Virus record (IMG/VR): IMGVR_UViG_3300025117_000094
Span: 1-48,719 of that record
Source: a virus
Strand: one strand, 5' to 3'
DNA length: 48,719 bases
Numbering within the stretch: the first letter of the stretch is position 1; each line of letters starts with the position of its first letter. This document shows, piece by piece, positions 1 to 48,719 of the stretch. The translations under genes were made by a program, and so were the position numbers. The notes beneath the pieces were generated by a model that did not search any database, was not told the origin of the DNA, and was given only the letters and a program-made list of their open reading frames with translations.

Positions 1-1
1 G

Positions 2-1762
2 ATTAAAGGAGGACAAGTAGTTGCTCACAGTGTAATAATTGGAGATATACCGGAGGTTACTGGTTGGATAATTGATAAAACAGGATTAGTTTCATATAGT
101 AGTTCATTAGAAGTACACGCATTTGCATTAAGTACTAAATCTTGGCAAGGAGGTACTCTTGGAACAGGAGACGCAGTTATTGGAAGATATATAGCAGGAG
201 AGGGAGGAATATGGTATGATCATAGTGAAGGACAGTGTTTTATAAGAGGAAATCTTTCAGTTGAAAGTTTTGCTGCTATACCATCAGACTCAATACAATA
301 TTTATATATTTCTTTTGATGAAAATTCAGGTGCTAGATGTCTTGATGGATCTCAAAGTAAGTATGATTTTGTAGATTGTTCTTCTGCTCCTCTTTCTAGA
401 GACGCCAATGGTATAGTAGGATATTGGTTGAATTGTGGAGGATCTGGTGGAGTAAAATCAGAAAACGAAGCATCTGTAAATCTGAATATCACAACTCAGA
501 ATTTTATGTTTAGTTTTTGGATTAATACAACAGCATTAGATGAGGATTATATTATTAGTAGAGGAAGATATGAAACATCTCTTGCATACGGTTGGGGTAT
601 TTATTATAGTGGTGTTACTAAAAAATTAACATTTTATGGAAACAAAGGCGGTGGAGCAACACCAGCAATATATACATCTACCACAGCATTATCAAATTCT
701 ACTAATTATCATTGTTGTTTTGTACGAAATGGAACAAGCTGGGCATGGTATATAAATGGTGTAGAAGCCGGATCTGGAACAAATTTTATAAATCTTCTTT
801 CAAACACCAATGTGCAAACTATTATCGGAGCACGTAATAATGCTGGAGCTTCTGCATTTTTAGGCAAAATAGATGAAATGCGTATTTATAAGGATGCTAC
901 TTATCAATTTAGTGATGCTAATGTTAAAAGTTTGTATACAAATCCTTCTGGAAATAAAGGTGGAGTTACTATATCTGGAAGTCTTATTGTTGGAGATTTA
1001 GCAACATCTACTGGGTTTTTAATCGACAAAACTGGATTTTGGACTTATTTGACAGTAGGGGCTGATTTATTTACTTTACATGCTTTTAGTCTGTCAATAT
1101 CTTCAATTTACTGGCAAGTAAATACTAATACTGTAGCAACTCCTATTAATCCTTCTTTTGTTTTAGATATTGGAGATATTGTATTAGGTGGGTATAACTA
1201 TAAAGTTCCTAGTACTACTATTCTATATGGGGGTATTTTTTGGGATCAAAGTGAGAAAATTTTAACCATAAGGGGAGATTTAGTTACTGGATCTAATGTA
1301 CCTGTAGGAGAAGATTTAATTATTTATGGAGATTTAAAATGTTATAATGGAAACGATGTTTTCTTTTATGATGGGGCTCCTGGAAATCAAGTAGCAGGAG
1401 TGGGTAGTGGCTATTTACCTGGATGGACAGATCAGGGGTTGGTATTAGCAACAGGAAATAATACCTACCCAATATTTTTAGTTCCTGGTGCCGGAAGTGG
1501 TGGGCTAGTAGTAATAGATTGCGGTTATAGTGCAACAAATGCAACCTATACATCAATCATCTCTCCGTCAGGAAACGCAAATGGTACTTATGGAGCATTC
1601 ATAGGTTCACCGAGTTTTCAATTTGGTGGACTATATGTAAAAAGAGGACTCTATACTAGAATAGGAACATCAAGCGACAAGTTTCTATTAAGAACTTATA
1701 CAACAGGTAATGTATATATAGATACTTATAGATGCTATATTGAGGAGGGTAATGGGACATAA
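2..1762 (+). CDS. Tail fibre / receptor-binding protein with LamG-like domain (5' partial)
   Basis: The frame is open from the second base with no start, so the N-terminus lies outside the window; 586 residues are visible. Roughly residues 165-315 look like a LamG/concanavalin jellyroll (strand-rich, with WYINGVEAG and the closing GKIDEMRIYKDA motif), a fold commonly used by tail fibres to bind sugars. It is flanked by an internal duplication: GDIPEVTGWIIDKTGL at residue 14 recurs as GDLATSTGFLIDKTGF at residue 331, and GGIWYDHSEG recurs as GGIFWDQSEK near residue 410. The gene ends with TAATG shared with the next start, so the two are translated together. A virion adhesin is inferred from domain and position next to lysis genes. 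Confidence 0.75.
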   Translation: MKGGQVVAHSVIIGDIPEVTGWIIDKTGLVSYSSSLEVHAFALSTKSWQGGTLGTGDAVIGRYIAGEGGIWYDHSEGQCFIRGNLSVESFAAIPSDSIQYLYISFDENSGARCLDGSQSKYDFVDCSSAPLSRDANGIVGYWLNCGGSGGVKSENEASVNLNITTQNFMFSFWINTTALDEDYIISRGRYETSLAYGWGIYYSGVTKKLTFYGNKGGGATPAIYTSTTALSNSTNYHCCFVRNGTSWAWYINGVEAGSGTNFINLLSNTNVQTIIGARNNAGASAFLGKIDEMRIYKDATYQFSDANVKSLYTNPSGNKGGVTISGSLIVGDLATSTGFLIDKTGFWTYLTVGADLFTLHAFSLSISSIYWQVNTNTVATPINPSFVLDIGDIVLGGYNYKVPSTTILYGGIFWDQSEKILTIRGDLVTGSNVPVGEDLIIYGDLKCYNGNDVFFYDGAPGNQVAGVGSGYLPGWTDQGLVLATGNNTYPIFLVPGAGSGGLVVIDCGYSATNATYTSIISPSGNANGTYGAFIGSPSFQFGGLYVKRGLYTRIGTSSDKFLLRTYTTGNVYIDTYRCYIEEGNGT

Positions 1763-2142
1763 TGATAGAAAAATCCGACTATAGAATAGTAAAAATAGTA
1801 ATAGACTTTAATAATCATTCAATAGAGGTTATTACAGAATATGATTTAATAGAAAATGGAGAAGTACTATCTACTATAAGAGACAGTGGATATATTAGAA
1901 GAAAACTAGACAAACAATTGTTTGAAAACGATCTTAAATCTTTATTTCCTAATATTGAAAATATTGATATTCTTGATTTGATTGCAGTCCAAACAAAAAA
2001 AGTATATCCAGATATGAAAAATAAAGTAAGATTTGGTCAGGCCAGTTTTTCTAATATATTATCATCTTTAAATTCTAGATCAGAGATAGTTATAGAAGAA
2101 ACAAAGAATACAAAAGGATTTATGAAAGGAGATACTGAATGA
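1762..2142 (+). CDS. Hypothetical protein in tail/lysis cluster
   Basis: A 126-residue soluble, mixed alpha/beta protein with no motif I recognise. Its ATG shares a base with the stop of the tail protein and its own end overlaps the next start (ATGA), so it belongs to one translationally coupled set with its neighbours. Position suggests a role in tail assembly or as a fibre chaperone, but nothing in the residues proves that. Confidence 0.75.
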   Translation: MIEKSDYRIVKIVIDFNNHSIEVITEYDLIENGEVLSTIRDSGYIRRKLDKQLFENDLKSLFPNIENIDILDLIAVQTKKVYPDMKNKVRFGQASFSNILSSLNSRSEIVIEETKNTKGFMKGDTE

Positions 2143-2579
2143 GTAATATTAAAATTACATTAGGCAAGATAGAAACTATTTTACAAACAAATGATGCCTT
2201 AAAGAGAGTATCAGAGTTGCAAAAGAAAAGCTTACCAGCTAAACTCAGATATTGGTTTAATAAAGGATTGGATATTATAGTCTCAGAGAAAAATAAAATA
2301 AATGAAGTTAAGAATGAATTATTTGAACAATATGGAGACAAAGACGAAAAAGGAAAATTAATAAAAACAGATATTGGAAATGATAAGTTTATTCCAAAAT
2401 TATCAAATGAAAATTTAATTAAAGTTCAAAATGAAATTAATTCTCTTTTATCAGATACTATAGATCTTGGATTTAAAAAAATAGTTATTGACTCTAATAA
2501 ATTACCAGATCTTGATGGATTTGAAATGGAGATACTTTCTATGTTTTATATGGATTCAGAAGACACTATTAGTGAGTAA
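2139..2579 (+). CDS. Hypothetical helical protein, possibly DUF1617-like
   Basis: A 146-residue protein starting in an ATGA overlap. The layout (N-terminal ITLGKIETILQ segment, a LPAKLRYWFNKGLD helix, an acidic KNELFEQYGDKDEKGK stretch, then a C-terminal strand-loop ending in LDGFEMEILSMFY) resembles the small phage tail-region family DUF1617, whose function is unknown. I make that comparison from memory with low certainty. No transmembrane or signal segment. Confidence 0.65.
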   Translation: MSNIKITLGKIETILQTNDALKRVSELQKKSLPAKLRYWFNKGLDIIVSEKNKINEVKNELFEQYGDKDEKGKLIKTDIGNDKFIPKLSNENLIKVQNEINSLLSDTIDLGFKKIVIDSNKLPDLDGFEMEILSMFYMDSEDTISE

Positions 2580-2605
2580 CAAACACATAGGACGATAATT
2601 AATAT

Positions 2606-3013
2606 ATGGATGAGATTGTATTTTTAGCTTTAGTAATCTGGAGAGAATCCAGAGGGGAGAGCAGACTGGCACAAGAAGCTGTTGCCATGTCTGTTATAAA
2701 TAGAGTACAAAAACCTAAGTGGTGGGGAAATGATATACTAAGTGTTATATTTAAGAAATGGCAATACTCTAGTTTGACTGATCCAAAAGATAGACAACTT
2801 ACAATTTGGCCTAGTAAGAATTTACAATCATGGAAGTTGGCACTAGATATAGCTGAAAATACAATTAAAGGTAATATATTACATCCAGCACCAAACTCAG
2901 ATAGTTATCATGATAAAAGCATAAAGAGGCCATATTGGGCAACTGATGAAAACTTTGTTAAGCAAATAGACAGTTTGTATTTCTATAATGTAGATAATGA
3001 CTATGAATTATAA
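2606..3013 (+). CDS. SleB-like cell-wall hydrolase (endolysin candidate)
   Basis: A 135-residue protein matching the SleB/Hydrolase_2 cell-wall hydrolase fold: an N-terminal LALVIWRESRGES helix with the probable catalytic glutamate E14, followed by AQEAVAMSVINRVQKPKWWG and a C-terminal part with two tryptophans and the ATDENFVKQI region. Family members cleave peptidoglycan glycan strands. It has no signal peptide, so release would need a holin or another exporter; none is certain in the window. Next to the tail genes and just upstream of another structural gene, it could be either the lysis endolysin or a virion-associated hydrolase. Confidence 0.8.
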   Translation: MDEIVFLALVIWRESRGESRLAQEAVAMSVINRVQKPKWWGNDILSVIFKKWQYSSLTDPKDRQLTIWPSKNLQSWKLALDIAENTIKGNILHPAPNSDSYHDKSIKRPYWATDENFVKQIDSLYFYNVDNDYEL

Positions 3014-3022
3014 GGAGTAGCA

Positions 3023-3652
3023 ATGGGAGTATATTCAAGTGGATCTGTAAATATAGAGGTTAATAGTGCCACAGTCATAGGTAATAGCACTCTTTTCAGT
3101 ACCTATGTAGCTGCTGGTGATATATTCCACTTGAATAGTGAAGCTACGTTCTATACAATTGGAACTGTAAATTCTGCTACAAACTTAACATTATCTGCTG
3201 CATATGCCAATTCTGGATATTCTAGTGGGACAGCACTAAACTCCAAGAACTATCAAATTGTATCAGACTTTACTACTTATTATAATATTCCAGAAATGGA
3301 TCTGAATGATAAGAATTTTCAGCATATATACACTAAAGGAATGCAGACAATTGATACTGCTATTTTTAAGAAAAATTCAAGAACTGTTTCTGCAAACTAT
3401 ACTGCATCTGGAAATGACCAAACTATTGTAGCTAATGCCAGCTTAAACATTACAATGCCAGCAGCCAGTAGCTCTAGCAAAGGGGTAATGTTAAGAATTG
3501 TTAGTAATACAGCTAGTGCTGTTGGTGCGGTGTGTACTGGAAGTGTTAAGATGGCAGCTAATGGAGCCACATTTGCAGCTACTTATATTAGAACTAGATA
3601 TAACACTCTTACATTTGAGATAGCAACAACCAATCTCTGGATAAAGATATGA
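3023..3652 (+). CDS. Virion structural protein, beta-rich (tail/appendage)
   Basis: A 209-residue Ser/Thr/Ala/Asn-rich protein, strongly beta-strand in pattern. The opening (GSVNIEVNSATVIGNSTLFS, then AAGDIFHL) is the short beta-sandwich seen at the start of many phage structural proteins, followed by FTTYYNIPEMDLNDKN, a helix, and a second beta domain with TMPAASSSSKG and LTFEIATTNLWI. A good ribosome site (AAGGAG) precedes the ATG. Function as a tail appendage or fibre component is inferred from composition and neighbours. Confidence 0.65.
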   Translation: MGVYSSGSVNIEVNSATVIGNSTLFSTYVAAGDIFHLNSEATFYTIGTVNSATNLTLSAAYANSGYSSGTALNSKNYQIVSDFTTYYNIPEMDLNDKNFQHIYTKGMQTIDTAIFKKNSRTVSANYTASGNDQTIVANASLNITMPAASSSSKGVMLRIVSNTASAVGAVCTGSVKMAANGATFAATYIRTRYNTLTFEIATTNLWIKI

Positions 3653-3658
3653 TGCTAA

Positions 3659-3892
3659 ATGGAAAAAGAATTAGAAATGGAGTTGCGAGATGTTCTAATT
3701 AACAAATTGATTGAGGTAAGAAGAAAATTTTTATATTTACGACGTATACGTGAGAACGAGGATACCTTTAGATTGGAGACAGATACAGGAATTTTTCTTT
3801 GTGAAAAATTATTAGAATTTATAGAAATGAATGTTAATGAAGACTGTATTTGTACAAAAGTTAAAACGTGTCCTAATAGAGTCAAGGAGTGA
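3659..3892 (+). CDS. Hypothetical small protein
   Basis: A 77-residue, charged, mostly helical protein with a Cys pair late in the chain (CICTKVKTC). It lies 4 bases after the preceding stop and its own stop falls inside the ribosome-binding region of the next gene. I do not recognise the family. The overlapping minus-strand frame in the same place is a shadow. Confidence 0.6.
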   Translation: MEKELEMELRDVLINKLIEVRRKFLYLRRIRENEDTFRLETDTGIFLCEKLLEFIEMNVNEDCICTKVKTCPNRVKE

Positions 3893-3897
3893 TTTAT

Positions 3898-4398
3898 GTG
3901 GATCTTAAATTACAGAAAGGAGACATATTCTGTGTATATACTCATAATATACTAGGACAACTCATAAATTTCTGTCAAAAGGTATGGCAGAAAGATAATA
4001 GATGCTCCTACTCTCATGCAGGTTTGATGGTTTCTCCTACTAATTCATTCGAAGCCTTATGGAAGGTTAAAGAACAAAACATATATGAAGCCTACGCTGG
4101 TAGTTACATTCTGATAGGAAGGCATGAGAAAATGAATGATGAATTATTTGAATTTGCATTTTCTCAAATAGAACATTATAGAAATAATTGGTATCCAGTT
4201 CATAGAATCTTCCTACAATTAATACCACCATTAGCTAAAACATCTTTTGGTTTTGTTGTATGCTCTGAATTAGTGGCTAAGTTCCTTTATAGAGCTTATA
4301 TACTTTCTTGGTGGAAAAGTATGAATCCTGCTGACTTAGAAGATATTATTCTATACAATAAAGGCTGGAGTGTAGTATTTGAAGGAAAATTAGAGTAA
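3898..4398 (+). CDS. Permuted papain-fold (YiiX/YebB-type NlpC/P60) peptidase or amidase
   Basis: A 166-residue protein with the circularly permuted NlpC/P60 order: the histidine comes first in CSYSHAGLMV and the cysteine last in FGFVVCSELVAKFL. Such enzymes cleave peptides, lipids or peptidoglycan stems. I start it at GTG 3898, eight bases after AAGGAG at 3884-3889, not at GTG 3889, which overlaps that ribosome site and the previous stop. Together with the SleB-like gene it forms a two-enzyme wall-attack set at the end of the rightward block. No signal peptide is present. Confidence 0.75.
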   Translation: MDLKLQKGDIFCVYTHNILGQLINFCQKVWQKDNRCSYSHAGLMVSPTNSFEALWKVKEQNIYEAYAGSYILIGRHEKMNDELFEFAFSQIEHYRNNWYPVHRIFLQLIPPLAKTSFGFVVCSELVAKFLYRAYILSWWKSMNPADLEDIILYNKGWSVVFEGKLE

Positions 4399-4404
4399 AA
4401 ATGA

Positions 4405-4488
4405 TACCGGCAGCAGAACTTGAATCTGCACGGAGATAACTCCATCTGTGTTTAAAACAGATATGTCTACCAATTCCATCATGCCGGT
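4405..4488 (-). tRNA. tRNA-Leu (anticodon UAA)
   Basis: Read on the minus strand, a complete cloverleaf is present: 7-bp acceptor stem ACCGGCA/TGCCGGT, D arm with GGAATTGGTAGA, anticodon stem TCTGT/ACAGA around loop TTTAAAC (anticodon TAA), a long class II variable arm with GGAG/CTCC, and T arm GCAGA-TTCAAGT-TCTGC, then discriminator A. The 3' CCA is not encoded. It reads codon UUA, which suits an AT-rich phage. It sits at the convergent junction between the plus-strand and minus-strand blocks. Confidence 0.95.
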
Positions 4489-4503
4489 ACATTTTTAATA
4501 TTA

Positions 4504-4764
4504 CTAATCCCCCAACAATTGTTCAGTATCGTCTACTTCTTCATATGCAATCTGAAATCCTGTCTTGGGAATATATCTAGACATACATCCAGTATCACTA
4601 TCTTTACATTCTGCCCACTTACTCATTTCAATACCAAAGCTACATTTATGACTAGTCTTTATCAATTTACATTTAGATCTACCAGTAGTAGAAGGGAATC
4701 TGCAATCGGTTTCATGTTCTCGAAACCAGCAAGGAGAGGAAACCACCACGATCTTTTTAGACAT
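4504..4764 (-). CDS. Hypothetical Cys-rich protein
   Basis: An 86-residue protein with seven cysteines spaced like two metal-binding pairs (SSPCWFREHETDC, SKCKLIKTSHKC, AECKDSDTGC). Start chosen at ATG 4764, ten bases after GGAGGA, rather than the TTG one codon upstream. The plus-strand frame over the same bases is a shadow. Last protein gene of the leftward block before the tRNA. Family not recognised. Confidence 0.65.
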   Translation of the reverse strand: MSKKIVVVSSPCWFREHETDCRFPSTTGRSKCKLIKTSHKCSFGIEMSKWAECKDSDTGCMSRYIPKTGFQIAYEEVDDTEQLLGD

Positions 4765-4945
4765 CAATTTCGTCCTCCAAAGTACTTATATAAATATAAT
4801 GAGTTATTTCCTTACAAAGTCTTACAAATTGACCATCCATTAATCTAAACTTTAATTCTGGATTATTTTTATAAGTAGGAGAATACGCCAATACTCTTTC
4901 ATCATAATTGGGCAATCCGTCTTTTTCAACACTAAGCCATCTCAT
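4757..4945 (-). CDS. DUF551-like small protein
   Basis: A 62-residue protein whose opening MRWLSVEKDGLPNYDERVLA has the W-x-S-V-x-x-x-LP...ERVL pattern of DUF551, a small family frequent in phages with no known role. RBS AAAGGA lies upstream of the ATG. It overlaps both neighbours by a few bases. Confidence 0.7.
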   Translation of the reverse strand: MRWLSVEKDGLPNYDERVLAYSPTYKNNPELKFRLMDGQFVRLCKEITHYIYISTLEDEIDV

Positions 4946-5183
4946 TTGATTTTTCCTTATTGTGTTGTTTTATTTTATTACCATATATTTTCTTCATCTT
5001 ACTACGACACTTACGACAGTAAATATCAAATCCGTTTCTACGATAAGGATCTTTGTGAAAATTTTCTGAATTGATTTCTAATAATTCATCACACCCAGTA
5101 CAAAATTTCCTATTTACAATATCCTCTAAATTTTCTGAAAGAGAAAGAGAAATAGAGGAAGAAGATCTAAAGTGCATTTTCAT
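4932..5183 (-). CDS. Small zinc-ribbon protein resembling the N-terminal module of the HNH endonucleases
   Basis: An 83-residue protein with KFCTGCDELLEINSENFHKD followed by IYCRKCRSKMKKIYGNK. The CxxC-(x)-F-x-K-(x)-G-(x)-CxxC layout is the one that opens the four full-length HNH proteins in this window (for example KICSKCNKELNIGEFSKD). Here the protein stops after a short Lys-rich tail, with no linker repeats and no HNH domain. It may be an independent small zinc protein or the remnant of a fifth HNH copy. Confidence 0.65.
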   Translation of the reverse strand: MKMHFRSSSSISLSLSENLEDIVNRKFCTGCDELLEINSENFHKDPYRRNGFDIYCRKCRSKMKKIYGNKIKQHNKEKSNEMA

Positions 5184-5185
5184 AG

Positions 5186-5968
5186 CTACACCCTGAAAGG
5201 TTCAATTTTTTGAGAATTCACAACACGTACATCGAAGCTCCAATTCCAATCATCTTTATTGTTTACGTCAAACCAAACCAAACCGAAATCGACGGTTTGG
5301 CTGCATTTGCGTCCTCCAAATTGTGTACCAACACCTTGCAACGCTGGTGTAGTCATACATAAATAATTAGGACCACCTATATAACAAAATGAATGTACGT
5401 GTGATCTGATGATAATATCCGATTTAGGTTGTGATTCTTTCATCTCGCTCCAGAGAATATTCCAAAGATACTCCTTCAACAGTGGAGTACCCTTACCGTG
5501 TGGAACAGTAGAATTTGAAATATGGTGTCGAAGATCAAAAATCAATCCTTCTATATCCACCCAAACATGATCTCCAATAAGATCTGCATTCAAGAGTTTA
5601 GCAATCATTACTTCATAGTCTGTTTCAACTCCAGTATGGTATGGAGTGCCTTTTGTAAGTATCGTGTGTTTTGGTTCAATAATAGATATTGCTGAAACAA
5701 CCATATCTATCTGTACATTTATATCGCTACTTATTAATTCTACTCCACCAGATCTCTCTCCCTTGCCGTCGATACAGTCGGAATTAATTATTAATGTATC
5801 TATAGGTTTGATAGCCGAAACCATTTTAGCATACTCACTCCAAAGTTCGCTTTGGATGAGATTATATTGCTGGTCTGGGTACATCCCTTGGTATTTAGGA
5901 TGAGTAAGCCCACTCCTATGCCCTGAATGAAGATCTGAAATTATTAACACTCTTCTCAAAATATCCAC
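5186..5968 (-). CDS. Calcineurin-like metallophosphoesterase
   Basis: A 260-residue protein with the metallophosphoesterase metal motifs in order: ISDLHSGH (D12, H14), INSDCIDGKG in place of the usual GDxxD, KGTPYHTG in place of GNHD, LRHHIS, and IIRSHVHSFCYIGG near the C-terminus. The GTPYH variant occurs in phage members of this superfamily. Substrate unknown; it is distinct from the SbcD-like nuclease at 22044-23084, which has the canonical motifs. Confidence 0.85.
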   Translation of the reverse strand: MDILRRVLIISDLHSGHRSGLTHPKYQGMYPDQQYNLIQSELWSEYAKMVSAIKPIDTLIINSDCIDGKGERSGGVELISSDINVQIDMVVSAISIIEPKHTILTKGTPYHTGVETDYEVMIAKLLNADLIGDHVWVDIEGLIFDLRHHISNSTVPHGKGTPLLKEYLWNILWSEMKESQPKSDIIIRSHVHSFCYIGGPNYLCMTTPALQGVGTQFGGRKCSQTVDFGLVWFDVNNKDDWNWSFDVRVVNSQKIEPFRV

Positions 5969-5995
5969 CTCTTCTAATATTTAATTGTATAATAT

Positions 5996-6784
5996 TTATT
6001 TACATTGCATATCATAATATGAACATCCTTCTAATGAATGTGCTTTTCTATTGCAATCTTCACAAAGTGTTACCCCAATATCCAAATCCAACGATTCAAG
6101 TGGATTCCAATGTATGCCCTCGACATGGTGAGCTACTAAATTATCTGTAGAACCACATTTAACACACTTATAATCGTCTCGTTCCAGTATCATCTTACGC
6201 CAATCTGCTTGAAGTTTTGGATCTCTGTCTGGTTCTTTGTTTTGTCTTTCTTCCCACTCTTTTGATCCCGGTTGAAAGTGTCTATAAGAATTAAATCCAT
6301 ATAATGGGCAAACACTCTTACAACTGTCTGAACAATATAATCTACATTCTCCTGGGTTTTTTCCATTTAAACAATTAATCCTATTTTTTACTTCTCTATT
6401 AGTAGGATAATAATATTCTTTGCAATATGTACATCTAACCATTAAATACCCATTTTCATCAGATATTGGATCTTCTTCTACAGTTAGTTGATTAAAATAA
6501 GTAGAATAAAGAGATTTAGATTTATTATATTCTTTTATATGCTCTTTGTTTCTCTCTTTATTATTTTCATAATATTCTTTTTTATATTTCTTTCCTCGTT
6601 CTTTTATTCTATCAAAATTGTTTTTACGATATTCTTGCCTACGTTCTTTTATTCTTTCTTTGTTGTTCTCATTATATTCTCTATCACAATCTTTACATGA
6701 TCGCTTTAATCCATCTTTAGTAGCTCTATTCCTACTAAACTTCTCAACTTCCAACTCTCTTTTACATTTCGAGCAAGTCTTCAT
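5996..6784 (-). CDS. HNH endonuclease, copy 1
   Basis: A 262-residue protein in four parts: an N-terminal zinc ribbon (TCSKCKREL...CKDCDREY), a Lys/Glu-rich linker of repeating Y/K-E-NNKER units, a central Cys module (VRCTYCKEYYYP... LYCSDSCKSVCPLYGF), and a C-terminal HNH nuclease (CVKCGSTDNLVAHHVEGIHW ... LCEDCNRKAHS). It is one of four paralogs here and has the shortest linker. Such enzymes are usually free-standing homing endonucleases. It overlaps the start side of the 6762 gene by 23 bases, so it is inserted without disrupting a frame. Confidence 0.9.
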   Translation of the reverse strand: MKTCSKCKRELEVEKFSRNRATKDGLKRSCKDCDREYNENNKERIKERRQEYRKNNFDRIKERGKKYKKEYYENNKERNKEHIKEYNKSKSLYSTYFNQLTVEEDPISDENGYLMVRCTYCKEYYYPTNREVKNRINCLNGKNPGECRLYCSDSCKSVCPLYGFNSYRHFQPGSKEWEERQNKEPDRDPKLQADWRKMILERDDYKCVKCGSTDNLVAHHVEGIHWNPLESLDLDIGVTLCEDCNRKAHSLEGCSYYDMQCK

Positions 6785-6944
6785 TTTCTACCACATACTC
6801 CTCAATTCCGTCTATTACCTCTTTCTCCACCATCTCTTTCTCTACATCTCTTCGATATGCTTTTTCGTTCACCCACACATGACCTGGTGGGGCTATCTCT
6901 CTTCGTATACGTTTGTAAGGATCTGTCTTTACTATCATTTCCAT
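6762..6944 (-). CDS. Hypothetical small protein
   Basis: A 60-residue charged protein; the N-terminal half is basic (DPYKRIRREIAPPGHVW, then KAYRR) and the C-terminal half strongly acidic, ending in an EEYVVENEDLL helix. Start taken at ATG 6944; GTG one codon earlier is possible. Small proteins with this PGHVWV-KAYRR layout are common in phages but have no known function. Confidence 0.6.
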   Translation of the reverse strand: MEMIVKTDPYKRIRREIAPPGHVWVNEKAYRRDVEKEMVEKEVIDGIEEYVVENEDLLEM

Positions 6945-6950
6945 CACATC

Positions 6951-7343
6951 CTATGGATAAGGGTCATCATAATTATCAGAATCGTCGAGTATGAAGCCAG
7001 CTACTCTATCCTTTTCTAATTCTAGAACATAGGCTATATCCCACATCTGGTTAAGAGTGAGATTTCCTTTCCTATCATAACCAGTACATTCAATTATTGG
7101 TCTACCTTCTTTTAATCGTACATCATAGAGTGAACACGAGGCATACACTACTGAAAATTCAGATTTTACATAACACATGTGTTTACAGGAAACACACATA
7201 CCAAATTCACGCTCTCTTAAAGAAGATTTATTGCTGACTGAATCATCCCATTCACTCTCAATAATCTTATATAGATCACAAGTAGCTGAACTCTTGATTG
7301 ATTCCTTTTCTTTATTACCTAACTCATTATATCTTTTAGCCAC
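6951..7343 (-). CDS. Hypothetical protein with Cys cluster
   Basis: A 130-residue protein with CVSCKHMCYVKSEF, then YASCSLYD and IIECTGYDRKGNLTL, a spacing that suggests one bound metal, and a C-terminal helical IAYVLELEKDRVAGF segment ending in an Asp-rich tail. The layout is one I have seen in other phage proteins, but no role is known to me. Confidence 0.65.
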   Translation of the reverse strand: MAKRYNELGNKEKESIKSSATCDLYKIIESEWDDSVSNKSSLREREFGMCVSCKHMCYVKSEFSVVYASCSLYDVRLKEGRPIIECTGYDRKGNLTLNQMWDIAYVLELEKDRVAGFILDDSDNYDDPYP

Positions 7344-7537
7344 GAATATTCCTCTCTTTTAGTTGGAATCTTAACTTCTTTAGCTAACTTCTTAATAAGT
7401 CCCTGCCAACCTTTTGAGCGTTTATGATCTTCTATTCTACCCTCTGCAATTGGGGTTTCATTAACATATACTTTATAATTATAGTTACCAATATCAACAT
7501 CACCAGATGAATCATTATGGAATGTTAGAATCAGCAT
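7319..7537 (-). CDS. Hypothetical phage small protein
   Basis: A 72-residue protein with LTFHNDSSGDVDIGNYNYKV, then EGRIEDHKRSKGWQGLIKKL, a pattern seen in small phage proteins of unknown role (a short beta domain followed by a helix). ATG 7537 follows GAGGT. The start coincides almost exactly with the transcription start predicted from the weak sigma-54-like site at 7548-7563. Confidence 0.7.
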   Translation of the reverse strand: MLILTFHNDSSGDVDIGNYNYKVYVNETPIAEGRIEDHKRSKGWQGLIKKLAKEVKIPTKREEYSWLKDIMS

Positions 7538-7757
7538 CTTTTACCTCTGCAAGTTCTGTGCCGCAATATGGACAATATTTAAATATTTTAATATTAAAAT
7601 CCTCCAAAAGATCGAAGAATATAGTCAATTTATCTTCCAGCCACATAACATAATCATCGTTGGCATATGTAAACGTTCTGCTTGGATGTTGTGGATCATC
7701 AACTTCATGAGAGTTGTCCTTGCCCGTTTCATTTAAATAAACATCACTCCATTCCAT
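7515..7757 (-). CDS. Small zinc-ribbon protein
   Basis: An 80-residue acidic protein ending in a CPYCGTELAE zinc ribbon half-site, preceded by a VMWLEDKLTIFFDLL helix. ATG 7757 is preceded by GGAG at good spacing, about 32 bases downstream of the start predicted for the perfect sigma-54 site at 7800-7815. It overlaps the next gene by 23 bases. Confidence 0.7.
   Translation of the reverse strand: MEWSDVYLNETGKDNSHEVDDPQHPSRTFTYANDDYVMWLEDKLTIFFDLLEDFNIKIFKYCPYCGTELAEVKDADSNIP
7548..7563 (-). promoter_or_regulatory. Sigma-54-like site, 10/12 match
   Basis: Minus strand CGGCACAGAACTTGCA; consensus TGGCACG-N4-TTGCA with two mismatches. It lies in the C-terminal codons of the upstream zinc-ribbon gene. 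The start predicted from the -12 base falls on the first base of the 72-residue gene, so a normal leader is missing. Supported mainly by the company of better sites in the window. Confidence 0.35.
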
Positions 7758-7772
7758 TTTCTTACTCCTGTA

Positions 7773-7793
7773 AAGTAACAGAAAGTGTTACTT
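7773..7793. repeat. 8-bp inverted repeat over a predicted sigma-54 start site
   Basis: AAGTAACA and TGTTACTT flank a 5-base centre (GAAAG). It spans about -4 to +17 relative to the start predicted from the promoter at 7800-7815. It could be an operator or a 5' RNA hairpin. Confidence 0.6.
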
Positions 7794-7970
7794 ATCTCCT
7801 GCAATCTTCGTGCCACAATCACATTTAGCACTTGTCTTATTATGATATTCCTGAATATAAATTTCTGCCAATTCATGCAACTGCTTACTGATTGTCTGAA
7901 GACCAACAACAAGATTATACTCATCAGTATATTTAGTATTAGGAACAAAGGGTTTAGTTATTTTTAACAT
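7788..7970 (-). CDS. Hypothetical small protein with CxC tail
   Basis: A 60-residue protein, helical in the middle (LQTISKQLHELAEIYIQEYH) and ending KCDCGTKIAGDK. RBS AAGGAG is well placed before ATG 7970. The codons for CGTKIAG also form the perfect sigma-54 site, so the C-terminus may be shaped by the promoter. A second, overlapping minus-strand frame (7733-7948) is rejected as a shadow. Confidence 0.65.
   Translation of the reverse strand: MLKITKPFVPNTKYTDEYNLVVGLQTISKQLHELAEIYIQEYHNKTSAKCDCGTKIAGDK
7800..7815 (-). promoter_or_regulatory. Sigma-54 promoter, perfect 12/12 match
   Basis: Minus strand TGGCACGAAGATTGCA matches TGGCACG-N4-TTGCA at every fixed base and with exact spacing. The predicted start near 7789 gives a 32-base leader to ATG 7757 with a ribosome site (CAGGAG) in it, the most conventional promoter geometry of the set. 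It overlaps the last codons of the 60-residue gene upstream. It could drive the leftward genes from 7757 towards 4504. Confidence 0.75.
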
Positions 7971-7985
7971 TTGTATGTCTCCTTC

Positions 7986-8435
7986 TTAATTCAATTCTTT
8001 TACATCAGTTACTATAGAACTAGTACACCCCAACCTATAAGGAGTAATCAACCACTGGTCAAATATCAATATAACTTTCTTTCTAGATCCTTCAAACTCT
8101 TTTAATTTATCAACAACATTCTTATCTACAATAGAGAATTTAAGACTATCACCAACATTAGTCTGTTCACCCACACCTTCTTGCATTCTGCCTTCCCAAG
8201 TCTTCCAGATAAGTCCCTCCTGCTTTATAGACGTTATAAATCCGGTTTGTGTTCCATGAGAATACCCTTCTGTTAAACCAGTTGTCATTGGTATAGTTAT
8301 AAAAGTGTTTACTGGAAGTAAGAAAAAAACAGATAATAAACAAGCTATAAATACCTCAAAAAAATTAGTATTTTTTGATATAAGTAATAGACCAAGTATA
8401 AATACAATAAGACAAGAAATTAAAATTGACCACAT
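7986..8435 (-). CDS. Membrane protein with soluble C-terminal domain
   Basis: A 149-residue protein with two N-terminal membrane helices (residues 3-20 and about 26-47, the second ending in FLLPVNTFITIP) followed by a soluble part opening GYSHGTQTGFITSIKQEGLIWKTWEG. The GYSxGTQTGFIT..EGLIWKTWEG pattern recurs in phage and bacterial membrane proteins of unknown function. Ends just before the ribonucleotide reductase start region; overlaps nothing. Confidence 0.7.
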   Translation of the reverse strand: MWSILISCLIVFILGLLLISKNTNFFEVFIACLLSVFFLLPVNTFITIPMTTGLTEGYSHGTQTGFITSIKQEGLIWKTWEGRMQEGVGEQTNVGDSLKFSIVDKNVVDKLKEFEGSRKKVILIFDQWLITPYRLGCTSSIVTDVKELN

Positions 8436-8446
8436 GGTTTTTCTCC

Positions 8447-11152
8447 TTAGATTTCACACTTTCCGGTACTACATTGAACATCTTCACTAGTAAAATGGTC
8501 ATTAACTTTAGTTTCTTCTTTGATTATCTGTCTAACCTCCTCTTCAGAGAGTTTCTGATAGATCTGATCTTTCCTACATCCATCTACGTAAACAGTAAGT
8601 CCAACTAATTGTCTAGAATACTCCAACAACCAATCTTTTAATTGATCATGAGTAGTAGTAGACGGAAGTGATTGTGTCTTCGAAATAGACGAATCATTTA
8701 GCCTTTGGATTGTGGCTGTAGTCTCAAAATGAGACTCAGCATCTAGATCCAATGCATCAACAAAATAATCAACTTTTTCTCCAGATAAAAGTAGTTCCTT
8801 GTATAAAGGATTAATATAAGTTCGTTCCCCCACTCTATCTTTTCTTTTATATGCCTTATAAGGTAAAGGTTCAATACCACTAGTAACATCTGTAATAAGC
8901 GATGTAGTACCGGAAGGAGGAAAAGACAAAACTGAAGAATTCCTAATTCCGTACTTCTTTATCTCTAATCTAATTTTAGCTGGTAGTTGTTTAATAAATT
9001 TAGAATTCATATAAGGCCACATTATATAGCCAGGAAAAGGACCACGTTCTTTAGCTAATTCAATAGATGCTTTATAAGTTTCGTTTCTCATAAATCTAAT
9101 TATATCATCTATTTTATTTAGTGCTTGCTGACTGCCATATTTAATTTTATTATTTATCAAATAACTGCCTAATCCCATAATACCAATTCCAATTCTTCTA
9201 GCAGATAGGGTAGCTTCTTTCATTTCTGGAAATGAATAAACATTCATATCCAATACATTATCTAACATTCGAACCATTGTTCTAATTGCATCTCCAAATT
9301 CGTCCCAAGAAAACCTACTACCTGATTGGAAATTAGGTAAAACTAAACTACCTAACACGCAAGAGGTATTCTTAGGTAAATTTAATTCCCCACAATTTCC
9401 TACGTTACTTCCTCCAGACCAATAAGTATGTGAATCATTATCCACAGTTAGGTAATATACTGCTTCTTCAGAAACAAATTCTTTTTCTACAATATCAAAA
9501 GTTTCCTTTGATTTACAATTATCATATTTACTTTTTTCTGCTATAATACTACTATACAACAGATCCATTTTATATTGTTGAATGAATCCAATTATAGAAT
9601 AAAATTTCTCTCTATCACCAGTAATGTTTACAATATAGCTTGCTCTTGGTGTATAAACTCCGTTACTAAATTGGATAGGTTTCTTATAAAGATCTGAAGT
9701 CACATAAGATCTTATACCTAATGCAGATAGCATTAACTGCACATCTTCAACAATTGAAAAAGAAGATGCAGCAAGCTGTATTCTATACTTTCTACCACTA
9801 GGAATAACACTACCATTAGCTGAATACAGTCCTCTAAGAAAAGAAGCCATGACATCTCTACTTCCAAATTTATACCTATCAGGTACTTTTCTAAGAAAAG
9901 TTTTTGGTAGTTCTTCATGTTTTATATCAGTACGTATTTCATATGCAGTAGGATTCAATCCAGGTCTATATTTAGTGATTAGATTAGCCACTTCTGATGT
10001 AAAATAATCTTGATCCTTCTCTCCTATAAAAAGATGCACTAAATTATTAGATGCTTTATGTACCGAACCATCACCTAAAACAAGACCACCCATTACTACT
10101 TCTGGAATAACTTGAATATCATTTTTATAATACCCAGGTAAGGAATCAATTGAATCTGCAATATCTACTTCTATTTTTTCTCCATTAGATACTATCTTAT
10201 GATCTTGTGTACCATAAAATACAGAAGACGTTGTTCTGTACTTGTACACTTTATCTATTTTACTAAATCCCTTTCTTATAACTTTAGTCCATCCTTCAGA
10301 ACTCCAAATTTCATCATTTATGGATATGTCTTTTATGGTTTTTATTCCAGACTTAGTTAATACAGTAGCCCACTCAGGCTGACAAAGATTAAGTGCCTCT
10401 ACTGGAAGATAATAATATGTGTTTGTAATTTTCATTTTATCTAAATTCACTATTCCGGGTTCACCTGACATAAGCATGTTCTCTGTTATTTTACTAAACA
10501 GGTCAGGTGCCCAAATTTCTCCATACTCTACACCATCGAACTGGAACTTCCATTTCTCTTTTTGCTCAACAGCATCAAGAAATTTATTTGTAACTCCAAT
10601 ACTAATATTAAAATTATTTAATTTAGAATGATCTAATTTGGCATCCATAATGTCTACTACTTCTGGATGACTAATATCTATTATGGGTAAGCATCCACTG
10701 CGACGATTCCCGCCCGACTCTACTGTGTCCAATACAGCACTGATAGCTTCTAGAAAAGAAAGCATACCAGAACTATTCCCACCTTTTAATTTTATAGGAG
10801 CACCCTTCGGTCGTAATTTAGGAGCACATCCAACACCACCACCTTCTGCATTTAGAACTAACGCCATATGTAGAAATCGACCTATTGAATTAATACTGTC
10901 GTTTAATTCAAGAACGTGACAGTTTAATACTTTACCAGATCTAGTTCCTGCATTTCTAAGAACTCTTCCTCCAGGTATGGCTTTCATATTAAATATAATA
11001 TTATAGAATTTCTCTGCCCAAAATTCTTTATTTCCATTTTCATTAGCAGCTATAGCATTGGCTACTCTTTTACAACATCCGGCCCAATCCTCACCTTCGA
11101 GGAAGTAGCGACTAGTAGCTACTGCTTGAGCATTATCTGATAATACAGTCAT
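8447..11152 (-). CDS. nrdJ: Adenosylcobalamin-dependent (class II) ribonucleotide reductase with intein
   Basis: A 901-residue precursor that after splicing would be 571 residues. Extein motifs of class II reductase are clear: LNCHVLEL with C78, NAEGGGVGCAPKLRPKGAP, GNRRSGCLPIIDISHPE, LNNFNISIGVTNKF, the active-site CGEL (C587, E589), FPPSGTTSLITDVTSGIEPL, and a C-terminal redox pair CSTGKCEI (C894, C899). Class II enzymes make deoxynucleotides without oxygen using B12, so the phage can replicate in an anaerobic or microaerobic host that has cobalamin. The intein occupies residues 257-586. No small subunit gene is present or needed. ATG overlaps the previous stop as TAATG. Confidence 0.92.
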   Translation of the reverse strand: MTVLSDNAQAVATSRYFLEGEDWAGCCKRVANAIAANENGNKEFWAEKFYNIIFNMKAIPGGRVLRNAGTRSGKVLNCHVLELNDSINSIGRFLHMALVLNAEGGGVGCAPKLRPKGAPIKLKGGNSSGMLSFLEAISAVLDTVESGGNRRSGCLPIIDISHPEVVDIMDAKLDHSKLNNFNISIGVTNKFLDAVEQKEKWKFQFDGVEYGEIWAPDLFSKITENMLMSGEPGIVNLDKMKITNTYYYLPVEALNLCQPEWATVLTKSGIKTIKDISINDEIWSSEGWTKVIRKGFSKIDKVYKYRTTSSVFYGTQDHKIVSNGEKIEVDIADSIDSLPGYYKNDIQVIPEVVMGGLVLGDGSVHKASNNLVHLFIGEKDQDYFTSEVANLITKYRPGLNPTAYEIRTDIKHEELPKTFLRKVPDRYKFGSRDVMASFLRGLYSANGSVIPSGRKYRIQLAASSFSIVEDVQLMLSALGIRSYVTSDLYKKPIQFSNGVYTPRASYIVNITGDREKFYSIIGFIQQYKMDLLYSSIIAEKSKYDNCKSKETFDIVEKEFVSEEAVYYLTVDNDSHTYWSGGSNVGNCGELNLPKNTSCVLGSLVLPNFQSGSRFSWDEFGDAIRTMVRMLDNVLDMNVYSFPEMKEATLSARRIGIGIMGLGSYLINNKIKYGSQQALNKIDDIIRFMRNETYKASIELAKERGPFPGYIMWPYMNSKFIKQLPAKIRLEIKKYGIRNSSVLSFPPSGTTSLITDVTSGIEPLPYKAYKRKDRVGERTYINPLYKELLLSGEKVDYFVDALDLDAESHFETTATIQRLNDSSISKTQSLPSTTTHDQLKDWLLEYSRQLVGLTVYVDGCRKDQIYQKLSEEEVRQIIKEETKVNDHFTSEDVQCSTGKCEI
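9395..10384 (-). mobile_element. Intein with LAGLIDADG homing endonuclease inside nrdJ
   Basis: 330 residues from Cys257 (CQPEWATVLTKSGIKTI) to Asn586 (SHTYWSGGSNVGN), followed by extein Cys587. Block B TQDH (T315, H318) and the C-terminal VYYLTVDNDSHTYW block are present; the penultimate residue is Gly rather than His. Two dodecapeptide motifs mark a LAGLIDADG endonuclease: VMGGLVLGDGSV (353-364) and FLRGLYSANGSV (438-449). The second has Asn where a catalytic Asp is usual, so cleavage may be weakened. Insertion is directly before the radical cysteine of the CGE motif, so the host enzyme is inactive until splicing. Confidence 0.9.
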
Positions 11153-11709
11153 TAATTATCCACCTCTCCTATTATTTCCAATATCTTATTCCAACCACCA
11201 ACCCTCTTCACTCTACCGTCCCTTTCAGTATAGTGCCTATTCCAGGGTCTATTAATCAAAAACACGGTAGCTGGTGTGTGCTCTATAATCTCCTTTACAT
11301 ACTTTGCTCTGTCCTCTACGTAATGGGTTATACCAAGTAGATTTATCAGAAATGATTTTGGCATTTCATCAGTTGAGTGATATAACTTATACTCCATTCC
11401 AGCACACGGTTCTTTCAGAATCTCTAATGTCTCTTTTCTGAATTTAGAAGATCTAGACGTTATAAAATGTATAGGACTTGTTATTCTTTTTAATCCTTCC
11501 AATGCATCATCATAACACTTACAATCTGTACAACAGACTGTTTCATATATAATCTCTCTCATTATTACAGAAGGTATGTTCAGTTGTTTTTCAATTTCGT
11601 AAGACTTAATGCTTTCATATTCTAGACTATAGCCGTGTCTGCTTAATATCTTTTTCAGAACAGGCCATATGTCTAGAACTACACCGTCTAGGTCGCTACC
11701 AAAGATCAT
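11152..11709 (-). CDS. HAD-superfamily phosphatase, probably 5'-nucleotidase
   Basis: A 185-residue protein with HAD motifs: I = FGSDLDGVVLDIW (nucleophile Asp7 region), II = IHFITSRS, IV = YVEDRAKYVKEI. Small HAD proteins of this type act as 5'(3')-deoxynucleotidases or phosphatases. Start taken at ATG 11709, eight bases after GGAG and two bases after the stop of the preceding gene; the longer open frame lacks a ribosome site. Placed directly upstream of the ribonucleotide reductase, it fits a nucleotide-pool role, but the substrate is not shown. Confidence 0.8.
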   Translation of the reverse strand: MIFGSDLDGVVLDIWPVLKKILSRHGYSLEYESIKSYEIEKQLNIPSVIMREIIYETVCCTDCKCYDDALEGLKRITSPIHFITSRSSKFRKETLEILKEPCAGMEYKLYHSTDEMPKSFLINLLGITHYVEDRAKYVKEIIEHTPATVFLINRPWNRHYTERDGRVKRVGGWNKILEIIGEVDN

Positions 11710-11710
11710 A

Positions 11711-11905
11711 TTACTTATCTCCATCTTCATCAGGTTCAACCCAAGCACCCCAATCTCCGCAGTAGAGCATGTTGAAGAGGTACGAAGGTTCGTCCATGAT
11801 ACGCTCCGATTCCATCTCAGCAATAGTGTCTGCATCTTCAGTATTATAATCTTCAGTGTCAAGCTCTAAATCCATAATACAGATAAGCTTCATCTTCTTT
11901 TTCAT
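11711..11905 (-). CDS. Acidic hypothetical protein
   Basis: A 64-residue strongly acidic protein (MDLELDTEDYNTEDADTIAE, ending VEPDEDGDK) with a short basic N-terminus. RBS GAAGGAG precedes ATG 11905. Acidic small phage proteins sometimes act as DNA mimics, but nothing here proves that. The overlapping long frame of the HAD gene does not use this region. Confidence 0.6.
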   Translation of the reverse strand: MKKKMKLICIMDLELDTEDYNTEDADTIAEMESERIMDEPSYLFNMLYCGDWGAWVEPDEDGDK

Positions 11906-12270
11906 TTTATGATCTCCTTCAATAGTTTGAAAAAAACATCAGCATCTAATACCACTACTGGATCTTCGTGGTTCTTTTTTATAAAAAGTAACCAAGTAGA
12001 ACCTTCCCATTGATTAGACTTTGCTTGATTGATAGCTGCCCAGAGATTTATACTCTCTGTATTTTTACATTCGCAAGCATAGTTGAACCTACGTTTTGCT
12101 TCTCCTATTAAACGAACGTCACACCCATTTTGACCCATCTCCCTTGATGCTATTAATTCGTCTTTACCCCAAGGAATACCTAATAGATCAGAAATTTTCT
12201 GAGCTAACCATTGTTGTAATCGTTTTCCTTTACTCTTGCGAGATGCAACTGTACTAGCCAATAATATCAC
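11902..12270 (-). CDS. PD-(D/E)XK nuclease, Holliday-junction resolvase-like
   Basis: A 122-residue protein with the nuclease core GQNGCDVRLIG...FNYACECKNTESINLW: Asp51, Glu67 and Lys69 fit the D-x(n)-E-x-K signature, after an N-terminal helix KGKRLQQWLAQKISDLLG and followed by AINQAKSNQW. Small phage proteins of this build act as resolvases or single-strand DNA nucleases. Start is GTG 12270, shortly after AAGGTGG; a downstream TTG is possible. It sits in the nucleotide and recombination gene set. Confidence 0.75.
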   Translation of the reverse strand: MILLASTVASRKSKGKRLQQWLAQKISDLLGIPWGKDELIASREMGQNGCDVRLIGEAKRRFNYACECKNTESINLWAAINQAKSNQWEGSTWLLFIKKNHEDPVVVLDADVFFKLLKEIIK

Positions 12271-12276
12271 ACCACC

Positions 12277-12546
12277 TTAACATTCATTAGTACCTATCTC
12301 ATTATTAGAATAAACTACAGGTTCTGCATTCCATCCTTCTAATTCAATAATCAATTCTATCTCATGTTTAATCTTCTCCAGATCCTCAAGTCCTTTTCCA
12401 GTTGGATGGTCATATCTCAATATACGTCTTATGATTGCAGCCTTATGATGTGGAATCTGGTTACGTATGAAAAATTCATATGGTTGTATTTTATATTGTT
12501 TATAATGACTACCACCAACTTGTTTATCTAATACTGATTCTGTCAT
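12277..12546 (-). CDS. DUF3310 protein
   Basis: An 89-residue protein with the DUF3310 signature VGGSHYKQYKIQPYEFFIRN, then IIRRILRYDHPTGKGLEDLEKIKHEIELIIE. DUF3310 is often fused to or annotated as a phage nucleotide kinase-like domain, though the function is not settled. Encoded between the nuclease and a hypothetical gene with no gaps. Confidence 0.85.
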   Translation of the reverse strand: MTESVLDKQVGGSHYKQYKIQPYEFFIRNQIPHHKAAIIRRILRYDHPTGKGLEDLEKIKHEIELIIELEGWNAEPVVYSNNEIGTNEC

Positions 12547-12816
12547 TTAACTCTCCGGTTCTACCACAAGCATATATCCAGCAGGTGGAATAGATTCTGG
12601 TTCTATATCTATCATATTCTTTTTAAATAAAGGAGTCATTTGTCCCATATACATTATAGGACCAAATATATTCATAATATCCCATAACTCAGTTCTGAGA
12701 ATATTAGTTTCTTTATTAACTGAAATTTCATATCTAGTTAAATCAGTACGTCTTAAATACTCAATACCTTCTTTAGTAAGTTCTACGTTACACATAGCAT
12801 TGATATTGACTTTCAT
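12547..12816 (-). CDS. Hypothetical protein
   Basis: An 89-residue protein starting MKVNINAMCNVELTKEGIEY, with a helix-then-strand layout and a C-terminal PPAGYMLVVEPES. ATGA overlap with the end of the heptose isomerase gene couples their translation. I do not recognise a family. Confidence 0.65.
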   Translation of the reverse strand: MKVNINAMCNVELTKEGIEYLRRTDLTRYEISVNKETNILRTELWDIMNIFGPIMYMGQMTPLFKKNMIDIEPESIPPAGYMLVVEPES

Positions 12817-13397
12817 TGTATATATGATCCTCTATTAATTTTCTCAGAAACCAATTGAACAATCGAGTGCTCAATAAATAGAAATACCTCTTGAAGTCTT
12901 TGAGTATTCTCAGACCAACATTTGATAAGATAATTAGAATATTCTTCTACTTTTGGTAATGGAATTTTCCTAGACAATGTAATAACAGACATACCTATAC
13001 GTTTTGCCTCATATATTGCTTTAAGTATATTTTCAGACAAACCACTTGTTGTTATTGTGAATAGACAATCCCCTTGTCTACCTAGAGCAGAAACCTGCCT
13101 ATCAAAGATATAGTCTCCACCAGCATCATTGACTAATGCAGTTAGTATAGCTGGATTAGTAAGAGATATGGCAGGGACGCCCATGTATTGGCCTCCAAAT
13201 CTACCCACAAACTCCGCTGCCATGTGCTCAGAATCGGCGGCACTGCCCCCATTACCACAGATTAAGAGCTTGTTGCCTTTGTTAAATACGTCTACTAGAT
13301 GTTCTGCAACTTGATTAATAACACCAGAGTTTGCTATTAAGGTTTCCTCTAAAGCTCTAGATAACTTATAATAATCATCCCAAATTTCGTTTTTCAT
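12813..13397 (-). CDS. gmhA: Phosphoheptose isomerase (sedoheptulose-7-phosphate isomerase)
   Basis: A 194-residue SIS-fold protein with the full GmhA pattern: CGNGGSAADSEHMAAEFVGRF, ISLTNPAILTALVNDAGGDY, FDRQVSALGRQGD, TTSGLSENILKAI, and a C-terminal QRLQEVFLFIEHSIVQL. The zinc/catalytic set H58, E62, Q169 and H177 keeps the spacing of the bacterial enzyme. It converts sedoheptulose-7-phosphate to heptose-7-phosphate, the first step towards ADP- or GDP-heptose for LPS and capsule. No other heptose gene is visible nearby, so it may top up host supply, alter the host surface, or feed an unknown modification. Confidence 0.88.
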   Translation of the reverse strand: MKNEIWDDYYKLSRALEETLIANSGVINQVAEHLVDVFNKGNKLLICGNGGSAADSEHMAAEFVGRFGGQYMGVPAISLTNPAILTALVNDAGGDYIFDRQVSALGRQGDCLFTITTSGLSENILKAIYEAKRIGMSVITLSRKIPLPKVEEYSNYLIKCWSENTQRLQEVFLFIEHSIVQLVSEKINRGSYIQ

Positions 13398-13564
13398 TAA
13401 TCTTCTTCCTCATAAGAAACTAGTTTTATTTCCTTCAAGATCATAAAACTACCATGTATTCCATAGGTTTGTATATAAGTAACTACAGCAGCAACTGAAT
13501 CATAATTATCTAATCTCTATGTAGAGGAAGCATCTTTGGTAGCAAGATATATTCTAGTTTTCAT
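13397..13564 (-). pseudogene. Small gene with an in-frame amber codon
   Basis: Reading from ATG 13564, 15 codons (MKTRIYLATKDASST) are followed by TAG at 13517-13519, then 39 more open codons (RLDNYDSVAAVVTYIQ... SYEEED) ending in TAA that overlaps the gmhA start as TAATG. Its start overlaps the end of the lipoprotein gene. The tight packing on both sides implies a real 54-residue gene. It may be broken, mis-sequenced or read through. Confidence 0.55.
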
Positions 13565-13751
13565 TAATTTTTACCTCAAGTGTCTTCATAAATCCATCAT
13601 TACACACAACAATACTACTTATTAAATCAATATAATCTATTCCATTATGCTCTTCACAAATTTCTTGAGAAACATTAATTTTCCACCCATCTATAGATGA
13701 AGAACAACTAAACATAAATAATATTATACAAATAAGTATTATAAACTTCAT
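13554..13751 (-). CDS. Small lipoprotein
   Basis: A 65-residue protein with a lipoprotein signal: MKF, hydrophobic ILICIILFMF, then the lipobox ending at Cys16 (FMFSC-S). The mature part carries two more cysteines (EICEEHNGIDY, IVVCNDGFMK) that could form a disulfide. The lipobox implies a Gram-negative-type envelope target, perhaps superinfection exclusion or an outer-membrane spanin part, but neither is shown. Confidence 0.75.
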   Translation of the reverse strand: MKFIILICIILFMFSCSSSIDGWKINVSQEICEEHNGIDYIDLISSIVVCNDGFMKTLEVKINEN

Positions 13752-13967
13752 TTATAATTCTCCAAGATAAAGAGATTTATTATTCTTTCGTGGATCGTCT
13801 TTACTAACAAATTTATTATTAGTCAAATCTATAAAATCTATATTCCTATTCAAATCTAATTCTTGAAACGAATAATATCCATCAGCGTTTTTTGGAACAA
13901 GAACAAAAAGCTCTGTGTCTTCAGGAAGATCTTTCAGATATAAAATAAACTCATTTATTGTTGTCAT
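13752..13967 (-). CDS. Hypothetical small protein
   Basis: A 71-residue protein starting MTTINEFILYLKDLPEDTEL and continuing with FVLVPKNADGYYSF. The 'INEFILYLKDLPEDTELFV' opening is common to small phage and plasmid proteins of unknown role. It directly abuts the deaminase and lipoprotein genes without gaps. Confidence 0.7.
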   Translation of the reverse strand: MTTINEFILYLKDLPEDTELFVLVPKNADGYYSFQELDLNRNIDFIDLTNNKFVSKDDPRKNNKSLYLGEL

Positions 13968-14477
13968 TTATACAAACCCCCCATTAAAGAACCTCTCTAC
14001 CTCACCTATCTTATGTCCATCAAATACACTTAATGTTACATCTGCTTCTAAAAACAACCTTCTGGTTATCTCTGCATGAATATTCCAAGGAGAATCTATT
14101 TTCTTCTTCACAGACTCTTCCCATACAGAATCAACAACCACATGAGTAATACCAGCATTAATAATAGAACGAGCACAATCACAACATGGTGTTCCATTTG
14201 TAAACATCATTGAACCTTTAGTAGATACACCAATCAAAGCAGCATTACATATTGCATTTGTTTCAGCATGTGAGAAATAGAAATATTTATTAGGACGTTC
14301 TTGCCTTTCATCAATATTGTCCAAAATACCTCTAGGAAAAGAGTTATAACCAGTAGATCTTATCTCATGATCTGGACCTACTATAACAGCACCAATATGA
14401 GTCATCTTATCTTTACTTCTACTAGCTACCAAATAAACCATTCTCATGAAGTAACAATTCCAAGCAGGATATGACAT
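13968..14477 (-). CDS. dCMP deaminase-family protein
   Basis: A 169-residue zinc-dependent deaminase. The active site has HAE (H70, E72) in FSHAETNAICNAA and the second zinc pair in GTPCCDCARSIINAGI (C98, C101). Family members turn dCMP into dUMP for thymidylate synthesis. Start chosen at ATG 14477 after GAGGT; the longer frame begins at a TTG without a ribosome site. No thymidylate synthase was seen in the window. Confidence 0.88.
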   Translation of the reverse strand: MSYPAWNCYFMRMVYLVASRSKDKMTHIGAVIVGPDHEIRSTGYNSFPRGILDNIDERQERPNKYFYFSHAETNAICNAALIGVSTKGSMMFTNGTPCCDCARSIINAGITHVVVDSVWEESVKKKIDSPWNIHAEITRRLFLEADVTLSVFDGHKIGEVERFFNGGFV

Positions 14478-14484
14478 ATCTACC

Positions 14485-14649
14485 TCACATATTTCCAAGT
14501 TTGATTATAATACAAACTAAAAAACTAGCACATCCCCATGCAGCATGTTTAATTGCTTTAATGTCTTCCTTCATAAATAATGAAGAAAAGACACCTACAA
14601 AACCAAGTATAAGATTTAAAAGATAAATTATAGAAGTGTGGATTTCCAT
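14485..14649 (-). CDS. Small two-helix membrane protein
   Basis: A 54-residue protein (ATG 14649, preceded by AGAGGA, directly after the sigma-factor stop). Two hydrophobic segments (IIYLLNLILGFVGVFSSLF and ASFLVCIIIKLG) are joined by a charged KEDIKAIKH loop, a holin-like layout. It has no Lys/Arg-rich tail typical of holins, and it is far from the lysis genes. The reading ends at TGA 14485-14487. Confidence 0.6.
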   Translation of the reverse strand: MEIHTSIIYLLNLILGFVGVFSSLFMKEDIKAIKHAAWGCASFLVCIIIKLGNM

Positions 14650-15309
14650 TTATTCCTCTATCTGAAATCCTTTCATTTTAAGTAGAATTGACTTCACCTC
14701 TTTACTAATAACACTTGCCGGTAATCCCATCTCTCTACTAAGATCTGTAAATGATTTACTATCAAAAAATACAGATTTGATTAAATAGAATTCTGATTGA
14801 GAAAGTTGATCTAGAAGTCTATGAGCTAAAATATAATGTTCTATATAATCAATAGTACAAAAATCTAAACCATCCAGTAGCTCTATCATATTTTCAGAAC
14901 AAGAAATGATACCACTTCTGAATATATTTACTAATTCATAAATCTCTCCTTCCGTTTTACCAGTATCAGAAGCTATGTTAATTATATCATCAGATGATAG
15001 TTCTGCCATATCTCCATAGTTCTTCATTATGTCACGAACATCTCTAAATGTGTGGCTGTCAACCCATCCTGCATTTCTCAATTCATCAGCCACACGCCAA
15101 TAGATATTCATTGCAATCCAAGATGATAGGGGCACTTTAGTATCAGACTTATACTTATCTATTGCTTCTATAAGACCAATATAACCAGCACTAGCTAAAT
15201 CTCCATACTCTAATGGAGAAATCAATTTGTCTGCAAAATGAGTATTAACAATTTTGAATACCAGAAGTCTATTATCTAGTATTAGTTTATCACGTTCGAG
15301 TTTGTCCAT
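14650..15309 (-). CDS. Sigma-70 family sigma factor (FliA/WhiG-like)
   Basis: A 219-residue protein with region 2 (LVFKIVNTHFADKL, then DLASAGYIGLIEAIDKYK, and SSWIAMNIYWRVADELR), a region 3 helix (VRDIMKNYGDMAEL) and a C-terminal region 4 helix-turn-helix (LSQSEFYLIKSVFF... SFTDLSREMGLPASVISKEV). Region 1 is absent, as in group 3 sigma factors. It should redirect host RNA polymerase to phage promoters, giving this phage a second regulatory layer beside sigma-54. Its target promoters are not obvious from the sequence. Confidence 0.9.
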   Translation of the reverse strand: MDKLERDKLILDNRLLVFKIVNTHFADKLISPLEYGDLASAGYIGLIEAIDKYKSDTKVPLSSWIAMNIYWRVADELRNAGWVDSHTFRDVRDIMKNYGDMAELSSDDIINIASDTGKTEGEIYELVNIFRSGIISCSENMIELLDGLDFCTIDYIEHYILAHRLLDQLSQSEFYLIKSVFFDSKSFTDLSREMGLPASVISKEVKSILLKMKGFQIEE

Positions 15310-15328
15310 AACATTTTTGTTTCCTCAT

Positions 15329-15400
15329 TTAATATGAAATATCATCAAAAACAACAGGAATTAATTTTTTAAACTCCAGTGATGGTTTTATCAGAATCAT
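15329..15400 (-). CDS. Possible 23-residue ORF
   Basis: ATG 15400 with AGGAGA at good spacing starts MILIKPSLEFKKLIPVVFDD and ends at TAA 15329-15331. It fills an otherwise empty 100-base gap between two genes. Too short to judge; it could be a leader peptide or a gene fragment. Confidence 0.3.
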   Translation of the reverse strand: MILIKPSLEFKKLIPVVFDDISY

Positions 15401-15408
15401 AAACTCTC

Positions 15409-15600
15409 CTAAATACCACGATTGCTTGTAAAGTTATCTAAAACATAATACATATCTACAGAAGTTCTATATTCATCTTCTGACATATTAAAGTTGGATA
15501 TAGCAAGATTTTTAGACAAACCACCAACCAACTTTCTAATAATTTCTAATTCCTTATTTGTAACTCTCAGATTATTAAAATAGGTTCTCTTAATTCTCAT
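15409..15600 (-). CDS. Hypothetical small protein
   Basis: A 63-residue, basic-then-acidic helical protein with no recognised motif. It begins after a ribosome site (AAAGGA) that lies just past the hairpin at 15615-15645. Low information, but codon use and spacing fit a real gene. Confidence 0.55.
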   Translation of the reverse strand: MRIKRTYFNNLRVTNKELEIIRKLVGGLSKNLAISNFNMSEDEYRTSVDMYYVLDNFTSNRGI

Positions 15601-15614
15601 TGATTTTTCCTTTC

Positions 15615-15645
15615 TACTCCATGCTCTTTTTTAGAGCATGGAGTA
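15615..15645. repeat. 13-bp perfect inverted repeat (intergenic hairpin)
   Basis: TACTCCATGCTCT and AGAGCATGGAGTA flank a 5-base T loop. It fills the gap between two minus-strand genes. No U-tract follows on either strand, so an intrinsic terminator is doubtful; mRNA processing, stabilisation or a binding site are alternatives. Confidence 0.8.
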
Positions 15646-15650
15646 TATGA

Positions 15651-15839
15651 TTATCTAGTAGGTGAATAATCTCTTGTATACTTCACAACACGGTAGCTAT
15701 TTTCTTTATCAAACCTAAGAATGTCTTTCTTAACCTGACGAGCAAAGCTTCTATTACTACTTACGTCTTCTGTAGGAAACCAACAATCATTGTCATTGTC
15801 ACAATACTCAATAACCCACAAATGTTCTTTCTCTCTCAT
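15651..15839 (-). CDS. Hypothetical small protein
   Basis: A 62-residue protein with LWVIEYCDNDNDCWFPTEDV and YRVVKYTRD, a pattern shared by small phage proteins of unknown role. It ends a few bases before the hairpin and begins shortly after the large VWA gene end. Confidence 0.65.
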   Translation of the reverse strand: MREKEHLWVIEYCDNDNDCWFPTEDVSSNRSFARQVKKDILRFDKENSYRVVKYTRDYSPTR

Positions 15840-15855
15840 TTTAATTCTCCTTCTT

Positions 15856-18024
15856 TTAATATTTTATTTTCTCTGTTCCAAGCTTCAAACTTACTTCATA
15901 CCCACCAACCTTCATTGTTGTATCGTCTCTAGACGAGAACTCTTCAAACCAAGACTTACCAAGAATAACAGCAAACTTAGCTTTTTGAATTCTACTTCTA
16001 ACACCTTTCAACATTGTCTGACATTCAGCAATCTCACCATTAATCTCATTAATGTTTTTTTCTTCAAAAAGTATAATATAGTCACCATAAGATCCATAAA
16101 TAAGTTCTTCAGAAGCAGTAAGTTTCTTACCAGATTGTTCTTTTTTAATAACATCATCAATCTTAGGTAGAGAAGAAAATCCTTTAATTGAAATAGAAAT
16201 AGACTTCGCCATATAATAATCAGAAGAATCCATCTTCTCAGTTGGAGGTGAATAACCATTCTTAGTAATACCCAAATCCATAAGATACTTAATCTGCTCT
16301 TCTGACAATCCCTCAAAGCCAGTAAGCAGCTCTTTTTCGGGTGAAAGTTTCTCTTTAAAATATTTCAATACCTTCATATCAGACTGATAATATAACTCAT
16401 TTAATGCCCAACCAAACAAAACTTCTGCTGAAGTATAAGACTTTGCAATCTTCCTATTCATGATTGGAAGAACAGACAAATCCAGAATAGTAATATCTCC
16501 ATCAGTACTAGCAATCAAATCAGGATGAACCTTAATCTTGTCATAAACATTCTTAGTAATAGAAACAGGAAGCTTAGTTACATTCAACATACCATCTTTA
16601 ATAAGAGTGTAATTCCTCCATACGTGAGTATCAAAAGTGTTATCATCAAATCCAAGTTTCTTATAATTCTTATCCAGTTTAATATACCCAGGAATTCTAG
16701 CTAGAAGTGAAAGATTCAAAAGGTTCTTATTCCACACCAGGTCAGACATTCTACAGCTTACATCCAAATGAGCTTCAAATTTAGGATACCCCTCTTTTGG
16801 AACTGAAGGAATACCAATCCTCTTATAATGAAACGCTGGATGATAAGGATAAAAATGTGAATCAGACAACATATCAAGCAAATCAAGAACACAGAAAGCA
16901 TCATCTTGAGGCAGATAATTTGTATTCCTCCCCGATACAAATCTCTTATTAGGATTAACAACAGCATTTTTAATTAACTCTTCTACCTTACCATACTCTT
17001 CATTAGTAAAAGCATTGTTCATTTTAGTAATAAGATACTTATCACCAAGAACACCAAGAACACTCAATGCCTTATCATTCTGGCATTTCTGAGAAAGAAT
17101 ATAAGAAGCAGCATACACACCCTTTACAAAGTTGTCAATCTTAGATGTAGCAGCATCAACAGCAGAATCAGTAAGATTGACTTCTTCACCACCATCTACT
17201 GGAATAAACAATTTATCAGACAGACGGAACAACCAGTTCTTTCCTTTTCTAGTAGGAAGAAACATAATACCATTGATGCTTTCATCATACTGGTATACGT
17301 TTATGTCTGTTCCATTAATAGAGAAATAAATCTCACCATTAGTAGGTTTGTCAAGCAGTACTCTAATTCTACCTTGAGCATCTTTTACGTTCTCAATGAA
17401 CTCATTCAGTGAAATACTGAATTTCTCAAGATCAGAACTGTGAGTAAGAGAACCACCAAATGCTTCTGCCATTTGAGACATAAGCTCTTTATTATAATAG
17501 TTACCATAACCAACTAGAAGAGATGCTGTTATATCATAACGAATTCCATCAATAGCTTGAAAGATAGCAGTAATCTCTTTGTTATAATTAGAGACAACTG
17601 GATAACCATCTGAGAGAAAGACTACAGCAAATCTAGGAGTAAGAACTTTCAAGTCACTAATAACTTGTTTTGTACTGGCAATTATTTCAGAGAAGCAAGT
17701 CAAATTCAAAGACATCTTATTTTTTCTAAGAATAGACTCCAATGTAGCATAATCTGATTCATCGGAAATCTTAAATCCTTTAAGGATAAAGTTATGCTGA
17801 CCTTCAGAAGAAAACCAACCCAAAGTAAGATAATCCCCAATGGGAAGTTTCTTAGACCTGTTAATCAGATCTTCAATCAAATGAGGTAGCGTATGATACA
17901 TACTACCACTTCGATCTATAATCCACACATGATTAGTGGTCTCATTTATCTTCTCTTCGATTGCTTTCTCAGATACTTCAACTTGACTCAAATACAAATC
18001 TTTATTAATTTTCAGATATCTCAT
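15856..18024 (-). CDS. Large von Willebrand A domain protein
   Basis: A 722-residue protein. Residues 30-230 form a VWA domain with a complete metal site: DRSGSM (D37, S39, S41), a threonine in SLNLTCFSEII, and VVFLSDGYP. The long remainder is mixed, with an ISFxNGTDINVYQ section and a C-terminal segment rich in Lys/Glu helices. VWA proteins bind partner proteins through the metal ion. It sits beside a second VWA gene; phage VWA pairs are of unknown function. GTG/TTG starts were not needed: ATG 18024 has a purine-rich upstream. Confidence 0.85.
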   Translation of the reverse strand: MRYLKINKDLYLSQVEVSEKAIEEKINETTNHVWIIDRSGSMYHTLPHLIEDLINRSKKLPIGDYLTLGWFSSEGQHNFILKGFKISDESDYATLESILRKNKMSLNLTCFSEIIASTKQVISDLKVLTPRFAVVFLSDGYPVVSNYNKEITAIFQAIDGIRYDITASLLVGYGNYYNKELMSQMAEAFGGSLTHSSDLEKFSISLNEFIENVKDAQGRIRVLLDKPTNGEIYFSINGTDINVYQYDESINGIMFLPTRKGKNWLFRLSDKLFIPVDGGEEVNLTDSAVDAATSKIDNFVKGVYAASYILSQKCQNDKALSVLGVLGDKYLITKMNNAFTNEEYGKVEELIKNAVVNPNKRFVSGRNTNYLPQDDAFCVLDLLDMLSDSHFYPYHPAFHYKRIGIPSVPKEGYPKFEAHLDVSCRMSDLVWNKNLLNLSLLARIPGYIKLDKNYKKLGFDDNTFDTHVWRNYTLIKDGMLNVTKLPVSITKNVYDKIKVHPDLIASTDGDITILDLSVLPIMNRKIAKSYTSAEVLFGWALNELYYQSDMKVLKYFKEKLSPEKELLTGFEGLSEEQIKYLMDLGITKNGYSPPTEKMDSSDYYMAKSISISIKGFSSLPKIDDVIKKEQSGKKLTASEELIYGSYGDYIILFEEKNINEINGEIAECQTMLKGVRSRIQKAKFAVILGKSWFEEFSSRDDTTMKVGGYEVSLKLGTEKIKY

Positions 18025-18059
18025 TTTTAATCTCTTCTTTTAGATTTTAGATTTCAAAT

Positions 18060-18653
18060 TTATTTAGAAACTCTATAACTCTTTACTGCATTACTGCTTG
18101 TAGTATAGGTATATGCTATTCCTGCCGATGTATAATAAAAATTTTGAATATCAATTGCTCTAATTCCTAGTTTTCCGGCTTCCAAGAAAGCATCTTGATT
18201 AGCTCCAAGAAATATAAATTCCCAAGAATACTTATCTCTTTGGTGATTTATCATTTCAAAAATCTTATCTCTTGAAAACTCTCTACTGGAATTTTCCTCA
18301 CCATCTGTTAGAATAACAAGTATAACTTTTTCTGGTTTATCATTTTCTGGAGTTTTATCTAGTCTATTTCCAACTTCATTAATTGTTCTACCAATAGCAT
18401 CAAGAAGAGGGGTCATAGCCGATGGACGATATTCTTTCTCAGTAAGAGGTTTAACATTCTCTATTTTTTTATTCTCAAAAACTTTTCTATATTCAGAAGA
18501 ATTAAATACAATTAACGACATTGTAGCTTCTCCCGAACCTTGTTTCTGCTCATTAACAAAGTTATTAAATCCACCAATTGTGTCTGCTTTAAGTGTTTCC
18601 ATAGAACCAGTCATGTCCAGAACAAAAACAATTTCATTCAGTCCTTTCTTCAT
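18060..18653 (-). CDS. Second von Willebrand A domain protein
   Basis: A 197-residue protein that is nearly all VWA domain: VFVLDMTGSM (DxTGS, a common variant of DxSxS), AMTPLLDAIGRTINEV with the metal-binding threonine, VILVILTDGEENSS. Strong ribosome site CTGGAGGG before ATG 18653. It is not a duplicate of the neighbour (different motif choice and length), so the two may form a working pair. VWA/TerY-like proteins are found in stress and anti-phage modules, but I see no such partner here. Confidence 0.85.
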   Translation of the reverse strand: MKKGLNEIVFVLDMTGSMETLKADTIGGFNNFVNEQKQGSGEATMSLIVFNSSEYRKVFENKKIENVKPLTEKEYRPSAMTPLLDAIGRTINEVGNRLDKTPENDKPEKVILVILTDGEENSSREFSRDKIFEMINHQRDKYSWEFIFLGANQDAFLEAGKLGIRAIDIQNFYYTSAGIAYTYTTSSNAVKSYRVSK

Positions 18654-18676
18654 TTACTTACCCTCCAGTTTAAATT

Positions 18677-19597
18677 TTACTTACACTGCATATCATAATA
18701 TGTACATCCTTCTATTGAGTGGGCTTTCCTATTACACGATTCACATAGAGTCACACCTACATCTAAATCCAACGATTCAAGGGGATTCCAATGTATGCCC
18801 TCGACATGGTGGGCAGTTAGGTTTTCAGTGACACCACATTTAACACATTTATAACCATCACGCTCTAGTATCATTTTATGCCAATCTGCTTGTAATACTG
18901 GATCTCTATCTGGTTCTTTATTCTGACGTTCCTCCCATTCTTTGGTTCCTGGTTGATAATCCATCCCCGGTTTAAATTTATATAAAGGACAGGAATGTTT
19001 GCAAGTGTCTGAACAATAAAGTCTGCATTCTCCTTCAATTGTTCCATTTAAAGCTCTAATTCTATGCTGTACTTCTAAATTAGTTGGATAAAAATATTCT
19101 TTACAATGAGTACATCTGACTTGTAGATAGCCTTCATTGTCAGATATTGGATCTTCTTCTACAGTTAATTTAACAAAGTAAGTAGAAAACAAAGCTTTAT
19201 CTTTATTATATTCTTTTTTTCGTTCTTTTATTTTATCTTTATTAGCCTCACGATATTCTTTTACTTTATTTATATTATATATATAATATAAACTACTATA
19301 TTTCTTTTTTTTATTTTTATTTATTTCATAATAAAGTTTATCATATTCTCTTTTCTTATCTTTATTATTTTCTCGGTATTTCTTTTTTTCATCTTTGTTA
19401 TTCTCATAATACTCTTTCTGATATTTTTTTAAATCATCTTTTTTATCTAAAAACCTTTTTCTACCATACTCACTAGCACAATCTTTACACCTACGTTGTA
19501 GTCCGTCTTTAGCTGATGTGTTTTTACTAAATCTACCAACATCTAACTCTCTTTTACACTTTGGACATATTTTAGTTGTAATATTTATATCAGTCAC
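18677..19597 (-). CDS. HNH endonuclease, copy 2
   Basis: A 306-residue paralog of the 5996-6784 protein and the longest of the four. Zinc ribbon CPKCKRELD...CKDCASEY, a long linker of KKYRENNKDKK- and YEINKNKKKKY-type units, the VRCTHCKEYFYP and LYCSDTCKHSC modules, and the C-terminal HNH (CVKCGVTENLTAHHVEGIHW). GTG start at 19597 overlaps the stop of the gene upstream (TAGTG). The C-terminal DNA is almost identical to the copies at 5996 and 37267, showing recent duplication or gene conversion. Confidence 0.9.
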   Translation of the reverse strand: MTDINITTKICPKCKRELDVGRFSKNTSAKDGLQRRCKDCASEYGRKRFLDKKDDLKKYQKEYYENNKDEKKKYRENNKDKKREYDKLYYEINKNKKKKYSSLYYIYNINKVKEYREANKDKIKERKKEYNKDKALFSTYFVKLTVEEDPISDNEGYLQVRCTHCKEYFYPTNLEVQHRIRALNGTIEGECRLYCSDTCKHSCPLYKFKPGMDYQPGTKEWEERQNKEPDRDPVLQADWHKMILERDGYKCVKCGVTENLTAHHVEGIHWNPLESLDLDVGVTLCESCNRKAHSIEGCTYYDMQCK

Positions 19598-20091
19598 TAA
19601 CCAACCACATCCTTTAATTTATTCGCTTTTTCCTCAGAAAATTTTATGATACCTCCATTAGGTTTCAAAACAAACAACTTCCATTTTTCTATTGCATCTG
19701 ACTCATTAAACCAAAGAACTTTTCTACCAAAATCTGAAGGTAATCCTAATGTATAGGATGTTGTATTAAATAATTTCTCTAGTTCCCCCCTATCAAATCT
19801 ATTTAACTTACATCTAAAATGAAAACATACCCTACTATACTCACAATAATTATTAGCAGAATCTACCATTATAGTTGCAAGAGATGTAGCCCTCTCCCAA
19901 TCCAAAGGAGTTAATAAAAAAATACCACTTGAGTAATGGCAAATACCATAATATTTTAAATCTCTTCTTTTTATATTACCTCCAGGACCGGGAAGACATC
20001 TTCCATCCAACCATGTTATTCCTACTGATATAGGAGTTACAATTTTAGATCTTTTCTCTACCTCTTCTTTTACATCAAATTCATCACTCAT
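19597..20091 (-). CDS. Hypothetical protein
   Basis: A 164-residue protein with no motif I recognise; features are VGITWLDGRCLPGPGGNIKR and VCFHFRCKLNRFDRGELEKL. It lies immediately downstream of the SbcC-like gene and upstream of HNH copy 2, so it may have a recombination role. Confidence 0.65.
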   Translation of the reverse strand: MSDEFDVKEEVEKRSKIVTPISVGITWLDGRCLPGPGGNIKRRDLKYYGICHYSSGIFLLTPLDWERATSLATIMVDSANNYCEYSRVCFHFRCKLNRFDRGELEKLFNTTSYTLGLPSDFGRKVLWFNESDAIEKWKLFVLKPNGGIIKFSEEKANKLKDVVG

Positions 20092-21846
20092 TTATCTCAC
20101 CATATAAGACGTTTCTTTATTTTTCTTAATTGCAACCACATTATCAAACCTAGACTTCAACATATCACTATGGGACACTGCAATTACTGTACCAGAACTA
20201 CTTGATTTGGTCTTTAAAAGACCAAAAACTGATGACATTCCTTCATCATCTAAAGATAGATCCAACACCTCATCAAGTATCATAAAGTCTGTTACTCTGA
20301 ACAAGTCATAGAAGGAGAAGATCGTTGCTATCTTTATCCTCTGCTTCTCACCACTAGAGAATGAATTGTGGGCTTTGTTCTTTGAGTATATCCTAAATGA
20401 CACCTTTTCTCTATACTCACCACTTTTCAATTCTGATAAATCAGATACTTCTACATACAAATCACAGTTCATGTCAACTAAATAAGAATTGATCTTATCC
20501 TGCAATGAACCTAACACCTTACTGCACTTCATATTAGGTATTCCAGCCTTACCAAATCCAGTTACCCAAAATTCATCCTTCTTTCTCTTCTCCTTTTCAG
20601 CCTCTATAGCTATATTATAGCTACTTACTTCTTGTTCTAGATTTGCAATCTTAGATTCTATATCTACTAATTGGTCTTCATAATGATTCACTTCTGATTT
20701 GATTTTATCAATCTCTACATATAACTCATTCTTTCTTATATCTACATTCCTATTAAATTCTTCATATTCAGATATTAATTTTTCAGCACTTAGGAGTTTA
20801 CTATTAATGTCCTTATTAACTTTAAGTATATCTCTTTTCTTTTTCTTCAACTCTTCCAATTTTGATACAGTAGTATATAAATCTTTTTCCTGTAATGCAA
20901 TTCTATTATTCAAATCATCTGATTGCTCCTTCAATTCAGACAACTCATTACAGAATTTCTTAGTATATGGACATATAGCTTGTGGTATAACAACATTCTT
21001 GTCAGACAAGAGACTATTTAACTTTGCTTCCTTATCTGCTTTTGTAGATACAAGACCATCAATCTCCAAATCAAATATAGATTCATTCTGCAAAGATGCA
21101 CGTAATACTTCCACATTTGTCTTTATGTCCTCAACCGATTTAGGAATCAAACTTTGGATTTGTTTATTAACTCTATCTACTTTATTTTGTATCTCCTTAT
21201 CAAAGTTCTTAGACAAACTTGTAAGTTTTTCTTTCAAGTTCAGAGATGATTCTATGTTAGACTTAATTTTGAATATTTTTTTCTCTATTGAATTTATATT
21301 ATCATCTATATCTTTAATACTTTCTTTAGCTTTTGCTTGAAGCGTTTCGTACTTTGAAAGGTCTAAAATCTGGTATAGCACACGTTTCCTATCGCTTTCT
21401 TTAGCTTCAACGAAAGAGATAGAGTTATTAGTAAATATAGATGATGCAAAAAGAATCTCTGGAGAAACATTTAGAAACTCAGATATGATCTTTTGAGTTT
21501 CTTTTCTAGTACTGCCTGTAATATCATTACCATTAACTACAAACTTTGTTAGATTATTATATGTAGAATGATTTCTATATTTAGAAATAGTACAACTTTG
21601 ATTGTCAAGCTCAAAGTCCATTTCAAGAACACAATTACTACCATGATCCTTTACTAAGTCATCGACCGATTCTATATCATCAACTGAATCAAATAGCAAG
21701 TACTCTATTGCCTGACGAATAGAGCTTTTACCAGAACCGTTCTTTCCTTGAACAAGACAAAGACCCAACTTATCAAAGTTGTCTATTTCTAAACTTTTCC
21801 AACTTCTAAAATTTTCAAGTCTAAGCTTCTTTATCGACAGCATCAT
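20092..21846 (-). CDS. SbcC/Rad50-like (phage gp46-type) recombination ATPase
   Basis: A 584-residue SMC-like ATPase. N-terminal Walker A QGKNGSGKSS, long coiled-coil arms, a central zinc-hook-like ICPYTKKFCNELSEL, and C-terminal signature SFSSGEKQRIKIA with Walker B FMILDEVLDLSL. With the SbcD-like nuclease it forms the DNA-end processing complex. The start is not certain: ATG 21846 (or 21843) follows a TTG with no clear ribosome site and overlaps the 79-residue gene by about 26 bases. It is short for the family because the coiled coils are reduced, as in phage versions. Confidence 0.9.
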   Translation of the reverse strand: MMLSIKKLRLENFRSWKSLEIDNFDKLGLCLVQGKNGSGKSSIRQAIEYLLFDSVDDIESVDDLVKDHGSNCVLEMDFELDNQSCTISKYRNHSTYNNLTKFVVNGNDITGSTRKETQKIISEFLNVSPEILFASSIFTNNSISFVEAKESDRKRVLYQILDLSKYETLQAKAKESIKDIDDNINSIEKKIFKIKSNIESSLNLKEKLTSLSKNFDKEIQNKVDRVNKQIQSLIPKSVEDIKTNVEVLRASLQNESIFDLEIDGLVSTKADKEAKLNSLLSDKNVVIPQAICPYTKKFCNELSELKEQSDDLNNRIALQEKDLYTTVSKLEELKKKKRDILKVNKDINSKLLSAEKLISEYEEFNRNVDIRKNELYVEIDKIKSEVNHYEDQLVDIESKIANLEQEVSSYNIAIEAEKEKRKKDEFWVTGFGKAGIPNMKCSKVLGSLQDKINSYLVDMNCDLYVEVSDLSELKSGEYREKVSFRIYSKNKAHNSFSSGEKQRIKIATIFSFYDLFRVTDFMILDEVLDLSLDDEGMSSVFGLLKTKSSSSGTVIAVSHSDMLKSRFDNVVAIKKNKETSYMVR

Positions 21847-22060
21847 CAATACCAAGTTTCATAGCATAGACAATATCATTCTGAATTGGATACCCAAGAT
21901 CAGTAATTCTATGCTCAACATCAGTTACTTCCAAACGTAGCTGATCCAACTCCTGATTCATAAAGTTAATAATATCTCCTATTTTATAAGACACACTTGT
22001 ATTGTCACATACAATTGGTTTGATACTTTCATCATTCAAAATTTTAATTGTCAATATCAT
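21821..22060 (-). CDS. Hypothetical small protein between the SbcC- and SbcD-like genes
   Basis: A 79-residue protein with an N-terminal beta part (TIKILNDESIKPIVCDN) and a helical LDQLRLEVTDVEHRITDLG segment. It overlaps both neighbours, so all three are translated together. A structural or regulatory part of the end-processing complex is a reasonable guess, not shown. Confidence 0.65.
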   Translation of the reverse strand: MILTIKILNDESIKPIVCDNTSVSYKIGDIINFMNQELDQLRLEVTDVEHRITDLGYPIQNDIVYAMKLGIDDAVDKEA

Positions 22061-23084
22061 AAGCTAACTCCTTACCCCTTTTAATTAGAGAATCTATATT
22101 ATCTTCCCCAACAATACCCACATACTGTTCTATATCTTCACTTAACGAACCGTTTTCCTTCAATCTAGATTCTTTTTTTTCGTCACTTACATATTTAGTA
22201 GATACATTATCTAGATCAAATACTTTATCGTCTGTTCCGGGTTTTGCACTTATTCTATAATAGTTTGAATAATCTCCTTCAATATGCTTTTTTGCTTCTT
22301 CGTTTACAGAATCATACTCTACGTTATACCATTTAGGACACTTAATAGGAATTGAAGTAACACTTTTAGTTTCTGCATCTACACACATAAACCTCTTCTC
22401 TTCTCCAGCTTCAGACCAATCAAGAATTATAGAACTACCAACATTGATTATATTGCCAAGATTCTGAGGTTTATGTATGTCACCATTTAATACAAAATCA
22501 AAGTTGTCAAACATATTAGGAGTTAGTTTAGACTCTAACTTTATACCAGACGACAACTCAAGTCCTTCAATCTTCTCATGTGTCATTAATACTTTAGTTT
22601 TATACTTACTATCAAATCCACCATAAAGTACTTCTTTAGTTACCATACCAAACGGTACAACTCTTACCAACATACTATCAAAATCATAATCAGTTGGCTC
22701 TTCTACTACCTGACAGAGATCCATAAAAGGTGTTATAGTTAATTCTCTTGTACCAGATGCTATATCGTGATTACCTGCGTTTAGAACTAACCTAACATCA
22801 CTATGTCGTTTAGTCATTCCTCTAATAAAAAGCCAAACAGTATTAAACAATCTAACGTCTAAGTGATTCTTCTGTTCAAAGAAATCACCACCAAAGAATA
22901 TATAATTAATATTATTAACACTAGCATATTCAAAAATCTGTCTAACAACTTTGAATTGATCATTAAGCCACTTAGTTACATTATCACTGATATACTTTGA
23001 TCTGGACAATCCCAAATCGAAATGTATATCAGTAAAGAATAGAAATTTATTAACATTCACAGGCTTTGTCTCCAAAGTATTCAT
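22044..23084 (-). CDS. SbcD/Mre11-like (phage gp47-type) nuclease
   Basis: A 346-residue metallophosphoesterase nuclease with the canonical motifs: FFTDIHFDLG, FFGGDFFEQKNHLDV, LNAGNHDIASGT, LMTHEKIEG, FDFVLNGDIHKPQN. It pairs with the SbcC-like ATPase just downstream to degrade and trim double-strand ends. Start taken at ATG 23084 preceded by AAGAG; an ATG seven codons earlier exists but lies deeper in the upstream gene. Confidence 0.9.
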   Translation of the reverse strand: MNTLETKPVNVNKFLFFTDIHFDLGLSRSKYISDNVTKWLNDQFKVVRQIFEYASVNNINYIFFGGDFFEQKNHLDVRLFNTVWLFIRGMTKRHSDVRLVLNAGNHDIASGTRELTITPFMDLCQVVEEPTDYDFDSMLVRVVPFGMVTKEVLYGGFDSKYKTKVLMTHEKIEGLELSSGIKLESKLTPNMFDNFDFVLNGDIHKPQNLGNIINVGSSIILDWSEAGEEKRFMCVDAETKSVTSIPIKCPKWYNVEYDSVNEEAKKHIEGDYSNYYRISAKPGTDDKVFDLDNVSTKYVSDEKKESRLKENGSLSEDIEQYVGIVGEDNIDSLIKRGKELAYDIDN

Positions 23085-23445
23085 AATAACTCTTATACAT
23101 ACCACCCATATATCTTACTCTTTCAATTGCTTTCTTAGTCCATGTATTAGGAAAATCCTCATAATCTTTTCTTATTGGCAGATCGTTTGTTTTAGTTTTA
23201 AGTGCCTTTACTGCTCTACCCATAGCTTTATTAATACCTACTTTTAGATCATAATCATAATACTCGTCCTGCATACTGCAAATTGCAATACCCTCCCCAT
23301 ATTCATCCTCAGTTGAAATAGTAACGTAAAAATAAATACCGTCTTTAACTTCTACTATAACTTTAGTAGGTCTAAATGACACCAAATCATCAAACAACTT
23401 CTTACTAACAAACTTTTTCCATTTCTTAATTTCTACAATAGACAT
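23050..23445 (-). CDS. Hypothetical protein
   Basis: A 131-residue protein (WKKFVSKKLFDDLVSFRPTK, a beta section with ISTEDEYGEGIAICSM, then a basic helix with GRAVKALKTKTNDLP). No family recognised. It lies between the sigma-54 activator and the SbcD-like gene with a good ribosome site; the end overlaps the nuclease by 35 bases. Confidence 0.65.
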   Translation of the reverse strand: MSIVEIKKWKKFVSKKLFDDLVSFRPTKVIVEVKDGIYFYVTISTEDEYGEGIAICSMQDEYYDYDLKVGINKAMGRAVKALKTKTNDLPIRKDYEDFPNTWTKKAIERVRYMGGMYKSYYEYFGDKACEC

Positions 23446-23457
23446 TTTAATTCTCCT

Positions 23458-24204
23458 TTAGAATTTTGTAATATCAAAAGGGTCTATGTCAATCTCATTT
23501 GAATCACGTAAAAGAACAGCACGTTCTATTGAAATTTTAAGTTCTCTTATATTTCCTAGCCAGTCATGCTCTTTCAACATTTCTAAACTGTAATCTGAAA
23601 AATAGATACCATTCAGACTCCAAAGTTTAGAACACTCTTTTAGAAAATAATTAGCTATTAAAACAATATCTTCTTTTCTATCTCTCAATGGTGGAACTGT
23701 AACAACTAATCCACAAATTCTAAACAACAAATCACTTCTAAAGTTTTTACATTTTACTTCCCTCCCTACTTGTTTATTGGTAGCTGATACAATCCTAACA
23801 TCAGACTGTATCAATTGAGCACCACCAACTCTATAAAATTTCCCATCATCTAGTGCTCTAAGAAACTTAGCTTGCATTGTTAGAGACATATCACATACTT
23901 CATCTAGAAAGAGAGTACCACCGTTAGCAGCTTCAAACTTGCCTATACTCCGCTTAGTGGCCCCCGTAAACGCCCCTTTCTCATACCCAAACAACTCAGA
24001 CTCAAGTAGAGAGTCATTCAATGATGAACAGTTAAGAGTGACTAGGGGCTGGTCAGCTCTATTACTAATCTCGTGCAAGTATCGTGCCAAGAGGCCCTTT
24101 CCAGTACCACTTTCACCAACAAAAAGAACAGGTAGAGTAGAATTAGCAACTTTCTTGATAACACCTAATGTACTGAGGAATACACTAGATTGTCCTACTA
24201 GCAT
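23458..24204 (-). CDS. Sigma-54 AAA+ activator, single domain
   Basis: A 248-residue AAA+ ATPase of the bacterial enhancer-binding type: Walker A GESGTGKG (30-37), GAFTGA loop (77-82) that contacts sigma-54, Walker B TLFLDEV (97-103), arginine-finger region FRSDLLFR (155-162), PPLRDR, and sensor II GNIREL (217-222). It has no receiver or GAF domain before and no Fis-type helix-turn-helix after; it is only the ATPase. Start taken at ATG 24204 after AAAGGAG; the longer frame starts at TTG with no ribosome site. It overlaps the PEP-CTERM gene by 20 bases. A GC-rich stretch (GAFTGA and Walker A codons) departs from the AT-rich codon habit, hinting at recent transfer from a host. Confidence 0.93.
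   Translation of the reverse strand: MLVGQSSVFLSTLGVIKKVANSTLPVLFVGESGTGKGLLARYLHEISNRADQPLVTLNCSSLNDSLLESELFGYEKGAFTGATKRSIGKFEAANGGTLFLDEVCDMSLTMQAKFLRALDDGKFYRVGGAQLIQSDVRIVSATNKQVGREVKCKNFRSDLLFRICGLVVTVPPLRDRKEDIVLIANYFLKECSKLWSLNGIYFSDYSLEMLKEHDWLGNIRELKISIERAVLLRDSNEIDIDPFDITKF
24074..24089 (-). promoter_or_regulatory. Sigma-54 site, perfect 12/12, inside the activator gene
   Basis: Minus strand TGGCACGATACTTGCA. It uses the codons GCA CGA TAC TTG (Ala-Arg-Tyr-Leu) right after Walker A. CGA and the run of GC-rich codons are unusual for this AT-rich phage. Predicted start near 24063, so it would transcribe the last part of the activator gene and the SbcD/SbcC genes. The protein motif is conserved in this family, so chance is possible. 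Confidence 0.5.
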
Positions 24205-24511
24205 TTGTCTCCTTTCTTCTTTTAAAAGCAATAAGCTCAAATAATCCAGTTCCAAGTAATAGAATAGATGCAGGTTCAGGTACAGGATTTTGTTTATCTT
24301 TTACTGTGTAATGATACAATCTTTCACATTCTACAATTCTCTGAAATACAGGAACATCTTTTTTATTTTCAAATGTAAAATGTTCAGTTTTAAATTCAGT
24401 AATGTTCCATTCTTCATCAAATACTATTGATACTTCTGGAACCCAAGTTTCTGAATAACAGATTGAGATAGTAGACAACATAATCACAATTGCAATAATT
24501 AACGCTTTCAT
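24185..24511 (-). CDS. Exported protein with PEP-CTERM sorting signal
   Basis: A 108-residue protein: N-terminal signal peptide (MKALIIAIVIMLSTISICYS), a short soluble part, and a C-terminal VPEPASILLLGTGLFELIAF followed by KRRK. That is the full PEP-CTERM signal (VPEP, hydrophobic segment, basic cluster) recognised by exosortases in Gram-negative bacteria with extracellular polysaccharide. The tail continues for eight residues past the basic cluster, because the stop is shared with the start of the activator gene. ATGA overlap with the recombinase upstream. A phage carrying this signal implies an exosortase-bearing host. Confidence 0.88.
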   Translation of the reverse strand: MKALIIAIVIMLSTISICYSETWVPEVSIVFDEEWNITEFKTEHFTFENKKDVPVFQRIVECERLYHYTVKDKQNPVPEPASILLLGTGLFELIAFKRRKETNASRTI

Positions 24512-25533
24512 TCTGCTTCCTCTTCTTGAATTTTTCCATCAACATTATAATCTGGATAACTACTAACATCTATTTCAGGATGTTCTTTTAGAAACTCTTC
24601 TATTTTCCATTCATTTACTGTTTCATCTTTATATGTTAAAGTATGTTGTTTAAAAGATTTAAACTCAGTTTTGTTTTTAGGACTTAAAATATTTCTAGAT
24701 GCTAGAAGTCTAGCCAACCCACCATAATAAGGAATACCAGTAGAATAGAATACAGGAACATGACAAGTACGATAGCATGGTCCGATTCTAGTTTTGATTG
24801 ATTCAACCTCAATCCAAGCACCAATCACTTCATTGCCCCTACTTGCGTCAACAATTTGACGTTTTTCTTGAAGAGAGAATCTAAGAGTAGAATAATATTT
24901 CAGACTTTCTCCTGCTGTGGTCGTAGTATTGTTTCCGAACATTACTCCAATTTTATATGTTACTTGATTAGCCACTACTAACATAATATGAGGATCTAGC
25001 ATTGTCAAACATTCTCTCAGACCTTCATGAATTGCTTTTGCTTTCCTACCTTGATCTGATTTTTCTAAAGAAGTATCTTTACCAAAAGCTGAAATAGAGT
25101 CAATACCAACTACAATATACTTATCAGGATCTTGTTTTCTAACAGCTTCTATACTATCTTTTATAAAGATAAAAGCAGCAGTTGGTGTTGGAATATCTCT
25201 AGGACCAATTACAATTAGATTGTTAGTATCTAATCCTAATGTTGTTTCGGCTCTCTCCTTAATAAAAGAATTTTCTCTATCAATTAAAATACAAATTGCA
25301 TTTCTAGTTTTCTGAGCTTGAACCATTAAACCTAATATGAACAAGCTCTTCCCAGCTTGGGAGAGTCCGAGGAACTCAGTACAATATCCAAAAGGAATAC
25401 CACCATCTGATATAAGATCAAACGCCAAATTACCAGTAGATACAAGATCTGTTGGATTTTCCTTTTCGGTTCCTAGTGAACAATTAGAATATTTCTTTTT
25501 CAATGCAGCCATTACCTTTGACAAATCTTCCAT
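24508..25533 (-). CDS. RecA/UvsX-like recombinase
   Basis: A 341-residue RecA-fold ATPase with Walker A GLSQAGKS, an IDRENSF glutamate region, VVGIDSISAFG Walker B, and the KARIG-type VESIKTRIGPCYRTC region; family proteins pair homologous DNA. It is followed directly by the PEP-CTERM gene (ATGA overlap). The extended acidic C-terminus (DGKIQEEEAE) is typical. Phage forms replace host RecA in recombination-dependent replication. Confidence 0.9.
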   Translation of the reverse strand: MEDLSKVMAALKKKYSNCSLGTEKENPTDLVSTGNLAFDLISDGGIPFGYCTEFLGLSQAGKSLFILGLMVQAQKTRNAICILIDRENSFIKERAETTLGLDTNNLIVIGPRDIPTPTAAFIFIKDSIEAVRKQDPDKYIVVGIDSISAFGKDTSLEKSDQGRKAKAIHEGLRECLTMLDPHIMLVVANQVTYKIGVMFGNNTTTTAGESLKYYSTLRFSLQEKRQIVDASRGNEVIGAWIEVESIKTRIGPCYRTCHVPVFYSTGIPYYGGLARLLASRNILSPKNKTEFKSFKQHTLTYKDETVNEWKIEEFLKEHPEIDVSSYPDYNVDGKIQEEEAE

Positions 25534-25544
25534 GTTAATTTCCT

Positions 25545-25751
25545 TTATTTATCCATAATAGGATGAATTCTTCTTATACACAAATCACACATATCTGGAT
25601 GTGGAACACCCGCTATTACCATTGCACCACAATATGGACAGTGATATTGTCCAATTGGATCTCCAATTCTTTTCTCTGGTTTTTCTTTACAATTAGATGG
25701 ATATACTTTATCTACCAAATCAAAACAGCGACCACACATCTCACTTTTCAT
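25545..25751 (-). CDS. Small zinc protein
   Basis: A 68-residue protein with eight Cys in three clusters (MCGRCFDLV, HCPYCGAMVIAG, MCDLCIRRIHP), consistent with two zinc sites. Found right next to the recombinase gene. Function not known. Confidence 0.7.
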   Translation of the reverse strand: MKSEMCGRCFDLVDKVYPSNCKEKPEKRIGDPIGQYHCPYCGAMVIAGVPHPDMCDLCIRRIHPIMDK

Positions 25752-25753
25752 TA

Positions 25754-25960
25754 TTACCTCTTTATCTCAAGTAATGCATAGAGAAATCCAGCAAGTAACA
25801 AAATTAGAATTGCCGCTCCAAATGAAATCCAAAGTGGTGAAAGAACCCACCACCAAGACCAATTTATATATCCTATAAGTTTAAGAGTTATAAATACTAT
25901 AGTAAGTAACCCTGCAAATCCTATACCGCCGCTACTTGTTGCAACTGGTGTATCTGCCAT
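25754..25960 (-). CDS. Small membrane protein with WSWWW motif (FXF/TMEM185-like)
   Basis: A 68-residue protein with two membrane helices, the first followed by the characteristic INWSWWWVLSPLWISFG. This motif is the hallmark of the 'transmembrane Fragile-X-F' family that many phages and bacteria carry. Function unknown; possibilities include membrane integrity or superinfection control. Confidence 0.75.
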   Translation of the reverse strand: MADTPVATSSGGIGFAGLLTIVFITLKLIGYINWSWWWVLSPLWISFGAAILILLLAGFLYALLEIKR

Positions 25961-25971
25961 TTTTATACTCC

Positions 25972-26160
25972 TTATTTTTTTACCTGCTTTTTTTGTCCGA
26001 CACGTTTCTTTCCTTTCGTATCTTTCTTAACTGGTTTATTAGGACCATCATCTACAAAAGGACAATACCCTCTTCTAGTTACAAACTCCATATATTCAAG
26101 AGCATAATGTTTACAAACTCCAGCATTTCTCTCTTCACAATTAAGATCATCACAAAGCAT
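25972..26160 (-). CDS. Hypothetical Cys-rich small protein
   Basis: A 62-residue protein: LCDDLNCEERNAGVCKHY and RRGYCPFVDDGP, then a Lys-rich tail (KKDTKGKKRVGQKKQVKK) that could bind nucleic acid. The end overlaps nothing important. Family not recognised. Confidence 0.6.
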   Translation of the reverse strand: MLCDDLNCEERNAGVCKHYALEYMEFVTRRGYCPFVDDGPNKPVKKDTKGKKRVGQKKQVKK

Positions 26161-26387
26161 TAGATTTCTACCTCACTAAGTGTTTTAGTTTTCTTATCAA
26201 GAACAAGTTTAGTTCCAGTCAATCTATTCCCTCTTTTAAGATAAACCTCTTCACCTCTAGAAATAGCTTCTTCAGCAGCTTCACATTCTAGTTCATTAAC
26301 TATAATTCCTTTTCCATTTTCAAAATGAAGTAAAGTACCTTCAAGCCACATTTTAAATTCATCCAAATCAACTAGACAATTATTCAT
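26160..26387 (-). CDS. Hypothetical small protein
   Basis: A 75-residue acidic protein (CLVDLDEFKMWLEGTLLHFE, EAAEEAISRGEEVYLKRGNR). It overlaps the end of the Dam methylase gene by 8 bases, so translation is coupled. No domain recognised. Confidence 0.6.
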   Translation of the reverse strand: MNNCLVDLDEFKMWLEGTLLHFENGKGIIVNELECEAAEEAISRGEEVYLKRGNRLTGTKLVLDKKTKTLSEVEI

Positions 26388-27096
26388 GGTTATGCTCCTT
26401 ATTTATAAACAATCTCTCTACTCCTTGTTTTGATCCAGTTTCTTTAACCAAAGTATTATTTACTTTTTTACTCCAAATGCAAATAAAATCTTCTGGAGCT
26501 TTATATTCCGAAATATAAACTTTATGCTCTTGCATATCCATACTTCTAACCCAATTCCAAAAAAGATCATGGTTAAAGTTATCTTTATAACTTGTTGTAT
26601 CTGCATAAGGAGGATCACAGTATATAATACTATTTTTTGGTATTTCTAATTTCAGATAATTTTTATTATAAATAATAACATCTTTTATTTTTCTAGCTTG
26701 TTTTAATAAATTTCTTCTACTTTCATCACAATAATTTCTAGAAACACCATTATTAGTATTTCCTCTAGCATAACCACCAAACCACTTTCCAGAATAAGAG
26801 CACCCAAATCCAACAAACCCTACTAAATATGGTGGATATAAATCTTTATTGGTTCTAATATTTTTATACTCTTCTTCACTAATATTAGTAGGAGGTAGCC
26901 ATCCATTTTGGACAGCTTTAAATAATTCAATTAAATAATAATTAGTATCATTTGCAATTCTATTACCTATTACTTTATCAATCATATTAAACCCACCAAC
27001 AAAAGGTTCTACATACCACTGATTAGGCAATCTACTTTTTAATATTATTGGTAACAATTCATTAGCATATTTATTTTTACTACCCATATACTTCAT
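26380..27096 (-). CDS. D12-class DNA adenine methyltransferase (Dam-like)
   Basis: A 238-residue enzyme: N-terminal YMGSKNKYA (a D12-class opening), SAM motif EPFVGGFN (30-37), and catalytic IIYCDPPYADTTSY with DPPY at 161-164. Dam-type enzymes methylate adenine N6, often at GATC, protecting phage DNA from restriction or marking it. Target sequence is not shown by the residues alone. Confidence 0.88.
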   Translation of the reverse strand: MKYMGSKNKYANELLPIILKSRLPNQWYVEPFVGGFNMIDKVIGNRIANDTNYYLIELFKAVQNGWLPPTNISEEEYKNIRTNKDLYPPYLVGFVGFGCSYSGKWFGGYARGNTNNGVSRNYCDESRRNLLKQARKIKDVIIYNKNYLKLEIPKNSIIYCDPPYADTTSYKDNFNHDLFWNWVRSMDMQEHKVYISEYKAPEDFICIWSKKVNNTLVKETGSKQGVERLFINKEHNHE

Positions 27097-27100
27097 AATA

Positions 27101-28024
27101 TTACAACCTTGTCAATTTAAGTAGATTGAAAGTAAGATCGGCCTCTGCTGCTTCTGGAGAAAGAGGCTTAGAAATAATATCATAGAAGTCAATAAGCATA
27201 TTAGCATCATTTATTTTAAAGTAATCACTCCCTATTCTACTTTTTAATAGATTCATGAGACCAACTCTAATTGCTTGAGGTGTCTTACTTTTCAATGTAT
27301 CCTTCAGTGTTTTCTTAATAGCGTTCCAATCTGGAATTGGCTTCATCATAACTACTTTAAGTAGTGTTAAAATATCAGAACTTTCCTCACCCATAATAGC
27401 AAGTTCAAGAAGATAAGAAGCCTCTTCAGCGTCATCTACATTCTTAACCTTGTCAAGTCCTGTTAGTATTCGTCTAGGAACACCACGACTTTTCTCAATA
27501 ATGATTGCTTTTATAGGTTTAGATAGTTGTATATTTTCTTTAGAACATACTGAATTAATAAGAGCAAGAGATTCTTGATCTGAAATAGGACGTAATGTAA
27601 ATTGTTTGAAACGATCTAAAAGTGCAGTCTTTAATTTCTCCACTGTAGTAGTACAAGCAACTACAAGTGTATTTCCTTTAAGTCCCTCAAGAGGAATAAG
27701 TAGATCTTGTTGTCCTCTATCAAGTATTCCGTGTATTTCATCTATAATAATTGCTTTCTTTTCACCAAATAGTGTAGGGGTATTTATTTGTGCAGTTATT
27801 GTTCTTATATCATCTATAAGAAGATCAAAGCCATTGTAGTGATATATGTTTTCTTTCGGTACTCCAAAATCTCTAGCTAAGATATATGCTATTGTTGTTT
27901 TACCAAGTCCAGGTTCACCAAGAAGCATTACTGGTTTATCAAGCTTCAGTGACCTCAGAGACTTCTTTACTATCTGATTCCCTAGTACTTCCTCCCATGT
28001 CTGTGGTCTGTAACGGGTGTGCAT
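27101..28024 (-). CDS. Clamp-loader AAA+ subunit (RFC small subunit/DnaX-like)
   Basis: A 307-residue AAA+ ATPase with TRYRPQTWEEVLGNQ, Walker A GEPGLGKTT, Walker B IIIDEIHGI, arginine-finger TTTVEKL...DRFKQF, and sensor II SRGVPRRI. With the clamp at 34785-35783 it forms a phage clamp-loading machine. Start taken at ATG 28024 after GAGG; an ATG four codons earlier is more deeply embedded in the previous gene, which overlaps by 86 bases. Confidence 0.9.
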   Translation of the reverse strand: MHTRYRPQTWEEVLGNQIVKKSLRSLKLDKPVMLLGEPGLGKTTIAYILARDFGVPKENIYHYNGFDLLIDDIRTITAQINTPTLFGEKKAIIIDEIHGILDRGQQDLLIPLEGLKGNTLVVACTTTVEKLKTALLDRFKQFTLRPISDQESLALINSVCSKENIQLSKPIKAIIIEKSRGVPRRILTGLDKVKNVDDAEEASYLLELAIMGEESSDILTLLKVVMMKPIPDWNAIKKTLKDTLKSKTPQAIRVGLMNLLKSRIGSDYFKINDANMLIDFYDIISKPLSPEAAEADLTFNLLKLTRL

Positions 28025-28580
28025 TAATAACCTCAATAATTGATTTTAATGGATAAAGATATTTACGATTAGATGACAATATTATTTTATCAGATATCAA
28101 ATTTGTATTATAAAATATTCTATTTAATGAAATCTCATGACTAACAAGTGCTGAACAGACATTATTTAATACAATAGGATTACTATGATTTATAATCAAT
28201 GAAGATATACCACTAAAATTATTCTTTAATATATTCATCCAAGTTCTATTATCAAACTTAGAAGCTATCAGAATAAATTGGTTAGTCATGTATCCAAACT
28301 TAGGATTCACTAACCTCTGTGCTTCGTCGTACATATCAAGATTAACAACAGTAGAAATAAATATACCATCAGCAACCAACCTTGGATTCAACCAAATGAA
28401 CTCGTCCAGACAATCTATAATATCGCCATAAAAAACAATATTACTAATTCCACATACAATTGCATTATACAAATCTGAGTATGATTTATCTGAATCCTTC
28501 TCTATTTCAATAAATAAAGAAACAGGATAGTTACTCACTAATCCTTCATTATATAAAATATTTGAATTTTTTATTTTCAC
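27939..28580 (-). CDS. Hypothetical protein, clamp-loader neighbour
   Basis: A 213-residue protein with no recognised motif, mostly alpha/beta. The C-terminus overlaps the clamp-loader gene in another frame, and it abuts the zinc protein gene at its start. In other phages a second, often diverged clamp-loader subunit sits here, so this could be that subunit (gp62-like); residues do not prove it. Confidence 0.6.
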   Translation of the reverse strand: MKIKNSNILYNEGLVSNYPVSLFIEIEKDSDKSYSDLYNAIVCGISNIVFYGDIIDCLDEFIWLNPRLVADGIFISTVVNLDMYDEAQRLVNPKFGYMTNQFILIASKFDNRTWMNILKNNFSGISSLIINHSNPIVLNNVCSALVSHEISLNRIFYNTNLISDKIILSSNRKYLYPLKSIIEVINAHPLQTTDMGGSTRESDSKEVSEVTEA

Positions 28581-28837
28581 TAATTAGTCTCCAACGTACA
28601 AGTATTACAAATCTCCAATCTCCATCTTTTCTTACACACATCACATACTATTCTAGTAGGAACCCAAGTATTCTGACAAACAAAGAATGTTTCTTCACTC
28701 CTACAAACAGCATTACATTTCTTACAAATATACATACTACCACTTGCATATTTCTTGTCTATTCTTAACTCAAAAAAATTATCTAATTCTAACAAATTAT
28801 CTGCGAAGTATATCTCGTTTTGTTTCAAGGAAATCAC
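28580..28837 (-). CDS. Small zinc-finger protein
   Basis: An 85-residue protein with CKKCNAVCRSEETFFVCQ, then CDVCKKRWRLEICNTC, a clear multi-zinc layout. It begins just after the hairpin at 28849-28875 and before the clamp-loader neighbour. Possibly DNA- or RNA-binding. Confidence 0.7.
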   Translation of the reverse strand: MISLKQNEIYFADNLLELDNFFELRIDKKYASGSMYICKKCNAVCRSEETFFVCQNTWVPTRIVCDVCKKRWRLEICNTCTLETN

Positions 28838-28848
28838 TTCCTATTTAA

Positions 28849-28875
28849 CTCAAGGGAGTTATTAACTCCCTTGAG
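28849..28875. repeat. 12-bp perfect inverted repeat (intergenic hairpin)
   Basis: CTCAAGGGAGTT and AACTCCCTTGAG with a 3-base loop, in the only gap between the ssDNA-binding-protein gene and the next gene. No U-tract follows, so it is not a classical terminator. Similar to the intergenic hairpin at 15615. Confidence 0.8.
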
Positions 28876-28885
28876 CAATGGTTAT

Positions 28886-29734
28886 TTAGTTACAGGCTTT
28901 ACCACATGCTCTAAAATCACCACACTGGTCTTTACATACTGTATCATCAGGATCAAAAAATTCTTTACGACCAAAACACTTCTTAGTAGAAGTAGTTGAC
29001 GTAGGAGCACTAACCTTGTCTTTACCCTCCCACGGTGGCCTTTCCTCTTCCTTCTTTTTCTCAGACTCATTGAATGTTTCAACTGAAATAGGTTCAGTAC
29101 CTTCAATCTGAGCCTGAGTTACATTCCAGTGTCTCCACAAATACATCAAGGGAAACTTCTTTTCCATATTCCAAGGAGGAAGAAGTCTAACCTTAAGAGA
29201 CTCATCTACCTTCAACTCTGTAAGTTTAAAAATTTCCTTATTCTTAATAACCTCAACAATATCATCAAGATTATTAACATTATCTAGTACAGATTTAGGA
29301 ACATCAAACTCTGCCTTCTCCAAATCAGCATCGGCATCATACTTATTCTGACCATCAACAAACCGTTTAGAGAGAATAATACAACGCCCTTTACCAGAAA
29401 TAGGATGTGCAATATCTCTCCATTCACCTTTCTGAACCTTATCTACAATCTTACCACCAGCCTGTTTTCCCATCTCAACAATGATTTGCTTTTCAGGATT
29501 AGCTGGAAGAACAAAGTTACCATAATAAGTAATCTTTGCCTGAATCTTCTTAGCAATCTTGATCTGCTCTTCTCTATTAGAATTATAGAGAGCATTTACA
29601 GCCTCACAAACCTTACAAGTTTGTTTATACTGTTTCTTAGGACAAACAATTCCAGAGCTTCCACCTTTACTTTCAGACTGCAATTTCTTAGCTGATTCTC
29701 CATCCAACATCCAAGGATCATGTTTTTCTGCCAT
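28886..29734 (-). CDS. T4 gp32-like single-stranded DNA-binding protein
   Basis: A 282-residue protein. The zinc-type segment VCPKKQYKQTCKVCEAVNALY, the YYGNFVLP strand region, and GKGRCIILSKRF match the gp32-type core. The C-terminus adds an unusual cysteine-rich tail (ECFGRKEFFD-like cluster: CFGRKEF...CKDQCGDFRACGKAC) that gp32 lacks, and an acidic linker. It likely coats ssDNA during replication and recombination; it lies between replication and recombination genes. Confidence 0.75.
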   Translation of the reverse strand: MAEKHDPWMLDGESAKKLQSESKGGSSGIVCPKKQYKQTCKVCEAVNALYNSNREEQIKIAKKIQAKITYYGNFVLPANPEKQIIVEMGKQAGGKIVDKVQKGEWRDIAHPISGKGRCIILSKRFVDGQNKYDADADLEKAEFDVPKSVLDNVNNLDDIVEVIKNKEIFKLTELKVDESLKVRLLPPWNMEKKFPLMYLWRHWNVTQAQIEGTEPISVETFNESEKKKEEERPPWEGKDKVSAPTSTTSTKKCFGRKEFFDPDDTVCKDQCGDFRACGKACN

Positions 29735-29752
29735 AATTTTTAATCTCCCTTT

Positions 29753-30247
29753 TTAATAATTTAGATTAGTTCCAGCTTTATAAAGTTTATCATCTACAGT
29801 TAAATTCCCAGTTCTCTTTAAGAGTAATTGTCCAAGTTCCTGTAGTCTATAACCTCTTGTCTGCCACGCATCAACGAGTCCAGAGACATAATTCTTTATC
29901 TCGTTTGCTTCGTTCAATTCCCTTTGTAGCTCTTGCATTTCTTTGTAAAGAAATAAACGTGTCTTTCTCACCTCCTGTAGTGCTGATTGTGGGAAGGACT
30001 TTCCTTCCTTTTTCTGATAACTTTCCACCTCCTTTTGTATTAGTTCCGCCTCCAATATTTTTGTCTTTATTTGGAGGTCGTCCACGCTTTTTACGGCTTG
30101 GGAGTACCACCTGTGAAACCTCGCCAACTTCTTCGGGTGTGTCATTAATAAGGCTTCGAACTCGAATTGATTGCTGAATTTTATATCCAGATCTAGTTCG
30201 ATTTCTTCTACGCTTAACTGGACAAACTTCTCTAAATCGCTCTTCAT
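29753..30247 (-). CDS. Helical protein, UvsY-like mediator candidate (overlapped gene)
   Basis: A 164-residue, almost wholly helical protein (LSVEEIELDLDIKFSN, KKLARFHRWYSQAV, a long coiled-coil LFLYKEMQELQRELNEANEI, then VSGLVDAWQTRGYRLQELGQ). RBS GAGGAAGG precedes ATG 30247. The layout and its place next to the ssDNA-binding protein suggest a recombination mediator like UvsY; low certainty. Over residues 1-126 the third codon positions are GC-rich (GAG, GCG, AGG, GTG) unlike its own downstream codons, because another gene shares the DNA there. Confidence 0.75.
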   Translation of the reverse strand: MKSDLEKFVQLSVEEIELDLDIKFSNQFEFEALLMTHPKKLARFHRWYSQAVKSVDDLQIKTKILEAELIQKEVESYQKKEGKSFPQSALQEVRKTRLFLYKEMQELQRELNEANEIKNYVSGLVDAWQTRGYRLQELGQLLLKRTGNLTVDDKLYKAGTNLNY

Positions 30248-30383
30248 TTCCTTCCTCAGTTATATGCTCTTTCAGATAATCTATCAAACTTTTACATTTT
30301 TTTGCTTTTTTACAATTATCGCAAACTTCTATTGCAACAAAGCGAGGCTTTTGTGGCCTCTTTTTACACCATATGAGATTCAT
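29871..30383 (-). CDS. Zinc/AT-hook-like protein overlapping the next gene by 377 bases
   Basis: A 170-residue protein. The N-terminal half has VAIEVCDNCKKAKKCKS and REVCPVKRR (possible metal sites); residues 95-104 form an AT-hook-like RKKRGRPPNK. Start taken at ATG 30383, one base after the HNH copy 3 stop. Its codons keep the phage's normal A/T-ending preference across the overlap, which argues it is a real gene, not a shadow of the 164-residue protein that shares 29871-30247 in another frame. Confidence 0.7.
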   Translation of the reverse strand: MNLIWCKKRPQKPRFVAIEVCDNCKKAKKCKSLIDYLKEHITEEGNEERFREVCPVKRRRNRTRSGYKIQQSIRVRSLINDTPEEVGEVSQVVLPSRKKRGRPPNKDKNIGGGTNTKGGGKLSEKGRKVLPTISTTGGEKDTFISLQRNARATKGIERSKRDKELCLWTR

Positions 30384-30384
30384 G

Positions 30385-31272
30385 TTAACACCTAGTTTTA
30401 CACCAACTATATCTATGTACTTCATGATGGCAATCTATACACAATGTAACACAATTATCAACATCTGCGCTTTCAATATCATTCATATTTACAGGATCAA
30501 TGTGGTGACAATGAAGCTGTATGTCATCTACAGACTTTCCACATTTCACACATCGATATTCGTCCCTAGCTAAAACAAGTTGTCTCAATTGAGGTTGAAC
30601 CTCACGAGAGGTAGCTTCTTCTAGTCCGGGAGTGATTGTTTGTTTATGAAATATAGGACACGCTCTCTTACAATTATCTGAACAATAGAGTCTATGTTCT
30701 CCCTCGTGTTTTCCATCAAGAGCCCTAATCCTAGTCATAACATTTCTATTAGTTGGATAAAAATACTTACCACAATATGTACACTTTACTTGCATATAGC
30801 CATCAATATCTGATATTGGAGCTTCATCAACAGTCAGTTTAGAACTAAATGTATTAAACAAAGATTTCGAATTTTTATATATTTTTCCAGTTTCCTTAAA
30901 TTTTTCATTATTTATAATATAATATTTACTACTATACTTTTTTCTTTTTTCTTTATTGTTTTTATAATAGTTTATACCATATTCTACTCTTTCCTCTCTA
31001 TTGTTTTTATAATATTCTCTGCTGTATTCAGCACTCTTTTCTTTATTTTTTTCTCTATAGTTTTTACTAGATTCTCTTATTTTTTCTTTGTTATTTTCAC
31101 AATATTTTTTGGAGTATTCCTTTCTTTTAAGCTTATTTATTTCATTAACTTCTTTTACACAAATCTTACAATAATGACATAATCCGTCCTTTCTACTTCT
31201 ATTTTTAGAAAATAGATTAACATCTAATTCTCTTTTGCATCTTGAACACATTTTAGTCGTAATACTATCCAA
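30385..31272 (-). CDS. HNH endonuclease, copy 3
   Basis: A 295-residue paralog, more diverged than the other three. Zinc ribbon MCSRCKREL...CKICVKEV, a linker of KNYREKNKEKS and YYKNNREERVEYG units, VKCTYCGKYFYP, and a C-terminal HNH (CVKCGKSVDDIQLHCHHIDP ... CVTLCIDCHHEVHRYSW). It is wedged between the DNA polymerase gene (6-base gap) and the zinc/AT-hook gene. Its HNH differs from the near-identical trio, so it was acquired or split earlier. Confidence 0.88.
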   Translation of the reverse strand: MDSITTKMCSRCKRELDVNLFSKNRSRKDGLCHYCKICVKEVNEINKLKRKEYSKKYCENNKEKIRESSKNYREKNKEKSAEYSREYYKNNREERVEYGINYYKNNKEKRKKYSSKYYIINNEKFKETGKIYKNSKSLFNTFSSKLTVDEAPISDIDGYMQVKCTYCGKYFYPTNRNVMTRIRALDGKHEGEHRLYCSDNCKRACPIFHKQTITPGLEEATSREVQPQLRQLVLARDEYRCVKCGKSVDDIQLHCHHIDPVNMNDIESADVDNCVTLCIDCHHEVHRYSWCKTRC

Positions 31273-31278
31273 ACACCA

Positions 31279-33687
31279 TCACCAAACCTTTTCAGAATCT
31301 GCTAAATTTTTTCTACAGACTACAACATCTGTAACTAGAGACACATCATTTAACATATCAAACGGATAATTAATATTAATCATCGTTCTCTGCAACAATT
31401 CTGCCACTTCATCAATACATTGCTCAGAGCACTCAATTATTATTTCGTCATGTACTTGCATCACTAGTGCAGCATCATAATTATTCATTTCTAATTGCTT
31501 GTCAATCTCAATAATAGCCAACTGTACTAGTTGCCAAGCAGAACCCTGTATGACATGATTTACAGCCTCTCTAGCAGTATTAGTATCGGTAACTGCGTGA
31601 TATTTCCACCTTCTTTGTAATCCGAAGTAGGTCTCAGCTATTCCAGTTTCAATTGTAAACTGCTTCTGCTTTTCAATACCCGACGCTAAACCAGTGAATC
31701 TTTGAAAAAGACCATCTATATAACCCTGAGCCGTAGACTTAGTTGTGTTTAAATTATAAGATAGTCCATCCGCTCCCTCTCCGTAGATAACACCAAATAC
31801 AACCGCCTTACCATTCTTTCTAGCCTTAGTAACTTCTAAGTTTCCTTTTTCATACTCAGCTCTAAAATCCTCATAAGACAATTTCCAAACATTTAATTCT
31901 GGAACAGATGATGTAATAAGAGAATGTAGGTCTTCACCCACATTATTACAATAACTAATTAAATCTTCATCATAATATATAACAGATGCAACCCTAACCT
32001 CTAACTGCCCTTCGTCTGCCTTGAGAAAGATCATCCCGTCTCTAGGGATAATACAACTCTTTGCTTCACGAGTCAAGTTTAAAAGATTTGGATCTCTTGA
32101 ATTACTCCTACCGCTAGCCACCGAATGTATGCTATAATTAGTATGTGCAACACCGTCATCAAGTTTTGGTAAAACACCAGAAAAGAAATTCTTTCTTACA
32201 GCTTGATATGCTCTATAAAACTGCATCAACTCACAATACTCATTTCCTTGTTCAGCATATCTAGCCATCTCTACTTTTCCAATACTAGGAGCACCTTCTG
32301 GAAATTTACTTGAAGGATCTGTTTTCTTTAAAACAGGCAGCTTATAGTAATCTAATAAAAGCCATTTTATATGTGCCGAACTTCGTGGATTAAATGATTC
32401 CCTAAACCACTTAGAACATTCCTTTACTCCTTCTAACTCTCTCACTTGATTAAAAGCACCATCAGCCAACTTCTTATAATGCTTATCCCATTCATCAACT
32501 TTTTCTAAATCATACCTTAATCCCCTTATTGACATTTTAGTCAATGACTTATCACACGGTATTAAGATATTATGTAAAAGGAAAGGCCATTTCTCATTGG
32601 CGTTAATCTGTTCTTCTTGCTTCTTCTTTATAATTGGTAACACACCTATGTCATTAGCACCATACTGACAAAGTTTGCCCATGTCAAACACTTTATGAGC
32701 ACCACCAGCTTTGTATGTCTCTTCATCATACCCGCCGGATTCGGGAGCATACTTCCAAGTCAATGTGGTTAGATCGTTATTCCCAACACCTGATATAATA
32801 TACTCAGCTAACATAGTATCCCATATTACTGCAAAATCCGTGCCATACTTCACGTTTAGGAACTTAAAATCGAAATCTATTACACCCTGACCTACTATTT
32901 TTGCCTTTTTCAGTATAGGATTTAAGTCATCTAAGCATTTCTCAAACACCTCTTTTGTAATAATAAATTTCGGGTCTTTCTCAGTCCCTATTTGAACAAT
33001 CCTCAACGTGTCTCTATATGGAGAGAGTCCGGTTGTTTCTGTATCTAGAAGTAATACTTCACTTTCTTCCAATATTGGAAGAACTTGGTAAAGTTTCTTT
33101 ACTGAATCAATTAACTTGTATTCATAATTCTTAATACTAACAGGTTTAGAATCTAAGAGATGTGGAATTTCCATAAACATGTCCTTTAGACTATCAATCT
33201 TTGAACCATCATAAAATATTGCAGCAGGATGATAGACTGGATATACATTATTTTTAATCTTATCTGAGAACATCAATCTACCAATGTACTTATGAAAATC
33301 ATTCTTACCAGTTAAAGCATAGAATGCTGTCTCACCTAATGCTACAATCAATTTAGGTTTAATCTTTTGAATCTCAAAATATAAATACGGAAAGCAAGCA
33401 TCTAGAATTTTTCTATTTGGTTTCTCATTATCTTGGATATAGCATTTACAAGCATTCGTAACTGCTACATCCTTTCTAGTTAGATGAATATCTGAAAGTA
33501 ATTCATCTAGTACCTTACCGGCTTTACCTATAAATGGAACAAGAACACCATTTAATAGTTTACCATCTACCTCTGTTTTTCCAGAAGCCTCTCCTACAAA
33601 CAATATTTCAGCTTGTGGATTACCATGAAATGGTTCACAATTTATTTTATATGGATTCTTGTATGCTTCACATCGAGTACATTTCAT
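31279..33687 (-). CDS. Uracil-DNA glycosylase (family 4-like) fused to family A DNA polymerase
   Basis: An 802-residue replicative enzyme. Residues 1-180 match a uracil-DNA glycosylase with Fe-S-type cysteines (C3, C6, C80/C82, C98), FVGEASGKTEVDGKLLNG, VPFIGKAGKVL and the VYPVYHPAAIF motif. Residues 205-400 are a 3'-5' exonuclease (LLLDTETTG, D215/E217, and DFDFKFL). The polymerase part has motif A KADEGQLEVRVAS, motif B RKNGKAVVFGVIYGEG and motif C MQVHDEIIIEC. The same fusion is known in phages such as SPO1. Proofreading and uracil surveillance are combined in one chain. It ends six bases before HNH copy 3. Confidence 0.93.
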   Translation of the reverse strand: MKCTRCEAYKNPYKINCEPFHGNPQAEILFVGEASGKTEVDGKLLNGVLVPFIGKAGKVLDELLSDIHLTRKDVAVTNACKCYIQDNEKPNRKILDACFPYLYFEIQKIKPKLIVALGETAFYALTGKNDFHKYIGRLMFSDKIKNNVYPVYHPAAIFYDGSKIDSLKDMFMEIPHLLDSKPVSIKNYEYKLIDSVKKLYQVLPILEESEVLLLDTETTGLSPYRDTLRIVQIGTEKDPKFIITKEVFEKCLDDLNPILKKAKIVGQGVIDFDFKFLNVKYGTDFAVIWDTMLAEYIISGVGNNDLTTLTWKYAPESGGYDEETYKAGGAHKVFDMGKLCQYGANDIGVLPIIKKKQEEQINANEKWPFLLHNILIPCDKSLTKMSIRGLRYDLEKVDEWDKHYKKLADGAFNQVRELEGVKECSKWFRESFNPRSSAHIKWLLLDYYKLPVLKKTDPSSKFPEGAPSIGKVEMARYAEQGNEYCELMQFYRAYQAVRKNFFSGVLPKLDDGVAHTNYSIHSVASGRSNSRDPNLLNLTREAKSCIIPRDGMIFLKADEGQLEVRVASVIYYDEDLISYCNNVGEDLHSLITSSVPELNVWKLSYEDFRAEYEKGNLEVTKARKNGKAVVFGVIYGEGADGLSYNLNTTKSTAQGYIDGLFQRFTGLASGIEKQKQFTIETGIAETYFGLQRRWKYHAVTDTNTAREAVNHVIQGSAWQLVQLAIIEIDKQLEMNNYDAALVMQVHDEIIIECSEQCIDEVAELLQRTMININYPFDMLNDVSLVTDVVVCRKNLADSEKVW
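32830..32845 (-). promoter_or_regulatory. Sigma-54 site, perfect 12/12, inside the polymerase gene
   Basis: Minus strand TGGCACGGATTTTGCA, in codons for Tyr-Gly-Thr-Asp-Phe-Ala. ACG and GGC are uncommon choices in this AT-rich phage. Predicted start near 32819 would transcribe the polymerase remainder and the genes downstream. Chance within a coding region cannot be excluded. Confidence 0.45.
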
Positions 33688-33938
33688 TCTTTATTACCTT
33701 CATAATTAATGCAAGAAGGTTCATGTTTTCCATATTCAGCAGAACAACACCACCAGCTAGGTTTAGACAATTCTTTAATCAAGAGTGCTAATTCACAACC
33801 TTCAGAGTGTCCTTGTCCTTTCCAGCCGGGAATGTCTTTTCTTCTTCTACAACACGGACAAGTAGATACACCTATAGAAAAATCTACAGGTCCAATCCAT
33901 TCAATTTTTTCTAGAAGATTTAAAATTTTTTCTTTCAT
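33684..33938 (-). CDS. Small Cys-rich protein, polymerase neighbour
   Basis: An 84-residue protein with STCPCCRRRKDIPG, GCELALL and WWCCSAEYGKHEPSCINYE. The TGA stop overlaps the polymerase ATG (ATGA). Likely zinc-binding; function not known. Confidence 0.65.
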   Translation of the reverse strand: MKEKILNLLEKIEWIGPVDFSIGVSTCPCCRRRKDIPGWKGQGHSEGCELALLIKELSKPSWWCCSAEYGKHEPSCINYEGNKE

Positions 33939-34129
33939 AACACAACTCTATTTAATTCTTTATCTTCTCCAGAATAAGAAGATACCCATTCCCATAATTG
34001 ACCACAATGAACACAAAATAAAACATTTCCAACTTTGTGTTTTCCAGATGTTAAAAATCCTTTGTATTCTTTCAAATCCTTTGACATACAACATTCACGT
34101 TCTATCACTTCTTTAATTTTAATTGTCAT
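33935..34129 (-). CDS. Small protein with zinc-ribbon half-site
   Basis: A 64-residue protein with VLFCVHCGQLWEW and an N-terminal Cys pair (ECCMSK). ATG 34129 is set by its ATGA overlap with the upstream membrane protein gene; the longer frame begins at a less likely ATG. Family not recognised. Confidence 0.65.
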   Translation of the reverse strand: MTIKIKEVIERECCMSKDLKEYKGFLTSGKHKVGNVLFCVHCGQLWEWVSSYSGEDKELNRVVL

Positions 34130-34302
34130 ATTATCCACCCCATACACCAAAAAAATATTGCTATAGATCCAGACATTCCTATAAAATTTCCTGCATTAAT
34201 AGGTTGTTTGTATATCACCCTAACTGTATTTACAGTTAAAAATAAAATACTAGAAAATAGAGAAATTATAATAATTACATTATTTATTATTTCTAACTTC
34301 AT
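34126..34302 (-). CDS. Small two-helix membrane protein
   Basis: A 58-residue protein from ATG 34302 with GGAG upstream. Two hydrophobic segments (VIIIISLFSSILFLTV and GSIAIFFWCMGWII) surround a short basic loop. It overlaps the next gene as ATGA. It could be a holin-like or membrane-anchoring protein. Confidence 0.6.
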   Translation of the reverse strand: MKLEIINNVIIIISLFSSILFLTVNTVRVIYKQPINAGNFIGMSGSIAIFFWCMGWII

Positions 34303-34305
34303 TAT

Positions 34306-34415
34306 TTATTCTCCATCTATAATTGATTTGTAATCAACATGAGATGCAATTACTATAAGATATAACGATTGTAATATAATTAATACAATTAAGAATTATA
34401 AGTAAATTTGAGCAT
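34306..34415 (-). pseudogene. Small membrane ORF with an apparent frameshift
   Basis: ATG 34415 (after TAGGAG) opens MLKFTYNS then stops. One base out of frame, an open frame continues FLIVLIILQSLYLIVIASHV and ends at TAA 34306-34308. Joined, they would make one transmembrane protein. The shift may be a deletion, a sequencing error or programmed. Confidence 0.4.
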
Positions 34416-34424
34416 TATCTACTC

Positions 34425-34589
34425 CTACAACAATAAAAATTTACCAATGAGCAATCCAACACCAAACACAATAAGGTATTTCCAGAATACAAACCTATCT
34501 GCTTTTATTTTATTTCTCTCTTTCATTCTCTCATTAAGAGCATGACTAAACCTTGGATCGTCTATCATTTCAAATATCCTGTATATCAT
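34425..34589 (-). CDS. Small C-terminal-anchored membrane protein
   Basis: A 54-residue protein from ATG 34589, nine bases after AGGA: charged N-terminal helix (MIDDPRFSHALNERMKERNK) and a C-terminal membrane segment (YLIVFGVGLLIGKFLLL). The longer frame from 34607 overlaps the upstream gene and lacks a ribosome site. Confidence 0.55.
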   Translation of the reverse strand: MIYRIFEMIDDPRFSHALNERMKERNKIKADRFVFWKYLIVFGVGLLIGKFLLL

Positions 34590-34782
34590 TTTTGAATTTC
34601 CTACCATGAATTGTTTCCCATTCTTCTAACTCAAGAATAGAGGATGCCAAACTCTTAACAATAGGACTTCTTCTTATCGGTCTATAAGTAGGATAATCAT
34701 AATAAACACTAGAATCTTCTTTATCATAATATTCTGACCAAAAAGTTGTACCATTACAATCCATATATTGTTTGCAGTCCAT
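34570..34782 (-). CDS. Hypothetical small protein
   Basis: A 70-residue protein with a Tyr/Asp-rich N-terminus and a PTYRPIRRSPIV segment. It lies between the sliding clamp and the membrane protein. No family recognised. Confidence 0.6.
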   Translation of the reverse strand: MDCKQYMDCNGTTFWSEYYDKEDSSVYYDYPTYRPIRRSPIVKSLASSILELEEWETIHGRKFKNDIQDI

Positions 34783-34784
34783 TG

Positions 34785-35783
34785 TTAGTCCAATCTAAGT
34801 CCCATCAACACAATACTGGACTTATCAAAAGTAGTTTTAAGAAACAATTTATTAGGATTAGCAGGATCAATAGCTACCATATAATCAGATGGAATACTCT
34901 TAAACATCGAAGCCTGAAATTGAGTCTTAAACTGTTTCTGAATAAGAGACTCAAGGCCAACTTTAATCTCACCGTTGAGAGGTGAAGATGCAATAACATC
35001 AAGTCCGTGATTATCATTATCCAAAAATACAGCATTAGATGTCTCACCAAAGAATACAGGTGAAGTATCCTTCAATGCTTTCAACAACTGATCTACTGGA
35101 CAAAGATCAGTAACAATCTGACTCATGTTGTCTACAAACTCTACAATCTTAGAATAGGGATACTCTGAATTAGATTCAGGGGGGCAAAGAGCATACCCAC
35201 GACCAAAGTCAATACAAAGCACATCTTTCTCAGATAATCCAACTGTATATTTATCTGCAAGAGTAGCAATAAATTGAATAACTTTATGGTTTAGAGAAAT
35301 TGTAGATTCAAGATTCAACTCAATAGGATTGTAATAAATCCTGAGTTTATCAGAAGCAAGAATACCACCATTAAACAACAGAACATTAGAATAAAGATCC
35401 TTACCAGTAAAGAGAGACGCTAACTTAATTGACTCAATCATTTCATGAGAGAGAACTAACGTTGCAGTACTTGGCCTTGGAAGATCTGGAATATCCATAG
35501 GCATCTTAGGGATTTTACTATTAAAATTCTTGTTATCAGTGATAGTAATAATCGTTTCACTATCATTGCATTCCATATTTTCTCTAGTCTTCAAAATAGA
35601 CTCAAGAACAAAGTAGTTTACATTGCCATAAAATGGTACTTCAGCATCGGCTTTAATAAAGAATAAATCATTACACACCCTAACACTAGCACCAACAGAA
35701 CTAATATAACTTGCATAAATAGGATAGCTTTTTTTATCGGTCCCGAAGCGCAAAATTGGCAACAATTCAATCAGATCTTTCAT
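34785..35783 (-). CDS. Sliding clamp (DnaN-like)
   Basis: A 332-residue protein with the duplicated beta-rich layout of a sliding clamp: an internal ESIKLASLFTGKDLYSNVL, SEKDVLCIDFGRGYALCPP, a middle HGLDVIASSPLNGEIK, and a C-terminal FQASMFKSIPSDYMVAI and KSSIVLMGLRLD. It lies in the replication set with the clamp loader at 27101. Assignment is from fold pattern; the sequence is far from bacterial DnaN. Confidence 0.7.
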   Translation of the reverse strand: MKDLIELLPILRFGTDKKSYPIYASYISSVGASVRVCNDLFFIKADAEVPFYGNVNYFVLESILKTRENMECNDSETIITITDNKNFNSKIPKMPMDIPDLPRPSTATLVLSHEMIESIKLASLFTGKDLYSNVLLFNGGILASDKLRIYYNPIELNLESTISLNHKVIQFIATLADKYTVGLSEKDVLCIDFGRGYALCPPESNSEYPYSKIVEFVDNMSQIVTDLCPVDQLLKALKDTSPVFFGETSNAVFLDNDNHGLDVIASSPLNGEIKVGLESLIQKQFKTQFQASMFKSIPSDYMVAIDPANPNKLFLKTTFDKSSIVLMGLRLD

Positions 35784-35795
35784 AAATTATTCTCC

Positions 35796-36080
35796 TTATG
35801 AGAAATATTCTTCATCGTTAAGATACATTTCTATTCTTTTTAAAATAGCTAAATTACTTCTACCTCTTTTAAAAGATTGTGTGTTAATAAAGTCTTCTAA
35901 GTCTTTAACTAAATTATCATCATCTTCTCTTTCCCATTTTTTACCAGTATTTGGGTGTGAGTCATTTTTAATACAATCACGTATTAAATTAGAAATTAAT
36001 GCTTTAAACCACGGAGAACTTCCTATTTTAAATATATGATCAGAAATCAACTTTTTAATGATATCATCTATTGTATCCAT
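35796..36080 (-). CDS. Small protein with SANT/Myb-like helix-turn-helix
   Basis: A 94-residue protein: TIDDIIKKLISDHIFKIG, then GKKWEREDDDNLVKDLEDFI and FKRGRSNLAILKRIE, which reads like the W-x-x-E-D-x-x-L ... GRS-xx-AI-xx-RI pattern of small phage HTH proteins. Start set at ATG 36080 after AGAGGA; the longer frame is unlikely. DNA binding is inferred. Confidence 0.6.
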   Translation of the reverse strand: MDTIDDIIKKLISDHIFKIGSSPWFKALISNLIRDCIKNDSHPNTGKKWEREDDDNLVKDLEDFINTQSFKRGRSNLAILKRIEMYLNDEEYFS

Positions 36081-36081
36081 T

Positions 36082-36345
36082 TTATTTATTCCTCTTACTC
36101 CTTGGTAAAGGGTCTCCCTTGTAATCCACCAATTCTCCATCCTTATTCTTAAATACAAAACAATGTTCATAGTATAGAAATTTTTTCAAGGCTAATGACA
36201 TATTAGCTGTAGGTACAAGCCTATTTTTCTTATCAAACAACTTAAGAGTTTTCTGACGTAAAAAGATAGTCATCTCATCTCTATTCATACCATAGTAGTC
36301 TAGATTGAGTTCATCAAATATTTGTATTAGTTCTGCTCTACTCAT
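36082..36345 (-). CDS. Hypothetical small protein
   Basis: An 87-residue basic protein with AELIQIFDELNLDYYGM and a Lys-rich end (PLPRSKRNK), encoded between two short genes. No known motif. ATG overlaps the stop of the gene upstream. Confidence 0.6.
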   Translation of the reverse strand: MSRAELIQIFDELNLDYYGMNRDEMTIFLRQKTLKLFDKKNRLVPTANMSLALKKFLYYEHCFVFKNKDGELVDYKGDPLPRSKRNK

Positions 36346-36589
36346 TTAAATCATCAACCTCTACATTTTCTATTTCAAAATCATCATCCATTTTACCGGC
36401 ATCATATGCTCGTCTCATTAATTCTGGAATTTTATAGCAATCTCTTAAATCTCTCCATAAGGTCATATCTTCTGGCTCACCTTCCCAAATTGAGAACCAA
36501 CACTTACCATCTATATAAATATCCAGCCCATTCCTACCATACCACCTTTCTTGGCCTTTAGGAGAAAGAGACTTCACTGTAATTTTCAT
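36338..36589 (-). CDS. Hypothetical small protein
   Basis: An 83-residue protein with IDGKCWFSIWEGEPEDMTLW, then DLRDCYKIPELMRRAYDAG, a pattern that I recall from other phage small proteins, though no role is known. ATGA overlap with the 59-residue gene upstream supports the start. Confidence 0.7.
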   Translation of the reverse strand: MKITVKSLSPKGQERWYGRNGLDIYIDGKCWFSIWEGEPEDMTLWRDLRDCYKIPELMRRAYDAGKMDDDFEIENVEVDDLNE

Positions 36590-36765
36590 TTTACCTTCTC
36601 CTTTAAAAGGAAATATTCTTCAGCCAATTTATGAATAAAATTATCTGATGGTTGTTCCAAATCTCCTTCTGTAATTATTTTATAACAAGGAGCACAAATA
36701 TCTCCTATAAATATTCCTTGATGTTTATAATTTGTACAACCAAATACAATACACTTTTCATTCAT
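36586..36765 (-). CDS. Small zinc-type protein
   Basis: A 59-residue protein from ATG 36765: CIVFGCTNYKHQGIFIGDIC then PCYKIITEGD. The spacing C5, C10, C24, C27 suggests one zinc. This CxxxxGCxN...GxFxGxxCxPC pattern recurs in phage small proteins. Its stop overlaps the next start (ATGA). Confidence 0.7.
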   Translation of the reverse strand: MNEKCIVFGCTNYKHQGIFIGDICAPCYKIITEGDLEQPSDNFIHKLAEEYFLLKEKVK

Positions 36766-36766
36766 T

Positions 36767-36910
36767 TCATACCCCTACAATAAAACCAATTAATATAGTT
36801 ATTGTAGCTATACTAACAATAATGTCTGAAAACTCAAACCTGCGTATATATACTTTACCTACTATATGACCAGCTAATATACCAACTCCTGCAAGTATTA
36901 TGATATTCAT
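36767..36910 (-). CDS. Small two-helix membrane protein
   Basis: A 47-residue protein from ATG 36910 with AGGAG upstream: IIILAGVGILAGHIVGK, a basic-acidic loop, then IIVSIATITILIGFIVG. The neighbours are zinc-type small proteins. Function unknown. Confidence 0.6.
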   Translation of the reverse strand: MNIIILAGVGILAGHIVGKVYIRRFEFSDIIVSIATITILIGFIVGV

Positions 36911-36919
36911 CTCATGCTC

Positions 36920-37252
36920 CTAGTCATAATGTTTTTTAGTTTGTTCATACATATAGTTTTTATTCTTTATAACAACTCTATAACTCTTTCCGGCTACATT
37001 ATAAATAAATCCAAAAGGTCTATCAGTCATTTCAATAAATTTAATATTTGGACCTAAATCCTCAACTTGTTCTTTAATTAAATACCCAAGTTCTAAAATA
37101 GGTTCACAATAATCTTCTTCTGCCATCTGATCATTATATCTACGATTATACATATCAATAACTGTATCTCTCATTCTTCTAAAGACCTTATTAGCAATAC
37201 CGTCATTTTTATTCCAATCACCAAACTCATTAACTATTTGATCTTTTAACAC
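36920..37252 (-). CDS. Hypothetical protein
   Basis: A 110-residue protein: helical N-terminus (DGIANKVFRRMRDTVID), an acidic middle and a C-terminal strand segment (FGFIYNVAGKSYRVVI). No family recognised. The upstream gene is HNH copy 4, with a 14-base gap. Confidence 0.65.
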   Translation of the reverse strand: MLKDQIVNEFGDWNKNDGIANKVFRRMRDTVIDMYNRRYNDQMAEEDYCEPILELGYLIKEQVEDLGPNIKFIEMTDRPFGFIYNVAGKSYRVVIKNKNYMYEQTKKHYD

Positions 37253-37266
37253 TGCTGTTCTCCTAT

Positions 37267-38157
37267 TTAAGTTTTACATCTCATGTCATAATATGAACAG
37301 CCTTCCAATGAGTGTACCTTCCTATTACAATCCTCACAAAGTGTTACACCAATATCCAAATCCAAAGACTCAAGGGGATTCCAATGTATGCCCTCTACAT
37401 GGTGAGCAGTTAGGTTTTCAGTGACACCACATTTAACACATTTATAACCATCACGTTCTAAGATCATTTCACGCCATTGACGTTGTATTGATGCATCTCT
37501 ACTTGGTTTTTTCTTTTGATACTCTTCCCATTCTTTAGTTCCTGGTTGAAAACATTGATGTGGATGAAATCCATATAACGGACAAGAGTGCTTACAGATT
37601 TCTGAGCAATATAATCTGCGTTCTCCTTTTATTCTTCCATTTAAAGCTCCAATTCTACTTTTTACTTCTTGATTAGAAGGGTAAAAGTACTCTTTACAAT
37701 GAGTACATCTAACTTTTAAATATCCATCTTCATCAGATATCGGATCTTCTTCTATAGTTAGTTGATTACAATAAGTATAGTAAAGAGATTTAGACTTATT
37801 ATAGTTTTTATAATATTTTATTTTTTTATTTTTATTATTTTCACAATACCATTTATCATATTCTTTTAAAGACTCTTTGTTTATCTCACAATATCTTTTT
37901 CTCTCTTCTTTATGAGATTTGGTATATTCTCTCTTATATTCTTTTATTTCATCTTTATTATTACTATTATATTCTTTTTGATACTCTAATCTTTTTTTTC
38001 TATGAATTTTATAGTACTCACTATTATCTTTTTTATAACAATTTTTACATTTACAGCATAACCCATCTTTTTTAGACTTGTCTTTACTAAACTCACCAAT
38101 ATTTAACTCTTTATTACATTTAGAACAAATTTTAGTAACATCTAACAATATAATCAC
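37267..38157 (-). CDS. HNH endonuclease, copy 4
   Basis: A 296-residue paralog: KICSKCNKELNIGEFSKD ribbon, a linker of EYQKEYNSNNKDEI- and YCENNKNKK-type units, VRCTHCKEYFYP, LYCSEICKHSCPLYGF, and the C-terminal HNH (CVKCGVTENLTAHHVEGIHW). Its last ~110 codons are nearly the same as in copies 1 and 2. The GTG start at 38157 follows AAAGGG, or a TTG two codons on; uncertain. It lies six bases after the primase-helicase gene. Confidence 0.9.
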   Translation of the reverse strand: MIILLDVTKICSKCNKELNIGEFSKDKSKKDGLCCKCKNCYKKDNSEYYKIHRKKRLEYQKEYNSNNKDEIKEYKREYTKSHKEERKRYCEINKESLKEYDKWYCENNKNKKIKYYKNYNKSKSLYYTYCNQLTIEEDPISDEDGYLKVRCTHCKEYFYPSNQEVKSRIGALNGRIKGERRLYCSEICKHSCPLYGFHPHQCFQPGTKEWEEYQKKKPSRDASIQRQWREMILERDGYKCVKCGVTENLTAHHVEGIHWNPLESLDLDIGVTLCEDCNRKVHSLEGCSYYDMRCKT

Positions 38158-38162
38158 ACCCT

Positions 38163-39875
38163 TTATTTTTTTTCTAACTCAAAAAATTTTGAAATTTCAC
38201 CTTTAAACTCTAATACAGTTGAGCCTCCTCTAGCAAACCTACACTTATCAACTAATACATTTGTATAGGGGCTGAAAGAAGACAGTCTTAGTTTATTTAA
38301 ACTAGCTTCTTCTCGTTTACGGTGGAGCAAAATGACTGTATCGGCGTCCTGACTAATAGCTGAAGACCCTTTCAAATCATCAAAAGTTAGATCATTTGAA
38401 TTATTTAATTTTCTTGGCTGAGATATCAAACACATCATAACATCTAAATCCATACTTATCACCTTAAATATTTTACTAGCCGCAGCTATATCTTCCTCCT
38501 TTCCAGTTCTCACTAAAAGCTGGAGATTATCTAGTACAAAGAGACCAACTCCATATCTATTCCTTGCCTCCTTCGCCGTATGATAGAAGGACTCTGGGCT
38601 AACTCTAGAACTATATCCAAAATAAATAGGTAACTCTCCGTATTTTAATATATACGCAGGACCGTCTGATGGACTAATAGACTGATAAACAGTCTCCTCT
38701 GCAATCTGAATTACTTTAGTAGCTAAACTTTTTTCGTCCATTTCGAGGCAAAAATATAAACAAGGTATCCCATATTGACTAGCAAAATGATAACAAATCT
38801 GCAATGCAAAAGAGGTTTTACCAACTGCTGCTTGCCCACCAATTACTATCAATCGTTTCCTTACAAACCCACCTTCTATTAAATCATTTACTGAATCCCA
38901 AGGTAGTGGAAACTTCTCTTCTAAATCACTACCATTTGCCTGATTATACAACTCAGACAATGCATCAGACAAAGACATTATCCCTTCTACTTTAAACCTA
39001 GATGCTTGAGCTAAACACTTTTCAAAAGCTGCTTTATCATATTTCATAAAAAAGGAATTAATATCTTCACCCTCTGGAAGAAGAACATTCCAGCATCTAT
39101 CAATTCCTAATCGTGTAGCCCAAACATTCCTTGCAGCTTTTTGTCCTACCTGATCAGAATCTAATATAAGAGTGATCTTCTTTTTATTCAATAATTGGTC
39201 ATACCATTCAGGTTTTAGTGTACCAGCACCAACCGTACAACCTACTACGTTTTCATATTTTTGCTGGATAAGCGTAATACAATCCAATTCCCCTTCACAA
39301 ACCATTATATCATCGTAGTTATCTAATACATCACCATTAAATAAAATAGATTTACCATCAGCTTCTCTAATACACTTATCAATCTCTAGATTTTCATCAG
39401 GTGGTAACTTTCTAAACTTTAGAAGTTTTGGTATACCGTTTTCAAAAGATGGTATACTAATCCAATCTTGGTTATAACGTCTAGTTACTCCCAATTTAAA
39501 CCTATCTATTGATTCCTCAGTAATGCCTCTACCTAAAAGGTACTTCATTGCTTTCTTATTAGAATGAATTTCGTAGTGATATCTATCAACCATATCTGTA
39601 AAATCTGGATCTGGTTTAGCAACTGTTCGTGGAGCAATACCACTAAAATTTATAGGAAGTATATCACCCCATGTTTCTTTTAACTTTGAAATGTGTCCTT
39701 TAGCAAATTCAGAATTAGGATTTGTTGCCTCACAACAAAAACAATGAAATAACCCAGAATTAATATTAATATATAATTTTGGTTTATTACATTCTGGACA
39801 AATTATAATAGCCTCAGAACCACTGAGTTTGTATTCAATAGTTTTACTATTTAAATAATCAAGTACATCTGTCAT
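38163..39875 (-). CDS. Bifunctional primase-helicase (T7 gp4-like)
   Basis: A 570-residue protein: zinc-binding primase finger (CPEC at 26-29 and CFCC near 45-48), a TOPRIM core (MVCEGELDCITL with the EGxxD glutamate, LILDSDQVGQ with the DxD), and a DnaB-type helicase half (GGQAAVGKTSF Walker A, LFVLDNLQLL, ISQPRKLNNSNDLTFDDLKG). It both primes and unwinds at the fork. The pentameric repeat at 39912-39986 lies about 40 bases upstream of its start. Confidence 0.93.
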   Translation of the reverse strand: MTDVLDYLNSKTIEYKLSGSEAIIICPECNKPKLYININSGLFHCFCCEATNPNSEFAKGHISKLKETWGDILPINFSGIAPRTVAKPDPDFTDMVDRYHYEIHSNKKAMKYLLGRGITEESIDRFKLGVTRRYNQDWISIPSFENGIPKLLKFRKLPPDENLEIDKCIREADGKSILFNGDVLDNYDDIMVCEGELDCITLIQQKYENVVGCTVGAGTLKPEWYDQLLNKKKITLILDSDQVGQKAARNVWATRLGIDRCWNVLLPEGEDINSFFMKYDKAAFEKCLAQASRFKVEGIMSLSDALSELYNQANGSDLEEKFPLPWDSVNDLIEGGFVRKRLIVIGGQAAVGKTSFALQICYHFASQYGIPCLYFCLEMDEKSLATKVIQIAEETVYQSISPSDGPAYILKYGELPIYFGYSSRVSPESFYHTAKEARNRYGVGLFVLDNLQLLVRTGKEEDIAAASKIFKVISMDLDVMMCLISQPRKLNNSNDLTFDDLKGSSAISQDADTVILLHRKREEASLNKLRLSSFSPYTNVLVDKCRFARGGSTVLEFKGEISKFFELEKK

Positions 39876-39911
39876 TCTTGATAATCACCTACTTTCAATT
39901 AGTAATAAAAA

Positions 39912-39986
39912 TCTTGTCTTGTCATGTCGAGTCTCGTCAAGTCTGATCTTGGCGTGTCTAGTCGTGTTGCGTCTTAGCCCGTCTTG
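39912..39986. repeat. Degenerate pentamer array, TCNNG x15
   Basis: On the + strand 15 consecutive 5-base units fit TCNNG (minus strand CNNGA) with C at position 2 in 14 of 15 units, T at position 1 in 13 and G at position 5 in 13; positions 3 and 4 vary. It spans the stop of the 167-residue gene and the leader of the primase-helicase. Confidence 0.85.
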
Positions 39987-47040: not shown

Positions 47041-47991
47041 TTATGAAAAATGATTATCTTCTAAAGTTTTTATTAACCATCTATCCCAAAATTCCTGATT
47101 AACTTTTTCCGGTAGAGTGCTTTTAGCTGCTAATTCTTCTACTTCGTCTAAAAGAGAATCAATAAGTGGTCCTATATGGTTTCCATAATGATATTTTCCA
47201 AGTTTTACATCTTTTATGAATTCTGCTTCTTTAAGAGGAAATGTAATAGTATTTTCTGTTAAAAGTTGTTTGATTTGAAACGCTGCTCTAATTGCGTGGC
47301 TACATGCTTTAAAATCAATTCCCTCATTTTTAGCAGCTTGTATTGCTCTATTTCCATATTCTCTATAAAAATTTTCTAAAATAGGGAGTATATGTTCTAT
47401 TTTAACAGACTCTTGAAATTTCTTACCACATATTTCATAAGTTCTTAGATTATTAGATTGTGTGGTTGCTTCTATAAAATGAATATGCTCACCAGTTGGA
47501 AGACTGTTCCATATTTCTACTAATCTTTTTTCTTTAGGAAAATCTTTTAATGATATTATCACTTTTTTACAATCATTAAGTCTCGAACCTTTCACCCCGT
47601 AACGTGCTGCTTGTTTACGGGCATAAGCAACGAAAGCGTGTAAATTTTTAGTATAAAATAATGTTCTATGGAATAAGAGTTCAGTCCATATATCTGATGT
47701 TTCTAACCACATTTGTTTAGGAGCATGAAGCATGTCAAATGCTATTGTTTGTCCTTCACAAGCTAGTTTAAGAAAGTAATGTAAAGAGAATATTTCAGTA
47801 TCAATATCATCTTTAGAATTTTTCTCATTTCCTTTCTTAGTAGTTATATTATAGCTTTTTGGTATTTTTCCCAACAATATCTCTTCTTTAGTTGGAAGGA
47901 TTACACCTTTGTAATCCTGATCAGATTCTGGTGTATCAGTTCCGTAAAGTTTAGATCCAAATATCATCTTTACTATTATTTTATTATTCAT
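47041..47991 (-). CDS. Predicted nucleotidyltransferase (PF10127-like)
   Basis: A 316-residue protein with the polymerase-beta superfamily signature FGSKLYGTDTPESDQDYKGV near residues 12-30 (GS...D-x-D), then a helical C-terminus with conserved FAVYARKQ-like FVAYARKQAARYG. PF10127 members are predicted nucleotidyltransferases, some linked to RNA ligase or repair. ATGA overlap with the DHS-like gene upstream. Confidence 0.8.
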   Translation of the reverse strand: MNNKIIVKMIFGSKLYGTDTPESDQDYKGVILPTKEEILLGKIPKSYNITTKKGNEKNSKDDIDTEIFSLHYFLKLACEGQTIAFDMLHAPKQMWLETSDIWTELLFHRTLFYTKNLHAFVAYARKQAARYGVKGSRLNDCKKVIISLKDFPKEKRLVEIWNSLPTGEHIHFIEATTQSNNLRTYEICGKKFQESVKIEHILPILENFYREYGNRAIQAAKNEGIDFKACSHAIRAAFQIKQLLTENTITFPLKEAEFIKDVKLGKYHYGNHIGPLIDSLLDEVEELAAKSTLPEKVNQEFWDRWLIKTLEDNHFS

Positions 47992-48719
47992 TCATATACT
48001 CCATTCATTATCATATAATGTAAGAGAGGAAACATTATTTCATGACAGCCAATTAAGTTATAAGTTTCAATTCCCAACAATTTCGGTCTATTGACTATAT
48101 TATTTAATTCTCTATATGAAGGTTGAAAGTCCATATTAACTAATGTAATATTTTTGGATTGATTTTTATCAATATGATGTCTAGAAAGGCATTTCAGAAA
48201 TATTTCTGGAAACATTACAGCAGAACCTAAATTGATTAATACTCCTCCAGTAGAGAGTAAGATACTAATTACTACATCCAATGTTCTATAATCTATTATT
48301 GATATTTTTTGTAGTTCTTCTAATGATTCAGATGATAAATGCTGATGGTAAACATCTGTTCCTAACATTTGATGTACTGTTGTGCTTATTTCGTTATTTA
48401 TACAATTACATAATATGCTGTGGTTTGCATATTGCAAATGTTCACAATCTATTGTTGCTCCAATTAATTGTCCTAAAGTCATTACTTTTGCAATATTATT
48501 ATCTGATAATGCTTTTATTATTAATTCAGTTGCTTCGTTTCTTTCTGCAAAATCTGTGCCAATAGTTTCTTCTACATATTCTGATGTTTTTCCTTCTAGG
48601 GCAATTTCTATATCATGATACATTGCTGCTCCATTCATAGCAACATGAGTAAATAGTTTTTTCTGTATCATGTCTATTATGAATGGAGATATACCAACTT
48701 TTATTGGGTGTCCTCCCAT
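47988..48719 (-). CDS. Deoxyhypusine-synthase-like protein (possibly 5' partial)
   Basis: A 243-residue protein to the window edge: GGHPIKVGISPFIIDMI, VAMNGAAMYHDIEIALEGKT, TTVHQMLGTDVYHQHLS, STGGVLINLGSAVMFPEIFL and GCHEIMFPLLHYMI. This is the pattern of bacterial deoxyhypusine-synthase-related proteins, an NAD-binding fold whose substrates in bacteria are not settled. The first codon is ATG at the very edge, so the true start may lie outside. Unusual cargo for a phage. Confidence 0.75.
   Translation of the reverse strand: MGGHPIKVGISPFIIDMIQKKLFTHVAMNGAAMYHDIEIALEGKTSEYVEETIGTDFAERNEATELIIKALSDNNIAKVMTLGQLIGATIDCEHLQYANHSILCNCINNEISTTVHQMLGTDVYHQHLSSESLEELQKISIIDYRTLDVVISILLSTGGVLINLGSAVMFPEIFLKCLSRHHIDKNQSKNITLVNMDFQPSYRELNNIVNRPKLLGIETYNLIGCHEIMFPLLHYMIMNGVYE
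48546..48561 (-). promoter_or_regulatory. Sigma-54-like site, 11/12, inside the DHS-like gene
   Basis: Minus strand TGGCACAGATTTTGCA; one mismatch (A for G). It lies in the codons for Gly-Thr-Asp-Phe-Ala, the same peptide that holds the site in the polymerase gene. Predicted start near 48535. Confidence 0.4.

Follow-up and report, generated by a model that had tools for sequence, protein, structure and literature searches.

Probable overprinting of a uvsY-like recombination mediator gene across a 377-nucleotide same-strand overlap in an uncultivated phage

Small viruses offer many documented cases of long same-strand gene overlaps; in DNA phages with genomes of tens of kilobases such overlaps are unusual, and gene callers tend to drop one of the two frames. 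On the minus strand of an uncultivated phage represented by an IMG/VR virus record (48,719 nt, the whole of which was analyzed and is referred to below as the window), two open reading frames (ORFs) share 377 bases, and the question that this locus raises is whether both frames are genes and, if so, which of the two is the newer. Both ORFs, as well as the overlap between them that had been described in an earlier note on this DNA, are present in the sequence (Table 1). The shared stretch makes up about three quarters of each gene, including 76% of the length of the UvsY-like protein, and is the longest same-strand ORF overlap within the window. The upstream gene, which encodes a small basic protein with a cysteine cluster, is in the +2 frame relative to UvsY, and UvsY is conversely in the +1 frame of the upstream gene. 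We consider it about 80% probable that this is a terminal same-strand overlap that arose by overprinting and in which both frames are kept by selection.

Table 1. Features of the overlapping gene pair and of its immediate surroundings (coordinates are those of the window)
Feature	Coordinates	Strand	Basis
Upstream gene, 170-aa basic cysteine-containing, AT-hook-like protein	29871..30383	-	Start context; frame open against expectation
UvsY-like recombination mediator (predicted), 164 aa	29753..30247	-	PHROG, Pfam, synteny, T4 alignment, Foldseek
Shared 377 bases	29871..30247	-	UvsY codons 1-125, equal to the last 73% of the upstream gene
Cysteine cluster C21-x2-C24-x5-C30-x23-C54 of the upstream protein	30222..30323	-	Sequence; zinc binding putative
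KKRGRPP, AT-hook-like core of the upstream protein (within the shared bases)	30072..30092	-	Sequence
Shine-Dalgarno-like GAGGAAGG, 5' of the uvsY ATG	30250..30257	-	Sequence
Shine-Dalgarno-like AGGTG, 5' of the ATG at 30383	30389..30393	-	Sequence; 5-nt spacing
gp32-like single-strand DNA-binding protein, directly 3' of uvsY	28886..29734	-	Pfam gp32 1.2e-9; PHROG 1192 3.1e-9
HNH endonuclease gene, directly 5' of the upstream gene	30385..31272	-	Pfam HNH 2.2e-5; PHROGs HNH

In the direction of transcription, the minus strand carries a DNA polymerase gene (33687-31279), the HNH endonuclease gene, the upstream gene, the uvsY-like gene (hereinafter uvsY) and the gp32-like gene. According to the earlier note, both overlapping genes have good starts. 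This holds for the ATG of uvsY, which is preceded by GAGGAAGG; the start listed for the upstream gene, at 30425, falls within the HNH gene and lacks a Shine-Dalgarno-like motif, whereas the ATG at 30383 sits one base past the HNH gene stop. Because of this adjacency and of the AGGTG motif in front of it, the ATG at 30383 is probably the actual start of the upstream gene. The extent of the overlap is the same with either start, and C54, the final cysteine of the cluster in the upstream protein, is encoded inside it. The HNH gene itself is one of four minus-strand genes (5996-6784, 18677-19597, 30385-31272 and 37267-38157) with a similar cysteine-rich N terminus (C-x2-C...KEL...FSK), which look like dispersed paralogous HNH-type genes; among these, 30385-31272 matches HNH endonucleases. 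The polymerase (31279-33687, minus strand) belongs to family A and shows an N-terminal match to family 4 uracil-DNA glycosylase (residues 3-174, E 3e-31).

The assignment of the 164-aa protein to the UvsY family, which had been proposed in the earlier note, draws on several weak yet concordant lines of evidence. The protein has matches to PHROGs 1069, 2058 and 231 at 7.5e-6 to 3.5e-4 (about 1e-5 for PHROGs 1069 and 2058, and 3.5e-4 for the UvsY-like PHROG 231), and scores 13.9 bits with the Pfam UvsY profile, under the cut-off of 22.8. A local alignment to T4 UvsY spans T4 residues 7-127 (shuffle P 0.001). The structure model is a helical hairpin of partly low confidence (mean pLDDT 67), for which the T4 UvsY chains rank first in the Foldseek PDB list (E 0.065); VIA-align returned generic helical hairpins, with no UvsY chain among the matches listed (best 50). 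The gene neighborhood is the one expected for UvsY, with the gp32-like gene directly 3' and a gene for a UvsX-like recombinase in the same strand block, and a profile combining this protein with two SPO1-type homologs retrieves further UvsY-like genes located just 5' of gp32-like genes. Because the profile, alignment and fold evidence combines with the UvsX-like and gp32-like module neighbors, the protein is likely a member of the UvsY family, and it can be predicted to load the UvsX-like recombinase onto single-stranded DNA held by the gp32-like protein.

The overlap is not a product of chance. In the null model, the UvsY amino acids were kept fixed, the codons were redrawn, and the stops in the second frame were counted over 125 codons. 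With the codon usage of the phage, 16.3 stops are expected and the exact probability of zero is 7e-12; when the GC content at third codon positions (GC3) is raised to match the overlap, the expectation remains at about 12 stops, and not one of 4000 draws was open. The most conservative nulls reach only about 1e-3 to 3e-4, which is a point against overprinting: the probability of an open frame is 1.2e-3 when the overlap's own skewed codons are redrawn and 3e-4 when they are permuted. Among the controls (125-codon windows from other genes, each in the two same-strand alternative frames), 0 of 548 tests were stop-free, and the ratio of observed to expected stops had a mean of 1.03 (sd 0.26). Stops are depleted in every third of the overlap taken separately, and past the stop of the upstream gene the same frame contains 5 stops vs 5.45 expected; stop depletion was not seen in the remaining same-strand frame over the overlap. 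The antisense frames are about as open as the two sense frames predict, and an antisense ORF of 106 codons, considered as a third gene, was rejected since its openness is explained by these sense frames.

The codons of uvsY are distorted over the same stretch. Read in the UvsY frame, the overlap has a GC content at codon positions 1/2/3 of 0.49/0.22/0.50; read in the upstream frame, it has 0.49/0.49/0.22. As pointed out in the earlier note, the UvsY third positions are GC-rich in the overlap and normal after it (GC3 of 0.50 and 0.18, respectively, against about 0.22-0.26 for the genome); likewise, the correlation of UvsY RSCU with that of the genome is r 0.09 in the overlap and 0.78 after it, and the corresponding value for the second frame is 0.53; for comparison, 33 other genes, over their first 125 codons, give 0.49-0.87. 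Codons ending in G or C account for 62 of the 125 UvsY codons in the overlap vs 32.6 expected and vs 40.6 +/- 4.6 among simulated open second frames, and GC3 is thus above what an open frame requires. In addition, T at the UvsY third position is depleted even at junctions incapable of forming stops (14 vs 24 expected), so that the second frame departs, at its first codon positions, from what stop avoidance by itself would produce. The tetrapeptide RGRP, the AT-hook core, arises in 0.15% of the simulated open frames; this motif was picked post hoc, so the figure is supportive and does not amount to a formal test. Counting against overprinting, simulated open frames have a mean codon-frequency score at least as good as that of the second frame.

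The A/T-ending codons of the upstream gene had been taken as normal in the earlier note. This pattern is partly automatic, because the third position of the upstream gene is the second position of UvsY, which is A/T-rich in this helical protein rich in K, E, Q and L; the low third-position GC of the second frame is by itself no evidence. A change-point fit of UvsY GC3 favors codons 129 and 147 almost equally, which places the composition break only roughly, and the end of the stop avoidance is sharper. Overprinting, to which the codon pattern had been ascribed in the earlier note, is the best explanation, given that stop avoidance and codon distortion run through the entire overlap and cease with the upstream-gene stop.

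The upstream protein is an orphan only within the libraries searched, where no relative was found in Pfam, NCBIfam, PHROGs, phage records or plasmid records. The designation as a zinc/AT-hook protein in the earlier note is correct in that the motifs are present; with no match in Pfam, PHROG or NCBIfam, these motifs are its sole basis. The protein is best described as AT-hook-like and not as a member of AT_hook, considering that only the core KKRGRPP is present and that no Pfam family is matched at E up to 10. A scan for the cysteine motif (C-x2-CKK-x2-KCK) produced 41 stretches, none of them a convincing relative and none adjoining a uvsY. For uvsY, the upstream gene, the polymerase, gp32 and UvsX, searches of viral contigs, phage records, plasmids and genome contigs detected no relatives close enough for a comparison of substitution rates. 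The structure model of the upstream protein is of low confidence and uninformative for a protein without relatives, and the tail is predicted to be disordered. Judging from the motif and the gene position, the protein probably binds AT-rich DNA, serving the replication and recombination module as an accessory; the cysteines are candidate zinc ligands.

The relative age of the two frames is indicated by the family to which uvsY belongs. The gene occupies the conserved position of this family, between the polymerase and gp32-like genes, and the equivalent second frame of T4 UvsY and of six further homologs contains 8-25 stops, so that the UvsY family is represented by seven homologs without the second frame and is the phylogenetically older of the two. 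Given that the family is old and conservatively placed and that its homologs lack the second frame, the tail of the upstream gene is probably the newer, overprinted part. Codon usage alone would make the second frame the older one, opposing the phylogenetic criterion. A basic product has been reported for +2 de novo frames, and older de novo genes take on genome-like codon usage (PMC8227390); the two criteria would thus agree if the overlap were an old one.

Among the alternatives, the one to be taken most seriously, even if we regard it as unlikely, is that the upstream gene is real and its function ends soon after the last cysteine, the rest being a passive by-product of unusual uvsY codons, for example in a uvsY derived from a GC-richer phage. 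The GC3 of the overlap is indeed about twice that of the genome, some other genes of the phage contain GC3-rich stretches of up to 0.44, and the tail, predicted to be disordered, has no relatives. Nevertheless, some 12 stops would be expected at matched GC3, the open frame stays improbable when the skewed codons of the overlap are used (P 1.2e-3), and the stop avoidance extends exactly to the stop of the second gene; furthermore, the last 39 UvsY codons are normal, and therefore uvsY as a whole is not foreign.

The two other explanations are considerably less probable. If the upstream frame were the older and the UvsY-like frame had been overprinted onto it, a scenario to which we attach little credence, the better agreement of the upstream frame with genomic codon usage (0.53 vs 0.09 for UvsY in the overlap) would be accounted for, and the codon-usage criterion of PMC8227390 would call this frame ancestral. 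Unlike a de novo frame, however, UvsY resembles an existing family across the whole overlap and occupies the usual site of this family before the gp32-like gene, and it is the upstream protein that has no known relative in the libraries searched. Least plausible of all is a fusion of the frames into one product, through a sequencing or assembly indel or through a programmed +1 frameshift at the UGA of the upstream gene. The frame relationship is compatible with such an event, in that a +1 slip at this stop would enter UvsY; yet uvsY is equipped with an ATG and a Shine-Dalgarno-like site of its own, and its alignment to the family begins close to the N terminus; inspection by eye revealed no known slippery motif, and a single indel cannot yield 125 codons open in two frames with such coding signals.

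Returning to overprinting of uvsY, we propose that the gene for the small basic cysteine-containing protein was extended through the older uvsY, in the +2 frame, and that selection then held the second frame open, with the synonymous codons of UvsY being re-chosen to suit the tail, including the AT-hook-like motif. Both frames are predicted to be translated. The simplest mode would be independent initiation at the two Shine-Dalgarno-like sites on one operon mRNA, which is likely because each gene has its own start and such a site. Ribosomes translating the upstream gene would cross the uvsY start and terminate inside uvsY, and, more speculatively, this translation could couple or limit the output of UvsY. 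The further suggestion that the newer frame dictates codon usage over 76% of the mediator gene, and that the two products share a module and have coupled dosage, is tentative and rather doubtful.

Overprinting itself is a known phenomenon; this case is unusual in its length, in its location on a recombination mediator gene and in a codon signal that is reversed. Virus overprinted genes have been reviewed (PMC8227390) and their distribution analyzed (PMC8903798). As in the viral pairs, there are two same-strand frames here, one from an older family and the other without relatives, and the newer product is basic and predicted to be disordered, as has been described for +2 de novo products (PMC8227390). 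The 377-nt length differs from the typical values for DNA viruses, where the median of the genome means is 15.6 nt and the median of +1 overlaps is 14 nt (PMC8903798); another difference is that the abnormal codon usage is found here in the older frame, and that the present case is known from sequence alone. T4 UvsY (PDB 4ZWT and others; gene in NC_000866) is similar to the protein described here in length and helical core, and the phage, like T4, encodes UvsX-like and gp32-like partners, whereas the sequence identity is low and T4 uvsY has 23 stops in the equivalent second frame. The gene order is shared with SPO1-type phages such as Lysinibacillus phage LysYB1 and Bacillus phage SBSphiC, in which a family A polymerase gene, small ORFs, and UvsY-like, gp32-like and RecA/UvsX genes follow one another; their UvsY-like proteins are 23-25% identical to the one in the window, and their genes lack an overlapping cysteine-rich or AT-hook-like gene. 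A search of the open-access literature for UvsY with overlapping reading frames revealed no such overlap among the matches listed.

With its conserved and functionally understood product, uvsY provides a fixed reference frame for gauging codon re-use in a core protein, and the case may test whether an overprinted frame can come to govern codon usage. A test of the kind used here, in which the first protein is fixed and the exact probability that a second frame stays open is computed, needs only a single genome and could reveal hidden overlaps in phage metagenomes.

Several other features of the window deserve mention. In the same gene block as uvsY, the C-terminal end of a 213-aa ORF lies over the start of the clamp-loader gene (27939-28036, minus strand), a shorter tail-over-start overlap of up to 98 bases, or about 86 bases from the likelier ATG at 28024. 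In the gp32-like gene (28886-29734, minus strand), the +1 alternative frame has 2 stops vs 6.6 expected in one 125-codon window, with no long ORF. A Leu-rich ORF of 102 codons (16008-16316, minus strand) lies inside a gene for a 722-aa protein (15856-18024); its frame has 1 stop vs 9 expected in the best window and possibly represents a second overlap or an effect of composition. An ORF of 213 codons (20699-21340, plus strand) is antisense to an SbcC-like gene (20092-21855) that has a GC3-rich stretch. Finally, residues 433-521 of the large subunit of ribonucleotide reductase (8447-11152, minus strand) correspond to a LAGLIDADG domain, suggestive of an intein.
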